Assembly: GCA_024226335.1 (NCBI GenBank)
Contig: JAAELY010000049.1
Span: forward strand, 1-49,144
Origin: a bacterium
GTDB taxonomy: Bacteria > Myxococcota_A > UBA9160 > SZUA-336
Reading direction: 5' to 3'
Length of the DNA stretch: 49,144 bases
Shown here: piece by piece, positions 1 to 49,144 of the stretch
Layout of the letters: each line of letters opens with the position of its first letter
Position numbering within the stretch: the stretch's first letter is position 1
Translations under genes and position numbers: made by a program
The notes under the pieces: generated by a model
Databases searched by the model: none
The model's input: the letters and a program-made list of their open reading frames with translations, nothing else
What the model was told of the DNA's origin: nothing

Positions 1-140
1 GAGCGAGAAGCGGGAGTCGCCGCCTGAGCAAGAAGCGTGATCCGATCGCAGATCCGTAGATCTGCAGAGGGTCGCGCGACGCAGCGCAGGCGGATGCATC
101 GCGCTTCGCAGCCGCAGCCTCCCTGTGCAGAGGTTCCCTA
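1..140 (+). mobile_element. MITE-like 167-bp inverted-repeat element, copy 1 (5' end off window)
   Basis: This stretch matches the complete copy at 34014-34180 from element position 28 to the end, and matches the reverse complement of 19071-19237. The right terminal inverted repeat (TAGGGAACCTCTGCACAGG read on the minus strand) ends at 140 in the dinucleotide TA. An internal perfect hairpin GCAGATC-CGTA-GATCTGC lies at 48-65. No coding capacity was seen. Its terminal TAG, read on the minus strand at 140-138, is the stop codon of the neighbouring membrane-protein gene. About 27 bp of the left end lie outside the window, so the left junction cannot be read. Confidence 0.85.
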
Positions 141-539
141 GATCGCGGGCGGCTGGCTCGCGAAGAGCAGCCTGATGGAAGCGAGAGTCTGCAGGACCAT
201 TCCGGCGATCGCGATGAGCGCCGGGGCGCGCCCACCTTCACTCCAGTATTTGCGTACGTAGATGCTGGCGATCACGAAATTGAGGTACGGGATCAAGATG
301 GCCGAGCACAGGGCGATCCCCCAGGCTGTGGAACGTCGTAGGCCGAGTGCCGTAATCCAGAGACCCGCGACCACCAGCGCCCCCAGGCTGCCGCCGAGCA
401 GCAGCAAATCGACTCGCCCCGCGCCTGTGTCCGCAAAGAACTGAATGCCTGCGACTGTCGCCGCGCCGAATGCGACCACCAGCACGGCGTGCAGCCAGTC
501 GGGGAGGCGGGCATGGTCGAGGGGTAGGTTCTGTGTCAT
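138..539 (-). CDS. small multi-span membrane protein, unknown function
   Basis: The protein is 133 residues and not recognised as a named family. About four hydrophobic segments are visible: WLHAVLVVAFGAATVAGIQF, a Leu/Ala-rich stretch beginning DLLLLGG, a third around WGIALCSAILIPYLN, and a C-terminal one beginning APALIAIAG. It is therefore probably an integral inner-membrane protein. The ATG at 539 is chosen because GGAG lies 11 nt upstream; the frame stays open further upstream but the extra residues are Arg/Pro/Ser-rich and look non-coding. It follows the DUF6178 gene by 43 nt on the same strand and is probably the last gene of the lon transcript. Its TAG stop is formed by the end of the inverted-repeat element. 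Confidence 0.7.
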   Translation of the reverse strand: MTQNLPLDHARLPDWLHAVLVVAFGAATVAGIQFFADTGAGRVDLLLLGGSLGALVVAGLWITALGLRRSTAWGIALCSAILIPYLNFVIASIYVRKYWSEGGRAPALIAIAGMVLQTLASIRLLFASQPPAI

Positions 540-582
540 TGAGCTGATCTCCAGCTCTTTTCGGCTAGAACCAGGGAGAATC

Positions 583-1719
583 TTACTGCGAGGTCGATTT
601 CGGCGCCGGGCGAAGTGACGGATCGAGACTGGCACCGACCCGGAACAGGTCCAGGGGCGCAGACCGGTCGAGAACTTCGTGCGGCGCGCGATTGCGGGCT
701 GTCGAGAGAGCCCGCAAGCCGGATTCAATACCGCCAACCGCCTTCTTGAGCGCGCCGGGAATCGAATCGGGATCAGATAGCGGCAAGTCATCGGCAACTG
801 CGAGTGAGTTGGCCACGGCCAGGATGTAGCCGAGAACATCGACCGCTCGTGATTCGGGAAGCCGGGAGAGCGCCTCTGCGATCAGGGTTCCGTCGAGTTG
901 TCGCGGCATATCGAAACTCTGTGCCAGTGCATCGTCGCTGTCGGGCACCGCCCACTCTTCGACGTGTTCAACCGTCAGCGGACGGTAGGCGCGCATTGCT
1001 TGTTCGCGATCCGGGAAGCCGAGATCCTGGAGCCGGTTCGTACGCCAGCGCAGGGAGTCCTCTTCACAACCGGAGATCGTCTCGAACAGGCAGCCGTAGA
1101 CCAATCGCCAGTACTGAGGCTGATTGTGCTGCCAGGCCGCTTGCGTCAGCTCGTGCATGCGATGCATGGGCGCACCCTCGGGTGCGCTGAAATAGACGAC
1201 GCCATCCGGAGTGAAATAGCCCGTTGGAGGCTCGTCTTCCTTGCCCACGACAACAATTTCGCACTCGTCGTGCACCATCAGGATCCAGGTGGCCAGATCG
1301 AATTCCTCGAGTGCGCGGGCCAGCGTCGCGCGGCCCGCTTCGATGAGTGCATCGACCCACTCGCGAAACTTGCCGAGATCCAGGTCGTAACGGTCCCAGC
1401 AATCGAGGTCGATACACGCAACCCGTTGCTCGGGCCGGGCGATCTCGAGCAGCCACGCGCTTTCGTTGAGACCACCCGCCAGTACCGTGTGTGCAAACTC
1501 GGCTTCGGGCAGGTGCGGGACGACCTTCTCCGGATTGTCGACCAGCATCAGGAAATCGCCGCGCATAGCCGGACGAAGCTCGATGCAAGCCACCGCCTGA
1601 ACCTCGGGAGACAACTCCCGGAGCTTTCGCTTGGCGGCCGCGCGGTCGGAACGCGACAGCCGCAGCAACTCCACACCCGATACCCCGGGCGCGGGAACGA
1701 TCGGCGGGTTTTCAGCCAA
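583..1719 (-). CDS. DUF6178 family protein
   Basis: The 378-residue acidic, soluble protein resembles the DUF6178 family known mainly from deltaproteobacteria. Family-like features are the repeated helical Leu/Pro-Glu segments, the stretch VACIDLDCWDRYDLD near residue 100, and LDPSLRP-type ends. No catalytic motif is evident and no function is known for the family. The start is TTG at 1719, inside the last codons of lon (8-nt overlap), with GAGG about 12 nt upstream. Translation is therefore likely coupled to lon. The overlap suggests a link to proteolysis or stress, but that is inference. Family assignment is from memory of the family's pattern, not from a search. Confidence 0.65.
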   Translation of the reverse strand: MAENPPIVPAPGVSGVELLRLSRSDRAAAKRKLRELSPEVQAVACIELRPAMRGDFLMLVDNPEKVVPHLPEAEFAHTVLAGGLNESAWLLEIARPEQRVACIDLDCWDRYDLDLGKFREWVDALIEAGRATLARALEEFDLATWILMVHDECEIVVVGKEDEPPTGYFTPDGVVYFSAPEGAPMHRMHELTQAAWQHNQPQYWRLVYGCLFETISGCEEDSLRWRTNRLQDLGFPDREQAMRAYRPLTVEHVEEWAVPDSDDALAQSFDMPRQLDGTLIAEALSRLPESRAVDVLGYILAVANSLAVADDLPLSDPDSIPGALKKAVGGIESGLRALSTARNRAPHEVLDRSAPLDLFRVGASLDPSLRPAPKSTSQ

Positions 1720-4105
1720 CTTGGGGAATGGCCTCTTTGATCGCGTCGATCGAATGATCCACGAAAGAGAACGTTATGGCTTCGCGGACCTCGGCCGGAA
1801 CTTCTTCGAGATCCATCTTGTTCCGGCGGGGCATGATCACGTGTTTGATACCCGCGCGATGCGCTGCAAGCACCTTGCCCTTGATCCCGCCGACGGGCAG
1901 AACCTGGCCGCGCAGTGTGATCTCGCCGGTCATTGCGACGTCACCGCGAACGGGACGACCGGTGAGCAGGCTGGTCAGGGAAATCAGCATCGGAATCCCC
2001 GCAGAAGGACCGTCCTTGCTGATACCGCCCGCAGGAACGTGGATGTGGATCTGATTCTTCTCGAATACAGTGGGATCGATCTTGAGTTGCTCGGCGTTAC
2101 TGCGCAGATAGGAGAGGGCCGTCTCAGCGGATTCGCGCATCACGTCGCCGAGCTGACCTGTGAGGTTGAGGCCGGGTTTCCCCTGCATCCGGGCCGACTC
2201 TGTGAAGACGATGTCACCGCCGATCGGCGTCCAGACCATGCCCGTGGCAATTCCGGCGCGATCGAAGCGCTCCGCCATCTCGCGTTCAAACGGGGGCGGT
2301 CCCAGGAGCTTGGCGAGATCATCCGGGGTGATCTCGGGGGCAGCTTGGTTTTCGGCGATCTTGAGGGCCGACTTCCGCACGAGCGCGGCGATATTGCGTT
2401 CCAGATTGCGAACACCGGCTTCCCGTGTGTAGCCATCTATGATCGCGGCGATCACCTCATCCGAAAGCGTCACGTCCGACGAATCCAGCCCATGGCCTTC
2501 GAGCTGACGCTGCACGAGGAAGTCTCGCGCGATGCGCTGCTTCTCGCGCGCGGTGTAACCGGGTAACTCGATCAGCTCCATGCGGTCCAGCAGGGGCGGT
2601 GGAATCGTGTCGGTGCGGTTCGCGGTCGCAATGAACAGGACCTTGGAAAGATCGAATGGCAGATCCAGGTAGTGGTCCGAGAACGTGCCGTTCTGTTCGG
2701 GGTCGAGTACTTCGAGCAACGCAGAGGACGGATCCCCTCGGTAGTCGGTCCCAACCTTGTCGATCTCATCGAGCATGAATACGGGATTGCGGGTCCCCGC
2801 CGTCTTCAGGCTCTGAATCACGCGGCCGGGAAGCGCACCTACGTACGTGCGGCGATGCCCGCGAATCTCGGCCTCGTCGCGCACGCCACCCAGCGATGCC
2901 CGGACGAATTTGCGACCCATCGCTCGCGCGACGGACTTGCCCAGAGAGGTCTTGCCCACCCCCGGTGGTCCAACGAAGCACAGGATAGGGCCCTTGGGAT
3001 CGTCGACGAGGTGGCGCACCGCCAGATACTCCAGGACGCGTTCCTTGACGTTTTCCAACCCGTAGTGATCTTCATCGAGAATCCGACGTGCGTGCGGCAG
3101 ATCGAGGTTGTCTTCGGTCTCGGCTGCCCATGGCAGATCGAGAATCCACTCCACATAGGAGCGCGAGACGGAACGCTCAGGCGAGTGCGAAGGCATGCCC
3201 GACATGCGATTGACTTCGCGCTCCGCGACGTCGTACACATCCTCGGGTAGTTCGGCGTCTTCCAGACGCGTGCGCAATTCGTCGCCTTCTGCCACCTGCT
3301 CGTCGGCCTCGCCGAGTTCTTCCCGGATCTTCCGCAGTTGTTCCCGGAGCAGTTTCTTGCGCTGGCCGTGGTCGATCTCACCGGCCGCACGTTCCGCAAA
3401 GCTCTTGCTGACCTGCGCGATGCGGATCTCGCGCACCAGATAGCTCATGAGCACTCGCAGACGGGCGAGCACGTCGGGTTGCGCGAGCAGTTCGACCTTC
3501 TCGTCGAGCGGCAGGTTGCTATTGAACGCGATCAGATCGGCGAGTCGCGCGGAGTCATCGATCCGGTCGAGAACCTCGATCGCTTCGTTGGGCAGATCGT
3601 CCCGCAATTCGACCAGTTCGCGCGCAAGTCGTTGCACGGTGCGGCGGGCGGCTTCGGCCTCCGGCGTCTGATCGAACATATCTTCGGGAAGGTCGACATT
3701 CACCGCCCGGTAGCCTTCGGCCTCGATCAATTCCTCGACGCGGATGCGCGCAAGGCCGAGGACGACCACCGAAAGGCCGTTACCGGTGTCGGCGACGTGA
3801 ATGATCTTGGTCACCGTGCCGTACTCGAACAGCTCCGCCTGATCGGGCTCTTCGGTATCGGCTGCGCGTTGCGGTAGAACGGCGAGTAGACCGCCCGAAC
3901 GCGACGCCGCCTGAACCGCCGCCAGAGAGCGAGAGCGGCCGACATTCAAGGGCAGCGTGACGCCGGGGAACACGACGGTATTCCGAACCGGCAGCAGAGG
4001 TAGTTCCCTGGGGACGGAGACGGTCTCGCCCCCGATCTCGATGCTGAAGTCGCCGTTTTCACTCACGATACTGGCCAAGGCTAGGACCGGAAGGGCCGCG
4101 GTCAA
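1712..4105 (-). CDS. lon: Lon protease (ATP-dependent serine protease)
   Basis: This is a full-length LonA protein (797 aa, normal for the family). The N-terminal LON substrate-binding domain begins at RELPLLPVRNTVVFPG (about residues 33-48). The AAA+ module has Walker A GPPGVGKT at about 379-386 and Walker B VFMLDEID. The C-terminal Ser-Lys protease domain has KDGPSAG (Ser about 701) and the catalytic Lys in GIKGK (about 742-744). It degrades misfolded and regulatory proteins in the cytoplasm. The start is uncertain: TTG at 4105 has AGGGG just upstream, while GTG at 4066 (SENGDF) is the other good candidate. It is separated from the upstream BON gene by a strong hairpin, so lon may have its own promoter. 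Confidence 0.97.
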   Translation of the reverse strand: MTAALPVLALASIVSENGDFSIEIGGETVSVPRELPLLPVRNTVVFPGVTLPLNVGRSRSLAAVQAASRSGGLLAVLPQRAADTEEPDQAELFEYGTVTKIIHVADTGNGLSVVVLGLARIRVEELIEAEGYRAVNVDLPEDMFDQTPEAEAARRTVQRLARELVELRDDLPNEAIEVLDRIDDSARLADLIAFNSNLPLDEKVELLAQPDVLARLRVLMSYLVREIRIAQVSKSFAERAAGEIDHGQRKKLLREQLRKIREELGEADEQVAEGDELRTRLEDAELPEDVYDVAEREVNRMSGMPSHSPERSVSRSYVEWILDLPWAAETEDNLDLPHARRILDEDHYGLENVKERVLEYLAVRHLVDDPKGPILCFVGPPGVGKTSLGKSVARAMGRKFVRASLGGVRDEAEIRGHRRTYVGALPGRVIQSLKTAGTRNPVFMLDEIDKVGTDYRGDPSSALLEVLDPEQNGTFSDHYLDLPFDLSKVLFIATANRTDTIPPPLLDRMELIELPGYTAREKQRIARDFLVQRQLEGHGLDSSDVTLSDEVIAAIIDGYTREAGVRNLERNIAALVRKSALKIAENQAAPEITPDDLAKLLGPPPFEREMAERFDRAGIATGMVWTPIGGDIVFTESARMQGKPGLNLTGQLGDVMRESAETALSYLRSNAEQLKIDPTVFEKNQIHIHVPAGGISKDGPSAGIPMLISLTSLLTGRPVRGDVAMTGEITLRGQVLPVGGIKGKVLAAHRAGIKHVIMPRRNKMDLEEVPAEVREAITFSFVDHSIDAIKEAIPQVG

Positions 4106-4142
4106 GGGCCCCTGGTGATGTGTTCAGCCCCCAGAGGCACGA

Positions 4143-4174
4143 AACCGCCGCTCCGGAAGCCCGGAGCGGCGGTT
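4143..4174 (-). terminator. strong hairpin between the BON gene and lon
   Basis: A perfect 14-bp stem starting with AACCGCCGCTCCGG has a 4-nt loop (AAGC). It lies 30 nt after the BON stop codon on the minus strand. The run of T after the stem is short (GGTTTCG), so it is either a weak intrinsic terminator or a processing/attenuation hairpin before lon. Confidence 0.6.
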
Positions 4175-4203
4175 CCTCGAGAATTTCTGCTAGACGCGAA
4201 TGC

Positions 4204-4722
4204 TCAGTACTTGAGCTTCTTGTAATCCAGCGACTGGACCCCGCGAATATTGCGGATCTCAGAGATCAGGGAACCCGCTTGCGAGTAGTCCTTGAGCTTG
4301 CCTTTGACCATCACGTTCTTTTCCGTGACGGTGAACTCGAGCTTGCGGCGGGCCCGCATCAGCTCTTCGTCGTCTTCGATGGCCTTTTCGATCTTGGCCA
4401 GGATCTCGTCATCGGTCGGATTGGCTTCCTCCGGCGGACGAACGATGATGCGATTGCGGACTTCCTTGATGCCCTTCTGGCCGGAGGCGAGTTCTTCCGC
4501 CTTCGCCTTCAATTCCTCGCTCGCGACACTACCGGTCATCATGAGTGTGCCGCGCATTGCCATGAGCTTGACTTCCATCATGCCGGGCTCGATGTAGAAC
4601 TTCTTCCCAACTTTGAGCGTGCGCTTGGCGTCAGCAGCGCTCTGTGCCGCGGCGTCGAAAGCAAAGCTGAGCGCGAAAACCGCCAGGCCAAAAATCATGA
4701 TCGTGCGAACGGTGCGAGTCAT
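4204..4722 (-). CDS. exported BON-domain protein
   Basis: The 172-residue protein has a signal peptide (basic MTRTVR, hydrophobic IMIFGLAVFALSFAFDA, cleavage near AAAQS). Two BON-like segments follow: one around GTLMMTGSVASEELKAKAEE with KEVRNRI, and one near KNVMVKGKLKDYSQAG ending in RGVQSLDYKK. BON domains occur in periplasmic or outer-membrane proteins that bind phospholipid or stabilise the envelope (OsmY, DolP type). The ATG at 4722 is preferred over the in-frame ATG at 4755 because GGGGAGGAG lies 6 nt upstream and the signal peptide then starts correctly. It is transcribed toward lon. Confidence 0.85.
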   Translation of the reverse strand: MTRTVRTIMIFGLAVFALSFAFDAAAQSAADAKRTLKVGKKFYIEPGMMEVKLMAMRGTLMMTGSVASEELKAKAEELASGQKGIKEVRNRIIVRPPEEANPTDDEILAKIEKAIEDDEELMRARRKLEFTVTEKNVMVKGKLKDYSQAGSLISEIRNIRGVQSLDYKKLKY

Positions 4723-4956
4723 TTTTTCTCCTCCCCAATACTGTCCGAAATCCACCCGGGCGATCGCCGGGGGCTAGTTCCTGCAACGGAATGCCGGCCG
4801 GCAACGCCCAGTTTGAGCAGTGCTGCGCCAGCGGGTCAGTCGGTGTGTAGCCTATCCGAGTCTCCGGTGTCGGGTCAACCGACACAAACGGCGCAATTAC
4901 GCGTTGTTACAAGAGAAATTCCTCGGAGATCTCCGGCCTCCTGCAATTCAGACGGA

Positions 4957-6333
4957 TCAGTACCGGGCGTATTCGACCAGCAGTTCAATCCGCCGCTTCC
5001 AGGAACCCTCCCAGCGATCCAGGAGATTCCTGCCAGGGCTGGTTCCACGGTCCAGAATCGCGTAGATGGGTTCCAGAAACAGGCTCTCGTCCTCTCCGGA
5101 GCGACTCTTTGCGCCCAGTCGCTTCAGACCGGCAGCCGAGATATCGACGAGTTCGCGCGCTACAGCTGCGACCAAACCGTCGGGCGCCTGCGCCTTGAGT
5201 CCAACTCGCGCCACCTCCGCGTGCAGTGCGTCGACTTCTTCGAAAGTCCAGTTATCCAGTCGCTGGCGGGCGGCGGCCAGCGAGCCCGCGTCGTAGAACA
5301 GACCCTTCCAGAACGCCGGCAGTGCGCAAACCAGTCCGGGAGGTACGGCATCGGTACCGCGTGTTTCGATCACTCGCTTGAGTCGAACTTCGGGAAACAA
5401 TGTGGTCAAGTGGACATTCCAGTCGGCGAGTATCGCCGAGTGACCTTCGAATCCCTCGGCCATGAAATGCCGAAACGTCAACCCGCGCGTCGGCAGGTGC
5501 GTGCCCTCGCGCACGATGAAATACATCGGAACATCGAGTGCCCACTCGGTGTAACGCGAATACACCGTGCCTTCGCCCCATCCCTTTTCGAAGGCGAACG
5601 GCAGAAATCCGCAGCGATCGGGATCCGTCTTGCGCCACACCCATGCACGCTGCGATTCATAGCCGTTTGGCTCGCCTTCACTGATGCTCGAATTCGCCCA
5701 CAATGCTGTCGAGATCGGGGACGCGGCAAGGCCGACGCGCAGCTTGTCGGCGGCGTCGGCTTCGGACTCGAAATCGAAGTTCGCCTGCACGCCTGCGGTG
5801 GCATGCATCATGTGTAGGCCGAGCTCGTCTCGCTTCCCGAGATACTCGCGCATGATCGCATAGCGACCTCTCGGCATTTTCGGAGTGCGCTCGATCGGCG
5901 CGATCGGCCGCACTCCGAGACCGAGCCAAACGATCCGAAAAGGTTCTGATACGTGCTTCAGCAGGGCAATGTGGTCATTGAACTCCTTGCACGTCTCGTG
6001 CAGGGTCGACAGCGGCGCACCCGATAGTTCGAGCTGGCCACCCGGTTCCAGCGTAATACTGGTTCCGTCTCGCTCCAAACCTAACAACTTTCCTTCGTCG
6101 AGTAGCGGCGAGAATCCGTGGTCACGACGCAGCACTTCGAAAAGAGCGCCGATACCCCGTTCTCCCTCGTAGGGAACCGGCTCCAGGGTGTCGGAATAGA
6201 GTCCGAGCTTCTCGTGCTCGGTTCCGAGCTTCCAACGGGCCGGTGGCTTCTCTCCATGGCGGAAGAACTCGAGCAGTTGATCCGGATTCTCCAGCGGCTG
6301 AGCCAGAGTCGGGTCTTCGCGGGTCATGGTCAT
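4957..6333 (-). CDS. gshA: glutamate--cysteine ligase, GCS2/plant-type
   Basis: The 458-residue enzyme catalyses ATP-dependent ligation of glutamate and cysteine, the first step of glutathione synthesis. It belongs to the class found in Alphaproteobacteria and plants rather than the E. coli class. Supporting features are WKLGTEHEK near residue 35, LEPGGQLELSGAP near 95, the MHATAGVQANFDF motif near 175, and TVYSRYTEWALDVPMYFI near 260. The start ATG at 6333 has GAGG 7 nt upstream and overlaps the TGA of the YjjX-like gene as ATGA, showing translational coupling. No glutathione synthetase gene is in the window. Confidence 0.93.
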   Translation of the reverse strand: MTMTREDPTLAQPLENPDQLLEFFRHGEKPPARWKLGTEHEKLGLYSDTLEPVPYEGERGIGALFEVLRRDHGFSPLLDEGKLLGLERDGTSITLEPGGQLELSGAPLSTLHETCKEFNDHIALLKHVSEPFRIVWLGLGVRPIAPIERTPKMPRGRYAIMREYLGKRDELGLHMMHATAGVQANFDFESEADAADKLRVGLAASPISTALWANSSISEGEPNGYESQRAWVWRKTDPDRCGFLPFAFEKGWGEGTVYSRYTEWALDVPMYFIVREGTHLPTRGLTFRHFMAEGFEGHSAILADWNVHLTTLFPEVRLKRVIETRGTDAVPPGLVCALPAFWKGLFYDAGSLAAARQRLDNWTFEEVDALHAEVARVGLKAQAPDGLVAAVARELVDISAAGLKRLGAKSRSGEDESLFLEPIYAILDRGTSPGRNLLDRWEGSWKRRIELLVEYARY

Positions 6334-6899
6334 GGCGATACCTCGGGATAGAGGTCTGGGTGCAAGAAGCGCAGCGCAGCACAGGTCACTGCCTGCGCTC
6401 CGTATTCCGCTCGGGTCAGATGGCCTCCGGTCAGACGGCCGATATTGCCCGCTCCCGTGCCCGGATCATCGAACCCGGCGGGTGGGGAATAGCTCGCATC
6501 GAACACGCCCCCGATCGGTTTGCGAGGCGAACGAGTCGCCGGACCGACGCAATCGGGCGGGTACTCGAAGCCGGCTGTGAAGCCGACCCCTTCGCGTTTC
6601 CCGTCAAATAGCACACAGCAACCGATGTTGATGAACCCCGTCGGAACCTCCGAAAGGGGTACGAGTCCGTCTTCGATGCCGGCGGCGAGTTCGCAGTTTC
6701 CCCGGGCGTAGCTAAGGCGAGCTCGATTCCGGGCTCCCTCGACAATCTCCGAGAAACCGATGGGTTGCTCGTCCACACCGCTTTCCGCATCGCCGGATTC
6801 GATCTCCAGGCGCGGATAGAAAGCCGCCAAGCCGAGCCGAACTGCCGAGAGCTTGGCGGGGTTCCGACTGCCGACGCGCACGCGAAGAGCGTCGCTCAA
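6330..6899 (-). CDS. YjjX/DUF84-type inosine/xanthosine triphosphatase
   Basis: The protein (189 aa from TTG 6899, or 183 aa from GTG 6881) fits the DUF84 NTPase family that removes ITP and XTP from the nucleotide pool. Diagnostic stretches are the N-terminal VGSRNPAKLSAV (substrate loop), SGVDEQPIGFSEIVEGARNR, AAGIEDGLVPL, and C-terminal IGRLTGGHLTRAEYGAQAV. The TTG at 6899 overlaps the TGA of the upstream gene as TTGA with GAGAGG about 11 nt upstream, so a coupled start is favoured. The GTG at 6881 would give a more typical family N-terminus. Its stop overlaps the gshA start. Confidence 0.85.
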   Translation of the reverse strand: MSDALRVRVGSRNPAKLSAVRLGLAAFYPRLEIESGDAESGVDEQPIGFSEIVEGARNRARLSYARGNCELAAGIEDGLVPLSEVPTGFINIGCCVLFDGKREGVGFTAGFEYPPDCVGPATRSPRKPIGGVFDASYSPPAGFDDPGTGAGNIGRLTGGHLTRAEYGAQAVTCAALRFLHPDLYPEVSP

Positions 6900-7321
6900 G
6901 CGGCCGTAGCCTCTCGGATCAGGGCGACGATTCGCTCCTCGAGCGCATTTTCGACCTCGCTGCCGCGCAGCGGAAGATCCGCACACGGGCCTTCGGGCTT
7001 GCCCTTCTTGAACGGTCCGACCAGCCGAACCTTGCCCTTTTCCGCCGCAATCCCCACACATTGAACGGCGAGCCGGCCGCGCTGCACGCGGAACGAGACG
7101 CAGTCGACGTGCTTTTCGTCGGGGATTACTGGCGAGACTTCCAGATGCGTCAGGTGATGCGCGCCTAACTCCTGGGCACGTCGACGGAATGCGTCAACCG
7201 CGCTCACGGAGATCTCGCGCAGATGTTCTGTCGCCTGGCGAGTGTCCCGCAGTCGGGCAGGCAGATCGCCGTCTCGCTCCGCGAGTTCCCGAGCCAGCTG
7301 TTCGAAAATTTCTGTGTGCAT
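6896..7321 (-). CDS. conserved-looking protein of unknown function
   Basis: The 141-residue soluble protein is not recognised. The N-terminal half (TEIFEQLARELAERD, VDAFRRRAQELGA) is helical and charged. The C-terminal half has alternating hydrophobics (VDCVSFRVQRGRLAVQCVGI) suggesting a small beta sheet, then GPFKKGKPEGPCADLPLRG. It is the first gene of a coupled operon with the YjjX-like NTPase and gshA (TTGA, then ATGA overlap). It diverges from the symporter gene with only 43 nt between the two starts. ATG at 7321 is the only sensible start. Confidence 0.7.
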   Translation of the reverse strand: MHTEIFEQLARELAERDGDLPARLRDTRQATEHLREISVSAVDAFRRRAQELGAHHLTHLEVSPVIPDEKHVDCVSFRVQRGRLAVQCVGIAAEKGKVRLVGPFKKGKPEGPCADLPLRGSEVENALEERIVALIREATAA

Positions 7322-7346
7322 TGTCCGCTAGTGTAAACGATCTGGC

Positions 7347-7355
7347 TGCTATACT
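7347..7355 (+). promoter_or_regulatory. extended -10 promoter candidate for the symporter
   Basis: TGCTATACT fits an extended -10 element (TGn-TATACT). No convincing -35 hexamer lies 16-18 nt upstream. Transcription from it would begin near 7362, only a few bases before the TTG at 7365, so the mRNA would be almost leaderless. Confidence 0.35.
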
Positions 7356-7364
7356 TCCGCACCG

Positions 7365-8738
7365 TTGAGCACAACCACTTTGCGCCTTTCGATCGCGGCC
7401 GGCTTGGCACTCACTGCCGTGCTGATTTTCCTGGGCGAGCTGAACTCCGCCTACCTCGCCTTCACCGCGACCTTCGCGATCTTCTGCCTTTCGGCCCGGA
7501 TCTCGTTGAACTGGCAGATCGCAATCGGTACAGGCCTCGGTGTGGCGCTGGGCTTGATCGTCTTCAATCGCGAACTGCTCGAAGTAGGCACCGTCATGAA
7601 GCCGGTGGGGCGAGTGTTCATCTTCATGCTGAAGATGCTGATCGCACCGATGATACTGCTTTCGATTTCGCACGGCATCGCGAGCATGGGCAGTGCTCGG
7701 GAACTGGGTCGGATCGGTGCCCGCACGCTGGGGCTCTATCTGTTGACGATGGCCCTGGCCGTCATCACGGGCCTGGTCCTGGTGAACCTGGTACAGCCGG
7801 GTGCGGATTCCGGTCTACTCGAGAGCGAGTTCTTCCGCGGTAGCGTGTTGGAGCGCGCGGAACAGTCCGCGGCCGGGCCCGACCTCGGAGAGTTCCTGCT
7901 CACCACGGTGTACCAGGTGCTGACGAATCCGTTCGATTCGCTCGCAAATGGTCGCATCCTGCCGATCGTTTTCGTCGCGATCCTGCTCGGCATCGCACTC
8001 GCACAGATGGGCGAACGCGGGCGGGCGGCGGTCGACACCATCGACGGTTTCTATGGCGCGGTCATGCACATCATCGGCTGGTTCATACGCCTGGCGCCGG
8101 TAGGTGTCTTTGCCCTGGTCGGGCATCTGATCAGCACAGTACCGCTCGCCCAGATCGTCGAACATCTTGCCGCGTTCTCGTTGGTCGTGTTCGGCGGCAC
8201 GCTCTTTCACGCGGCGGTGACGCTGCCGCTCGTCGCCTGGTGGTTTACGGGCGTGAGCCCTCTGGAGTTGCTGCGCGCGATCCGCGAGGCTCTGGCAGTC
8301 GCTTTCACCACGAGTTCGAGCGCCGCCACCCTGCCTGTAACCACTCGTTGCGTGGAAGAGAACCTTGGCGTACCCCGACGCGTGTCGAGTTTCGTCTTGC
8401 CGCTGGGCGCCACGGTAAACATGGACGGCACCGCACTCTACGAGGCAATCGCAGCTGTTTTCGTCGCGACGATCTACGGCATCGAGCTTTCCATCGGAGC
8501 CCAGTTGGTGGTCTTCCTGGTCGCAATGGCGACGGCCATCGGTGCGCCGGGCATCCCGTCGGCGGGTATGGTCACGGTGATCGTGGTGTTGGAGTCCGTC
8601 GGTCTACCCGGCGAAGCCGTGGGTTTCCTATTGACGATCGACCGCTTCCTCGACACGGTTCGCACCATGGCAAACGTGGAGGGTGACGCGATCGTGGCGT
8701 TGTGCGTAGCGCGGGACGAACCCGCGGCGGCTACATAG
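7365..8738 (+). CDS. dicarboxylate/amino acid:cation symporter (DAACS/SDF family)
   Basis: This 457-residue secondary transporter is of the GltP/DctA type and takes up dicarboxylates or acidic amino acids with Na+ or H+. Family hallmarks are the serine-rich re-entrant loop TTSSSAATLP (about residue 315), NMDGTALYEA for Na+/substrate binding, the second loop AIGAPGIPSAGMV, and TIDRFLDTVRTMANV. The typical family N-terminus (LNWQIAIGTGLGV) begins only around residue 48. The first 47 residues add one or two extra hydrophobic segments. The start is TTG at 7365 with no clear Shine-Dalgarno sequence; GTG codons inside the extension are alternatives. Its end overlaps the convergent M23 peptidase gene by 8 nt. 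Confidence 0.92.
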   Translation: MSTTTLRLSIAAGLALTAVLIFLGELNSAYLAFTATFAIFCLSARISLNWQIAIGTGLGVALGLIVFNRELLEVGTVMKPVGRVFIFMLKMLIAPMILLSISHGIASMGSARELGRIGARTLGLYLLTMALAVITGLVLVNLVQPGADSGLLESEFFRGSVLERAEQSAAGPDLGEFLLTTVYQVLTNPFDSLANGRILPIVFVAILLGIALAQMGERGRAAVDTIDGFYGAVMHIIGWFIRLAPVGVFALVGHLISTVPLAQIVEHLAAFSLVVFGGTLFHAAVTLPLVAWWFTGVSPLELLRAIREALAVAFTTSSSAATLPVTTRCVEENLGVPRRVSSFVLPLGATVNMDGTALYEAIAAVFVATIYGIELSIGAQLVVFLVAMATAIGAPGIPSAGMVTVIVVLESVGLPGEAVGFLLTIDRFLDTVRTMANVEGDAIVALCVARDEPAAAT

Positions 8739-10086
8739 CCGCTTCGAGTACCAGCGGCGGCTGTGCATCGCGTAGCTCAGCGAGTCGCGACTGCTTTGTT
8801 TCCTCGAAACGCTCTCGTGCCTTCACGGAGATAGGCTCGCCCATCGGGAACTTGACCTTGCTCGGGTCTTGGAAACGCCCCGCGTACTTCAAGCGGTAGT
8901 CGAGATGCGGACCCGTCGCCAGACCGGTCTTTCCGACATAGCCGATCACACGCTTCTGCTCCACACGCATTCCACGCTTGAGATCCTTGGCGTAACGCGA
9001 CAAGTGGCCGTAGTACGAGGTGTACCCGTTGTTGTGACGGATCTTCACCAGGCGGCCGAAGCCCCCACTCCAGCCTACGAAACTGACCTCGCCACCGGCT
9101 ACGGCCCAAACCGGCGTTCCGGTTGGTGCGGCGTAGTCGATGCCTTCGTGGGGTCGACGGATCTTCAGGATCGGGTGCAGTCGGGATTTCGAGTATCGAG
9201 AACTGATTCGTGTGTAGTGGACGGGAGCGCGCAGGAAAGGTCGCCGAACGGAGTTCCCATCCGGGGTGTAGTAGTTCCCCTCACCTTCATCGTCTTCGAA
9301 GTACACGGCCACGAAAGTTCGCTGGGCAGCGCGGTACTCGGCGGCCAGGATCTTCCCGTAGCGCACGAAGCCATCGCGATCGTAGAACTTTTCGAATACC
9401 AGTCGGAATTCGTCGCCAGGTCGTGATTGCGTAGAGAAGTCCACGTCCCAGACGAAGATGTCGGCAAAGCTCTGAACCAGATTCCAGTGCTCACCCAGGC
9501 CGAGGACTGCCTTCGATAGTGAGTTATCGATGACGCCACCGAGCTGCACCACGCGTCGTTCGAGAGGGACCTTGGCTTCACTCGCCGCAAGCATGCCTTC
9601 GGAATTGGCTTCGACCCGGTAAATCTTGCGCCGGCCACGTTGAAACTCGAATGAAATGATCTCGCCGCGGTCATCGCGAATCAGTGCGAAGAAGTCACCC
9701 GCATGCGCTCCGCGGAAATCGAATACGGGTCTCATCGCCTCGGCGATCGTGTGCACGGTTCCCGCGGGAACTCCCATGGAGGCCAGCGAGCTGGCGATCG
9801 AACCGCCGGCGGTTACGCGACCCGTCACGACGTCCAGCTCCGAAGAACGCACGGGTACTTCGGGGGGTTTCGAATTCTCGGACGGAAAGGCGATCTGTTC
9901 GACCAACGGATTCTCGGACCGGAAGGGCTCACCTGCGGCGGCTGCAGCGGGATCGGCGGCCCGATCCTCACCGTCGAGCACGAGGTAGGAAAACAGGGCA
10001 CAGAACGCAAAGACACCCAAAGCCACCGCCAGGAAAACGGGGCGATGCCCGAGCAACGGAATCCACGCCAGTGGGCCACCCACCAT
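8731..10086 (-). CDS. membrane-anchored M23 family metallopeptidase
   Basis: This is a probable cell-wall endopeptidase or regulator of division amidases. One N-terminal transmembrane helix (RPVFLAVALGVFAFCALFSY) is followed by a low-complexity linker, then an OapA/LysM-like central region (SELDVVTGRVTAGGSIASSL). The LytM/M23 domain carries zinc ligands and catalytic His in HEGIDYAAPTGTPV, YYGHLSRY and GPHLDYRL, so all expected residues are present. The start is ambiguous: ATG 10086 (weak GAGAG 11 nt upstream) is used here, but TTG 10122 behind AGAGGG and ATG 10173 keep the same frame. The 3' end overlaps the convergent symporter gene. Confidence 0.9.
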   Translation of the reverse strand: MVGGPLAWIPLLGHRPVFLAVALGVFAFCALFSYLVLDGEDRAADPAAAAAGEPFRSENPLVEQIAFPSENSKPPEVPVRSSELDVVTGRVTAGGSIASSLASMGVPAGTVHTIAEAMRPVFDFRGAHAGDFFALIRDDRGEIISFEFQRGRRKIYRVEANSEGMLAASEAKVPLERRVVQLGGVIDNSLSKAVLGLGEHWNLVQSFADIFVWDVDFSTQSRPGDEFRLVFEKFYDRDGFVRYGKILAAEYRAAQRTFVAVYFEDDEGEGNYYTPDGNSVRRPFLRAPVHYTRISSRYSKSRLHPILKIRRPHEGIDYAAPTGTPVWAVAGGEVSFVGWSGGFGRLVKIRHNNGYTSYYGHLSRYAKDLKRGMRVEQKRVIGYVGKTGLATGPHLDYRLKYAGRFQDPSKVKFPMGEPISVKARERFEETKQSRLAELRDAQPPLVLEAAM

Positions 10087-10334
10087 GCGAGAATTTTCTC
10101 TCGTGTTTCTACGAACGATCAAAGCACCCTCTGTTTCCACCTGGCCAGGTCTACCCAGACCAGACACCACCATCGCCGCAGTGGAATGCGGTAATGCGTC
10201 TTCTCGCGACCAGAATTGACCAGGTCAGACAGAATGGATGGCCTATAGTGCCCTGCCAGGCAAGAGAAATGTACCCTGTTATTCTTACGCGAGAGCGACG
10301 CAACTTGACCACTTTCCGTTTCTGAGTCGGTAGT

Positions 10335-11708
10335 TTGCTGGCCGGAGTTGCACGCAAAGAAATCACACCTTCGATCGGTGTGGAGCTGATGGGCTATGGA
10401 GCGCGGGTGGGGGCGGCCCGAAACGTCGCTCAGCCGCTCTTCACCCGAGCCCTCTTCCTTTCCCCGGAAGACCCGCAACATACCGGAATCATTATTGTTT
10501 CTGCCGATCTCTGCCTCATGGGACCCGGCCAGGCGGAGCTTCTCCGCAGGCAGATCGAGCAGTCGACCCGTGTTCCCGTACACAGAGTGCTGGTCGCCTG
10601 CACCCATACTCACTCGGGTCCCGAGACAGGACTGGCTGACTTCAACTCCGGGCGCGAACTGCCCGAGCACGTGGCTCCGATGATGGACGGAATCGTCGAA
10701 GCCGCGCGACTGGCCTGGCAGAAACGGCGCCCGGCCCGCTTCGGTTGGTCGACCGGCCGGGCCCCGATCGGCCGCAACCGGCGCGTTGCCGATGATCCCG
10801 TCGACTCCCAGGTTGGGGTTCTCAGGGTTGTCGATGCGCGCGGAGCGCCGATGGCGGTCCTGTTCCAACACGCTTGTCACGGAACGGTTCTCGGGCACGA
10901 CAATCTCGACCTCTCCCCGGATTGGGCTGGACTTGCGGCGGCGCGCATCGAATCGGAGACCGGCGCGATCGCGCCCTTCCTGCTCGGTGCACACGCCGAT
11001 ATCGATCCCCGCACGCGGGGGTTGATGGACATCGCGATTTCCGGCCAGAGCATCGGGGTCGGTCACGATGGCGTCCGCGTCTTGGGAGCTGAAGTCGCAG
11101 ACAGCGTGCTGGCCGCGCTCGACGATGCCGTTCCAGTCGATGCACCCGTAGACGCGGCCACCGCTGAAGTGCCGCTCATGCTTCATCTCGGCGATCTTTC
11201 ACCCGACGAAGAACGCGCGCAATTCACTGAACGCAAGAAAGAGATCGCGGCGCTGCTCGGCGTGGACGTCGACGAAGTACCGCGTCTGGCATCGCTGTGG
11301 AACGCGGCAGATCACCTGGTCGCGACTCTTCCGGTCAGGGAAGCGCGCGAACGGATCGCTCGAGTCCGGGAGTACGTGAGAGACAAATCTGCACCCTTTT
11401 TCGTCGGCGGCAAGCGGCGGCTTGATGTCGAGATCCAGGTGCTGCGGGTTGGCGAAGCTGCCCTACTCGCGCTTCCGGTCGAACCGACGACCCGGGTCGG
11501 ACTCGACTGGAAGGCGCGCAGTCTTCCGTCGACGATCGGAAGCGTCGTGGGCATCGGCAACGGATGGTTGCGTTATCTGCCACATGCCGACGACCTGTCG
11601 CATCCATGCGCGCACCAGCACTACGAGGTGCTATCGAGTCTTTTCGCGCCGGATAGTTGTGAGCGTCTGCTCGAGGCTGGCGATCGGCTGCGGACGCGTC
11701 TGTTCTGA
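10335..11708 (+). CDS. neutral/alkaline ceramidase-like protein (N-terminal ceramidase domain)
   Basis: The 457-residue protein resembles the N-terminal catalytic region of neutral/alkaline non-lysosomal ceramidases. It opens with AGVARKEITPSIGVELMGYG and carries THTHSGPET (predicted zinc-site His pair) and FQHACHGTVLG (further metal His). The C-terminal immunoglobulin-like domain of true ceramidases is absent and no signal peptide is visible. It may therefore be a cytoplasmic hydrolase with another amide or ester substrate. The start is TTG at 10335, because a TGA in frame at 10323 blocks any longer form; no good ribosome site is seen. It is flanked by genes on the opposite strand and probably monocistronic. 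Confidence 0.8.
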   Translation: MLAGVARKEITPSIGVELMGYGARVGAARNVAQPLFTRALFLSPEDPQHTGIIIVSADLCLMGPGQAELLRRQIEQSTRVPVHRVLVACTHTHSGPETGLADFNSGRELPEHVAPMMDGIVEAARLAWQKRRPARFGWSTGRAPIGRNRRVADDPVDSQVGVLRVVDARGAPMAVLFQHACHGTVLGHDNLDLSPDWAGLAAARIESETGAIAPFLLGAHADIDPRTRGLMDIAISGQSIGVGHDGVRVLGAEVADSVLAALDDAVPVDAPVDAATAEVPLMLHLGDLSPDEERAQFTERKKEIAALLGVDVDEVPRLASLWNAADHLVATLPVREARERIARVREYVRDKSAPFFVGGKRRLDVEIQVLRVGEAALLALPVEPTTRVGLDWKARSLPSTIGSVVGIGNGWLRYLPHADDLSHPCAHQHYEVLSSLFAPDSCERLLEAGDRLRTRLF

Positions 11709-11740
11709 GAGAAACACGCTTTGCTGAAAGCGCGCGTTTT

Positions 11741-13036
11741 CTACTGCAACTCCTGAATGCCCTGATGCAGAAGATCGAAGAGCGGTTCGATCTCGGACTT
11801 CTCCAGACACGAAAACGCTACGCGAATATCGCTGGCGCCGATTGCGATCAAACCCACGCCATACTTTTCCAGCAAGTGGAGGCGCAGCTTCTCGGCGTCG
11901 ACACCCTTCACGTCGACACACATGAAGTAGCCGGCGTTGAACGGGTAGATGTCCCAGCTATCGCGGTAAGCCTCGCGAAGCGAGACCTCCCGTACCTCGA
12001 GCGCACGCGCCTTCAGGATCTCGAATTTCTCGCGGCGCTCAGCATCAATCGTCGGTGATCGCAATGCGGCCAGCACGACGCTCTGCGAAGAATGTGTGCA
12101 GTTGCTGATCCCACCGCGAATCGCTCCCATGACCTTCTTCTCGAGTGCGGCGAGTGCGGCTTCGGGATCACCCGTCACCGGCGGTGCGAACGTGATGAAA
12201 CCGCATCGCAGGCCCCAGACGAACAACTCCTTGGTCGCACCATCGAGCTTCACGGTCAGCACGTTCTCGTGGATGTTCGAAAGCAATCCGAACGGCGACT
12301 CCTGAATCGCAGCGTCATCGAAAACCAGACCGAAATAGGCATCGTCACAAACCACGAGCAGCTTCTGTCCAGCAGTTGCGGCCTCGATGACCGCATCTCG
12401 GATGCCCTCGACCTCGGCTCGCGTCGGCATGTAGCCGGTCGGATTGTTCGGGAAGTTGAGCAACACAATGCTCTTGCCCGAACCGGCCAGGAGTGTTTCG
12501 CGCAATCCGGCCACGTTGAAGCCACTGCCATCGTAGGTGGGAAAGGTCTCCACCTTTGCGCCGAGTCGCACCTCGTAGGTGAGGCGGTAGTTTCCCCAGA
12601 GTTTGTCGGGCAGGACGATGCGGTCACCGGGATCCACGAACAGGTCGCCGACGAGCGAGAGCCCGTGGGTGATCGCATGGGTTACGACCGGCGTGCCAAA
12701 AGTAACCCCTGACAGACTGGGATTCTCGCGCAGCAGCTTCTCGCGCCAAGCCTTGCGCAACTCCGGCTTTCCAGCCGCCGGGGCATAACGCACGGCTTCG
12801 GCCGGGCTGATGCCCGAGTAGTGTTCGAGCACCGCAGCGAGCGCCATCGGACCGTGGTCTTCAGTGGCTTCGCCGATCGTCGCGTTGAAGCGATGAGCCT
12901 TTTCGCGAGCCTCCGCCGATTGCGAGAGGATGCCCTTGGGGAAATAGAGCGCGCGTCCGCGCTCCGAGAGCAGCGAAAACATGGTTGGACACGCGGACTG
13001 GATCTGTTCGTTGAGTTGTGTAGCTAGGGGGTTCAT
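11741..13036 (-). CDS. class I/II PLP-dependent aminotransferase
   Basis: This fold-type I aminotransferase is 431 residues from ATG 13036. Visible features are the substrate/PLP region YAPAAGKPELRKAW, the PLP phosphate contact TFGTPVVTHAITHGLS, NFPNNPTGYMPT (Asn/Pro of the active site), CDDAYFGLVFDD, and the Schiff-base Lys in DGATKELFVWGLRCGF. The C-terminal Arg lies in SDIRVAFSCLE. The amino donor cannot be inferred. Family members often start MNPLAxxLN, which favours ATG 13036 over the longer GTG form at 13087. It lies 117 nt downstream of the GNAT gene on the same strand. Confidence 0.9.
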   Translation of the reverse strand: MNPLATQLNEQIQSACPTMFSLLSERGRALYFPKGILSQSAEAREKAHRFNATIGEATEDHGPMALAAVLEHYSGISPAEAVRYAPAAGKPELRKAWREKLLRENPSLSGVTFGTPVVTHAITHGLSLVGDLFVDPGDRIVLPDKLWGNYRLTYEVRLGAKVETFPTYDGSGFNVAGLRETLLAGSGKSIVLLNFPNNPTGYMPTRAEVEGIRDAVIEAATAGQKLLVVCDDAYFGLVFDDAAIQESPFGLLSNIHENVLTVKLDGATKELFVWGLRCGFITFAPPVTGDPEAALAALEKKVMGAIRGGISNCTHSSQSVVLAALRSPTIDAERREKFEILKARALEVREVSLREAYRDSWDIYPFNAGYFMCVDVKGVDAEKLRLHLLEKYGVGLIAIGASDIRVAFSCLEKSEIEPLFDLLHQGIQELQ

Positions 13037-13153
13037 GGCGCGCAGCAGATTAGCAGCCCGCCGGAAGGCCCGCCCCCACTGGCCCACCTTCTCCAGCCGT
13101 TCCGACCCGCACCAGCAGGTGCCGGGACTCGCAAACGCGTCACGAAGCGTCTC

Positions 13154-13636
13154 TCAGGTGCTGGGCAACTCGAGCACACGCGAGCGCTCCACGAAACGAT
13201 GCCGTTCCCAGAACCGCTGACCCTCGAGATTCGCGCTCTCGACCCTGACCGCAATTCCCGCTGTGTCGAAGTCCTTCAGGGAGTCCCGAGCGTATTCCAC
13301 GAGTGCGCTGCCCAGACCCAGCCGACGCTGCTCCTCGCGCACGAAGAGTTCGTGAATCCAGGAAACCGCCGACGAGCGCAGGGCGGCGTTGCCCGGGATC
13401 TCGGATTCGGCGAAGAGAAAACCGTCAATCCGTCGCTCACACTCGACCACCAGGATGAAACATGCGGGATTCTGAATGCCGCGCTGAATCTCCGACTTCA
13501 ACGTCCGTAACAATTCAGAGGCGGGCGGATGATCGGAACCGAGCGCGCGGTGGTACTCGATCAACTGCAACCAGAGCCGCAACACTTCAGTGCGGTCTGC
13601 GAGAGAAGCCCTGCGTATCTGGTGGTGCTCGCCCAT
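13154..13636 (-). CDS. GNAT family N-acetyltransferase
   Basis: The 160-residue single-domain GNAT protein has the typical order: N-terminal IRRASLADRTEVLRLW, a central strand FILVVECERRIDGFLF, then motif A around ELFVREEQRRLGLGSALVEYA (acetyl-CoA pyrophosphate loop, RRLGLGSAL). The C-terminal motif is SANLEGQRFWERHRFVE. The acceptor substrate is unknown. The ATG at 13636 lies 5 nt after the stop of the upstream exported-protein gene, so the two are co-transcribed. Confidence 0.88.
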   Translation of the reverse strand: MGEHHQIRRASLADRTEVLRLWLQLIEYHRALGSDHPPASELLRTLKSEIQRGIQNPACFILVVECERRIDGFLFAESEIPGNAALRSSAVSWIHELFVREEQRRLGLGSALVEYARDSLKDFDTAGIAVRVESANLEGQRFWERHRFVERSRVLELPST

Positions 13637-13641
13637 GGGAG

Positions 13642-14319
13642 CTACTTGACGACCCGGCGCTCCTTGGACCGAATCAGGCGTAGGCTGCCCTGCTTCGTGT
13701 CCTCGGAATAGCGACCGATCAGATCTCCTTCAGGGGTCTTCTCGGTGATCTCGTAGATGATCGCCTCCTCCATCTCACCTAGCATTTCGCTCCCGCCCGA
13801 GAGCGAGTCCGTCACCAGGATGCGCACTTTCTCCGGCAAAAAGGCGATCTTCCAGATCTGGGTGAAACTCATCGTCATGGCCCCACCCGAACCCATCGGT
13901 GGAGGCGATGCAAAGCCCTTCTCGTGATTCCCTTTGAGCCTCTTGGATTTCATGGCGCGAGAAGCCACATCCAGATTCGTGCGCAACGCATCCAGGACTC
14001 CGCCCTCCGGTTGCCAGACTTGATGGGAGCGCATCGCGAAACGCCGAAGCTCCTCGGACCCCTTGTCGAATACGACGTAGGGATAGCTCTGGATGGTCAG
14101 CTTGTTCTCACCGGCCTCGATCGACCAGGCGAAATCCTTGAACTTGGTGATCGACTTGTCCTCGGACCGACTGTCCTTGTAGTGCACCAGCACGTACCAG
14201 TCGCCGGTGAGGTCGAGTTTGGACAGATCCTCGGCCCTGGCGAGGCCGGGGCCTGCGACCAGCAGGAGAGCGAGAGTCCAGCTCAGAAGTCCGATGGGGC
14301 TGAATTCGATTTTCGTCAT
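13642..14319 (-). CDS. exported protein of unknown function
   Basis: The 225-residue protein has a clear Sec signal peptide (MTKIEF, hydrophobic LLSWTLALLLVAGPGLA, cleavage near ARAED). The mature part starts LDLTGDWYVLVHYKD, which with later alternating strands (YPYVVFDKG, LIGRYSEDTKQGSLRLI) suggests a small lipocalin-like or calycin-type beta barrel. That is a guess from pattern only. ATG at 14319 has GGAG 5 nt upstream. It heads the group with the GNAT and aminotransferase genes. Confidence 0.75.
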   Translation of the reverse strand: MTKIEFSPIGLLSWTLALLLVAGPGLARAEDLSKLDLTGDWYVLVHYKDSRSEDKSITKFKDFAWSIEAGENKLTIQSYPYVVFDKGSEELRRFAMRSHQVWQPEGGVLDALRTNLDVASRAMKSKRLKGNHEKGFASPPPMGSGGAMTMSFTQIWKIAFLPEKVRILVTDSLSGGSEMLGEMEEAIIYEITEKTPEGDLIGRYSEDTKQGSLRLIRSKERRVVK

Positions 14320-14636
14320 TGAGACTCCAGTATAGCCGGCCCCTTCGAGGCCTGACCGCGAGGTCCGACTGCGAAGCTCAGACGCGCACTCCGGGCGGCA
14401 GATTCGCGGAATTGAGGCACCGTCCACAGGAACTGTGGTGTAAACTCGTCGCCAGGTACGGTAACGAACCCCCTTTTCTCCTCCTGGGCACTGCCGCGGG
14501 CCTTTTCGCGACCGCCGGCAGATTTCGAGCTTTTCCGGGGGGTCGTGGCAACCGGTCGCGGATGGTTTGCGTGCGGCACGGATGTTGCGCGGTCTGAGAC
14601 CGGAAAACTGCGACTTGCGCTGGAGAATGGTCTGTA
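14320..14636. other. divergent intergenic region
   Basis: These 317 nt lie between two divergent genes. A small hairpin CCACAG-GAA-CTGTGG sits near 14425-14439. No well-spaced -35/-10 pair was found on either strand, and no convincing small gene. GGAG about 11 nt before 14637 is the ribosome site of the plus-strand gene. Confidence 0.5.
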
Positions 14637-16640
14637 ATGTCGACGATCTGGATCGTTTCGGAGGATCGAGCTTGGCTGGACAGCCTCGCCTACCACCTCC
14701 GCGCGCTCGGCGAGGTCTGGACTGGACCGCCCGAACGCGGGCATTGGCGGGGTGCGGAGACGCCGGACCTGATTGCGCTTCTCGGAGTCGACGCGGCCAG
14801 CGGTGATCTGTCGGGGCTCGAGCGTCTGCTGGACTTCATTCGCGGCGTGCCACACCTCGGCCGGTCGCCCCAACCACTGATCTACGCTGAACCGCCTGGA
14901 AGCCACCCGTCGGGGGAGACCGCGCGGCGCCTGATCGACGATCGCAAGATCGCGCTCGCGAGCTGGCCTCTGGAACCGGACGACCTGGTCGACCTCGGCG
15001 CACGTTTGCTGCAGACGAACGAGTTGCCCATCTCGCTGCGCGAGCGGGAACGACGCGACTGGGTCGGGGAACGCGTCGAAATTCTGTACGCGGATCTCGA
15101 TCTTCCGGCTCTGCGTCAAGCCGTCAATCCGCGCAACGCAGCGCGCCCGGTCTTGCTGCTGGGCGAACCGGGGACCCGACGCGGCCTGCTGGCGCGTTAC
15201 GTCCACAATCTGGCAGAGCCTGCGCGTGACCGCTTGATCGTGTTACCGGCAGCGGATCTCTCTGCCCACGAACTCGAACGCCGAGTCCTCGGCGAGAGCG
15301 TTGGAGAGCGCGTCACGTTGTTTCTTTCCGGCCTCGAACGCGCGGATCACGCGCGTCAGGAAGAGATCGCCGAGTTCCTGGGCGCCAGCGGCGCTCTGGG
15401 CATCGAACAGATCCGCTGGCTGGCATCGGCGGCGCGGACGGCCGGGTTGGCGCCCGGGTTGCGCGGGCTGCCGTGGATTCGCGTTGAGCTGCCGTCACTC
15501 CGCAACCGCGCGGACCGGGAACCGCTCATCCGCTCCCTGGCCCGGGCCTGGTCGAAGCGAAGCGGTCGCGAGGTCGAGTTCGACGCAGAGGCTCTCACGG
15601 TTTTGACGCGTTACGCGTGGCCCGGCAATCTGCGGGAACTCGAGTCCGTGATCGACGCGAGTTGCTCCGCGGCAAGCGGCTCGAACGTGCGCGCGGAAGA
15701 TGTCCAGCTCGGACCTCGAGGTGTCGCTCCGGTTGCCCGCGTCACGCCCGAAGAAGACTCGCCAGAAGCCGATTTTGCAACCGGGAGCCTGGATGAACTC
15801 ACCGAGAGCACGTTCTCGGACCTGGACGAGGCCGAATTCGGCCCTCTGGCCAATGAAATCGAACTGGAACCCGGGGACGAAGATCTCGAACTCGACGTGG
15901 TCGAACCCCTGCGGGCCGTGCACCTGGAAGCGGTCGAGGAGGAACCCGAAGCCGCGACTGATCCGGCGTCGGACCCAGGACCCGGCACTTCGGAGCTTCC
16001 TCGACTGACCGAGGTCATGCCCGCACTCGCCCAGGAGATCCGCCTGCCGCTGCGTGCGATCCGCACCTGCGCCAATCTGGTCGATCAACAACCAGACGAC
16101 GCGAGTCGCCGGCAAGAGCTGGCAACCCTGTTCGAAAACGATCTCGGGCGACTCGAAGAAATCCTGACGCGACTCGAAACGTATTCAAAGTTCGGCCGCG
16201 CGGAGGAGCAGAGCTTTGATCTGGCCGCGAGCGTCGCTTCTGAACTCGACGCCCATCACGAAACCGTGCGCTCCAAAGCCCTGGTCGTGCTTCGAGAACT
16301 CGATCATGACGCACCCCAGACGCGCGGCGACGAGACTCAAGTCCGCTTTGCAATCGGCAGTTTGCTGAGCCGTGCATTGCGTATGGTTCCAGCGCGCGGC
16401 GATCTCTACGTGGGCAGCAAGTTCCTGCCCGCTGCGAACGACAGGGCCGGACGGCACCGGCTGCTGATTCGATTCCACAGCCCGGAAGAAGTTCTGGTCG
16501 GACCAGATGACGGGCCAGAACCCCGGATCCCGATCGAGGTCATGCTGGCGCGGGAGTTGATCGAACGCAGCGGCGGACGCTTCGCCGTAGATGCGTCAGG
16601 TGCTCAAGACAACCTGATCCTCGTCGAACTCGGCGGCTAA
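14637..16640 (+). CDS. degenerate AAA+/histidine kinase-like fusion protein
   Basis: The 667-residue protein appears to combine four modules. Residues 1-125 resemble a receiver fold without a clear phospho-acceptor. Residues 165-340 resemble the sigma54-activator AAA+ domain: Walker A is broken (LLGEPGTRRG at 174-183, no GK[T/S/E]), Walker B reads LFLSGL instead of LFLDEI (228-233), and GAFTGA is missing, yet the ending YAWPGNLRELESVI (326-339) is intact. Residues 365-450 are an acidic linker. Residues 455-667 resemble a histidine kinase: DHp AQEIRLPLRAIR (465-476) has Gln at the usual His, and the N-box GSLLSRALRMVP lacks the usual Asn. It therefore probably acts as a non-catalytic scaffold or sensor. 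It starts at ATG 14637 and is followed by an unknown gene and tat genes. Confidence 0.75.
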   Translation: MSTIWIVSEDRAWLDSLAYHLRALGEVWTGPPERGHWRGAETPDLIALLGVDAASGDLSGLERLLDFIRGVPHLGRSPQPLIYAEPPGSHPSGETARRLIDDRKIALASWPLEPDDLVDLGARLLQTNELPISLRERERRDWVGERVEILYADLDLPALRQAVNPRNAARPVLLLGEPGTRRGLLARYVHNLAEPARDRLIVLPAADLSAHELERRVLGESVGERVTLFLSGLERADHARQEEIAEFLGASGALGIEQIRWLASAARTAGLAPGLRGLPWIRVELPSLRNRADREPLIRSLARAWSKRSGREVEFDAEALTVLTRYAWPGNLRELESVIDASCSAASGSNVRAEDVQLGPRGVAPVARVTPEEDSPEADFATGSLDELTESTFSDLDEAEFGPLANEIELEPGDEDLELDVVEPLRAVHLEAVEEEPEAATDPASDPGPGTSELPRLTEVMPALAQEIRLPLRAIRTCANLVDQQPDDASRRQELATLFENDLGRLEEILTRLETYSKFGRAEEQSFDLAASVASELDAHHETVRSKALVVLRELDHDAPQTRGDETQVRFAIGSLLSRALRMVPARGDLYVGSKFLPAANDRAGRHRLLIRFHSPEEVLVGPDDGPEPRIPIEVMLARELIERSGGRFAVDASGAQDNLILVELGG

Positions 16641-16660
16641 CTGCGCTAGCGTGCGCTCTC

Positions 16661-17182
16661 TTGGGAGCCGCTGCAAAGAAGCTCGCTGCAACTGTGATCG
16701 GCGTCGATGTCGACGGCGATGCCGTGGTTGTCCGCTATGCGCCCAGGCGCGGATCTCCCAACGAAATCGAAGACCGAATCGTCCTGGCCCCGAAGGGTGA
16801 AATGATCGCGGTCAACGGCGTTGGGCGACTCCTGCGGATTCTGAAGGCCGCTCGCGTCAGAGCGCCGCGGGATCCCTACAACGAATGCGCCGACCCGAAC
16901 CGAGCGGCGACGCTACTCCACAAGTGCCGTGGCGTCATAGTGGATCTGCACGTGGCGCGCCGTTTCAACCGAGGCCTCAAGATCTGGACCGAAGAGGGTG
17001 TCGAGCGCATCAGCGGAGTGATCGATTACACCGAAACACCAGATGCACTCGAGATTCGTCGACGTGGAGGTCGGTCCGTCTTGAACATCCCAAAACTGAA
17101 CATCATCCGCTTTGAACTCTCCTCTGAGGAGTACTACGTCGTGACTTCAATCGAGGCTTCATCACGATTTCCCTTGCGGTAA
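16661..17182 (+). CDS. protein of unknown function
   Basis: The 173-residue soluble protein is not recognised. It begins with a strand-rich segment (VIGVDVDGDAVVVRYAP), then IVLAPKGEMIAVNGVGRLLRIL. Later parts include CRGVIVDLHVARRFNRGLKIW and IDYTETPDALEIRRRGG, so a mixed alpha/beta fold is likely. TTG at 16661 is the first usable start in the open frame; GTG at 16694 (IGVDVDGD) is an alternative. It begins 20 nt after the degenerate kinase gene on the same strand, so the two may be co-expressed. The next 194 nt before tatA/B show no gene. Confidence 0.6.
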   Translation: MGAAAKKLAATVIGVDVDGDAVVVRYAPRRGSPNEIEDRIVLAPKGEMIAVNGVGRLLRILKAARVRAPRDPYNECADPNRAATLLHKCRGVIVDLHVARRFNRGLKIWTEEGVERISGVIDYTETPDALEIRRRGGRSVLNIPKLNIIRFELSSEEYYVVTSIEASSRFPLR

Positions 17183-17376
17183 CGTCGCATTACTGACTAG
17201 TCTTCGTACCCAGGTACGGGTAGTTGCCGCCAGGTACTGCAGAACTTTCTGCTGGGGGGTAGGAGAGTTCGAGGTACAGGGCGGCACCCCGTACCGGTTG
17301 CGTTTGACGGAACGCGCTACCTTCTAACCCTCGTCGAGTTCCTCTCGCCGAGTTCAGACGGAGGCGGAAACAGAAC

Positions 17377-17640
17377 GTGTTCGGCATCGGAATGCCTGAG
17401 CTCCTGATGATTCTGGTGGTGGCACTTCTAGTGCTCGGACCGAAGCGTCTACCCGAGATCGCTCGCTCCCTCGGGCGGGGCATGTCGGAGTTCCGCCGTG
17501 CCTCCAACGAGCTGCGTTCGACTCTCAGCGAACCTCTCGAGAAACCGGCCGACTCGCGCCCCGAACCTGCACCTGCACCTGCACCTGCAGGAGCGCCGGA
17601 GAGCGAAAAGCCATCGGAAACCAAATCGGCTGATGACTGA
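17377..17640 (+). CDS. tatB: Sec-independent translocase TatA/TatB family subunit
   Basis: The 87-residue protein has the Tat A/B layout: a short N-terminal helix with Glu at position 8 (MFGIGMPELLMILVVALLVL), the hinge GPKRLPEIA, an amphipathic helix RSLGRGMSEFRRASNELRSTL, and a Pro/Ala-rich polar tail. The GxPE start and GPKRLPE hinge resemble TatB slightly more than TatA. It is followed immediately by tatC, and with it would form the translocon for folded twin-arginine substrates in the inner membrane. No second TatA is present here. The start is GTG at 17377 with GGAGG about 12 nt upstream. The tail contains a short run of CCTGCA hexamers (17565-17589) coding Pro-Ala repeats. Confidence 0.85.
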   Translation: MFGIGMPELLMILVVALLVLGPKRLPEIARSLGRGMSEFRRASNELRSTLSEPLEKPADSRPEPAPAPAPAGAPESEKPSETKSADD

Positions 17641-18373
17641 CGATCCGCGGCCCGTCCTGGAGCATCTCGACGAGTTGCGGAAGCGCCTGTTCTGGGTGCT
17701 CGGCACATGGACGGTGTTCGCGCTGACCGCGGGCTATTTTGCGCGCGATGTCTTCGAGATCCTCATGAGTCCCGCGGTATCCACTGTGCGCGAGGCGGGA
17801 CACAAACTGATCGCCATCGCTCCTCCCGAACTCTTCCTCACATATGTAAAGACTGCGATCCTCGCGGGCTTCCTCGTGTCCATGCCCATGACCTTGTATC
17901 AGGCCTGGAGTTTCATTGCGCCCGGTTTGTACGAGAACGAAAAGCGCTTTGCATTGCCTTTCGTCGTCGCGACTTCGCTCCTGTTCGCGACTGGATGTTC
18001 GTTCGGGTACTTCGTCGCATTCCCACAAGTGTTCGAGTGGTTTCTTTCCCTGGAAGCCGACTACGTTACGACCAGCTGGACCACGCAGACGGTATTCGGA
18101 TTCATGGCACGCCTGTATCTCGCCTTTGGCCTGGCCTTCGAACTACCCATCGTGCTCGTGTTCCTGTCACTCGCGCGCATCGTCAGCCCCCAGCAGCTGG
18201 CTGCGTGGCGGAAGTACGCTTTCCTGATCATGTTCGTGGTCGCTGCTGTGCTGACTCCGCAAGACGTCGCCAGTCAGATCATGCTCGCGATTCCGCTCAT
18301 CATGCTGTACGAGATCAGCATCTGGGTTTCCTACGCCCTGGTCGGCCGGAAGAGCGCGAAGACCGAAGACTGA
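17633..18373 (+). CDS. tatC: Sec-independent protein translocase TatC
   Basis: The 246-residue polytopic membrane protein has six expected transmembrane segments. The hallmarks are the N-terminal LEHLDELRKRLFW (Tat signal-peptide binding face), FLTYVKTAILAGFLVSMPM, YQAWSFIAPGLYENEKRF, and FGLAFELPIVLVFL in TM5. It recognises twin-arginine signal peptides. The ATG at 17633 overlaps the tatA/B stop by 8 nt, so the two are translationally coupled. A longer open frame to 17498 exists but is a shadow of the tatA/B tail. Confidence 0.95.
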   Translation: MTDDPRPVLEHLDELRKRLFWVLGTWTVFALTAGYFARDVFEILMSPAVSTVREAGHKLIAIAPPELFLTYVKTAILAGFLVSMPMTLYQAWSFIAPGLYENEKRFALPFVVATSLLFATGCSFGYFVAFPQVFEWFLSLEADYVTTSWTTQTVFGFMARLYLAFGLAFELPIVLVFLSLARIVSPQQLAAWRKYAFLIMFVVAAVLTPQDVASQIMLAIPLIMLYEISIWVSYALVGRKSAKTED

Positions 18374-18377
18374 ACGC

Positions 18378-19073
18378 ATGAGCAGCACCCATCGCATCGA
18401 AGTCGTCCTGTTGGATATGGGCGGGGTACTGATCCCTGAAGCACCCGGCTATGAAGGCGCCGCACGCGACCCCGAGTTGATTGCCAGGGTCGAGGCCTTC
18501 GGCATTGAGGATCCCTCTCGCTTCACACGAGAGCGGGCCCGGAGTGTGAGGCAGGCGTATCGCGACTTGAAGGGCAGCTACACCCAACCCGATGTCAGCC
18601 GGGTATTTGCAGATCAGCCGCCTGAACTCGCAAAGCTATTGCTTCGCGCATTCCGCCTTCAAGCCACACGCCCCCCATACGGCCACTCGCGCTCAGTCGT
18701 AGCGGAACTCGCGCGAACTCATCGTCTGGGACTCGTCTCCAACACAGTCATTCCGGGAGATCATCACGCGCGCGCGCTCAGGCGGGTTGGCTTGCTACAG
18801 CACTTCGAATGCGCAGTGTGGTCTGCGAATTTCGGGCGGCGAAAACCCGACCCGACGATGATCCACCACGTGCTCGAACAACTGGGTGTGCCTGCTCGGC
18901 GCGCACTCATGGTCGGTGACAAGCTGCACACGGATGTGTTGGCAGCCCAGCGTGCTGGCGTGCGTTCGGTCTACCTGCGCAAGCGCGGCGCACCCCACCA
19001 GGGTCCTGCACAACCCGACTTCACAATCCAGCACCTGGGTGCGCTGCCCAAACTGGTGCGCGATCTCAGCTAG
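18378..19073 (+). CDS. HAD family hydrolase
   Basis: The 231-residue haloacid dehalogenase-superfamily phosphatase is probably subfamily IA. Motif I is VVLLDMGGVL (nucleophile Asp, Gly at the +2 position as in YihX-like members), motif II LGLVSNT, motif III Lys in FGRRKPDP, and motif IV MVGDKLHTDV. A helical cap lies between motifs I and II. The substrate is unknown. It starts 4 nt after tatC. Its TAG stop (19071-19073) is the first three bases of an inverted-repeat element. Confidence 0.9.
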   Translation: MSSTHRIEVVLLDMGGVLIPEAPGYEGAARDPELIARVEAFGIEDPSRFTRERARSVRQAYRDLKGSYTQPDVSRVFADQPPELAKLLLRAFRLQATRPPYGHSRSVVAELARTHRLGLVSNTVIPGDHHARALRRVGLLQHFECAVWSANFGRRKPDPTMIHHVLEQLGVPARRALMVGDKLHTDVLAAQRAGVRSVYLRKRGAPHQGPAQPDFTIQHLGALPKLVRDLS

Positions 19074-19237
19074 GGAACCTCTGCACAGGGAGGCTGCGGC
19101 TGCGAAGCGCGATGCATCCGCCTGCGCTGCGTCGCCCGACCCTCTGCAGATCTACGGATCTGCGATCGGATCACGCTTCTTGCTCAGGCGGCGACTCCCG
19201 CTTCTCGCTCGAATCCTCCCTGTGCAGAGATTCCCTA
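19071..19237 (-). mobile_element. MITE-like 167-bp inverted-repeat element, copy 2
   Basis: This complete copy is inverted relative to the other two. It runs from TA at 19071 to TA at 19237 with 23-bp terminal inverted repeats that differ at one base (C/T at position 8). The internal hairpin GCAGATC-TACG-GATCTGC is present. It differs from copy 3 at about three positions. It lies between the convergent HAD gene (stop codon formed by its left end) and the BCCP gene (stop 16 nt beyond its right end). No open reading frame of note was found, so if mobile it must be moved in trans. Confidence 0.85.
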
Positions 19238-19253
19238 GCAGGTCGCACGGTGG

Positions 19254-19778
19254 TCAGCCCTCGTCGTCCGGCGGGTCAACGACCGCCAGCAGTGAACCGG
19301 TCTCGACCAACCCGCCCTCTTCCACGTCGATCTGCTTGACCTCACCGTCGACCGGAGACTTGATCTCGTTCTCCATTTTCATGGCTTCGATCACGACCAG
19401 CCCCTGACCCTCTTCCACCTGTTGCCCGACTTCGACCAGGATCTTGATGATCTTTCCGGGCATCTGGGCGCGCAGTTCCTGTTTGCCGGTGACGTTGGCA
19501 GCGGATCCACCCAGCAACATCTTGCGACGCTCATCGACCACCTGGAAGTCGAAGGCCGAGGTACCGACGTGAACATCGAGACTTCCGTCTTCGCGTTCGT
19601 GAACACTACCCTCGTACTGGCGATCCTCGACCAGCACTGAATATGTGGTGTTGGCGGTCTTGTAGGCATCGAGGCGGACCGGCTCGGAATCGTCGACGGA
19701 GACCTCGAACAAGCTCCCGCCGATATCTTTGACTTCGACTTTGAAGACTTCTTTGCCGTGGGTGACTTCGTACTTCAC
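19254..19778 (-). CDS. biotin carboxyl carrier subunit (BT + biotinyl domain) of acyl-CoA carboxylase
   Basis: The 174-residue protein has an N-terminal beta-rich region (EVFKVEVKDIGGSLFEVSV, YSVLVEDRQYEGSV) matching the BT domain of propionyl-CoA carboxylase alpha subunits. A C-terminal biotinyl domain follows, with the biotinylation motif IEAMKMENEI (Lys about 134) and MPGKIIKILVEVGQQVEEGQ. It carries carboxybiotin between the biotin carboxylase and carboxyltransferase encoded just upstream. The start is GTG at 19778, two bases after the accC stop, with GGGAAG 6 nt upstream. The classical alpha subunit is thus split into two polypeptides here. Confidence 0.9.
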   Translation of the reverse strand: MKYEVTHGKEVFKVEVKDIGGSLFEVSVDDSEPVRLDAYKTANTTYSVLVEDRQYEGSVHEREDGSLDVHVGTSAFDFQVVDERRKMLLGGSAANVTGKQELRAQMPGKIIKILVEVGQQVEEGQGLVVIEAMKMENEIKSPVDGEVKQIDVEEGGLVETGSLLAVVDPPDDEG

Positions 19779-19780
19779 GA

Positions 19781-21316
19781 CTAGCTTCCCCGCATCTGAC
19801 GAGCTCGGCCGAGCATCCGCCAGTTCGACCCGGACTGCTTGGCACCACCGGGCTGCTGTATTCGCGAGGCACTGTCTTGATCGCGACGACATGCGGCGAT
19901 CGCAGCCAGCATGATGGCCAGTTGGAGTTCTTCTTCATCTGACGGAAGCTCCGAGCTGGCCGAGTCGAGAATTTCCGTTTCGATGAAACTCGTGTCGTAG
20001 TGGCCTTCCAGGAACTTGGGATTGTCCATGACCACGCGATGGAATGGAATCGAAGTCTTGATGCCCTTCACCACGAACTCGCGCAGAGCGCGCTTCATGC
20101 GAGAGATCGCCTCATCGCGATTTCTCCCCCAGCAGATCAGCTTGGCGACCATCGGGTCGTAGTGGACGGTCACTTCCGCACCGGGATAGACACCTGGGTC
20201 GTTGCGCACACCGGGTCCCCCGGGCGGACGGTACGCCAGCACCTCACCCGGAGACGGACGGAAATTCTGCTCCGGATCTTCGGCGTAGATGCGACATTCA
20301 ATCGCCCAACCGTTGATGCCGACTTCCTCCTGACGGATGCCGATTTCCTGGCCTGCAGCAATCCGTATGCCCGTCTTCACGATGTCGATGTTCGTGATCA
20401 TCTCGGTAACGGGATGTTCAACCTGCACGCGCGTGTTCATTTCGAGGAAATAGAAGTTGAACTTTGCATCTACCAGGAACTCGCATGTGCCGGCGCCCTC
20501 GTAGTTGACCGCCTTGGCCGCAGCGACCGCGGCCTGACCCATCTCCTCGCGTAGCGCCGGTGGCATGCGATTGGCCGGCGCTTCTTCGATCACCTTCTGG
20601 TGGCGACGCTGGATCGAGCACTCGCGTTCGAACAGATGCAGGGCGTTCCCGTGGCTGTCGCCCAGGATCTGGATCTCGATATGGCGTGGCTCTTCGACGA
20701 ACTTCTCCACGTAGATCGAATCATCGCCGAACGACGCCCGCGCTTCGGAACGCGCGCGTTTGATCGAAGAAGCGAGTTCCGACTCCTCGCGTACCAGGCG
20801 CATGCCCTTTCCGCCGCCGCCCGCAGTCGCCTTGACCATGACGGGTAGCCCGATCTCACCGGCATAGGCGATGGCCTGCTCGTCGGAAAGCTTTTCGGTG
20901 GTGCCCGGAACGATCGGCACGCCGGCCGCCGCCATCTTCTGGCGCGAGATCACTTTGTCGCCCATCGACTCGATCGTTTCAGGACGCGGGCCGATGAAGA
21001 TGATCCCCTCTTCCTTGCAACGGCGTGCGAAGGCGGCGTTTTCGGACATGAAGCCATAACCGGGATGGATCGCCTCGGCACCCGACTTCTTGGCGATCTC
21101 CATGACCTTGTCCATGTCGAGATAGCTCTGCGCTGCCGGAGCCGGTCCACATGGGTGGGCTTCGTCGGCAAAGCGCACGTGCAGAGCGTTGCGATCGGCA
21201 TCGGAATACAGGGCGACGGAACGGATGCCCAGTTCGCGGCACGCGCGGATCACGCGGACCGCGATCTCACCGCGGTTCGCGATCAACACCTTCTTGAACG
21301 GGGGTGCGTCGCTCAC
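19781..21316 (-). CDS. accC: biotin carboxylase subunit of acetyl/propionyl-CoA carboxylase
   Basis: The 511-residue biotin carboxylase carboxylates BCCP biotin using ATP and bicarbonate. Domains in order: pre-ATP-grasp ([19 protein letters not shown]), ATP-grasp with the glycine loop [14 protein letters not shown], the biotin/bicarbonate site motif [17 protein letters not shown], and [15 protein letters not shown] near residue 290. A C-terminal lid domain follows ([11 protein letters not shown]). The last 60 residues ([20 protein letters not shown]) are the segment that continues into the BT domain in fused homologues. The start is GTG at 21316, overlapping the carboxyltransferase stop as GTGA. 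Confidence 0.95.
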
Positions 21317-22863
21317 AGGGGGATGTTCCCGTGCTTCTTCGGCGGGTTCGTATCCTGTTTGTCCTCTAGCATCGAAAGCGCGTCGATCACGCGCCAGCGA
21401 GTATCCTCTGGCTTGATCACCGCATCGATATAGCCCAGCGACGCCGCCTTGTAGGGATTCGAAAACTTCTCGATGTATCCCGCCTCGAGTTCCTTGCGTC
21501 TGGCTTCGGAATCGCTTGCATCGGCGATCTCGCGCTTGTGAATGACCGCCACGGCTCCGTCGGCACCCATCACGGCGAACTCGGAATGCGGATACGCGTA
21601 GTTGATATCACCCCGCAGATGCTTGGAACTCATCACGTCGTAGGCGCCACCGATCGCTTTGCGCGTGACCACGGTGACCTTCGGGACTGTCGCCTCGGCG
21701 AACGCGTACAAGAGCTTGGCACCGTGGCGGATGATGCCGCCCCATTCCTGGTTGGTTCCCGGCAGGAAGCCGGTCACGTCCACGAAAGTTACGATCGGGA
21801 TGTTGAAGCAGTCGCAGAAACGCACGAAACGCGCAGCCTTTACGGATGCATCGATGTCGAGGCAGCCCGCCAGGAAGGCCGGCTGGTTCGCGACGACACC
21901 GACGGATCGACCACCGAAACGCGCAAATCCGGTCAGGATGTTTTTTGCGTAATGCGGTTGGATTTCCAGGAAAATCCCATCGTCGACCACCATCCCTATC
22001 AGCTCCGACATATCGTAAGGCTGATTTCCGACCACGGGCACTATGTTGTTCAGACGGGGATCCGAACGACGGGGATCGTCGTCGGTCGCCAGAAACGGTG
22101 GGTCCGATTGGTTGTTCTGCGGAATGAACGAGAGCAGTGCGCGGAGCATGCGAATGCACTCCTGCTCGTTCTCGACCGCCAGATGAGCCACACCGCTCTT
22201 ACTGTTGTGGGTCATGGCACCGCCGAGCTCTTCGAGCGTCATCTCTTCACCGGTCACCTGCTTGATGACGTCGGGACCTGTGATGCCCATGCTACTGGTG
22301 CTTTTGACCATGACGATGAAGTCGGTGATCGCGGGCGAGTAGACCGCGCCACCCGCGCACGGTCCCATGATTGCCGAAAGCTGAGGAACGACGCCCGACG
22401 CGAGGACATTGCGCAGAAAGATGTCGCCGTAGCCGCCGAGCGATACGACTCCTTCCTGGATACGCGCGCCGCCCGAATCGTTGAGTCCGATGACCGGTGC
22501 CCCCACCTTCATGGCGTGGTCCATGATCTTGCAGACCTTCTCGGCAAACGGACCCGAAAGCGATCCTCCAAAGACCGTGAAGTCCTGCGAGAACACGAAG
22601 ACGAGCCGGCCGTCGATACGGCCCGAGCCGGTCACGACTCCATCGCCCAGGATCTGACCGTCACCCAGTTCGAATTCCTTGGGTTCGTTGGTCACAAAGC
22701 GATCAAACTCCGTGAACGTGCCGGGATCGAGCAATAGGTCGACGCGCTCGCGGGCCGTCATCTTGCCCGAAGCGTGCTGGCGCTCGATGCGATCCTGGCC
22801 TCCGCCAAGTTCCGCCTGCGAGTTCAGCTCTTCGAGCTGCTTGAGCTTCTCCTCGATAGACAG
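21313..22863 (-). CDS. pccB: carboxyltransferase subunit of propionyl/acyl-CoA carboxylase (PccB-like)
   Basis: The 516-residue protein transfers CO2 from carboxybiotin to an acyl-CoA. It has the N-terminal signature [28 protein letters not shown], split here as [16 protein letters not shown] then [11 protein letters not shown]. Oxyanion-hole regions are [13 protein letters not shown] and [12 protein letters not shown] in the N half, and [13 protein letters not shown] and [10 protein letters not shown] in the C half. The start is inferred to be CTG at 22863, giving [13 protein letters not shown] exactly where homologues begin. AAGGAG lies 8 nt upstream, and no ATG, GTG or TTG is available in the right place. 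It begins 3 nt after the malic-enzyme stop and overlaps accC. Confidence 0.92.
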
Positions 22864-22865
22864 GA

Positions 22866-25130
22866 CTAGTACTCCTTCTGGGCCTGCAGGACGGTGATCG
22901 CCGTAAGATTTACGATGTCTTCGACGGTGGCACTCGGCTGCAGGGAATTCACTGGACTGCGCGTACCCATCAGGATCGGACCCACGACGCTCGCACCACC
23001 GACCGCGTCCATCAGACGTACTGCAATATGCGCTGAGTCGAGGTTCGGAAAGACGAGCACATTGGCCGCTTCCTGGATTTCGGAGAACGGAAAGCGCTTC
23101 GCGCGCTTTTCGGGATCCAATGCGATGTCTGCTTGCATCTCCCCGTCGATCTTCAGATCTGGCCAGCGTCCGCGCGCGATTTTCACCGCTTCTGCGAGCC
23201 GCTCGGTTCCGGCACCGCGCACGCTTCCATAGTTGGAAAACGACACGAGCGCCACGACCGGGTCGAAACCAAACCACTTCGCGGTCGAAGCGCCCAGTTC
23301 CGCGATCCCTGCGAGTTCCTCGGCATTCGGTTCAACATTCACCGAGGAGTCGGCGAAGAAAAGCGTGCGGTCCTTCTGGATCACCAGGTACACGCCCGCG
23401 GCGACCGGATGGCCTTCGGCCAGTCCGATGATCTCGAGTGCGGGGCGAACAGACTCCGGATACGACTTGGTCAGGCCCGCAACTAGGCCTTGAGCATCGC
23501 CCATGCGCACCATCATCACGCCGAAGTAACTACGACGCGCGAGTAAGCGCTCGGCATCGCGTTCGGTCACGCCCTTGCGGCGGCGCAGGTTTCCCAACTC
23601 GCGCTGGTAGTAGACCGAACGATCCGAAGTCCTGGGGTCGATGACGGAAACTCCGTCCAGATTGACGCCCAGTTGTGCTGCGCATCCCCGGACCTCGCGC
23701 TCGTTTCCCAGTAGGATCGGTTCGCAGAGTTCCTCCTGGCGCAAGATCTGGACGGCCCGCAGAACGCGCTCCTCATTCCCCTCCGGGAAGACGATCCGCT
23801 TGGGTCCGGCTTTGGCCTTGCGGATCACGCCGCGCATGACCATCCGAGTGCTGCCCAGGTACTTCTGCAGACTCTCCCGATACTCGTCCAGATCGATCTG
23901 GATGCGCGCAACGCCGGAATCCATCGCGGCCTTGGCCACGGCAGTCGACTCCCAGATCAGGACGCGCGAATCAAAGGGTTTGGGAATGATGTACTGCGGA
24001 CCAAACTCGAAACGCTCGCCGGGATACGCGTGACGCACCTCGTCGGGGAGTCCGTGCTCGCCCTCTTTCGCGAGCGCCGCGAGTGCCTCCACCGCCGCCA
24101 TCTTCATGTCCATGTTGATCGTTCGCGCGCGCACGTCGAGCGCACCGCGGAAGAGGAATGGAAAGCCCAGAACGTTGTTCACCTGGTTTGCATAGTCCGA
24201 GCGGCCGGTCGCCATGATCGCATCGTCGCGAACCTCGGCAACATCGTCCGGTGAAATCTCTGGATCGGGATTGGCCATGGCGAAGATGATCGGCTGATCT
24301 GCCATATCGCGGACCATGTCTTTGGTCACGAGACCGGCTGCGCTGACACCGACGAAAGCGTCGGCGCCCTTCATGCAATCCGCGAGCGTGCGACAGTCGG
24401 TCTCGACTGCAAAACGCTGTTTGTACTTGTTCATGCCTTCTTCGCGGCCCTTGTAGATGACTCCGCGACTATCGGTCATGAAGATGTTCTCGAGCTTCAC
24501 GCCCAGGTGCACGTAAAGGGCGGCGCAGGCGATGCCCGCAGCACCGGCCCCTGCGAACACGACGATGGTGTCTTCGATCTTGCGATTCGTCAGCTCGAGT
24601 GCGTTCAGGAAGGCCGCTGCAGAGATGATCGCGGTGCCGTGCTGATCGTCGTGAAAGACCGGAATGTCCATCTCTTCGATCAGGCGTTCTTCGATCTCGA
24701 AACAATCGGGCGCCCGGATGTCTTCCAGGTTGATGCCTCCAAAAGTCGGCTCGAGGAGCTTGCACGTCTTGATGATCTCTTCGGGATCTTCGGTATCGAG
24801 TTCTATGTCGAAAACATCCACGCCCGCGAAGCGCTTGAACAGGACGCCCTTGCCCTCCATGACCGGCTTGCCCGCGAGTGCACCGATGTTACCGAGACCC
24901 AGAACCGCCGTACCATTACTGACGACGGCAACCAGATTTGCCTTGGACGTGTACAGGAAAGCATCGTCGGGTCGCTTGGCGATTTCGCGACACGGCTCGG
25001 CGACACCTGGGGAATACGCCAGTGAGAGATCCCGAGCCGTCAGGACGCTCTTGGTCGCAACGACTTCGATCTTTCCCGGGCGCCCCTCCTTGTGGTACTC
25101 GAGCGCCTGCTCCTTGGTAAAAACGGCCAC
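22866..25130 (-). CDS. maeB: NADP-type malic enzyme with phosphotransacetylase-like domain
   Basis: The 754-residue fusion has the normal MaeB length. The malic enzyme half (about 1-430) has [22 protein letters not shown], and the dinucleotide-binding loop [14 protein letters not shown]. The C-terminal half (about 430-754) matches the phosphotransacetylase fold ([28 protein letters not shown]-type motif) that is regulatory and inactive as PTA in known homologues. It oxidatively decarboxylates malate to pyruvate. The start is GTG at 25130 with AGGAG 5 nt upstream. It leads the carboxylase operon, suggesting coordinated C3/C4 carbon flux around propionyl-CoA or pyruvate; that is inference. Confidence 0.95.
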
Positions 25131-25160
25131 TGGATCTCCTAGCTCGAACGCGAAGCGGCT

Positions 25161-25188
25161 CTTCCGGACAGACCGCCGTCCGGGGAAG
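25161..25188 (-). terminator. imperfect hairpin downstream of the aldolase gene
   Basis: CTTCCGGAC pairs with GTCCGGGGAAG with a 2-base bulge around an 8-nt loop. It lies between the aldolase stop (25280) and the maeB start (25130), with no clear T tract. It may end the PBP1B-lspA-folK transcript, or may be incidental. Confidence 0.3.
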
Positions 25189-25279
25189 AAGCCATTTGCG
25201 GCGGGGCGAGAGTATCAGAGCGCAGCACCGGAAGTCCCACGACCTCCACTGCACTCCAAAGAGGGTGTGCGTGCGTTGT

Positions 25280-25933
25280 CTAGCCGCGCTCCTTGACCTT
25301 TTCCCAGTCCGCGAGGAAGCGCTCGATACCGGAATCGGTGAGCTGGTGCTTCGTCAGGCCCTGGAGCACATCGAAGGGTATGGTGGCGATGTCGGCTCCG
25401 ATCCGCGCCGAGTCGATCACGTGGCTGGGGTTGCGCACACTCGCCACGATGACCTCGGTGGAGATCTCGTAATTCGAGAACACCTGGACAATCTGCTCGA
25501 TGAGATCCATGCCCACGCCGGGATGAACGTCGTCGAGTCGGCCGACGAAGGGAGAAACCATGCTGGCGCCGGCCTTTGCGGCCATCAGCGCCTGAATAGG
25601 CGTGAAAACCAGGGTGCAATTGGTGGGGATGTTCTGATCCGCAAGCAAGCGGATGGCCTTGAGGCCCTCTGTGGTCATGGGAATCTTGACCACGATATTG
25701 GATGCCACCTTGACCCACTCGAGGCCCTCTCGCACCATGCCCTCGGCTTCCAGGCTGATGACTTCGGCACTGATCGGGCCATCGCAGATCTTGGTGATCT
25801 CGCGAATGACTTCGCGCGGATCCCCCTCTTCCTTTGCGAGGAGGCTCGGGTTGGTTGTGACGCCATCGCAGAGGCCCTGGGCAGTCGCCTCGCGGATGTG
25901 CGGGATATGAGCCGTATCAAGGAAAAACTTCAT
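25280..25933 (-). CDS. transaldolase / fructose-6-phosphate aldolase family protein
   Basis: The 217-residue TIM-barrel protein belongs to the short TalC/Fsa family. Visible features are [10 protein letters not shown] at the N-terminus, [12 protein letters not shown] near residue 25, the Schiff-base Lys83 in [28 protein letters not shown], and FVGRLDD. Whether it acts as transaldolase or as fructose-6-phosphate aldolase cannot be settled from sequence reading. The ATG at 25933 overlaps the folK stop as ATGA. It is the last gene of the run PBP1B, lipoprotein, lspA, folK, aldolase. Confidence 0.93.
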
Positions 25934-26502
25934 CGCTGCCAGACCTCCGGATGCTCCGGTATGGGGTTTCCCGTATCCGGGGAGGCTTCCTCCGGTCGGG
26001 GTGCGGACAGTCTCTCAACCTGAAGGCTGTCGTCAAGCTCCCGGAGCAGCTGGAGGACGGTTTTGCGAGTCCCGGGGTCCTCTAGAGCGGGCGCTAGCTC
26101 GGATAGTGGCCTCAAAACGAATCCGCGCTGGCGAAATCGGGGGTGCGGAAGCTCCAGATCCGGCGTTTCAAAGACCCTGTCACCGAACAGAATGAGGTCG
26201 AGGTCGAGCACGCGGGGTCCCCAGCGGGGCTTTCGTGGACGATCGACCCGATCCGCGGGACGGCCTGCCTTTCGCTCGATCTCCTGGAGCCCGACCAGCA
26301 GGGAAACCGGCTCGAGCTCGGTCCGGAGTTCGGCGACGGCGTTCACGTACCAGGGCTGGTCCGCCGGACCCAGTGGTTCGGTTCGGTACAACGAAGAAGC
26401 CCGAACCCGGCCGAAAGTTCCAAGAGCGGCCAGCGCCCTGCGAACCTGCGCCTCCGGGTCGGCGAGATTCGAACCCACGCCGATGTAGGCGAGTTCGCTC
26501 AG
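25930..26502 (-). CDS. folK: 2-amino-4-hydroxy-6-hydroxymethyldihydropteridine pyrophosphokinase (HPPK)
   Basis: HPPK transfers pyrophosphate from ATP to 6-hydroxymethyl-dihydropterin in folate synthesis. The motifs are complete: [12 protein letters not shown] (beta-1 and loop), [20 protein letters not shown], and the ATP/Mg site [15 protein letters not shown], then [14 protein letters not shown]. The conserved first strand AYIGVGSN lies upstream of the first GTG (26478), and no other ATG/GTG/TTG is available in frame nearby. The start is therefore most likely CTG at 26502, overlapping the lspA stop as CTGA. That gives 190 residues beginning SELAYIGVG. Downstream it overlaps the aldolase gene. 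Confidence 0.92.
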
Positions 26503-26993
26503 CTGTCCGTCTCGCGTGATACCCCTTCTTCGGTTTCCTGGGTCAGGACGTCGAGCAGCAACAAGCCTACGCCGATCACTACGGCGCTATCGGCGACATT
26601 GAAGTCGGGGAAAATGAATATTCCAAAATCGAACTGCAGGAAGTCGATCACTTCCTGGCGAAAGATCCGATCGGTCAGATTGCCGAGCGCACCGGCGACG
26701 ATCAGTCCCAGGGACAGAGCGGAGAGGCGATCGTCAGGGGCGACCTGGCGAAAAAACGACGCGATCAGCAGCAATGCGACGATCGTCAGCACGATGAACA
26801 CACCGACGTGGACATCTTGAGCCAGCCCCAGTGCAGCGCCGGGATTGCGGGAATGCGTGATGCGGAAGAAACCCGTAATAACCGGGATCGGCTCCCAGGG
26901 CTGAACATTGGTGGAGACCAGGTATTTGGTCAGCTGATCGAGCGGCCAGACGGTCACCACCAGCAGAAGCAGGGTTTTCAGCTTCGGCGTCAC
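26499..26993 (-). CDS. lspA: lipoprotein signal peptidase (signal peptidase II)
   Basis: The 164-residue inner-membrane aspartic protease cleaves prolipoproteins before the lipid-modified Cys. Four hydrophobic segments are visible. The catalytic Asp residues lie in GALGNLTDRIFR and FNVADSAVVIG, and RITHSRNPGAALGL is the usual conserved loop. The start is GTG at 26993, overlapping the stop of the upstream lipoprotein gene as GTGA. Several lipoproteins in this window, including the adjacent one, would be its substrates. Confidence 0.95.
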   Translation of the reverse strand: MTPKLKTLLLLVVTVWPLDQLTKYLVSTNVQPWEPIPVITGFFRITHSRNPGAALGLAQDVHVGVFIVLTIVALLLIASFFRQVAPDDRLSALSLGLIVAGALGNLTDRIFRQEVIDFLQFDFGIFIFPDFNVADSAVVIGVGLLLLDVLTQETEEGVSRETDS

Positions 26994-27508
26994 CTGTGGG
27001 TTCCTATCACATGGTGGAGACCGCCACCAGATCTTGGACTGGCACCGGGTGGATCCAAGCGATCCGCGCGATGTCTCAGATCTTCCGCCTCCTCGATATT
27101 CCCGTTGGCTTCGGCGATGTCGGCCTTCACGCGCATCAGCCGAGCCCGCCAGGGCCGACCGTCCAGGCCTTCCAGCTCAAACAGGTGTTCGGCCTGTTCC
27201 AGGTCGCGCTGGGCTGCGCCGTACGCGCGCTCGGCCACGGAGATGCGCGCCATCAGGTAGTAGGCATAGGGATTGGATTGATCGACGCGCAGGGCGCGCG
27301 CCGCCGCTGCGCGGGCGCGCTGGATTTCTCCACCCCGCAACGCCGACTGGGCCTGGCGCACGAGATGAATCGAAGCGCGCCTCGGACCCTCGGCTTCAGC
27401 GATCTCTGCCTCTCCCAGGGAGTTCGGGCCGCGGGAAGCCTGAGGCACCGCGCACGACGCGAAGAACAAACAGGCGAGCAGGCAGAGGCGAACTCCAGCG
27501 GGTTTCAC
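26990..27508 (-). CDS. TPR-type lipoprotein coupled to PBP1B (LpoP-like candidate)
   Basis: The 172-residue protein has a lipoprotein signal (VRLCLLACLFFASCAVPQ, lipobox FASC near residue 19). A helical repeat region of TPR character follows: RRASIHLVRQAQSALRGGE, IQRARAAAARALRVDQSNPY, AYYLMARISVAERAYGAAQR, IAEANGNIEEAEDLRHRAD. The GTG start at 27508 overlaps the PBP1B stop as GTGA, so the two proteins are made together. In Pseudomonas a TPR lipoprotein (LpoP) encoded beside PBP1B activates that synthase; a similar role here is inference from position and architecture. The stop overlaps lspA. Confidence 0.8.
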   Translation of the reverse strand: MKPAGVRLCLLACLFFASCAVPQASRGPNSLGEAEIAEAEGPRRASIHLVRQAQSALRGGEIQRARAAAARALRVDQSNPYAYYLMARISVAERAYGAAQRDLEQAEHLFELEGLDGRPWRARLMRVKADIAEANGNIEEAEDLRHRADRLDPPGASPRSGGGLHHVIGTHR

Positions 27509-29802
27509 AGACGCTTCCTGAGCCACTCGAAGACGCGGTCGACCGGATTCGGGCCGCCGCCGCAGTAGTCGTCGGGAGCACTTCCAGCCAGAAATAGCTC
27601 CGCTTCGCCGGGGCAATTCAATCCAGCGCGCAGGCCGGTCTCGCGATTGATCTCGATCCGCTCGATACCGGGAGGTTCGAGAAACTCCGCACTTCCCTCT
27701 TTTCCGCGCGCCGCTTCCAGGACCCGCGCGAAGATGGGCAGAGCAGCCACGGATCCCGGCACGCCCAGGCTTTTCCCGTCGTCAAAACCGACCCATACGG
27801 CGATCACCAGGTCTGGCGTGAAGCCGATGAACCAGGCATCCCGGAAATCGCTGGAAGTGCCCGTCTTTCCGGCCAGGGGGCCCTTGAAGCCGAGTTGGCG
27901 CAGGCGGCGTCCGGTACCGCGTTCGACCGCGCCGTTGAGAGCGGATGTAACCAGATAGACCTCGGCCGGTTCAAACGCCTGTACGAAGTTCCGGTCCTGT
28001 CGTTCGAGTACCCGACCGTCGACGTGCACGATCTCCGTGTAACTGCGCAGTTCGGGAACCACACCGCCCGAGGCAAGTACGGAGTAGGCGCGTGCAGCTT
28101 CGAGTACCGTGATTTCGAACGCTCCCAGCGCGATGCTAGGCAAGGGGTCGAGCGGACTCTCGATACCCATGCGCCGGGCGGTCTCGATGACACGCTCGGG
28201 ACCCACGGCGATACCCATTCGGGCGACCGGCACGTTCAGGGATTCCTCGATTGCGCGGCGCAGGCTCACGGGGCCGCGATACTCTCCGTCGTAGTTCTCG
28301 GGCGCCCACTCCCCGTTGGGCAGTTCGAGTACCAGGGGTTCGTCCTCGAGCGTCGATGCGAGTGTGAAGTGCGGAGGGCCTCCGTTGGCTGCCAGGCCCG
28401 CGAGCGCGACAATCGGTTTGAACACGCTTCCCGGCTGGCGATGCGCTTGCGTGGCGCGGTTGAATTGCGTGCTGGCGTAGTCGCGACCGCCGACCATCGC
28501 CAGGATGTCCCCGGTGCGCGGCGCAATCGCCACGACGGCCGCCTGCAGAGGAGAGTCCGGCCGTTCGAGTTCGGGAAACCCGGTTTCCAGAGAGCGCAGC
28601 CCATCTCTCACCGCGCGGTTCGCAGCGCGCTGCAGGCGCGCGTCCAGCGTCGTGTAGATCGACATGCCCTCACTGCGCAAGATCGCGTCTCCGTACACCC
28701 GAGCCAGGTCCTGGCGCAGGAATTCCACGAAGTAGGGGGAAGGGTTCGGAGACGAGGGAAAGTCATGCACACCCAGATCGAGCGCGATCGCGCTCTCATA
28801 GGTTTCCCGGGGAATCCTCTGGTTTTCGAACAACACACGCAGCACCAGGTTGCGACGCTTCAACGCCCGCTCGGGGTGCCTTTGAGGGGAGTAGCGATTG
28901 GGTCCCTTGATGATGCTCGCCAGCAGAGCGGCATCGGCCAAAGAGAGATCCCGCACGTTCTTCGCGAGGTAGTAGTGCGCGGCTTCCGCCATTCCGTGAA
29001 CGGCAATCGAACCGCGTTGGCCCATGTAGATCTCGTTCAGGTAGGCCTCGAGGATTTCGCTCTTGTCGTGATTGCGCTCCAGCAGTAAAGCCATGGCCGC
29101 TTCGGTGAACTTGCGCGACAGGGTCTGTTCGCGTGTGAGATAGAAATTTTTCACCAGCTGCTGGGTAAGCGTGCTGCCGCCCTGCACGACGTGTCCCGCG
29201 CGCAGGTTCGCGAAAAGGGCTCCTGCGATGCGCCACAGGTGAAGTCCGTTGTGCTCGTAGAAGGCCGAGTCTTCGACTTCGATGATCGCTTCGATCAGGA
29301 GTGGTGAGATCTCGTCGAGTGCAACCACGCGCCGGTCCTCGCGCGCCTCGCCGCGCAACTGGGCGATCAGCTCGGGCTCGATCTCGACGGTCGCGTGCTC
29401 GCGGCCTTCGGAATCGAACATTGCCAGCACTCTCGCGCGATCGTCGAGTTGCAACAGGATGCGCCCCCCGGGGTCGGAGCGATGCGGGTATTCGAACGGC
29501 CGGCGATTGACCTCGATGCTCTCGGGGCCCACCACGTACTCACCCACGGAAGGCTGCGCGGATCCGGCAACGTGGTAGTTCATGCGCTCCAGGCGCTCGA
29601 GCAGGCCCACCCGTCCGACATCGACTTCGGGGTAGAGCAGGAGCGGGCCCGAGTAGATCTTGGACGGCAGCGCGAAGAGACGGCCCTGGAAGCGCGCTTC
29701 GACTCGTTCCTCGAGTTCCGCGGCCCAGTTTCGCAGCCAGAACGAGCCGGCGAGAACGGCGATCAGGGCGACGGCTCCCGCGATGGACAAGCGTTTCAAC
29801 AC
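27505..29802 (-). CDS. mrcB: penicillin-binding protein 1B (bifunctional transglycosylase/transpeptidase)
   Basis: The 765-residue class A PBP has a short cytoplasmic tail, a transmembrane helix (LSIAGAVALIAVLAGSFWL), then a UB2H regulatory domain (about 60-150, with GPESIEVNRRPFEYP). The GT51 glycosyltransferase has EVEDSAFYEHNG and QGGSTLTQQLVKN. The transpeptidase has SxxK in RQPGSVFKP, SLN in EESLNVPVA, and GKTGTS. The C-terminal cysteine-bearing tail (LNCPGEAELFL, DDYCGGG) is common in PBP1B. It polymerises and crosslinks peptidoglycan in the periplasm. The start is GTG at 29802; the neighbouring argH diverges 108 nt away. Confidence 0.96.
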   Translation of the reverse strand: MLKRLSIAGAVALIAVLAGSFWLRNWAAELEERVEARFQGRLFALPSKIYSGPLLLYPEVDVGRVGLLERLERMNYHVAGSAQPSVGEYVVGPESIEVNRRPFEYPHRSDPGGRILLQLDDRARVLAMFDSEGREHATVEIEPELIAQLRGEAREDRRVVALDEISPLLIEAIIEVEDSAFYEHNGLHLWRIAGALFANLRAGHVVQGGSTLTQQLVKNFYLTREQTLSRKFTEAAMALLLERNHDKSEILEAYLNEIYMGQRGSIAVHGMAEAAHYYLAKNVRDLSLADAALLASIIKGPNRYSPQRHPERALKRRNLVLRVLFENQRIPRETYESAIALDLGVHDFPSSPNPSPYFVEFLRQDLARVYGDAILRSEGMSIYTTLDARLQRAANRAVRDGLRSLETGFPELERPDSPLQAAVVAIAPRTGDILAMVGGRDYASTQFNRATQAHRQPGSVFKPIVALAGLAANGGPPHFTLASTLEDEPLVLELPNGEWAPENYDGEYRGPVSLRRAIEESLNVPVARMGIAVGPERVIETARRMGIESPLDPLPSIALGAFEITVLEAARAYSVLASGGVVPELRSYTEIVHVDGRVLERQDRNFVQAFEPAEVYLVTSALNGAVERGTGRRLRQLGFKGPLAGKTGTSSDFRDAWFIGFTPDLVIAVWVGFDDGKSLGVPGSVAALPIFARVLEAARGKEGSAEFLEPPGIERIEINRETGLRAGLNCPGEAELFLAGSAPDDYCGGGPNPVDRVFEWLRKRL

Positions 29803-29910
29803 GAGCAGAATCTAGCCCGCATTTCCCACCACGGTGCCAATACGGGCCAGCGCCCATTGCCCTCCCCAGACAGGCTCCCTTGCGACGGCGTTCCGGGGTG
29901 GGCATTCTCG

Positions 29911-31347
29911 GTGGAAGTGTCGGATTCCACTTCGAAACCAGCCTCCAAAACCTGGGGCGGCCGCTTCCAGAAAGCGAGCGATCCGCTCATGGAGCGGTTC
30001 TCGGCATCCGTGCATTTCGACGCCGAATTGTGGCGCCAGGACATCCGCGGCAGCGTCGCGCAGGCGGGCATGCTGGGTCGGCAGGGCATCATCTCGCGGG
30101 AAGAAGCCGAAACCCTGATCAAGGGACTGGAACAGATCCGCCTGGAACTCGAGGAGGGACGGCTCGAACTCGATCCCGCGCTGGAAGACATCCACACGAA
30201 TCTGGAGCGACGCCTGACCGAGATCGTCGGCCCAGTCGCGGGCAAGCTGCACTCCGGTCGCAGCCGCAATGACCAGGTCGCCACCGATTTTGCACTCTGG
30301 ATGCGGGAAAACGTGCTCGAGCTGCGCGGGGTTCTGGCCGATCTGCGCTCCGTACTCGTCGAACGCGCTAGCAACGAAATCGACATCGTCTTGCCGGGTT
30401 ACACACATCTCCAGCGAGCACAGCCGGTGCGGCTCGCGCATCACTGGCTGGCGCACTTTGAAGCCCTGACCCGGGATGACGGTAGGCTGCGCGATGCCCG
30501 TGCGCGGATGAACCGATCTCCTCTGGGTTCGGGTGCGCTGGCCGGTAGCACCCTGCCCCTGGATCGCGAGGGAACCGCGGCGGAACTCGGCTTCGACGGT
30601 CCGGGACGCAACAGCCTCGACTCGATCGCGGCGCGAGACACCGCACTCGAACTGCTTTCCACGCTCGCCATCCTGATGATCCATCTCTCTCGCATCTGTG
30701 AAGAACTAGTGCTCTGGAACTCCTCGGAGTTCGGCTTCGTAGAAATGGACGATGCCTTTTCCACGGGTTCCAGCTTGATGCCGCAGAAGAAGAATCCCGA
30801 TGCCGCCGAACTGGTGCGGGGGAAATCAGGCCGGGTGGTCGGCGATCTGGTGAGCTTGCTGGTCACCATGAAGGGACTGCCCATGTCCTACAACCGCGAT
30901 CAGCAAGAAGACAAAGAACCGGTCTTCGACGCGGTTACGACAGCGCGTGATTGTCTGAAGATTCTGGCGGCGACGATGGAATCGATGCGCGTGAACCGCG
31001 AAACCATGGAACGGGCCGCCGCCGATCCGATGCTCCTGGCGACGGACCTGGCGGATTATCTGGTGGAAAAAGGCGTTCCCTTCCGCGAAGCCCATCATAT
31101 CGTCGGCCAGATCGTGGTTCGCTCCACGGAAACCGGCACCCCTCTTTCCGAGTTGCGATCCGAAGCGTTGCAAGAGTTTCATCCTGCGCTCGACATGGAT
31201 CCCGAGAATTTCTTCTCGGTCGGGCGTTCCCTCGACGCTCGCTCCGCCTTTGGCGGTCCCGCTCGGGAGCGAGTAGAGGCTGCAGTCGACGCGGCGCGAA
31301 CCGAGATCGAGTTCGTGCGCTCTGAACTACGAGAGACGCGAAGTTGA
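29911..31347 (+). CDS. argH: argininosuccinate lyase
   Basis: The 478-residue enzyme cleaves argininosuccinate to arginine and fumarate. It has the N-terminal TWGGRFQKASDPLMERFSAS, the HSGRSRNDQVATD motif, a GSSLMPQKKNP signature loop starting at residue 286 (active-site Ser), and LPMSYNRDQQEDKEPVF. GTG at 29911 is preferred; GTG at 29917 is also possible and there is no ATG. The open frame further upstream reads antisense to mrcB. Its stop overlaps the next small lipoprotein gene as TTGA, starting the tightly packed argH-lptM-dapFAB cluster. Confidence 0.95.
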   Translation: MEVSDSTSKPASKTWGGRFQKASDPLMERFSASVHFDAELWRQDIRGSVAQAGMLGRQGIISREEAETLIKGLEQIRLELEEGRLELDPALEDIHTNLERRLTEIVGPVAGKLHSGRSRNDQVATDFALWMRENVLELRGVLADLRSVLVERASNEIDIVLPGYTHLQRAQPVRLAHHWLAHFEALTRDDGRLRDARARMNRSPLGSGALAGSTLPLDREGTAAELGFDGPGRNSLDSIAARDTALELLSTLAILMIHLSRICEELVLWNSSEFGFVEMDDAFSTGSSLMPQKKNPDAAELVRGKSGRVVGDLVSLLVTMKGLPMSYNRDQQEDKEPVFDAVTTARDCLKILAATMESMRVNRETMERAAADPMLLATDLADYLVEKGVPFREAHHIVGQIVVRSTETGTPLSELRSEALQEFHPALDMDPENFFSVGRSLDARSAFGGPARERVEAAVDAARTEIEFVRSELRETRS

Positions 31348-31520
31348 GCGCGCGGGTCCGGTCCGGCTTTGCGGTCCTGCTGTTGCTGGCGCTTTCCGCC
31401 ACTGGCTGCGGCCACTACGGTCCTCCGGTTCGAGCAGAAGGACATTCGGTCTCGACCCCCGCGGTCGAGCCTGCGGCAGAGACACTGGACCCGGATTGCA
31501 AAGACGAGGACAAGCCGTGA
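31344..31520 (+). CDS. small LptM/YifL-like lipoprotein
   Basis: The peptide is only 58 residues. It has a signal peptide (ARVRSGFAVLLLLALSATGC) with lipobox ATGC at residues 19-22, directly followed by GHYGPPVRA, matching the short CG-x-x-GP(L/P) motif of LptM (YifL). LptM helps assemble the LPS translocon LptDE, and in E. coli its gene also lies directly before dapF. It starts at TTG 31344, overlapping argH (TTGA), and its stop overlaps the dapF start (GTGA). The tail is acidic. Identity as a functional LptM is inference from motif and synteny. Confidence 0.8.
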   Translation: MSARVRSGFAVLLLLALSATGCGHYGPPVRAEGHSVSTPAVEPAAETLDPDCKDEDKP

Positions 31521-32362
31521 GTTCGGAACGGAAGATCCCGTTCGCGAAGATGCACGGCGCGGGCAATGACTTCGTCGTGATCAATTGTCTGGCCGGAGAT
31601 CCGGTCGATGACTGGGAGACTTTTGCCCAACGCGTACTCGATCGACGCTTCGGTGTGGGCGGAGACCAGCTTCTGCTCGTACAGCCCTCTGACCGGGCCG
31701 ATGCGTTCATGGGAATCCGCAACGCCGACGGAAGTGTGGCCGAAATGTGCGCCAACGGAATTCGCGCGTTCTTCAAGTACCTGCGCGACCGGAAGCTGAT
31801 CGAGACCGATCGAGCGACGGTCGAAACCCTGGCGGGTGTGGTCACGCCGCGTTGGCTCGGCAATGACCTGATCGAGGTAGAGATGACCCCGCCGATCCTC
31901 GACCCGGCGCGGATTCCCACGACACTCGGGGGAGGAAATCCACTGGTCGACGTGCCGCTCGAGGTCGACGGTCAGACCCTGCGCGTTACTCCGGTTTCCA
32001 TGGGCAATCCGCATTGCGTGGTGTTCGTCGACGATCCTGAGAAGGCTGCGGTCGAGTCCTTGGGACCCAAACTGGAAAATCACTCGGCATTTCCACAGCG
32101 CACGAACGTGGAGTTCGTGGCGGTGCGCTCCCGCGACGAACTCGAACAACGCACCTGGGAGCGCGGCGCGGGTGAAACTCTCGCCTGTGGCAGCGGCGCG
32201 TGCGCGACCTGCGTGGCTGGCGTACTTTCCGGACGTACGGCACGCGATGTGAAGATTCGACTGCGTGGCGGAGAGCTTCGCCTGCACTGGCCCGAAAACG
32301 ATGGTCCCGTCTGGCTTACCGGCCCAGCGGCCCATGTTTTCGACGGGGAGTGGACACTCTGA
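31517..32362 (+). CDS. dapF: diaminopimelate epimerase
   Basis: The 281-residue enzyme converts LL- to meso-diaminopimelate for lysine and peptidoglycan. It has FAKMHGAGNDFVV at the N-terminus, the first catalytic Cys78 in EMCANGIR, VSMGNPHCVVFV, and the second catalytic Cys224 in LACGSGACA. The start is GTG at 31517, overlapping the small lipoprotein stop; this removes a short spurious N-terminal extension. The stop overlaps the dapA ATG by one base. Confidence 0.96.
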   Translation: MSSERKIPFAKMHGAGNDFVVINCLAGDPVDDWETFAQRVLDRRFGVGGDQLLLVQPSDRADAFMGIRNADGSVAEMCANGIRAFFKYLRDRKLIETDRATVETLAGVVTPRWLGNDLIEVEMTPPILDPARIPTTLGGGNPLVDVPLEVDGQTLRVTPVSMGNPHCVVFVDDPEKAAVESLGPKLENHSAFPQRTNVEFVAVRSRDELEQRTWERGAGETLACGSGACATCVAGVLSGRTARDVKIRLRGGELRLHWPENDGPVWLTGPAAHVFDGEWTL

Positions 32363-33243
32363 TGCGACTCGAAGGCACTTTCACGGCACTGATCACGCCC
32401 TTCCGCGGCGACGGTAGCATCGACCTCGACGAGCTGAGCACCCTGGTCGAATGGCAGATCGAATCCGGCATCGACGGTCTCGTGCCCTGCGGGAGTACCG
32501 GCGAATCCGCGACGCTTACTCCGGCCGAGCACGTCCAGGTAGTTCGGCACGTCATCCAGGTGGCAAACGGACGCGTGCCTGTGATTGCGGGAACCGGTTC
32601 GAACAACACCCGCGAAGCAGTGGAGTTCACGGCGGAAGCCAAAGCGGCCGGTGCCAATGCAGCACTTCTGATCTCGCCGTACTACAACAAACCGCCGCAG
32701 GACGGCATCTACCGGCACTATCGAACGATTGCAGAAGAAACCGGCATTCCGCTGATCGTCTACAACATTCCGGGCCGCACGAGTTCGCGCATTTCTCCAG
32801 AGACGCTCGGTCGTCTGTCGCGAGTAGACGGGATCATCGGCCTGAAGGAATCTGGGGGCGATCTGGTACTGGCCGCGGAAGCCGTTGCGCGAGCAGATGC
32901 GGATTTCTCGATCGTCTCGGGAGACGACGCGCTGACGCTTCCGCTGCTCTCCATCGGCGGCAAAGGGGTCATCAGCGTGGCGAGCAATATCGCACCGATA
33001 GAGATGGCGCAGATTACAACAGCGTTTCTCGCCAACGATCCGGTCGCCGCGCGCGATGCACACTACCGTCTACTTCCGGTCATCCAAGCGTTGTTCATCG
33101 AGTCGAACCCGATTCCCGTCAAAGCCGCTCTGCAGATTCTCGGTCGGATCGCGCATGCAACCGTGCGTCTACCGCTGACCGAGATGCAGAAAGAGCATCG
33201 CGATCAGCTCGAGGCTGTGCTCGACGGGATTCCGCGGGCATGA
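32362..33243 (+). CDS. dapA: 4-hydroxy-tetrahydrodipicolinate synthase
   Basis: The 293-residue TIM-barrel enzyme condenses pyruvate with aspartate semialdehyde. Key residues are Thr46 in CGSTGES, Tyr134 in VYNIPGRT, and Schiff-base Lys162 in IGLKES. LEGTFTALITPF at the N-terminus is typical. ATG at 32362 overlaps the dapF stop (TGATG), and the stop overlaps dapB as ATGA. Confidence 0.97.
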   Translation: MRLEGTFTALITPFRGDGSIDLDELSTLVEWQIESGIDGLVPCGSTGESATLTPAEHVQVVRHVIQVANGRVPVIAGTGSNNTREAVEFTAEAKAAGANAALLISPYYNKPPQDGIYRHYRTIAEETGIPLIVYNIPGRTSSRISPETLGRLSRVDGIIGLKESGGDLVLAAEAVARADADFSIVSGDDALTLPLLSIGGKGVISVASNIAPIEMAQITTAFLANDPVAARDAHYRLLPVIQALFIESNPIPVKAALQILGRIAHATVRLPLTEMQKEHRDQLEAVLDGIPRA

Positions 33244-34016
33244 CCCGCGTACTGGTTATCGGTGCAGGCGGACATATGGGTCGCCACGTATTGCGGGCCG
33301 TGGAGTCGACTAGCGGATTGAGCGTAGCCAGCGCGCTAGATACTGCGTCGCACCCGGACATCGGGACCGAAGTTTCGCCCGGCATCAAGCTGAGCGGCGA
33401 CTTGAACGAATCACTGCAGTCCGCCCAGGTCGCGATCGACTTCTCGACACCCGAGGGAACGATGGCCTTGCTCGAGGCGGCGGTACCGCGCGTCATGCCC
33501 CTGGTAATCGCAACCACCGGATTTGGCGAAACCGACCTGGCGCGAATCGAAGCTGCGGCTCGAGAGACCGCCGTCGTCCACGCGGCCAACTACTCCGTCG
33601 GTATCACGATGCTGCTCGATCTGGTGGCCGAAGCGGCGCGCAAACTCGATTCATACGAAATCGACGTGCTCGAAATGCACCACGACCGCAAGGTAGATGC
33701 GCCCAGCGGAACCGCGCTCGCCCTGGCGAACACCGCTGCGAAAGCGCGCGGGCAGGACCTGGTCGCGGTCTACCACAGGGAAGGCATTACGGGCCCGCGC
33801 GAGCCCGGTGTGATCGGCATGCAGACTCTCCGGCTCGGCGACAGCGTCGGTGAACACACCGTATACCTGGCCGGTCCGGGCGAACGCCTGGAGCTCACGC
33901 ATCGCGCTCTCTCACGCGAGAACTTCGCGAGCGGGGCTGCGCGCGCGGCGCACTGGGTTTCAACCCAGCCGCCGGGCCTGTACACGATGAAGGACGTCCT
34001 CGGAGACAGCTCCTAG
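33240..34016 (+). CDS. dapB: 4-hydroxy-tetrahydrodipicolinate reductase
   Basis: The 258-residue NAD(P)H-dependent reductase acts after DapA. It has the nucleotide-binding loop VLVIGAGGHMGRHV, substrate residues in EMHHDRKVDAPSGTA (His-His and Lys), and the end FASGAARAAHWV. The ATG at 33240 overlaps the dapA stop. Its TAG stop codon (34014-34016) is formed by the left end of an inverted-repeat element. No dapL, dapC/D/E or ddh gene follows, although dapL often comes next in related gene orders. Confidence 0.96.
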   Translation: MTRVLVIGAGGHMGRHVLRAVESTSGLSVASALDTASHPDIGTEVSPGIKLSGDLNESLQSAQVAIDFSTPEGTMALLEAAVPRVMPLVIATTGFGETDLARIEAAARETAVVHAANYSVGITMLLDLVAEAARKLDSYEIDVLEMHHDRKVDAPSGTALALANTAAKARGQDLVAVYHREGITGPREPGVIGMQTLRLGDSVGEHTVYLAGPGERLELTHRALSRENFASGAARAAHWVSTQPPGLYTMKDVLGDSS

Positions 34017-34180
34017 GGAATCTCTGCACAGGGAGGATTCGAGCGAGAGGCGGGAGTCGCCGCCTGAGCAAGAAGCGTGATCCGATCGCAGATCCGTAGA
34101 TCTGCAGAGGGTCGCGCGACGCAGCGCAGGCGGATGCATCGCGCTGCGCAGCCGCAGCCTCCCTGTGCAGAGGTTCCCTA
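34014..34180 (+). mobile_element. MITE-like 167-bp inverted-repeat element, copy 3
   Basis: This complete copy is bounded by TA at 34014-34015 and TA at 34179-34180. The terminal inverted repeats (TAGGGAAYCTCTGCACAGG plus GAGG) match over 22 of 23 positions. Internal structure includes GCAGATC-CGTA-GATCTGC at 34088-34105 and a CGCAGCGC/GCGCTGCG pair further right. The length is identical to copy 2. It starts at the dapB stop codon. If the TA is a target duplication, the empty site would read TCC-TAA-CCC, so dapB would have ended at the same codon before insertion. Confidence 0.85.
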
Positions 34181-34226
34181 ACCCTGATCCGTGCTGCGGG
34201 AGCGAACGGCCTGGAGGGTCCAATAT

Positions 34227-34257
34227 CGGAAAGGTCTAGACAGTTTAGGCCTTTCCG
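34227..34257 (+). promoter_or_regulatory. inverted repeat in the chemoreceptor leader
   Basis: Perfect 8-bp arms CGGAAAGG and CCTTTCCG are separated by 15 nt. The site lies about 120 nt upstream of the chemoreceptor start in a comparatively AT-rich stretch. It could be an operator or an RNA hairpin; no T tract follows. Confidence 0.35.
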
Positions 34258-34378
34258 GCATAGGACACTCCGAGTGAAGAATATCTGTGTATTTGCGTTC
34301 CAGCTGTAATTCGAGGCGCCGATACCCTACACATCGCAACTTCTGGGTTTTCCGGCCACATGGCCAGAGTGCTCCTGT

Positions 34379-36697
34379 ATGGCATTGCGAACGAAGGGAC
34401 TGAAATTGCTCCGCTCCAGCACTCACCGCACTACAACACTACGCATGAAGCTCATTGTGACGCTGCTCCTTTTCAGCCTACTTCCGGCCAGCTCGATCGT
34501 CGTGATGATGTTTGCGCTCGACAACACGACCGAACAGATAGGGAGCCTGATCCGCAACTCCACAGCAGACATGGTGGACAAGATCGAGCGCAATCTGTTC
34601 GAGCGCTACGGAGACGTTCAAGCTTTTGCCCTCAACAAGGTGGTCCATGACCGCGCTAGCTGGTACGAGACCGCCGAGCAGAAGAACCCGATTACAGATG
34701 CAATGAACGCATATGTGAAGGGATACGATATCTACCTGTTGATGCTCCTCACCGATCTAGATGGTCGTGTCATCGCGGTGAACTCACGCGACGCGAGCGG
34801 TGCACCAGTCGACACACGGTGGCTCTACAAAAAGAACTACGCTGGCGAGGGCTGGTTCAAGGATTCTCTAGCCGGTCGTTTTACAGAGGGCGAAGGCGTC
34901 ACGGGTACGGTCGTCCGCGATGTCGAGCGAAACAGCGATGTAGCCAGGGCTTACCAAGACGACACCTTGCTGGCCGTCAGCTACTCCGCCCCTGTTCGAG
35001 ATGAGTCCGGCAAGGTCATAGCCATCTGGCACAACTTGGCAGACTTCAGACTCGTCGAGCAGATCATAGCCTCGAGCTACGACAGCTTCGCTGGCTCACT
35101 CAATATCCCGAACATCGAGATCACCTTACTCGATCGAAGCGGCACATTCCTTGTCGACTACGACCCCTACAGGACTGGCGAGAAGGAGATCGTTCACGAC
35201 TTCGACGTTCTCTTGAGAAAGAATCTCGCCGAGTTGGATGTCGAGATTGCAAAGTCTGCTGTCGAAGGAGGGTCCGGGTACTTGATCAGCACGCACGCAC
35301 GCAAGCAAATCGAACAACTCGGTGGGTTCGTCCATTCTTCGGGAGCACTGGGTTATCCAGGCCTCGGATGGTCTGCCCTTGTTCGCGTCGCGACAAGCGA
35401 TCTGGCTTCGGGAGTCAAGCTGGTACAAGGTCCAGCTCTGATGCTCCTCGCAGCTACGGCATTGGGGGGAATCATGTTCTCCATTCTATTCGCTCGCAGC
35501 CTCACACGGCCCGTAAACGAGATGCTCTCTTCCATCAAGAGTGCCGCCCATGGCGATTTGACGCGCACTCCCGCGGTAACTTCGGGTGACGAGATTGGCC
35601 AAATGGCGAGGGAATTCGGCGTGCTGCTCGATTCATTGAGGGAGAGCATCGGCTCCATCAAGGCGCGGGGTGAGGAACTGAGCAGCTCAGCTTCTTCACT
35701 CACGATGGTTGCTGGCTCGCTGGCGAGCAGTAGCGGACAGATGAACGAGCAGGCCGGTAGTGTGTCGGAGACGACCGGAGAACTCTCCCAGAACCTTGCG
35801 ACTGTGGCCAGCGCTGTTGAAGAGTCTTCGAGCAACATCCGAAACGTCGCTGTAGTGGTCGAGGAAATATCGACGAACATGGGGCAGGTGTCGGCAAGTT
35901 CGCAGTCCATGGCGCGCGACGTGCAGTCGGTGTCCAAGTCGGTCGAGGAAATGGCGACATCTCTGGGAAAGGTCTCGGAAGATTCCGAGCAAGCCGCGGT
36001 AATCACATCGCAGGCATCCGGTTCAGCAAGTGAGGCGAGCCGCTCGATGAAGTCTCTGACGGAGGCTGCAAACGACATCGGGAAGGTCGTGGGCGCAATC
36101 AACGACATCGCAGAACAGACGAACCTGCTGGCACTCAACGCAACCATCGAAGCAGCATCGGCAGGCGATGCCGGGCGAGGCTTCGCCGTCGTCGCGAGTG
36201 AGGTCAAGGAACTTGCACGGCAGACATCCGTCGCAACTGGCGAGATCCGAGGGAAGATTGAAGCCATCCAGGAGAGCACCCGCGAAGCGGAGACGAAGAT
36301 CACCGGTATTGTGGAAGTCTCCAACGAGGTCAACCTGATTTCTCAACGAATCGCGCAATCGATCGAGCAGCAACGCGAGATGGCTGGAGAAATCTCGGAG
36401 TCTGTGGCCTCGGCAGCGCAGAGTGCACAACTCGTTGACGGATCGGTCGCAGAGACTCTGGCTGGTGTAACCGCGGCGTCCAAGAATGCTGACGAACTCG
36501 CGATTGGCTCAAACGAAATCGCACGAACGACTGCAGAAGCTTCGAACGGGGTGGCTGACGTTTCCGGGAGCATCGCGGACGTGGCCTCCGCGATACGTAA
36601 CGTCACGGGCGGGGCCGAGTCGGTCGATACGTCTGCGAGCGAGCTAGCTAGCGTGGCGCAGCAACTCGACGACCTGGTGTCTCGCTATTCCGTCTAG
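34379..36697 (+). CDS. methyl-accepting chemotaxis protein
   Basis: The 772-residue transmembrane chemoreceptor has TM1 at about 23-46 ([20 protein letters not shown]) and a large periplasmic dCache-like sensor (about 47-345, with [20 protein letters not shown]). TM2 is near 350-372, HAMP about 373-425 ([20 protein letters not shown]), then a long cytoplasmic coiled coil. The signalling hairpin begins [20 protein letters not shown] at about 579 and continues [15 protein letters not shown], a slightly divergent form of the CheA/CheW-binding tip. The ligand is unknown. No che genes are nearby. It sits between an inverted-repeat element and a transposase relic, and its codons look somewhat less GC-biased than its neighbours, suggesting acquisition. 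Confidence 0.95.
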
Positions 36698-36753
36698 CCG
36701 CAAGAGACACTCTGTGCCAGAAATGGATGCCCAGCTGCACCCAAGAGCATTCT

Positions 36754-36936
36754 GCAGTCGAGGCAGACAAGGTCACAGGGTGCCGAGGCCGTATCGCCGC
36801 AAGCAGCGATAGACGGTGCTTGCGGCCATGAGAGCGAGATCCCGGCCTGGCGGCAGGCCTCCGAGACGTTGCCGAGTTCCTCGACCTGCGCGAAGGGGCG
36901 AAGCCGAAAAGCCTGTACCTTGTCGTCGAGGGTCAT
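36754..36936 (-). pseudogene. degraded IS481-type transposase relic
   Basis: Three collinear fragments of an IS481-like transposase remain on the minus strand. An N-terminal helix-turn-helix part (ATG 36936, VEELGNVSEACRQAGIS) is followed after a deletion and frame change by STVYRCLRRYGLGTL, then in the first frame by DLVCLDC, which matches the start of the DDE catalytic region (usually LVCLDTFYIGKL-like). The rest of the catalytic domain is absent. No terminal inverted repeats were identified. Family assignment rests on remembered motif order. Confidence 0.55.
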
Positions 36937-37036
36937 CGCGCATACGCCCAAATTGTTGTGTCGTAACTACAACTTGGAACGGATGGGCGCCTGGCCCTCA
37001 CTCGTTTCAGATCAAAGGTGTCTTAGCAGGCTCAGA

Positions 37037-38461
37037 CTAGATGTCGTAGTAGAGTTCGAACTCGTGCGGATGGGGTCGCAGCGCGACCTGCTGGCACTCG
37101 TTCTCGCGCTTGTAACCGATCCAGGTCTGGATGGCGTCCTCGGTGAAGACGTCTCCCTTCAACAGGAAGTCGTGATCGTCTTCCATGCAGTCGAGGGCTT
37201 CTTCGAGGCTGCCGGGCATCACGGGGATGTTCTCCAGCTCTTCGGAACTCAGCGAGTAGATGTCCTTGTCCATCGGCTCGCCCGGATCGATCTTGTTCTC
37301 GATACCGTCGAGCCCCGCCATGAGCATGGCCGAGAATGCCAGGTAGGGATTGCAGGTCGGATCCGGGAAGCGGGCCTCGAGGCGCTTTGCCTTCGGGCTG
37401 GCCGAGTACATGGGAATGCGGATCGAAGCGGAGCGGTTGCGACTGGAATAGGCCAGGTTCACCGGAGCCTCGAAACCCGGAACCAGCCGCTTGTACGAAT
37501 TCGTCGTCGGGTTCGTCAACGCGGCCAGCGAACGGGCGTGCTTCAGGATCCCGCCGATGTAGTACAGGCAGGACTGCGATACGCCGGCGTACTCATTCCC
37601 GGCAAACAACGGCTTGCCGTCCTTCCAGAGCGACTGGTGAGTGTGCATGCCCGAGCCGTTGTCGTTGAAGACCGGCTTCGGCATGAACGTAACTGTGTGG
37701 CCGGCGTTCTTGGCCACGTTCTTCACGCAGTATTTGTAGAGCATCAGCATATCGCCCATCTCGACGAGCGGGCTGTAACGCATATCGATCTCTGCCTGAC
37801 CGGCGGTGGCGACTTCGTGGTGCTGACACTCGATATGCAGTCCGAGGTCCTCCATCTGAAGAACCATCTCACTGCGCAGGTTCTGGAACGAATCGGCGGG
37901 TGAGACCGGGAAGTAGCCTTCCTTGTAGCGCGGCTTGTGGCCGAGATTCGGACCCTCATCGCGACCGCTATTCCAGCGACCCTCGATGGAATCGATGATG
38001 TAGTAACTCTCTCTCTCGTTCGTGGCGTAGCGCACGTCGTCGAGGATGAAGAACTCGGCCTCGGGACCGATGTACGCGGTGTCCGCGATGCCCGTCAGCT
38101 TGAGATAGTTGACCGCCTTCTGGGCGATGTGACGCGGATCGCGCGAGTACGACTCACGGGTGATCGGATCGACGATGTCGCAGATCATCGAGAGCGTCGT
38201 GTGGTCGCAGAACGGATCGATGAAGGCGGTGGTCGGGTCCGGAATGATCAACATGTCGCTGCTGTCGATGCTCTTCCAGCCGCGAATACTCGACCCATCG
38301 AAACCAAACCCGTCTTCGAAAGAGGACTCGTCGAGTTCGTGCATTGGGAATGTGACGTGCTGCCACTGTCCCGGCCAGTCGATGAATTTCAGGTCGAGCA
38401 GCTTGGCGCCTTCAGCGGCAGCATAATCGAGCACGTCCTTGGGGGTTCGGTCGTTGTGCAT
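37037..38461 (-). CDS. glnA: type I glutamine synthetase
   Basis: The 474-residue GS-I catalyses ATP-dependent synthesis of glutamine from glutamate and ammonium. Features are the N-terminal beta-grasp with [12 protein letters not shown], the metal/ATP site [32 protein letters not shown], the NRSASIRIP loop, and the adenylylation Tyr402 in [12 protein letters not shown] (E. coli Tyr397 equivalent). That Tyr implies GlnE-type control. The ATG at 38461 is preceded by GGAGGG. It follows glnB by 50 nt, forming a nitrogen-assimilation operon. Confidence 0.97.
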
Positions 38462-38511
38462 GGTCCCTCCGAGGGGGTTGGAGGCGCTGCTTGGCGCCCG
38501 GAAGACAGGAA

Positions 38512-38895
<384 letters not shown>

Positions 38896-38968
38896 TTATA
38901 CCACAAACTACAGGGGCTTCTCAGTAGCGAATACTGCCCCGCCCCACGAGGTATCGGGCGCAAAGTGA

Positions 38969-39003
38969 GAGGGGCCTTCGCCGTACCGTGGCGAAGGCCC
39001 CTC
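38969..39003 (-). terminator. strong hairpin after the porin pair
   Basis: A perfect 14-bp stem (GAGGGGCCTTCGCC with its complement) encloses a 7-nt loop, 46 nt after the second porin stop on the minus strand. The sequence after the stem is TCACTTTG, so termination may be moderate. It separates the porins from glnB. Confidence 0.7.
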
Positions 39004-39048
39004 GGGAGACAGGTGGGCTCCGGGCACCCCCGTTTTCGCTGCTTTCGA

Positions 39049-40461
39049 CTAGTCGAAGCTGTACGAGACCTCCAGATAACCCGTGACGGCATCCTCCTCG
39101 TTGTCGGACACCGAAGGGGTGGTCGTACCAGACGGGAAGATCTTGTCGGTTCCCGTGGACCAGTCCGCTCGATCGAAGCGGACTTCGGCGCGGGTGGTCA
39201 GATTGGGCGTCATCGCGTAACTCAGAGTTCCAGTCAGGCTGTAGAAGACCGCGTCCTCGGTAGCCGGGAACTTCTCCGTCTGCTTCAGGGTCCGCGTGCC
39301 CTTTTCGTCGAAGAAGTACTCGCCGCGCAGGGCGAGACTCAGTTTGTCGTTCAACTGAATCTGGGTCCCGACCTCGGCGCCATACCAGATGCGATCGTCG
39401 TAGTCGGTCGCTACGAATCCGGCCACGTCTTCCTGCTCTCCCCAATCGGCCTGGAGCCAGAAATTCAGGGAGTCAGAGGCTTTGTAGGTAGCGACCAGAT
39501 CGACGATCAGGGCATCGTCGGTCTGACGTTCGCTGGTCGTATTGACCGTACTCGCCGGACCGAAGCTCGGAGGCTGCCTTGCCATGTCCGCACCGTAGTA
39601 GGTCTGTAGCGAGGCGCTCAACGGTCCTCCGCCGTAGCGGAGCTGAGCCAGGATTCCCTTGTTCTCGTTCAGGTCCAGTGCGTTGTTGAAGCCGTTGGTC
39701 ACACCAGCGGCCCAGCCCAGGTTCTCATTGAACTGGCCCGAAGCCAGCACTCCGGTGTGGAGCAGCGGAATCGCCCAGGTGTAGAGCAGGCCGTGGCTGA
39801 TGTTCGGGTTCTCGACTGAGTCGAGCACTTCATAACCCAGCAGTGTTTCGAACTTTCCAAAGAGAAAGTCCACGCCGTTGTGGTTGTACATCAAGTACGC
39901 CTCTTGAATGAAGAGGTCCGTATCGGATCCACCCGGAGAAGTGGTGTAACCCGAAAGGCTTGCTGTACCGGTGTCGAGGATCGCGGCGTTCTGCCCGAAT
40001 AACAGATCCAACTGGAAGCCAGCTGTACCGGAACCGTTAGTCGGTTTGCCAATCTCGAGTTTTACGGCGTCGAGACTGAATGTGTTGTGATTGCAGTTGA
40101 ACTGGCACATCGGTTGCGTGGTGGTCGGAGCCGGGCTGCCAGTGCCCTTCGTGCCTTTGCTCGGATTCTCGCCCGCCCAGACATAGGAGGCCGCAATATG
40201 CCCCCCTACTTCCAGGCCGCTGAAGAATCCGTCGAGCCCACTGCCCTGACTGACGTCCGGTGCAGATTCCACGTGCCGATCCAGCAAATCTCTGTTGACC
40301 GCGATCGCCTCTTGCCGCTCGTCGATCCTGTCTTCGAGCGCCAGCAATCGCTCCTGGAGCGCCTGGAGACGCGCTGTTGCGGCTTCATCAGCCTGCGCGA
40401 CGGGCGGTCCCAGTACGACTGCAGCAAGTGCGGCGGTCAGTACGAGTACTTTGAATCTCAT
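39049..40461 (-). CDS. outer-membrane porin-like beta-barrel protein (downstream paralogue)
   Basis: The 470-residue protein has a signal peptide (MRFKVLVLTAALAAVVLG, cleavage near AQADE). A periplasmic coiled coil follows (ARLQALQERLLALEDRIDER), then a long beta-barrel rich in alternating aromatic strands that ends in Phe-Asp (LEVSYSFD). It resembles BBP2/OmpL-type putative porins. An unusual CQFNCNHNTF segment near residue 110 is shared with its neighbour. ATG at 40461 with AGGAGG 6 nt upstream decides the start. It lies 26 nt downstream of its paralogue. The substrate is unknown. Confidence 0.85.
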   Translation of the reverse strand: MRFKVLVLTAALAAVVLGPPVAQADEAATARLQALQERLLALEDRIDERQEAIAVNRDLLDRHVESAPDVSQGSGLDGFFSGLEVGGHIAASYVWAGENPSKGTKGTGSPAPTTTQPMCQFNCNHNTFSLDAVKLEIGKPTNGSGTAGFQLDLLFGQNAAILDTGTASLSGYTTSPGGSDTDLFIQEAYLMYNHNGVDFLFGKFETLLGYEVLDSVENPNISHGLLYTWAIPLLHTGVLASGQFNENLGWAAGVTNGFNNALDLNENKGILAQLRYGGGPLSASLQTYYGADMARQPPSFGPASTVNTTSERQTDDALIVDLVATYKASDSLNFWLQADWGEQEDVAGFVATDYDDRIWYGAEVGTQIQLNDKLSLALRGEYFFDEKGTRTLKQTEKFPATEDAVFYSLTGTLSYAMTPNLTTRAEVRFDRADWSTGTDKIFPSGTTTPSVSDNEEDAVTGYLEVSYSFD

Positions 40462-40487
40462 ATGCTTCCTCCTGTAGCTCGCACTGA

Positions 40488-41882
40488 TCAATCGAAGCTG
40501 TAAGAGACTTCGAAGTAGCCGGTCACACCGTCTTCTTCCATGTTCGGAGACGCCCCCAAGGTGTTGCCCGTGGGAAAGACCTCATCGATCGAACCGCTCG
40601 CGTCGAGACGATCGTATCGGACTTCCATGCGAGCCGAGAGGTTGGAAGTGAGCGCATAACCCAATGTCCCGGTGAGGCTGTAGGCATTCATATCCGTCTT
40701 GGCACCCGTTGTCGGGCCGAAGCCGAGGCGGTATCCGTTTTCGTCCACGAAGTACTCACCGCGGAGGGCGAGACTGAGCTTGTCGCTCAGGTCGATCGCA
40801 CTGCCGACCGCAACACCCCACCACTGAGCGGTTTCAAAGCCGCCTCCGATTTCGGACAGATCCTCCTGCTCGCCCCAGTCGATATTGAGCCAGAAGTTGA
40901 GATCGTCGGACGCCGTGTACGTAGAGACGAGGTCGATGATCAGGGCGTCATCCTTACTTCCGTGCCGAGTCGTGCCATTGACGACCGCTCCGGTGGAGAC
41001 CGAAGCGTTGTCGGCGCCGTAATAGGCCTGCACGGACGTGGCCAATGGACCTGCGCCGTAGCGGATCTGGGCGAGCAGGCCCTTGTTGTCATTGAGATCG
41101 ATCGCGTTGTCGAAACCGTTGGTTACGCCCGCGGCCCAACCGAGGTTCTCGTTGATTTCACCGGATGCCAGGAGACCCGTGTGAAATAGCGGGATGGCCT
41201 TGGTGAAGAGGATCCCGTGACTGATATTCGGATTCGCGGGAGAATCGAGAACTTCGAAACCGAGAAGCGTTTCGAACTTACCGAAGGTGAGCTCGGTCCC
41301 ATTCAGGTCGTAGGCCACGTAGGCCTCCTGGATGAAGAAGTCCGTGTCGGACCCGCCTCGGGCAGTCGTGTAGCCGGAAAGGCCCGCGGTGTAGGCGTCG
41401 AGGATGGCGGCGTTCTGCCCGAACAGGAAGTCCAACTGGAAACCGGCGGTACCGGGTCCGTCGAGCGACTTACCGATCTCGAGCTTCACCGCATCGAGCG
41501 TGAACGTATTGTGATTGCAATTGAACATGCACAGCGGCTGGGATCCGACCGGCGCCGGGCTGCCGGTGCCCTTCGTGTTCTGGCGCGGATTCTCTCCCGC
41601 GTACACGTACGAAGCCGTCAGATGGCCGCCCACTTCGAGCTTGCTGAAGAAGGCGTCGAGTCCGCTGCCCTGAGAAACGGCAGGCATTGCCGAGTTCCTG
41701 AGCAGATCGCGCTGTGCCCGGATCGTCGCCTCGCTGTCCTGAAGTTTGTCTTCCGCTGCGAGGAGCCTTTGCTCCAGTGCCCGGATCAGCGCGACGTCGT
41801 CGTCAGCCGCGAGCGCGGATGGCGCAAAAGCCACCGTGCATAGCGCGGTTGCGAGCGCCAACGGGAAATACTTGATCTTCAT
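40488..41882 (-). CDS. outer-membrane porin-like beta-barrel protein (upstream paralogue)
   Basis: The 464-residue protein is a tandem paralogue of the next gene. It has a signal peptide (MKIKYFPLALATALCTVAFA, cleavage near ALAAD), the coiled coil ALIRALEQRLLAAEDKLQDS, then the shared barrel with CMFNCNHNTFTLDAVKLEIG, FQLDFLFGQNAAILDAYTAG, NENLGWAAGVTNGFDNAIDL, and the same FEVSYSFD end. Differences cluster in loops such as the region after YYGADNAS, as expected for surface loops. ATG at 41882 follows GGAGGGG. It is the first gene of the pair, with a 372-nt leader. Confidence 0.85.
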   Translation of the reverse strand: MKIKYFPLALATALCTVAFAPSALAADDDVALIRALEQRLLAAEDKLQDSEATIRAQRDLLRNSAMPAVSQGSGLDAFFSKLEVGGHLTASYVYAGENPRQNTKGTGSPAPVGSQPLCMFNCNHNTFTLDAVKLEIGKSLDGPGTAGFQLDFLFGQNAAILDAYTAGLSGYTTARGGSDTDFFIQEAYVAYDLNGTELTFGKFETLLGFEVLDSPANPNISHGILFTKAIPLFHTGLLASGEINENLGWAAGVTNGFDNAIDLNDNKGLLAQIRYGAGPLATSVQAYYGADNASVSTGAVVNGTTRHGSKDDALIIDLVSTYTASDDLNFWLNIDWGEQEDLSEIGGGFETAQWWGVAVGSAIDLSDKLSLALRGEYFVDENGYRLGFGPTTGAKTDMNAYSLTGTLGYALTSNLSARMEVRYDRLDASGSIDEVFPTGNTLGASPNMEEDGVTGYFEVSYSFD

Positions 41883-42254
41883 AGCCCCTCCTTCAATTGG
41901 ATCGCGGAAGCGACCCTTCAGGCCTGGTCGTATTGTTCTTCATCTTGAGAACACACGACTGTAGAACGTGCTGTTGCAGTTTTGATGCCGTTGGCGTGTC
42001 GTTGTCCGCGCACAAAGCGTAGGGGAAACACATCGAGGCAAAACTAGCCTTCGGGGTGTTTCGTACGGCCGGCGGATTTTCCGCCCGGCGCATGACAAGC
42101 ATCACGTTTCGAATCTCCTAGGGGGGAGAACCGCGAACGCACTAGACCGTGGGGATTCGAATCGGATCCACCACGAGAGCCGCTAAACATACGCAGAATG
42201 TCACAGTGTACAAGGGGCATACACCAAGGACTCTCTCGCCGTTCTTAAAACGAG
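41883..42254 (-). other. leader region upstream of the porin pair
   Basis: These 372 nt are relatively AT-rich near the porin start. The porin ribosome site GGAGGGG is at the end. A 70-codon open frame at 41893-42105 (minus) has no recognisable features and is not called. No -35/-10 pair of good fit and no sigma54 site was found. The far end borders the C-terminus of the frameshifted DUF2064 gene. Confidence 0.5.
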
Positions 42255-42945
42255 TTAGGGACGGGTCTGTCGACTCCCGACCATCGGGTTCGCCGTCAGC
42301 CACGCTCGCGTGCGCGGTGATCCGTCCACGCGCGCTGTCCGTTCCAGTCTTCGGACGTCTTCAATCGTATCCACGTCGTGATGCGCGGGCAGAAGTTCGC
42401 TGTTCAGGCCGAGCGATCGCGCGCATTCGAGTGTGCGCACCAGCACGTCTGCCGTACTCATTTCGATCTCGAGCAGCGCGTCGCATACTCGGCGCACCGA
42501 TCAGGTTGTACACACCGTCCAGATCCGGACACAGAACCAGATCGGAGTGTTCCAGCGCTTGAAATGCTCGGCCCACATACTCCGCTGGAAGCGTGCGGCT
42601 GTCGGTACCCGGTAGCACAATCCGATCGTAGCCCTCTTCCGCATGTACCCGAAAAAGTGCCGCCATACGTGCGGCCAGATTGTCTCCGTTCTGCACGAGA
42701 AGGCGCGCGCCAAAGGCCGCACGAGATTCAAACCACGCGCGGGACGAGGCGGGCCAGTACCAAAGGATCCGATCTTCGGTACGGTTCCGGTATTGCTCGA
42801 GGATATCGAGCCGCATGGCCTCGTAGAAATCTCCGGCCTGCTTAGGCGAGAATGAGGGAACAAGTCGAGTCTTGACGGTTCCAGGGATTGGCTGCTTGGC
42901 GAGAAAGGCGAGAATGCGGCGACTCACGGAGGGACTATATTCCAT
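42255..42945 (-). pseudogene. frameshifted DUF2064/TIGR04282-type glycosyltransferase
   Basis: The N-terminal part from ATG 42945 reads RRILAFLAKQPIPGTVKTRL, the family's nucleotide-binding start, then continues through VLPGTDSRTLPAEYV and LCPDLDGVYNLIG near 42505. The family's C-terminal part (EMSTADVLVRTLECARSLGL, PAHHDVDTIEDVRRLE) continues in another frame down to 42255. That second frame is closed by TGA just upstream of the junction, so a frameshift near 42495-42505 is needed. The junction ATCGGTGCGC has no long homopolymer. It may be a real inactivation or a sequence error. GTG at 42927 is an alternative start. The start diverges only 4 bp from the neighbouring lipoprotein gene. Confidence 0.75.
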
Positions 42946-42949
42946 CCCA

Positions 42950-43435
42950 GTGAAGCAACACACGAGATGCGCCCGTGCAAGAACCCTCTGGCTGTGGCTG
43001 GGACTTTTCGCGTGCTCTGGCTTGCCGCTCGGGTGCTCGAGCGAGGAGGTCGCACCTTCGCGACACGTCCCGCTCGAAGAAACCGTGCGGCACATCGTGC
43101 GATCGGTCGAAGAACGCGCGGTTGGACCGGTGATCGATCACATCTCCCACGAATTCGAGTCTGAAGACGGGCTGCTATTCGTGGATGTCCAGGCCGTGAT
43201 TGAAACGTTCTTGCTACGCGGTGAAAAGATCGGCGTCCGACTCGAGAATCTCTCGATCGAACCGGCCGACGGGGAACGCAAACGCGTACAGGCGTGGCTT
43301 TCGTTCGTCCGAAAAACAGCCATCGAACCCGACCGCTCCCTGCCTCCGGGCGCGGTCATCTACGCGTTCGACCTGATTTTCGAACACCGGGAAGGACGCT
43401 GGCAGGCGCTCTCGGGAAGCTACGAGCGGCAATAG
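42950..43435 (+). CDS. lipoprotein of unknown function (NTF2-like region possible)
   Basis: The 161-residue lipoprotein has a signal beginning RCARARTLWLWLGLFACSGL with lipobox LPLGC. The mature part begins with helices (LEETVRHIVRSVEERAVGPV), then FVDVQAVIETFLLRGEKIGV and several strands (RVQAWLSFVRKTAIE, VIYAFDLIFEHREGRWQAL). This helix-then-sheet order resembles small cystatin/NTF2-like folds, as a guess only. The start is GTG at 42950. The divergent gene's start is 4 bp away, so one of the two starts may be misplaced. It ends 4 nt before the convergent ygfZ stop. Confidence 0.7.
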   Translation: MKQHTRCARARTLWLWLGLFACSGLPLGCSSEEVAPSRHVPLEETVRHIVRSVEERAVGPVIDHISHEFESEDGLLFVDVQAVIETFLLRGEKIGVRLENLSIEPADGERKRVQAWLSFVRKTAIEPDRSLPPGAVIYAFDLIFEHREGRWQALSGSYERQ

Positions 43436-43439
43436 CGCT

Positions 43440-44399
43440 TCATTCAGGCGGTCCGAGCACCTGCGCGGATTGACCTGCGATCTCCAGCGGCGAGCCGGGT
43501 GCCGCACTGGCCGTTTTTACATAGCCCAGCGCGAGATGGCCGCTCAGAGGAGAGAAAGTCGAACTGGTGACCTCACCGACCCCATGCCCCTTTGCGAGGA
43601 TCTCGTCCCCCGCCACAGTCGGTCCTGAGGCCGCGATCTTCACGAGCAAGCGATTGACCGCACCCCGCGAGGCAATGCGCGCGACGATCTCCTGGCCGAC
43701 GTAGCAGCCCTTGGTAAACGAAATGCGGGCTTCCAGCCTCGCTTCCTGAGGAAAATTGCGCCCGCTCACGTCGATTCCAAAGGCGGGAACAAAGGCTTCG
43801 ATCCGCAGCACCTCGGATTGGGCAGCGTCCAGGAGCGGCAGTTCGAGGGCCTCGCGCAGCCCATCGAGTTGCTCTGATGAACCCAGGAGACGCACACCCT
43901 GTTGGGTGAAGGAACCCCCGCCATAGGCGAGTAGAAGCGCGTCGCGCCAGTCGACAAGCACGCAAGCGCCGAATTCGGGTGCGGATACACCGACGGCCTG
44001 AAGCCTTTCTCGGGCGCCAGAGCCTTCGAGTGAAAGGCGATCGAATCCGGAAGACAGAGTCTCGAGCCTCACGTCGTCGGCGATGATGTGCTTTTCGAGC
44101 ATCTCCAGGAGCGCGTTGTCGGCGCCCGCTGCCACATCGAGCCAGATCTCGTTTTCGAATGCCAACGCGCTCAGGTCGGCGATCGGGTGGCCCTTGCGGT
44201 CCAGTTGCAGCGCCTCACACGCCTGCCCGGCCGAAAGCCCCGCCACATCATTGCTCAACATTCCATTGAGAAAGCGCACGCGGTCACCGCCCGTCACGCG
44301 AACCGTCCCACGTCCGGCGGGAGTAAACCACGCGGCCGTCGAGCCGGCGAGGGTGCCCAGCAGGTCTGCTTCAGAAACTTCGAATCGGGGGGTCGCCAC
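43440..44399 (-). CDS. ygfZ: YgfZ/GcvT-type folate-binding protein
   Basis: The 319-residue protein belongs to the COG0354 YgfZ family, which works with folate in assembly or repair of certain Fe-S proteins. The diagnostic motif is SFTKGCYVGQEIVAR near residue 230, with the essential Cys. The N-terminal GDRVRFLNGMLSNDVAGL and C-terminal LALGYVKT are typical of the GcvT fold. The start at 44399 lies 31 nt after the nucleotidyltransferase gene. Confidence 0.92.
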   Translation of the reverse strand: MATPRFEVSEADLLGTLAGSTAAWFTPAGRGTVRVTGGDRVRFLNGMLSNDVAGLSAGQACEALQLDRKGHPIADLSALAFENEIWLDVAAGADNALLEMLEKHIIADDVRLETLSSGFDRLSLEGSGARERLQAVGVSAPEFGACVLVDWRDALLLAYGGGSFTQQGVRLLGSSEQLDGLREALELPLLDAAQSEVLRIEAFVPAFGIDVSGRNFPQEARLEARISFTKGCYVGQEIVARIASRGAVNRLLVKIAASGPTVAGDEILAKGHGVGEVTSSTFSPLSGHLALGYVKTASAAPGSPLEIAGQSAQVLGPPE

Positions 44400-44430
44400 A
44401 CGCGAAAGATAGCGCGGTGTGGCGCGTGCT

Positions 44431-45369
44431 TCAGGCGGCTCGCACCAGCTTGGCTTGATACGCTTTCCAGCGGCCCATCATCTTCTCTGCAACCTCGAGG
44501 TCGGCATCATTGTCGATGTCGAGCGCAGCGCCACCCAGGCCCGTGGTGATCGCTTTGAAGTCGGTTCGCAGCATGGCTCCGATACCGCGTTCGACCGTTT
44601 CGAGCTTCACCCACGAGCGCACCCGATCGGCGAGTTTGCGGTAGCCACGGCGATCCAGGAGCAGCCCCAGGTGCATCAACGAGTAGAAGAACAGCACCCA
44701 AAGATTCCGCCACTCGCGGCGCAGGATGCGCCATCCGAGTCCCAGCAGGGAGCCGACTTCTTTCTGATAGCGGTTCTCGTACACATCCTGGATGTAGTGT
44801 CGATTTCCCATCTTCAGCGGACGCACATAGTGCAGGTTGTTCTGGCGGTACAGACCTTCTGCCAGATGGAAGCAGGCCATCTCTATACCGGGTTGATCTT
44901 CACTGGGTAGATAGGGCGCGAGGGCGACCTCGGGTGTGAGCCCCAGTGCATAGTCGACTTTGGCAGCTTCCGAGTCCTGGATGAAGCGCGAGATCTCCTC
45001 GGGAACCACCAGGGGAATATCGGTCGGCACCACGAGGATAGAATGTTCTGGATCGGGATCCGGAGAGGGCAGGGTGCGCAGGAATGCGTGCCAGACGTTC
45101 TCGTACAAGGAGTCGCGTTGTGGCATGACGTGGATCGGACGGCCGAGCGACGCCGCGAGCGTCAGGCAACCGTGTTCGTGAATCGCACGCTCGATCCGCG
45201 GGGCATTGCCGACCACGAAGACTTCGTCGACTTCGGGCGTGTGCAACAAACTCTCGAGCACGTGCACGAGCATCGGCTTGCCGCAGATATCCAGAAAGCC
45301 CTTGCTGCGGCCGCGCACGGAGCGACTGGCTCCGCGGTCGCCCGCCAATAGAACCGCCTGAACGCCCAT
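44431..45369 (-). CDS. MobA-like NTP transferase domain protein
   Basis: The 312-residue protein starts with a nucleotidyltransferase signature (VQAVLLAGDRGASRSVRGRS, then KGFLDICGKPMLVHVLESL) and has LVVPTDIPLVVPEEI as the metal-binding Asp region. The second half is not typical of MobA: it has FEYSL-like hydrophobic helices (LWVLFFYSLMHLGLLLDRRG) and ends with IDNDADLEVAEKMM. The glycine loop is less canonical (GDRGAS rather than GGxGxR). The nucleotide and acceptor are unknown; membrane association is possible. ATG at 45369 has AGGAGG 6 nt upstream. Confidence 0.82.
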   Translation of the reverse strand: MGVQAVLLAGDRGASRSVRGRSKGFLDICGKPMLVHVLESLLHTPEVDEVFVVGNAPRIERAIHEHGCLTLAASLGRPIHVMPQRDSLYENVWHAFLRTLPSPDPDPEHSILVVPTDIPLVVPEEISRFIQDSEAAKVDYALGLTPEVALAPYLPSEDQPGIEMACFHLAEGLYRQNNLHYVRPLKMGNRHYIQDVYENRYQKEVGSLLGLGWRILRREWRNLWVLFFYSLMHLGLLLDRRGYRKLADRVRSWVKLETVERGIGAMLRTDFKAITTGLGGAALDIDNDADLEVAEKMMGRWKAYQAKLVRAA

Positions 45370-45549
45370 GGTTTCCTCCTGATACTCTCAGCATACCGCC
45401 GCGCGGGAGTCGCCGGCAATCCCGCAGCGATCCCCCCCCTATTGGTGGGCGGGCAGACCTGCGGGTGGCGCTCGGAGCGGTTCAGCAGAAGGCAAGGCGG
45501 GTGCAGGGCCTGGGTAGCTCTTTGCCAAGCGCGGTGGATTTCGTGCAGA

Positions 45550-45584
45550 CTTCGGTCCGCACGCTTTCGTGCGGACCGAAGGAG
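45550..45584 (+). promoter_or_regulatory. hairpin overlapping the ribosome site of the ABM gene
   Basis: A perfect 14-bp stem (CTTCGGTCCGCACG with its complement) closes on a CTTT loop at 45550-45581. The right arm includes the AAG of the AAGGAG Shine-Dalgarno sequence (45579-45584), which lies 5 nt before the ATG at 45590. In mRNA the stem would partly hide the ribosome site, so a cis-acting translational control or mRNA-stabilising role is plausible. Confidence 0.55.
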
Positions 45585-45589
45585 ATCCC

Positions 45590-45871
45590 ATGCCCAGCGT
45601 TGTTGCGACGATCAAGGTAAAGGCTGACAAGATCGAGGAGGCCACGGCCTTTTTTCAGGAGCTTTCCAGCGACTGCTTGAAGAACGAAGCCGGCACCACC
45701 GCCTATACCGTTCACCAGCGAGTCGACGATCCCACGGTCTTCATCTTCTACGAAAAGTACGTGGATGAAGAAGCCTTCGCGATCCACGGCAAGAATCTCC
45801 GCGCCCACGGAGCGAAGTTCGTCGGCGTGCTCGACGGAGCGCCCGAAATCGTGATGTTGCAGGAAGTCTGA
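45590..45871 (+). CDS. antibiotic biosynthesis monooxygenase (ABM) domain protein
   Basis: The 93-residue dimeric alpha/beta ferredoxin-like protein is of the YgiN/quinol-monooxygenase type. It has VVATIKVKADKIEEATAFFQ, LKNEAGTTAYTVHQRVDDP, the core strand VFIFYEKYVDEEAFAIHG, and a short C-terminus. Members oxidise small aromatics or act on heme without a cofactor; the substrate is unknown here. ATG at 45590 is preferred over a GTG at 45569, which lies inside the hairpin. It is followed 29 nt later by the SGNH hydrolase gene. Confidence 0.88.
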   Translation: MPSVVATIKVKADKIEEATAFFQELSSDCLKNEAGTTAYTVHQRVDDPTVFIFYEKYVDEEAFAIHGKNLRAHGAKFVGVLDGAPEIVMLQEV

Positions 45872-45900
45872 ACGGCCCCTCCTTCTTTGGTATCGCGCCC

Positions 45901-46968
45901 GTGATCAAGAATCTGGGAACGCTGTTCGTTTCGATCCTGGTCGCACTTGCGCTGTGCGAGGGAATGCTGCGCCTGGCCGGGAATGATCTCCTGCCGGAGC
46001 CCGATCTTTACCGGCTGGATCCAGACGTCGGTAAACGCATGCGTCCGAACTGGGAAGGCCGTGAATTCGGCATCGACGTGCGCACGAATTCCAGGGGGCT
46101 TCGCAATCCCGAAATCGGCTACGAGCGCACACCGGAAAAGACGCGCGTGCTGGTCCTGGGTGACTCGTTGACGTTCGGCTACCGCCTGCAGGAAGAGCAG
46201 AGCTATCCACGCCTGCTCGAGGGAATCCTGAACAGCGCGCGACCGGACGATCCTGTCGAGGTCATCAACACGGGCGTGGTCGGGTACTCGACGCGTCAGG
46301 AAGCCGCATTTTTGCGCGTGGAGGGCGTGCGATATCAACCCGATGTGGTCCTGCTCGCGTTCTACCCGGTCAACGATACGCACGCAAAGCTGCGCAAGTA
46401 CGAGCGCTACAATCGCCTGCGCGAGATCCATCCGTGGTTGCTCGAGATCTACACATTTCCCCGGAAACTGGTCCTGCGGGAGTTCATTCGCGGCACCCGC
46501 CTGATGCTCAAACACAAGACCGCGAGCCTGCGCGTTTCCCTGTCAAAACAGCTGGGGTACGTGGATCAGGGCGCAGAAGACATTCTGGAAGACGACTGGA
46601 CCGTCGGCTACCGGAGCGGGGCACGGGGCTGGCAGACAGCCGCGGCAGCAATTCAGGAAATCGGCGACCTCACGCGTAGGATCGGAGCCCGCGGGATGGT
46701 CGTGCTCTTGCCGGATGTGCAGGACCTGGCTCGCTATCGCGACGAGTTCCACGGGCGGGTAGCCCCGCTGGTGGAGGCGGAAGCCGAGCGGGCGGGGCTC
46801 GCATTCTACGATCTCGAGCCAGTCTTCCGGCCTTACCGCGGTGATGAAGATCGCATCCGCTTCCCCGGTGAGCGCCATCCCAACGCCGAGGGCTATCGGC
46901 TGATTGCAGCGGCAATTGCCAAACCGCTCCGGAAGCTGATCGAAAACGCAGGGAAACCGGGCACTTAG
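45901..46968 (+). CDS. membrane-anchored SGNH/GDSL hydrolase family protein
   Basis: The 355-residue protein starts with a hydrophobic anchor or signal ([20 protein letters not shown]). The SGNH fold follows: block [13 protein letters not shown] (Ser89), block II Gly in [12 protein letters not shown], block [12 protein letters not shown] with Asn, and block [15 protein letters not shown] with His326. The catalytic set is complete, so an esterase or acyl-transfer role on envelope glycans or lipids is plausible. The start is GTG at 45901. It ends 6 nt before a convergent tRNA gene. Confidence 0.88.
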
Positions 46969-46974
46969 AGAATT

Positions 46975-47050
46975 TGGTGGAGATGAGCGGGATCGAACCG
47001 CCGACCTCTGCGTTGCGAACGCAGCGCTCTCCCAGCTGAGCTACATCCCC
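46975..47050 (-). tRNA. tRNA-Ala (anticodon CGC)
   Basis: On the minus strand the 76-nt gene folds as a full cloverleaf. The acceptor stem GGGGATG pairs with CATCTCC (one G-T pair), the D arm contains GCTCAGCTGGGAGAGC, and the anticodon arm CTGCG-TTCGCAA-CGCAG carries CGC at the anticodon. The T arm GGCGG-TTCGATC-CCGCT is complete and CCA is encoded. It reads the GCG alanine codon. No duplicated 3' end or integrase gene was seen next to it. Confidence 0.97.
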
Positions 47051-47154
47051 GGAAGATCCCGTACGGTATAGCCCCACCGGTCCCTGAACAAGTGCGAGCG
47101 CCGTTCGCGCCCAGATTACGGCAAGTCCACCGTCTGACTGCCGATATGTAGAGC

Positions 47155-49144
47155 GTGAGCCGGAATGTCATCGGAATCGATCTGGGCACCCTCAACAGTT
47201 GTGTCGCTGCTGTCCGCGAAGGGCGTGCGGAAGTCCTGCGTGGGGACAATCGCGGCATCGTTCCGTCGTGTGTGGGCTTCAAGGACGGCAAAGTCCTGGT
47301 GGGCGCCCCGGCCAAGCGACACGCGGTCTCGGATCCGCAGTCCACGCTGATCGCAATCAAGCGACTGATCGGCCACGCCTTCGATTCCAGGGAAGTGCGG
47401 GAGGCCGCAGAGCAGCTTCCGTACAAGATCAAGAAGAGCCGGCTCGGAAGCGTCGTTCTCCAGATCGGCGATGAAGAACTCTCACCCGTTCAAGTCTCCA
47501 CGCTGATCCTGGCCAAGGTCAAGGAGATCGCAGAAACCGCCCTCGGCAGTCCTGTCGGCGAAGCGGTCATCTCGGTACCCGCGCACTTCAACGACGTACA
47601 GCGCAAGGCGACAATGCTGGCCGCTGAAGACGCCGGTCTCAAAGTCCTGCGTTTGGTGAACGAGCCGACGGCCGCGGCCTTCGCATACGGGTACAAAAAG
47701 GCCAAAGACTTCACACTCGCAGTGTACGACCTGGGCGGTGGCACCTTCGACGTAACGGTACTGCGCGCCCGAGGAAACACCTTCTCGGTAGTGGCAACCG
47801 ACGGCGACTCGTACCTCGGGGGCGAGGACTTCGACCTCAAGATTGCCGAGTGGCTCGAAGCCGAATTCACCAGCGAGTTCGGCCAGGGGTTCGGCGAAGA
47901 CCGCGCCGCGCGCCAACGCGTGAGGGAAGCGGCAGAAAAGGCAAAGGTCGAACTCACCGAGGTCGAGACTTCACAGATCGAACTCCCGTTTCTGACCAAG
48001 CTCGACGACGGCACACGGCCGGGCTTCTCCCGTACGATCACACGCGCCAAGGTGGCCGAGCTGGTTTCACCGTTGATCGCGCGAACGCGCGAGCTATGCG
48101 AGCGCTGTCTTCAGACAGCCAGCATCTCGGTCAACGAAATCAGCGAAGTTCTGCTGGTCGGCGGTCAGAGTCGCATGCCGGCAGTCCGCGAGGTGGTGCG
48201 TGATCTGTTTGCCAAAGAGCCGCGCCGAGACATCAATCCAGACGAAGTCGTGGCGATGGGCGCCGCTCTGTACGCCTACTCGCTGGTCTCCGACGATCTC
48301 GCCCAGGAAGCTGAAGACGAAGCGAAGGAATCGTTCGCAGTCGCAGTCAAGGAGACCTCGGTCGCCCGCAAGCTGGTCAACGAGATCGCAGATCTGGGCA
48401 CAGCTGAGATCGACAACAAGGCACTGGCCGATCGACTCGAAGCCCTTCTCGCAGCGGCCGAAGCGGGCGGTGCTGCAAAGGTTTCAGAGCCCCAGGTAGA
48501 CGACGATCCAACCCAGCCATCGATGTACACACTCGATCCGCACAGCTTGCCACCGGTAGCTTCAGATCCGCCCCCTCAGCCGAAAAACGGCAGCACGAGC
48601 CAGCCTATCGGCCGCGTCCATACGCAGCGCAGGATCGCCGCACCGGAACCTCCAGCACCCAAGTTCGACGAACCCGTCGACCAGGTCGAGCCGTCGATCG
48701 CGGAACACGATCCGCTCGATGACTCTCTCAGCGCAGCCCAGACCGACACGGCCAGCGCGGATGAACCGGCACTGCCCGAACTCGACGAGTCTCCGGCGCT
48801 CGAACTCGACGAACCCGTCGATGACTTCCCCGCGCCCAAGTTCGATGAGCCCGTCGACGACTTCCCCGTGCCCAAGTTCGATGAGCCCGTCGACGACTTC
48901 CCCGTGCCCAAGTTCGATGAGCCCGTCGACCAGGTCGAGCCGCCGATCGCGGAACACGATCCACTCGATGACTTTCTCAACGCAGCCCAGACCGACACGG
49001 CCAGCGCGGATGAACCGGCACTGCCCGAACTCGACGAACCCGTCGATGACTTCCCCGTGCCCAAGTTCGATGAGCCCGTCGACCAGGTCGAGCCGCCGAT
49101 CGCGGAACACGATCCACTCGATGACTTTCTCAACGCAGCCCAGA
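47155..49144 (+). CDS. Hsp70-type ATPase without substrate-binding domain, repetitive acidic tail (3' cut)
   Basis: The frame is open from GTG 47155 to the window end (663 codons). Residues 1-376 form a complete Hsp70 nucleotide-binding domain: phosphate-1 GIDLGTLNSCVA (Leu13 where DnaK has Thr), SVPAHFNDVQRKAT, NEPTAAAFAYG, phosphate-2 YDLGGGTFDV (191-200), LLVGGQSRMP (333-342), and PDEVVAMGAALYAY. The beta substrate-binding domain that should follow is missing. Instead there is a short helical segment (to about 440), a Pro-rich linker, and from about residue 508 tandem acidic repeats (PKFDEPVDDFPV and longer units). It may be a signalling or scaffold ATPase rather than a folding chaperone. 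Confidence 0.88.
   Translation, partial: MSRNVIGIDLGTLNSCVAAVREGRAEVLRGDNRGIVPSCVGFKDGKVLVGAPAKRHAVSDPQSTLIAIKRLIGHAFDSREVREAAEQLPYKIKKSRLGSVVLQIGDEELSPVQVSTLILAKVKEIAETALGSPVGEAVISVPAHFNDVQRKATMLAAEDAGLKVLRLVNEPTAAAFAYGYKKAKDFTLAVYDLGGGTFDVTVLRARGNTFSVVATDGDSYLGGEDFDLKIAEWLEAEFTSEFGQGFGEDRAARQRVREAAEKAKVELTEVETSQIELPFLTKLDDGTRPGFSRTITRAKVAELVSPLIARTRELCERCLQTASISVNEISEVLLVGGQSRMPAVREVVRDLFAKEPRRDINPDEVVAMGAALYAYSLVSDDLAQEAEDEAKESFAVAVKETSVARKLVNEIADLGTAEIDNKALADRLEALLAAAEAGGAAKVSEPQVDDDPTQPSMYTLDPHSLPPVASDPPPQPKNGSTSQPIGRVHTQRRIAAPEPPAPKFDEPVDQVEPSIAEHDPLDDSLSAAQTDTASADEPALPELDESPALELDEPVDDFPAPKFDEPVDDFPVPKFDEPVDDFPVPKFDEPVDQVEPPIAEHDPLDDFLNAAQTDTASADEPALPELDEPVDDFPVPKFDEPVDQVEPPIAEHDPLDDFLNAAQ
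48679..49144 (+). repeat. nested coding repeats: long unit beginning QVEP-IAEHDPLDD
   Basis: A near-identical block (GACCAGGTCGAGCC onward, encoding DQVEP, IAEHDPLDD, AAQTDTASADEPALPELDE) begins at 48679, 48928 and 49081, spacings of 249 and 153 bp, all multiples of three. The third copy is cut by the window end. Copies two and three are identical over the visible part; the first differs at a few bases. This indicates recent unequal exchange or slippage. Confidence 0.9.
48799..48942 (+). repeat. 36-bp in-frame tandem repeat (PKFDEPVDDFPV)
   Basis: Four consecutive 36-bp units begin at 48799, 48835, 48871 and 48907. They encode variants of P-K-F-D-E-P-V-D-D-F-P-V; the second and third differ hardly at all. 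They lie inside the longer repeats of the Hsp70-like gene. Confidence 0.9.

Follow-up and report, generated by a model that had tools for sequence, protein, structure and literature searches.

The window, that is, the whole 49,144-nt stretch of DNA that was analyzed, contains on its forward strand an open reading frame of 667 codons that starts with ATG, has no internal stops and has GGAG 11 bases 5' of the start codon (Table 1). The GC fractions at codon positions 1, 2 and 3 were 0.76, 0.48 and 0.73, respectively, and the orthologues were alike in this respect. The product joins receiver-like, sigma54-AAA+-like and histidine kinase-like parts. An earlier note, made from the letters alone, had quoted several dead motifs (GEPGTRRG, LFLSGL, AQEIRLPLR and a missing N-box Asn), and we found all of them where it had placed them; YAWPGNLRELESVI is present in the lid. 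We additionally found that the receiver-like part lacks the Asp and Lys, and that the Asn of the HExxN motif in the DHp is Leu470. Across the class, the fusion gene is followed by genes for an NtrC-type response regulator (REC, sigma54 AAA+ and Fis HTH; hereafter RR), a REC-HD-GYP protein, a PilZ protein, TatA/B and TatC, some of which are absent in some genomes, and genes for an aminotransferase, a GNAT protein and a conserved protein lie on the opposite strand. In the family to which the window's genome belongs (f1), the RR, HD-GYP and PilZ genes are missing and a gene for a 173-aa protein lies between the fusion gene and the Tat genes. This gene is next to the fusion gene in the nine f1 genomes that have the latter, is retained in the two that do not, and adjoins TatC in f1, although it is divergent in G003. 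The 173-aa protein belongs to no Pfam family; it gave a confident model (pLDDT 86) and only weak OB/Sm-like fold matches. That it is a worn PilZ domain was unsupported (hhalign probability 0.2%).

Table 1. Features of the fusion gene and its neighbors in the window
Feature	Position	Strand	Basis
Pseudo-receiver / pseudo-AAA+ / DHp / pseudo-CA fusion protein, 667 aa	14637..16640	+	ORF, family distribution, structure model
Receiver-like domain, residues 1-128; other residues in place of phospho-acceptor Asp and conserved Lys	14637..15020	+	Alignment with intact RR P0001; strand/helix alternation in model; Response_reg matches 0/24
Sigma54-type AAA+-like domain and lid, residues 129-360; L1/GAFTGA and Arg-finger segments deleted	15021..15716	+	Pfam, Foldseek, alignment
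Walker A remnant GEPGTRRG, residues 176-183; family consensus GExGTGRG, Arg for Lys	15162..15185	+	Alignment
Walker B remnant LFLSGL, residues 228-233; LEDV/LDEV-type in most relatives	15318..15335	+	Alignment
Disordered acidic linker, residues 361-455, fast-evolving	15717..16001	+	pLDDT about 30; pN/pS 0.76-1.08
DHp-like helical hairpin (HisKA), residues 456-520	16002..16196	+	Pfam; modelled helices 457-482 and 489-517
Gln466 codon at phospho-acceptor His position (motif AQEIRLPLR)	16032..16034	+	His in 60/60 orthologues with partner RR
Leu470 codon at Asn position of HExxN	16044..16046	+	Asn in 60/60 orthologues with partner RR
CA (Bergerat)-like domain without N, G1, F and G2 boxes, residues 521-667	16197..16637	+	HATPase_c matches 0/24; model mostly confident
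HR.L.RFHSPE.VL stretch, residues 607-620, near former G1-box region	16455..16496	+	Kept in nine f1 proteins
Aminotransferase-like gene, GNAT acetyltransferase and conserved protein; conserved divergent neighbors	11741..14427	-	Neighborhood comparison
173-aa protein of no known family, in place of RR, HD-GYP and PilZ genes	16661..17182	+	Neighborhood comparison in f1
TatA/B-like frame and TatC, conserved downstream neighbors	17308..18373	+	Neighborhood comparison

The window protein matched AAA_lid_14 of Pfam with an E-value of 8.8e-13, and HisKA (0.003) and the Sigma54 domains scored under the curated cut-offs. Among 24 family members, AAA_lid_14 was matched by all and HisKA and Sigma54_activ_2 by 22 each, and neither Response_reg nor HATPase_c was matched by any of the 24 at E<=0.01. 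An AlphaFold2 model built with 24 orthologues had a mean pLDDT of 78 with the domains well modelled, and showed in order a receiver-like domain, an AAA+ core with its lid, the linker (361-455), a long helical hairpin and a Bergerat-like alpha/beta domain; its pTM was 0.48 and the placing of the domains relative to each other is unreliable. With Foldseek, the first half of the model matched the REC-AAA+ regulators NtrC1 and NtrX (1ny5, E=6.8e-15; 5m7p), and the second half matched the histidine kinase DHp-CA structures RetS, GacS, ZraS, HK853 and DivL, with RetS, ZraS and DivL at E~1e-11. The profile matches thus bear out the domain assignment of the earlier note, and the model, which it had proposed as a check for an unrelated fold, pointed the same way. 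Judged from sequence and predicted fold, the domain homology is beyond chance.

The protein has the AAA+ fold and lid of a sigma54 activator (AAA_lid_14 and the 1ny5/NtrX fold matches), and in the alignment none of the hallmarks of such activators, namely the Walker A Lys, the Walker B DE, the GAFTGA loop and the Arg fingers, was found in it. A C-terminal Fis-type HTH was not matched in the fusion protein, where the DHp-CA part comes after the lid. The DHp domain of a HisKA kinase is present, with two long modelled helices, and the N, G1, F and G2 boxes of HATPase_c are missing, the N-box also in the alignment. The receiver set of phospho-acceptor Asp, acidic pair and Lys was likewise not found, with the Asp and Lys positions replaced in the alignment to P0001. 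What remains of the kinase end is a degenerate CA fold of the Spo0B/ChpT/PhyT type behind a DHp from which, in the window protein, the transferable His is missing.

By profile search, the family was detected in 44 of 50 genomes of the same class; 187 genomes of other Myxococcota classes gave no full-length match, and the best hit there was a generic NtrC-like protein (E=3.9e-48, profile positions 6-372). The fusion gene is present as a single copy in 82 of the 91 class genomes, mostly MAGs, and most orthologues are full-length; a few copies are interrupted by contig ends and that of G277 is split by a frame break. The named orthologue records are Deltaproteobacteria/Myxococcota MAGs. The REC-AAA+-kinase fusion is thus unusual, as had been remarked before, and in the phylum sample it is confined to one class; the papers searched held no description of this architecture.

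All nine f1 orthologues have an open frame and share about 45-55% identity with the window protein. Within f1, pN/pS was 0.44-0.50 for the DHp-CA part, 0.50-0.57 for the AAA+ part, 0.56-0.71 for the receiver-like part and 0.76-1.08 for the linker, values that are indications only since pS was near saturation. We counted 106 residues invariant in the nine f1 members, 26 of which are rare outside f1. This conservation and the pN/pS values led us to reject simple pseudogene decay. Together with the full-length orthologues across the class, they support the proposal of the earlier note that the protein is a selected pseudoenzyme rather than a decaying gene. The HR.L.RFHSPE.VL stretch is conserved in the nine f1 proteins and not elsewhere, and is possibly a new binding surface.

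The alignments indicate that the motif losses fall in two layers and not in one coordinated event. The first layer is common to essentially the whole family and comprises the receiver Asp and Lys, the GAFTGA loop, the Walker A Lys and the ATP-binding boxes of the kinase; in the alignment with P0001, the intact regulator encoded beside the fusion gene in a relative, the receiver Asp and Lys are gone from the family, as are the Arg-finger and L1/GAFTGA segments. The Walker A glycines are kept with Lys changed to Arg in 71 of 76 rows. The second layer is lineage-specific: the DHp His is kept in 66 and the HExxN Asn in 67 of the 79 aligned orthologues, so the previous claim of a coordinated loss of every motif did not hold. 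Orthologues with intact Walker and His motifs had been named as evidence against a pseudoenzyme. The His is indeed intact in most relatives, but the whole family shares the losses in the AAA+, receiver and ATP-binding parts, and we therefore reject a recent, isolated decay among fully intact orthologues. In f1 both the DHp His and the Asn are gone, except that G009 kept the His, and the P-loop Gly181 is lost in six of the nine members. Four orthologues have the Walker A Lys and not the family Arg: G232 (L180), G032 (L027, genus g28), G001 (L002) and G019 (L148). The AAA+ part may bind nucleotide in these four and in some relatives with a Walker B DE.

The partner RR is intact and is normally the gene after the fusion gene. 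The syntenic RR was clear of its paralogues (identity of 57% or more and E<=1.7e-157; paralogues, E>=3e-129), and by this E-value threshold it occurs in 60 of the 91 class genomes; two further copies below the threshold adjoin the fusion gene in G248 and G277. None of the nine genomes that lack the fusion gene has the RR, and the pairing persists where the two genes are apart, by about 14 kb in G016 and about 3.7 kb in G015. The locus itself shows the RR to be missing in f1, G019, G021, G038, G254, G255, G256, G257 and G262, and G232 and G249 were left out of the scoring because their contigs end at the locus. On a quick-search maximum-likelihood tree this corresponds to about seven independent losses (ten before three RR labels were corrected). 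G248 and G277 had been taken as lacking the RR while keeping the His; this was withdrawn, since an RR gene, probably frame-broken, adjoins the fusion gene in each. The loci concerned are L196 3926-6178, L207 3319-4728 and L196 2605-3891: there the fusion gene of G277 is divided between two frames and the RR gene of G248 and that of G277 seem frame-broken or shortened, through assembly errors or as real pseudogenes.

Both the DHp His and the HExxN Asn are present in all 60 aligned orthologues with the RR, including the two whose RR was found beside the gene. Where the RR is absent, the His is missing in 13 of 17 orthologues, in six independent lineages including f1; the four that retain it are G009, G256, G257 and G262, and in G038 and G254 the His is lost and the Asn retained. 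Counted by tree row, the His was lost in 0/57 with the RR and 13/17 without it (Fisher p 2e-11, which ignores relatedness). All six losses fell on RR-lacking branches, which make up 29% of the tree length (p about 6e-4, or 1.5e-4 without f1). A paired sign test on the tree, run before the three labels were corrected, was not significant, with too few informative pairs, and the association rests on six or seven events. Among the 42 columns that are at least 95% conserved in RR-bearing orthologues, His466 was joint top for loss among the RR-lacking relatives that are not in f1 (5/8; mean 15%). In f1 it was lost in 8 of 9, and Thr477, the other top-loss column, was retained throughout. Such preferential loss would be expected if selection on a phosphate-handling residue relaxes once its partner is lost. 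The loss of the His and Asn is later than that of the family-wide motifs, repeated and tied to loss of the RR; the order within each lineage is inferred.

From the anatomy, conservation, co-occurrence and association of losses, we propose that the protein is a His phosphotransferase or phosphatase for the RR that arose from a dead regulator-kinase fusion, and that its second, phosphate-independent role as a scaffold is all that survives in f1; on balance we favor this reading, by a modest measure. In species with the RR, the DHp, which keeps HExxN in most of the class beside a CA-like part predicted to be unable to bind ATP, would act as a histidine phosphotransferase and/or phosphatase, by analogy with Spo0B, ChpT and PhyT, for the adjacent sigma54-dependent regulator. 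Phosphotransferases and phosphatases that arose from kinases with a dead CA domain are known (PMC5898713, PMC3433190). The kinase part is most like the ZraS/AtoS-type kinases, partners of NtrC-type regulators, in sequence and fold. Since the dead receiver and AAA+ parts match the RR's own domains in order and fold, they may serve in docking or oligomerization with it. Deletion of the RR gene would then free the phosphate-handling residues, which are lost as the fold is retained, and f1 can therefore have kept no more than the phosphate-independent side of the function. There the protein may be a dimeric scaffold or partner-sensing protein in the manner of DivL or RetS, possibly with the 173-aa protein. 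Against this reading, no candidate for an upstream phosphate donor was identified.

It is unlikely, in our estimate, that the protein is a phosphate-independent scaffold throughout the class, docking on the RR through its DHp, REC and AAA+ surfaces and controlling oligomerization with the His and Asn as docking surface only. The family-wide loss of all ATP motifs fits such a role, as does the AAA+-like core with its lid, the best-conserved part apart from the DHp-CA, and the DHp-CA fold of DivL binds a phosphorylated RR and reads its state without catalysis (PMC4211667). However, a His and Asn that are invariant where the genome has the RR, with the His preferentially lost after loss of the RR, form the pattern of a chemical and not a purely docking role. 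Somewhat less likely still is a reading in which the dead AAA+ part joins the adjacent regulator's AAA+ ring and acts there as a poison or gating subunit, the DHp sets RR phosphorylation, and in f1 the protein has been recruited into a new complex that includes the 173-aa protein; if true, one pseudoenzyme would govern both assembly and phosphorylation of the RR. We consider it doubtful that another partner, either a different regulator or the 173-aa protein, recruited the f1 protein for a new function: the two genes are neighbors in nine f1 genomes and the f1-specific invariant residues include the RFHSPE stretch, but the 173-aa gene stays beside TatC without the fusion gene and so may belong to the Tat genes. 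Least probable is that the f1 gene is a relic, slowly decaying since the regulator was lost, as its absence from two of 11 f1 genomes (G003 and G008), the long f1 branch and the loss of Gly181 could suggest, given nine open frames at about 45-55% identity, the low pN/pS of the DHp-CA part and 106 invariant residues, 26 of them nearly private to f1.

The favored phosphotransferase or phosphatase reading can be set against known systems. Like Spo0B, ChpT and PhyT, the fusion has a DHp dimerization hairpin (with the His in RR-bearing orthologues) and a CA fold without ATP binding and would serve an RR, but it adds an N-terminal pseudo-receiver and pseudo-AAA+ part and a HisKA with HExxN, and f1 lost the His. 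DivL of Caulobacter, among the better fold matches (4q20, TM 0.65), shares a DHp-CA fold without the phospho-acceptor His; it differs in carrying PAS domains, in having Tyr where the His would be and in a CA domain that is better preserved, and the window fusion in its REC-AAA+ N-terminus and lost RR gene. The kinase region of Pseudomonas RetS is the closest solved fold of this type by Foldseek E-value (6dk7), but RetS is a membrane hybrid kinase that acts on GacS and lacks an AAA+ part. Loss of GAFTGA has precedents in the NtrC family (PMC10274813); the NtrC proteins of Caulobacter and Rhodobacter share the REC-AAA+ order and the deleted L1/GAFTGA loop, but have retained a functional receiver and a DNA-binding domain, whereas the fusion has the DHp-CA after the lid and no HTH. 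The HisKA kinases of the NtrB/ZraS/AtoS type resemble the DHp-CA part in sequence and fold, but the fusion lacks ATP-binding boxes and, in the window, the His. The class thus offers about seven natural repeats of a degenerate kinase after deletion of its RR, in which the phosphate-handling residues tend to go and the protein stays, and roles of pseudokinases beyond catalysis become testable by comparing orthologues.

Weaker homologues of the 173-aa protein (27-36%) occur on other contigs of other class genomes. Across the class, the RR, HD-GYP and PilZ genes sit together upstream of tatA/tatC as a conserved cluster (L041 9988-13552, L037 10114-12932), which hints at c-di-GMP control; the f1 locus has lost all three.
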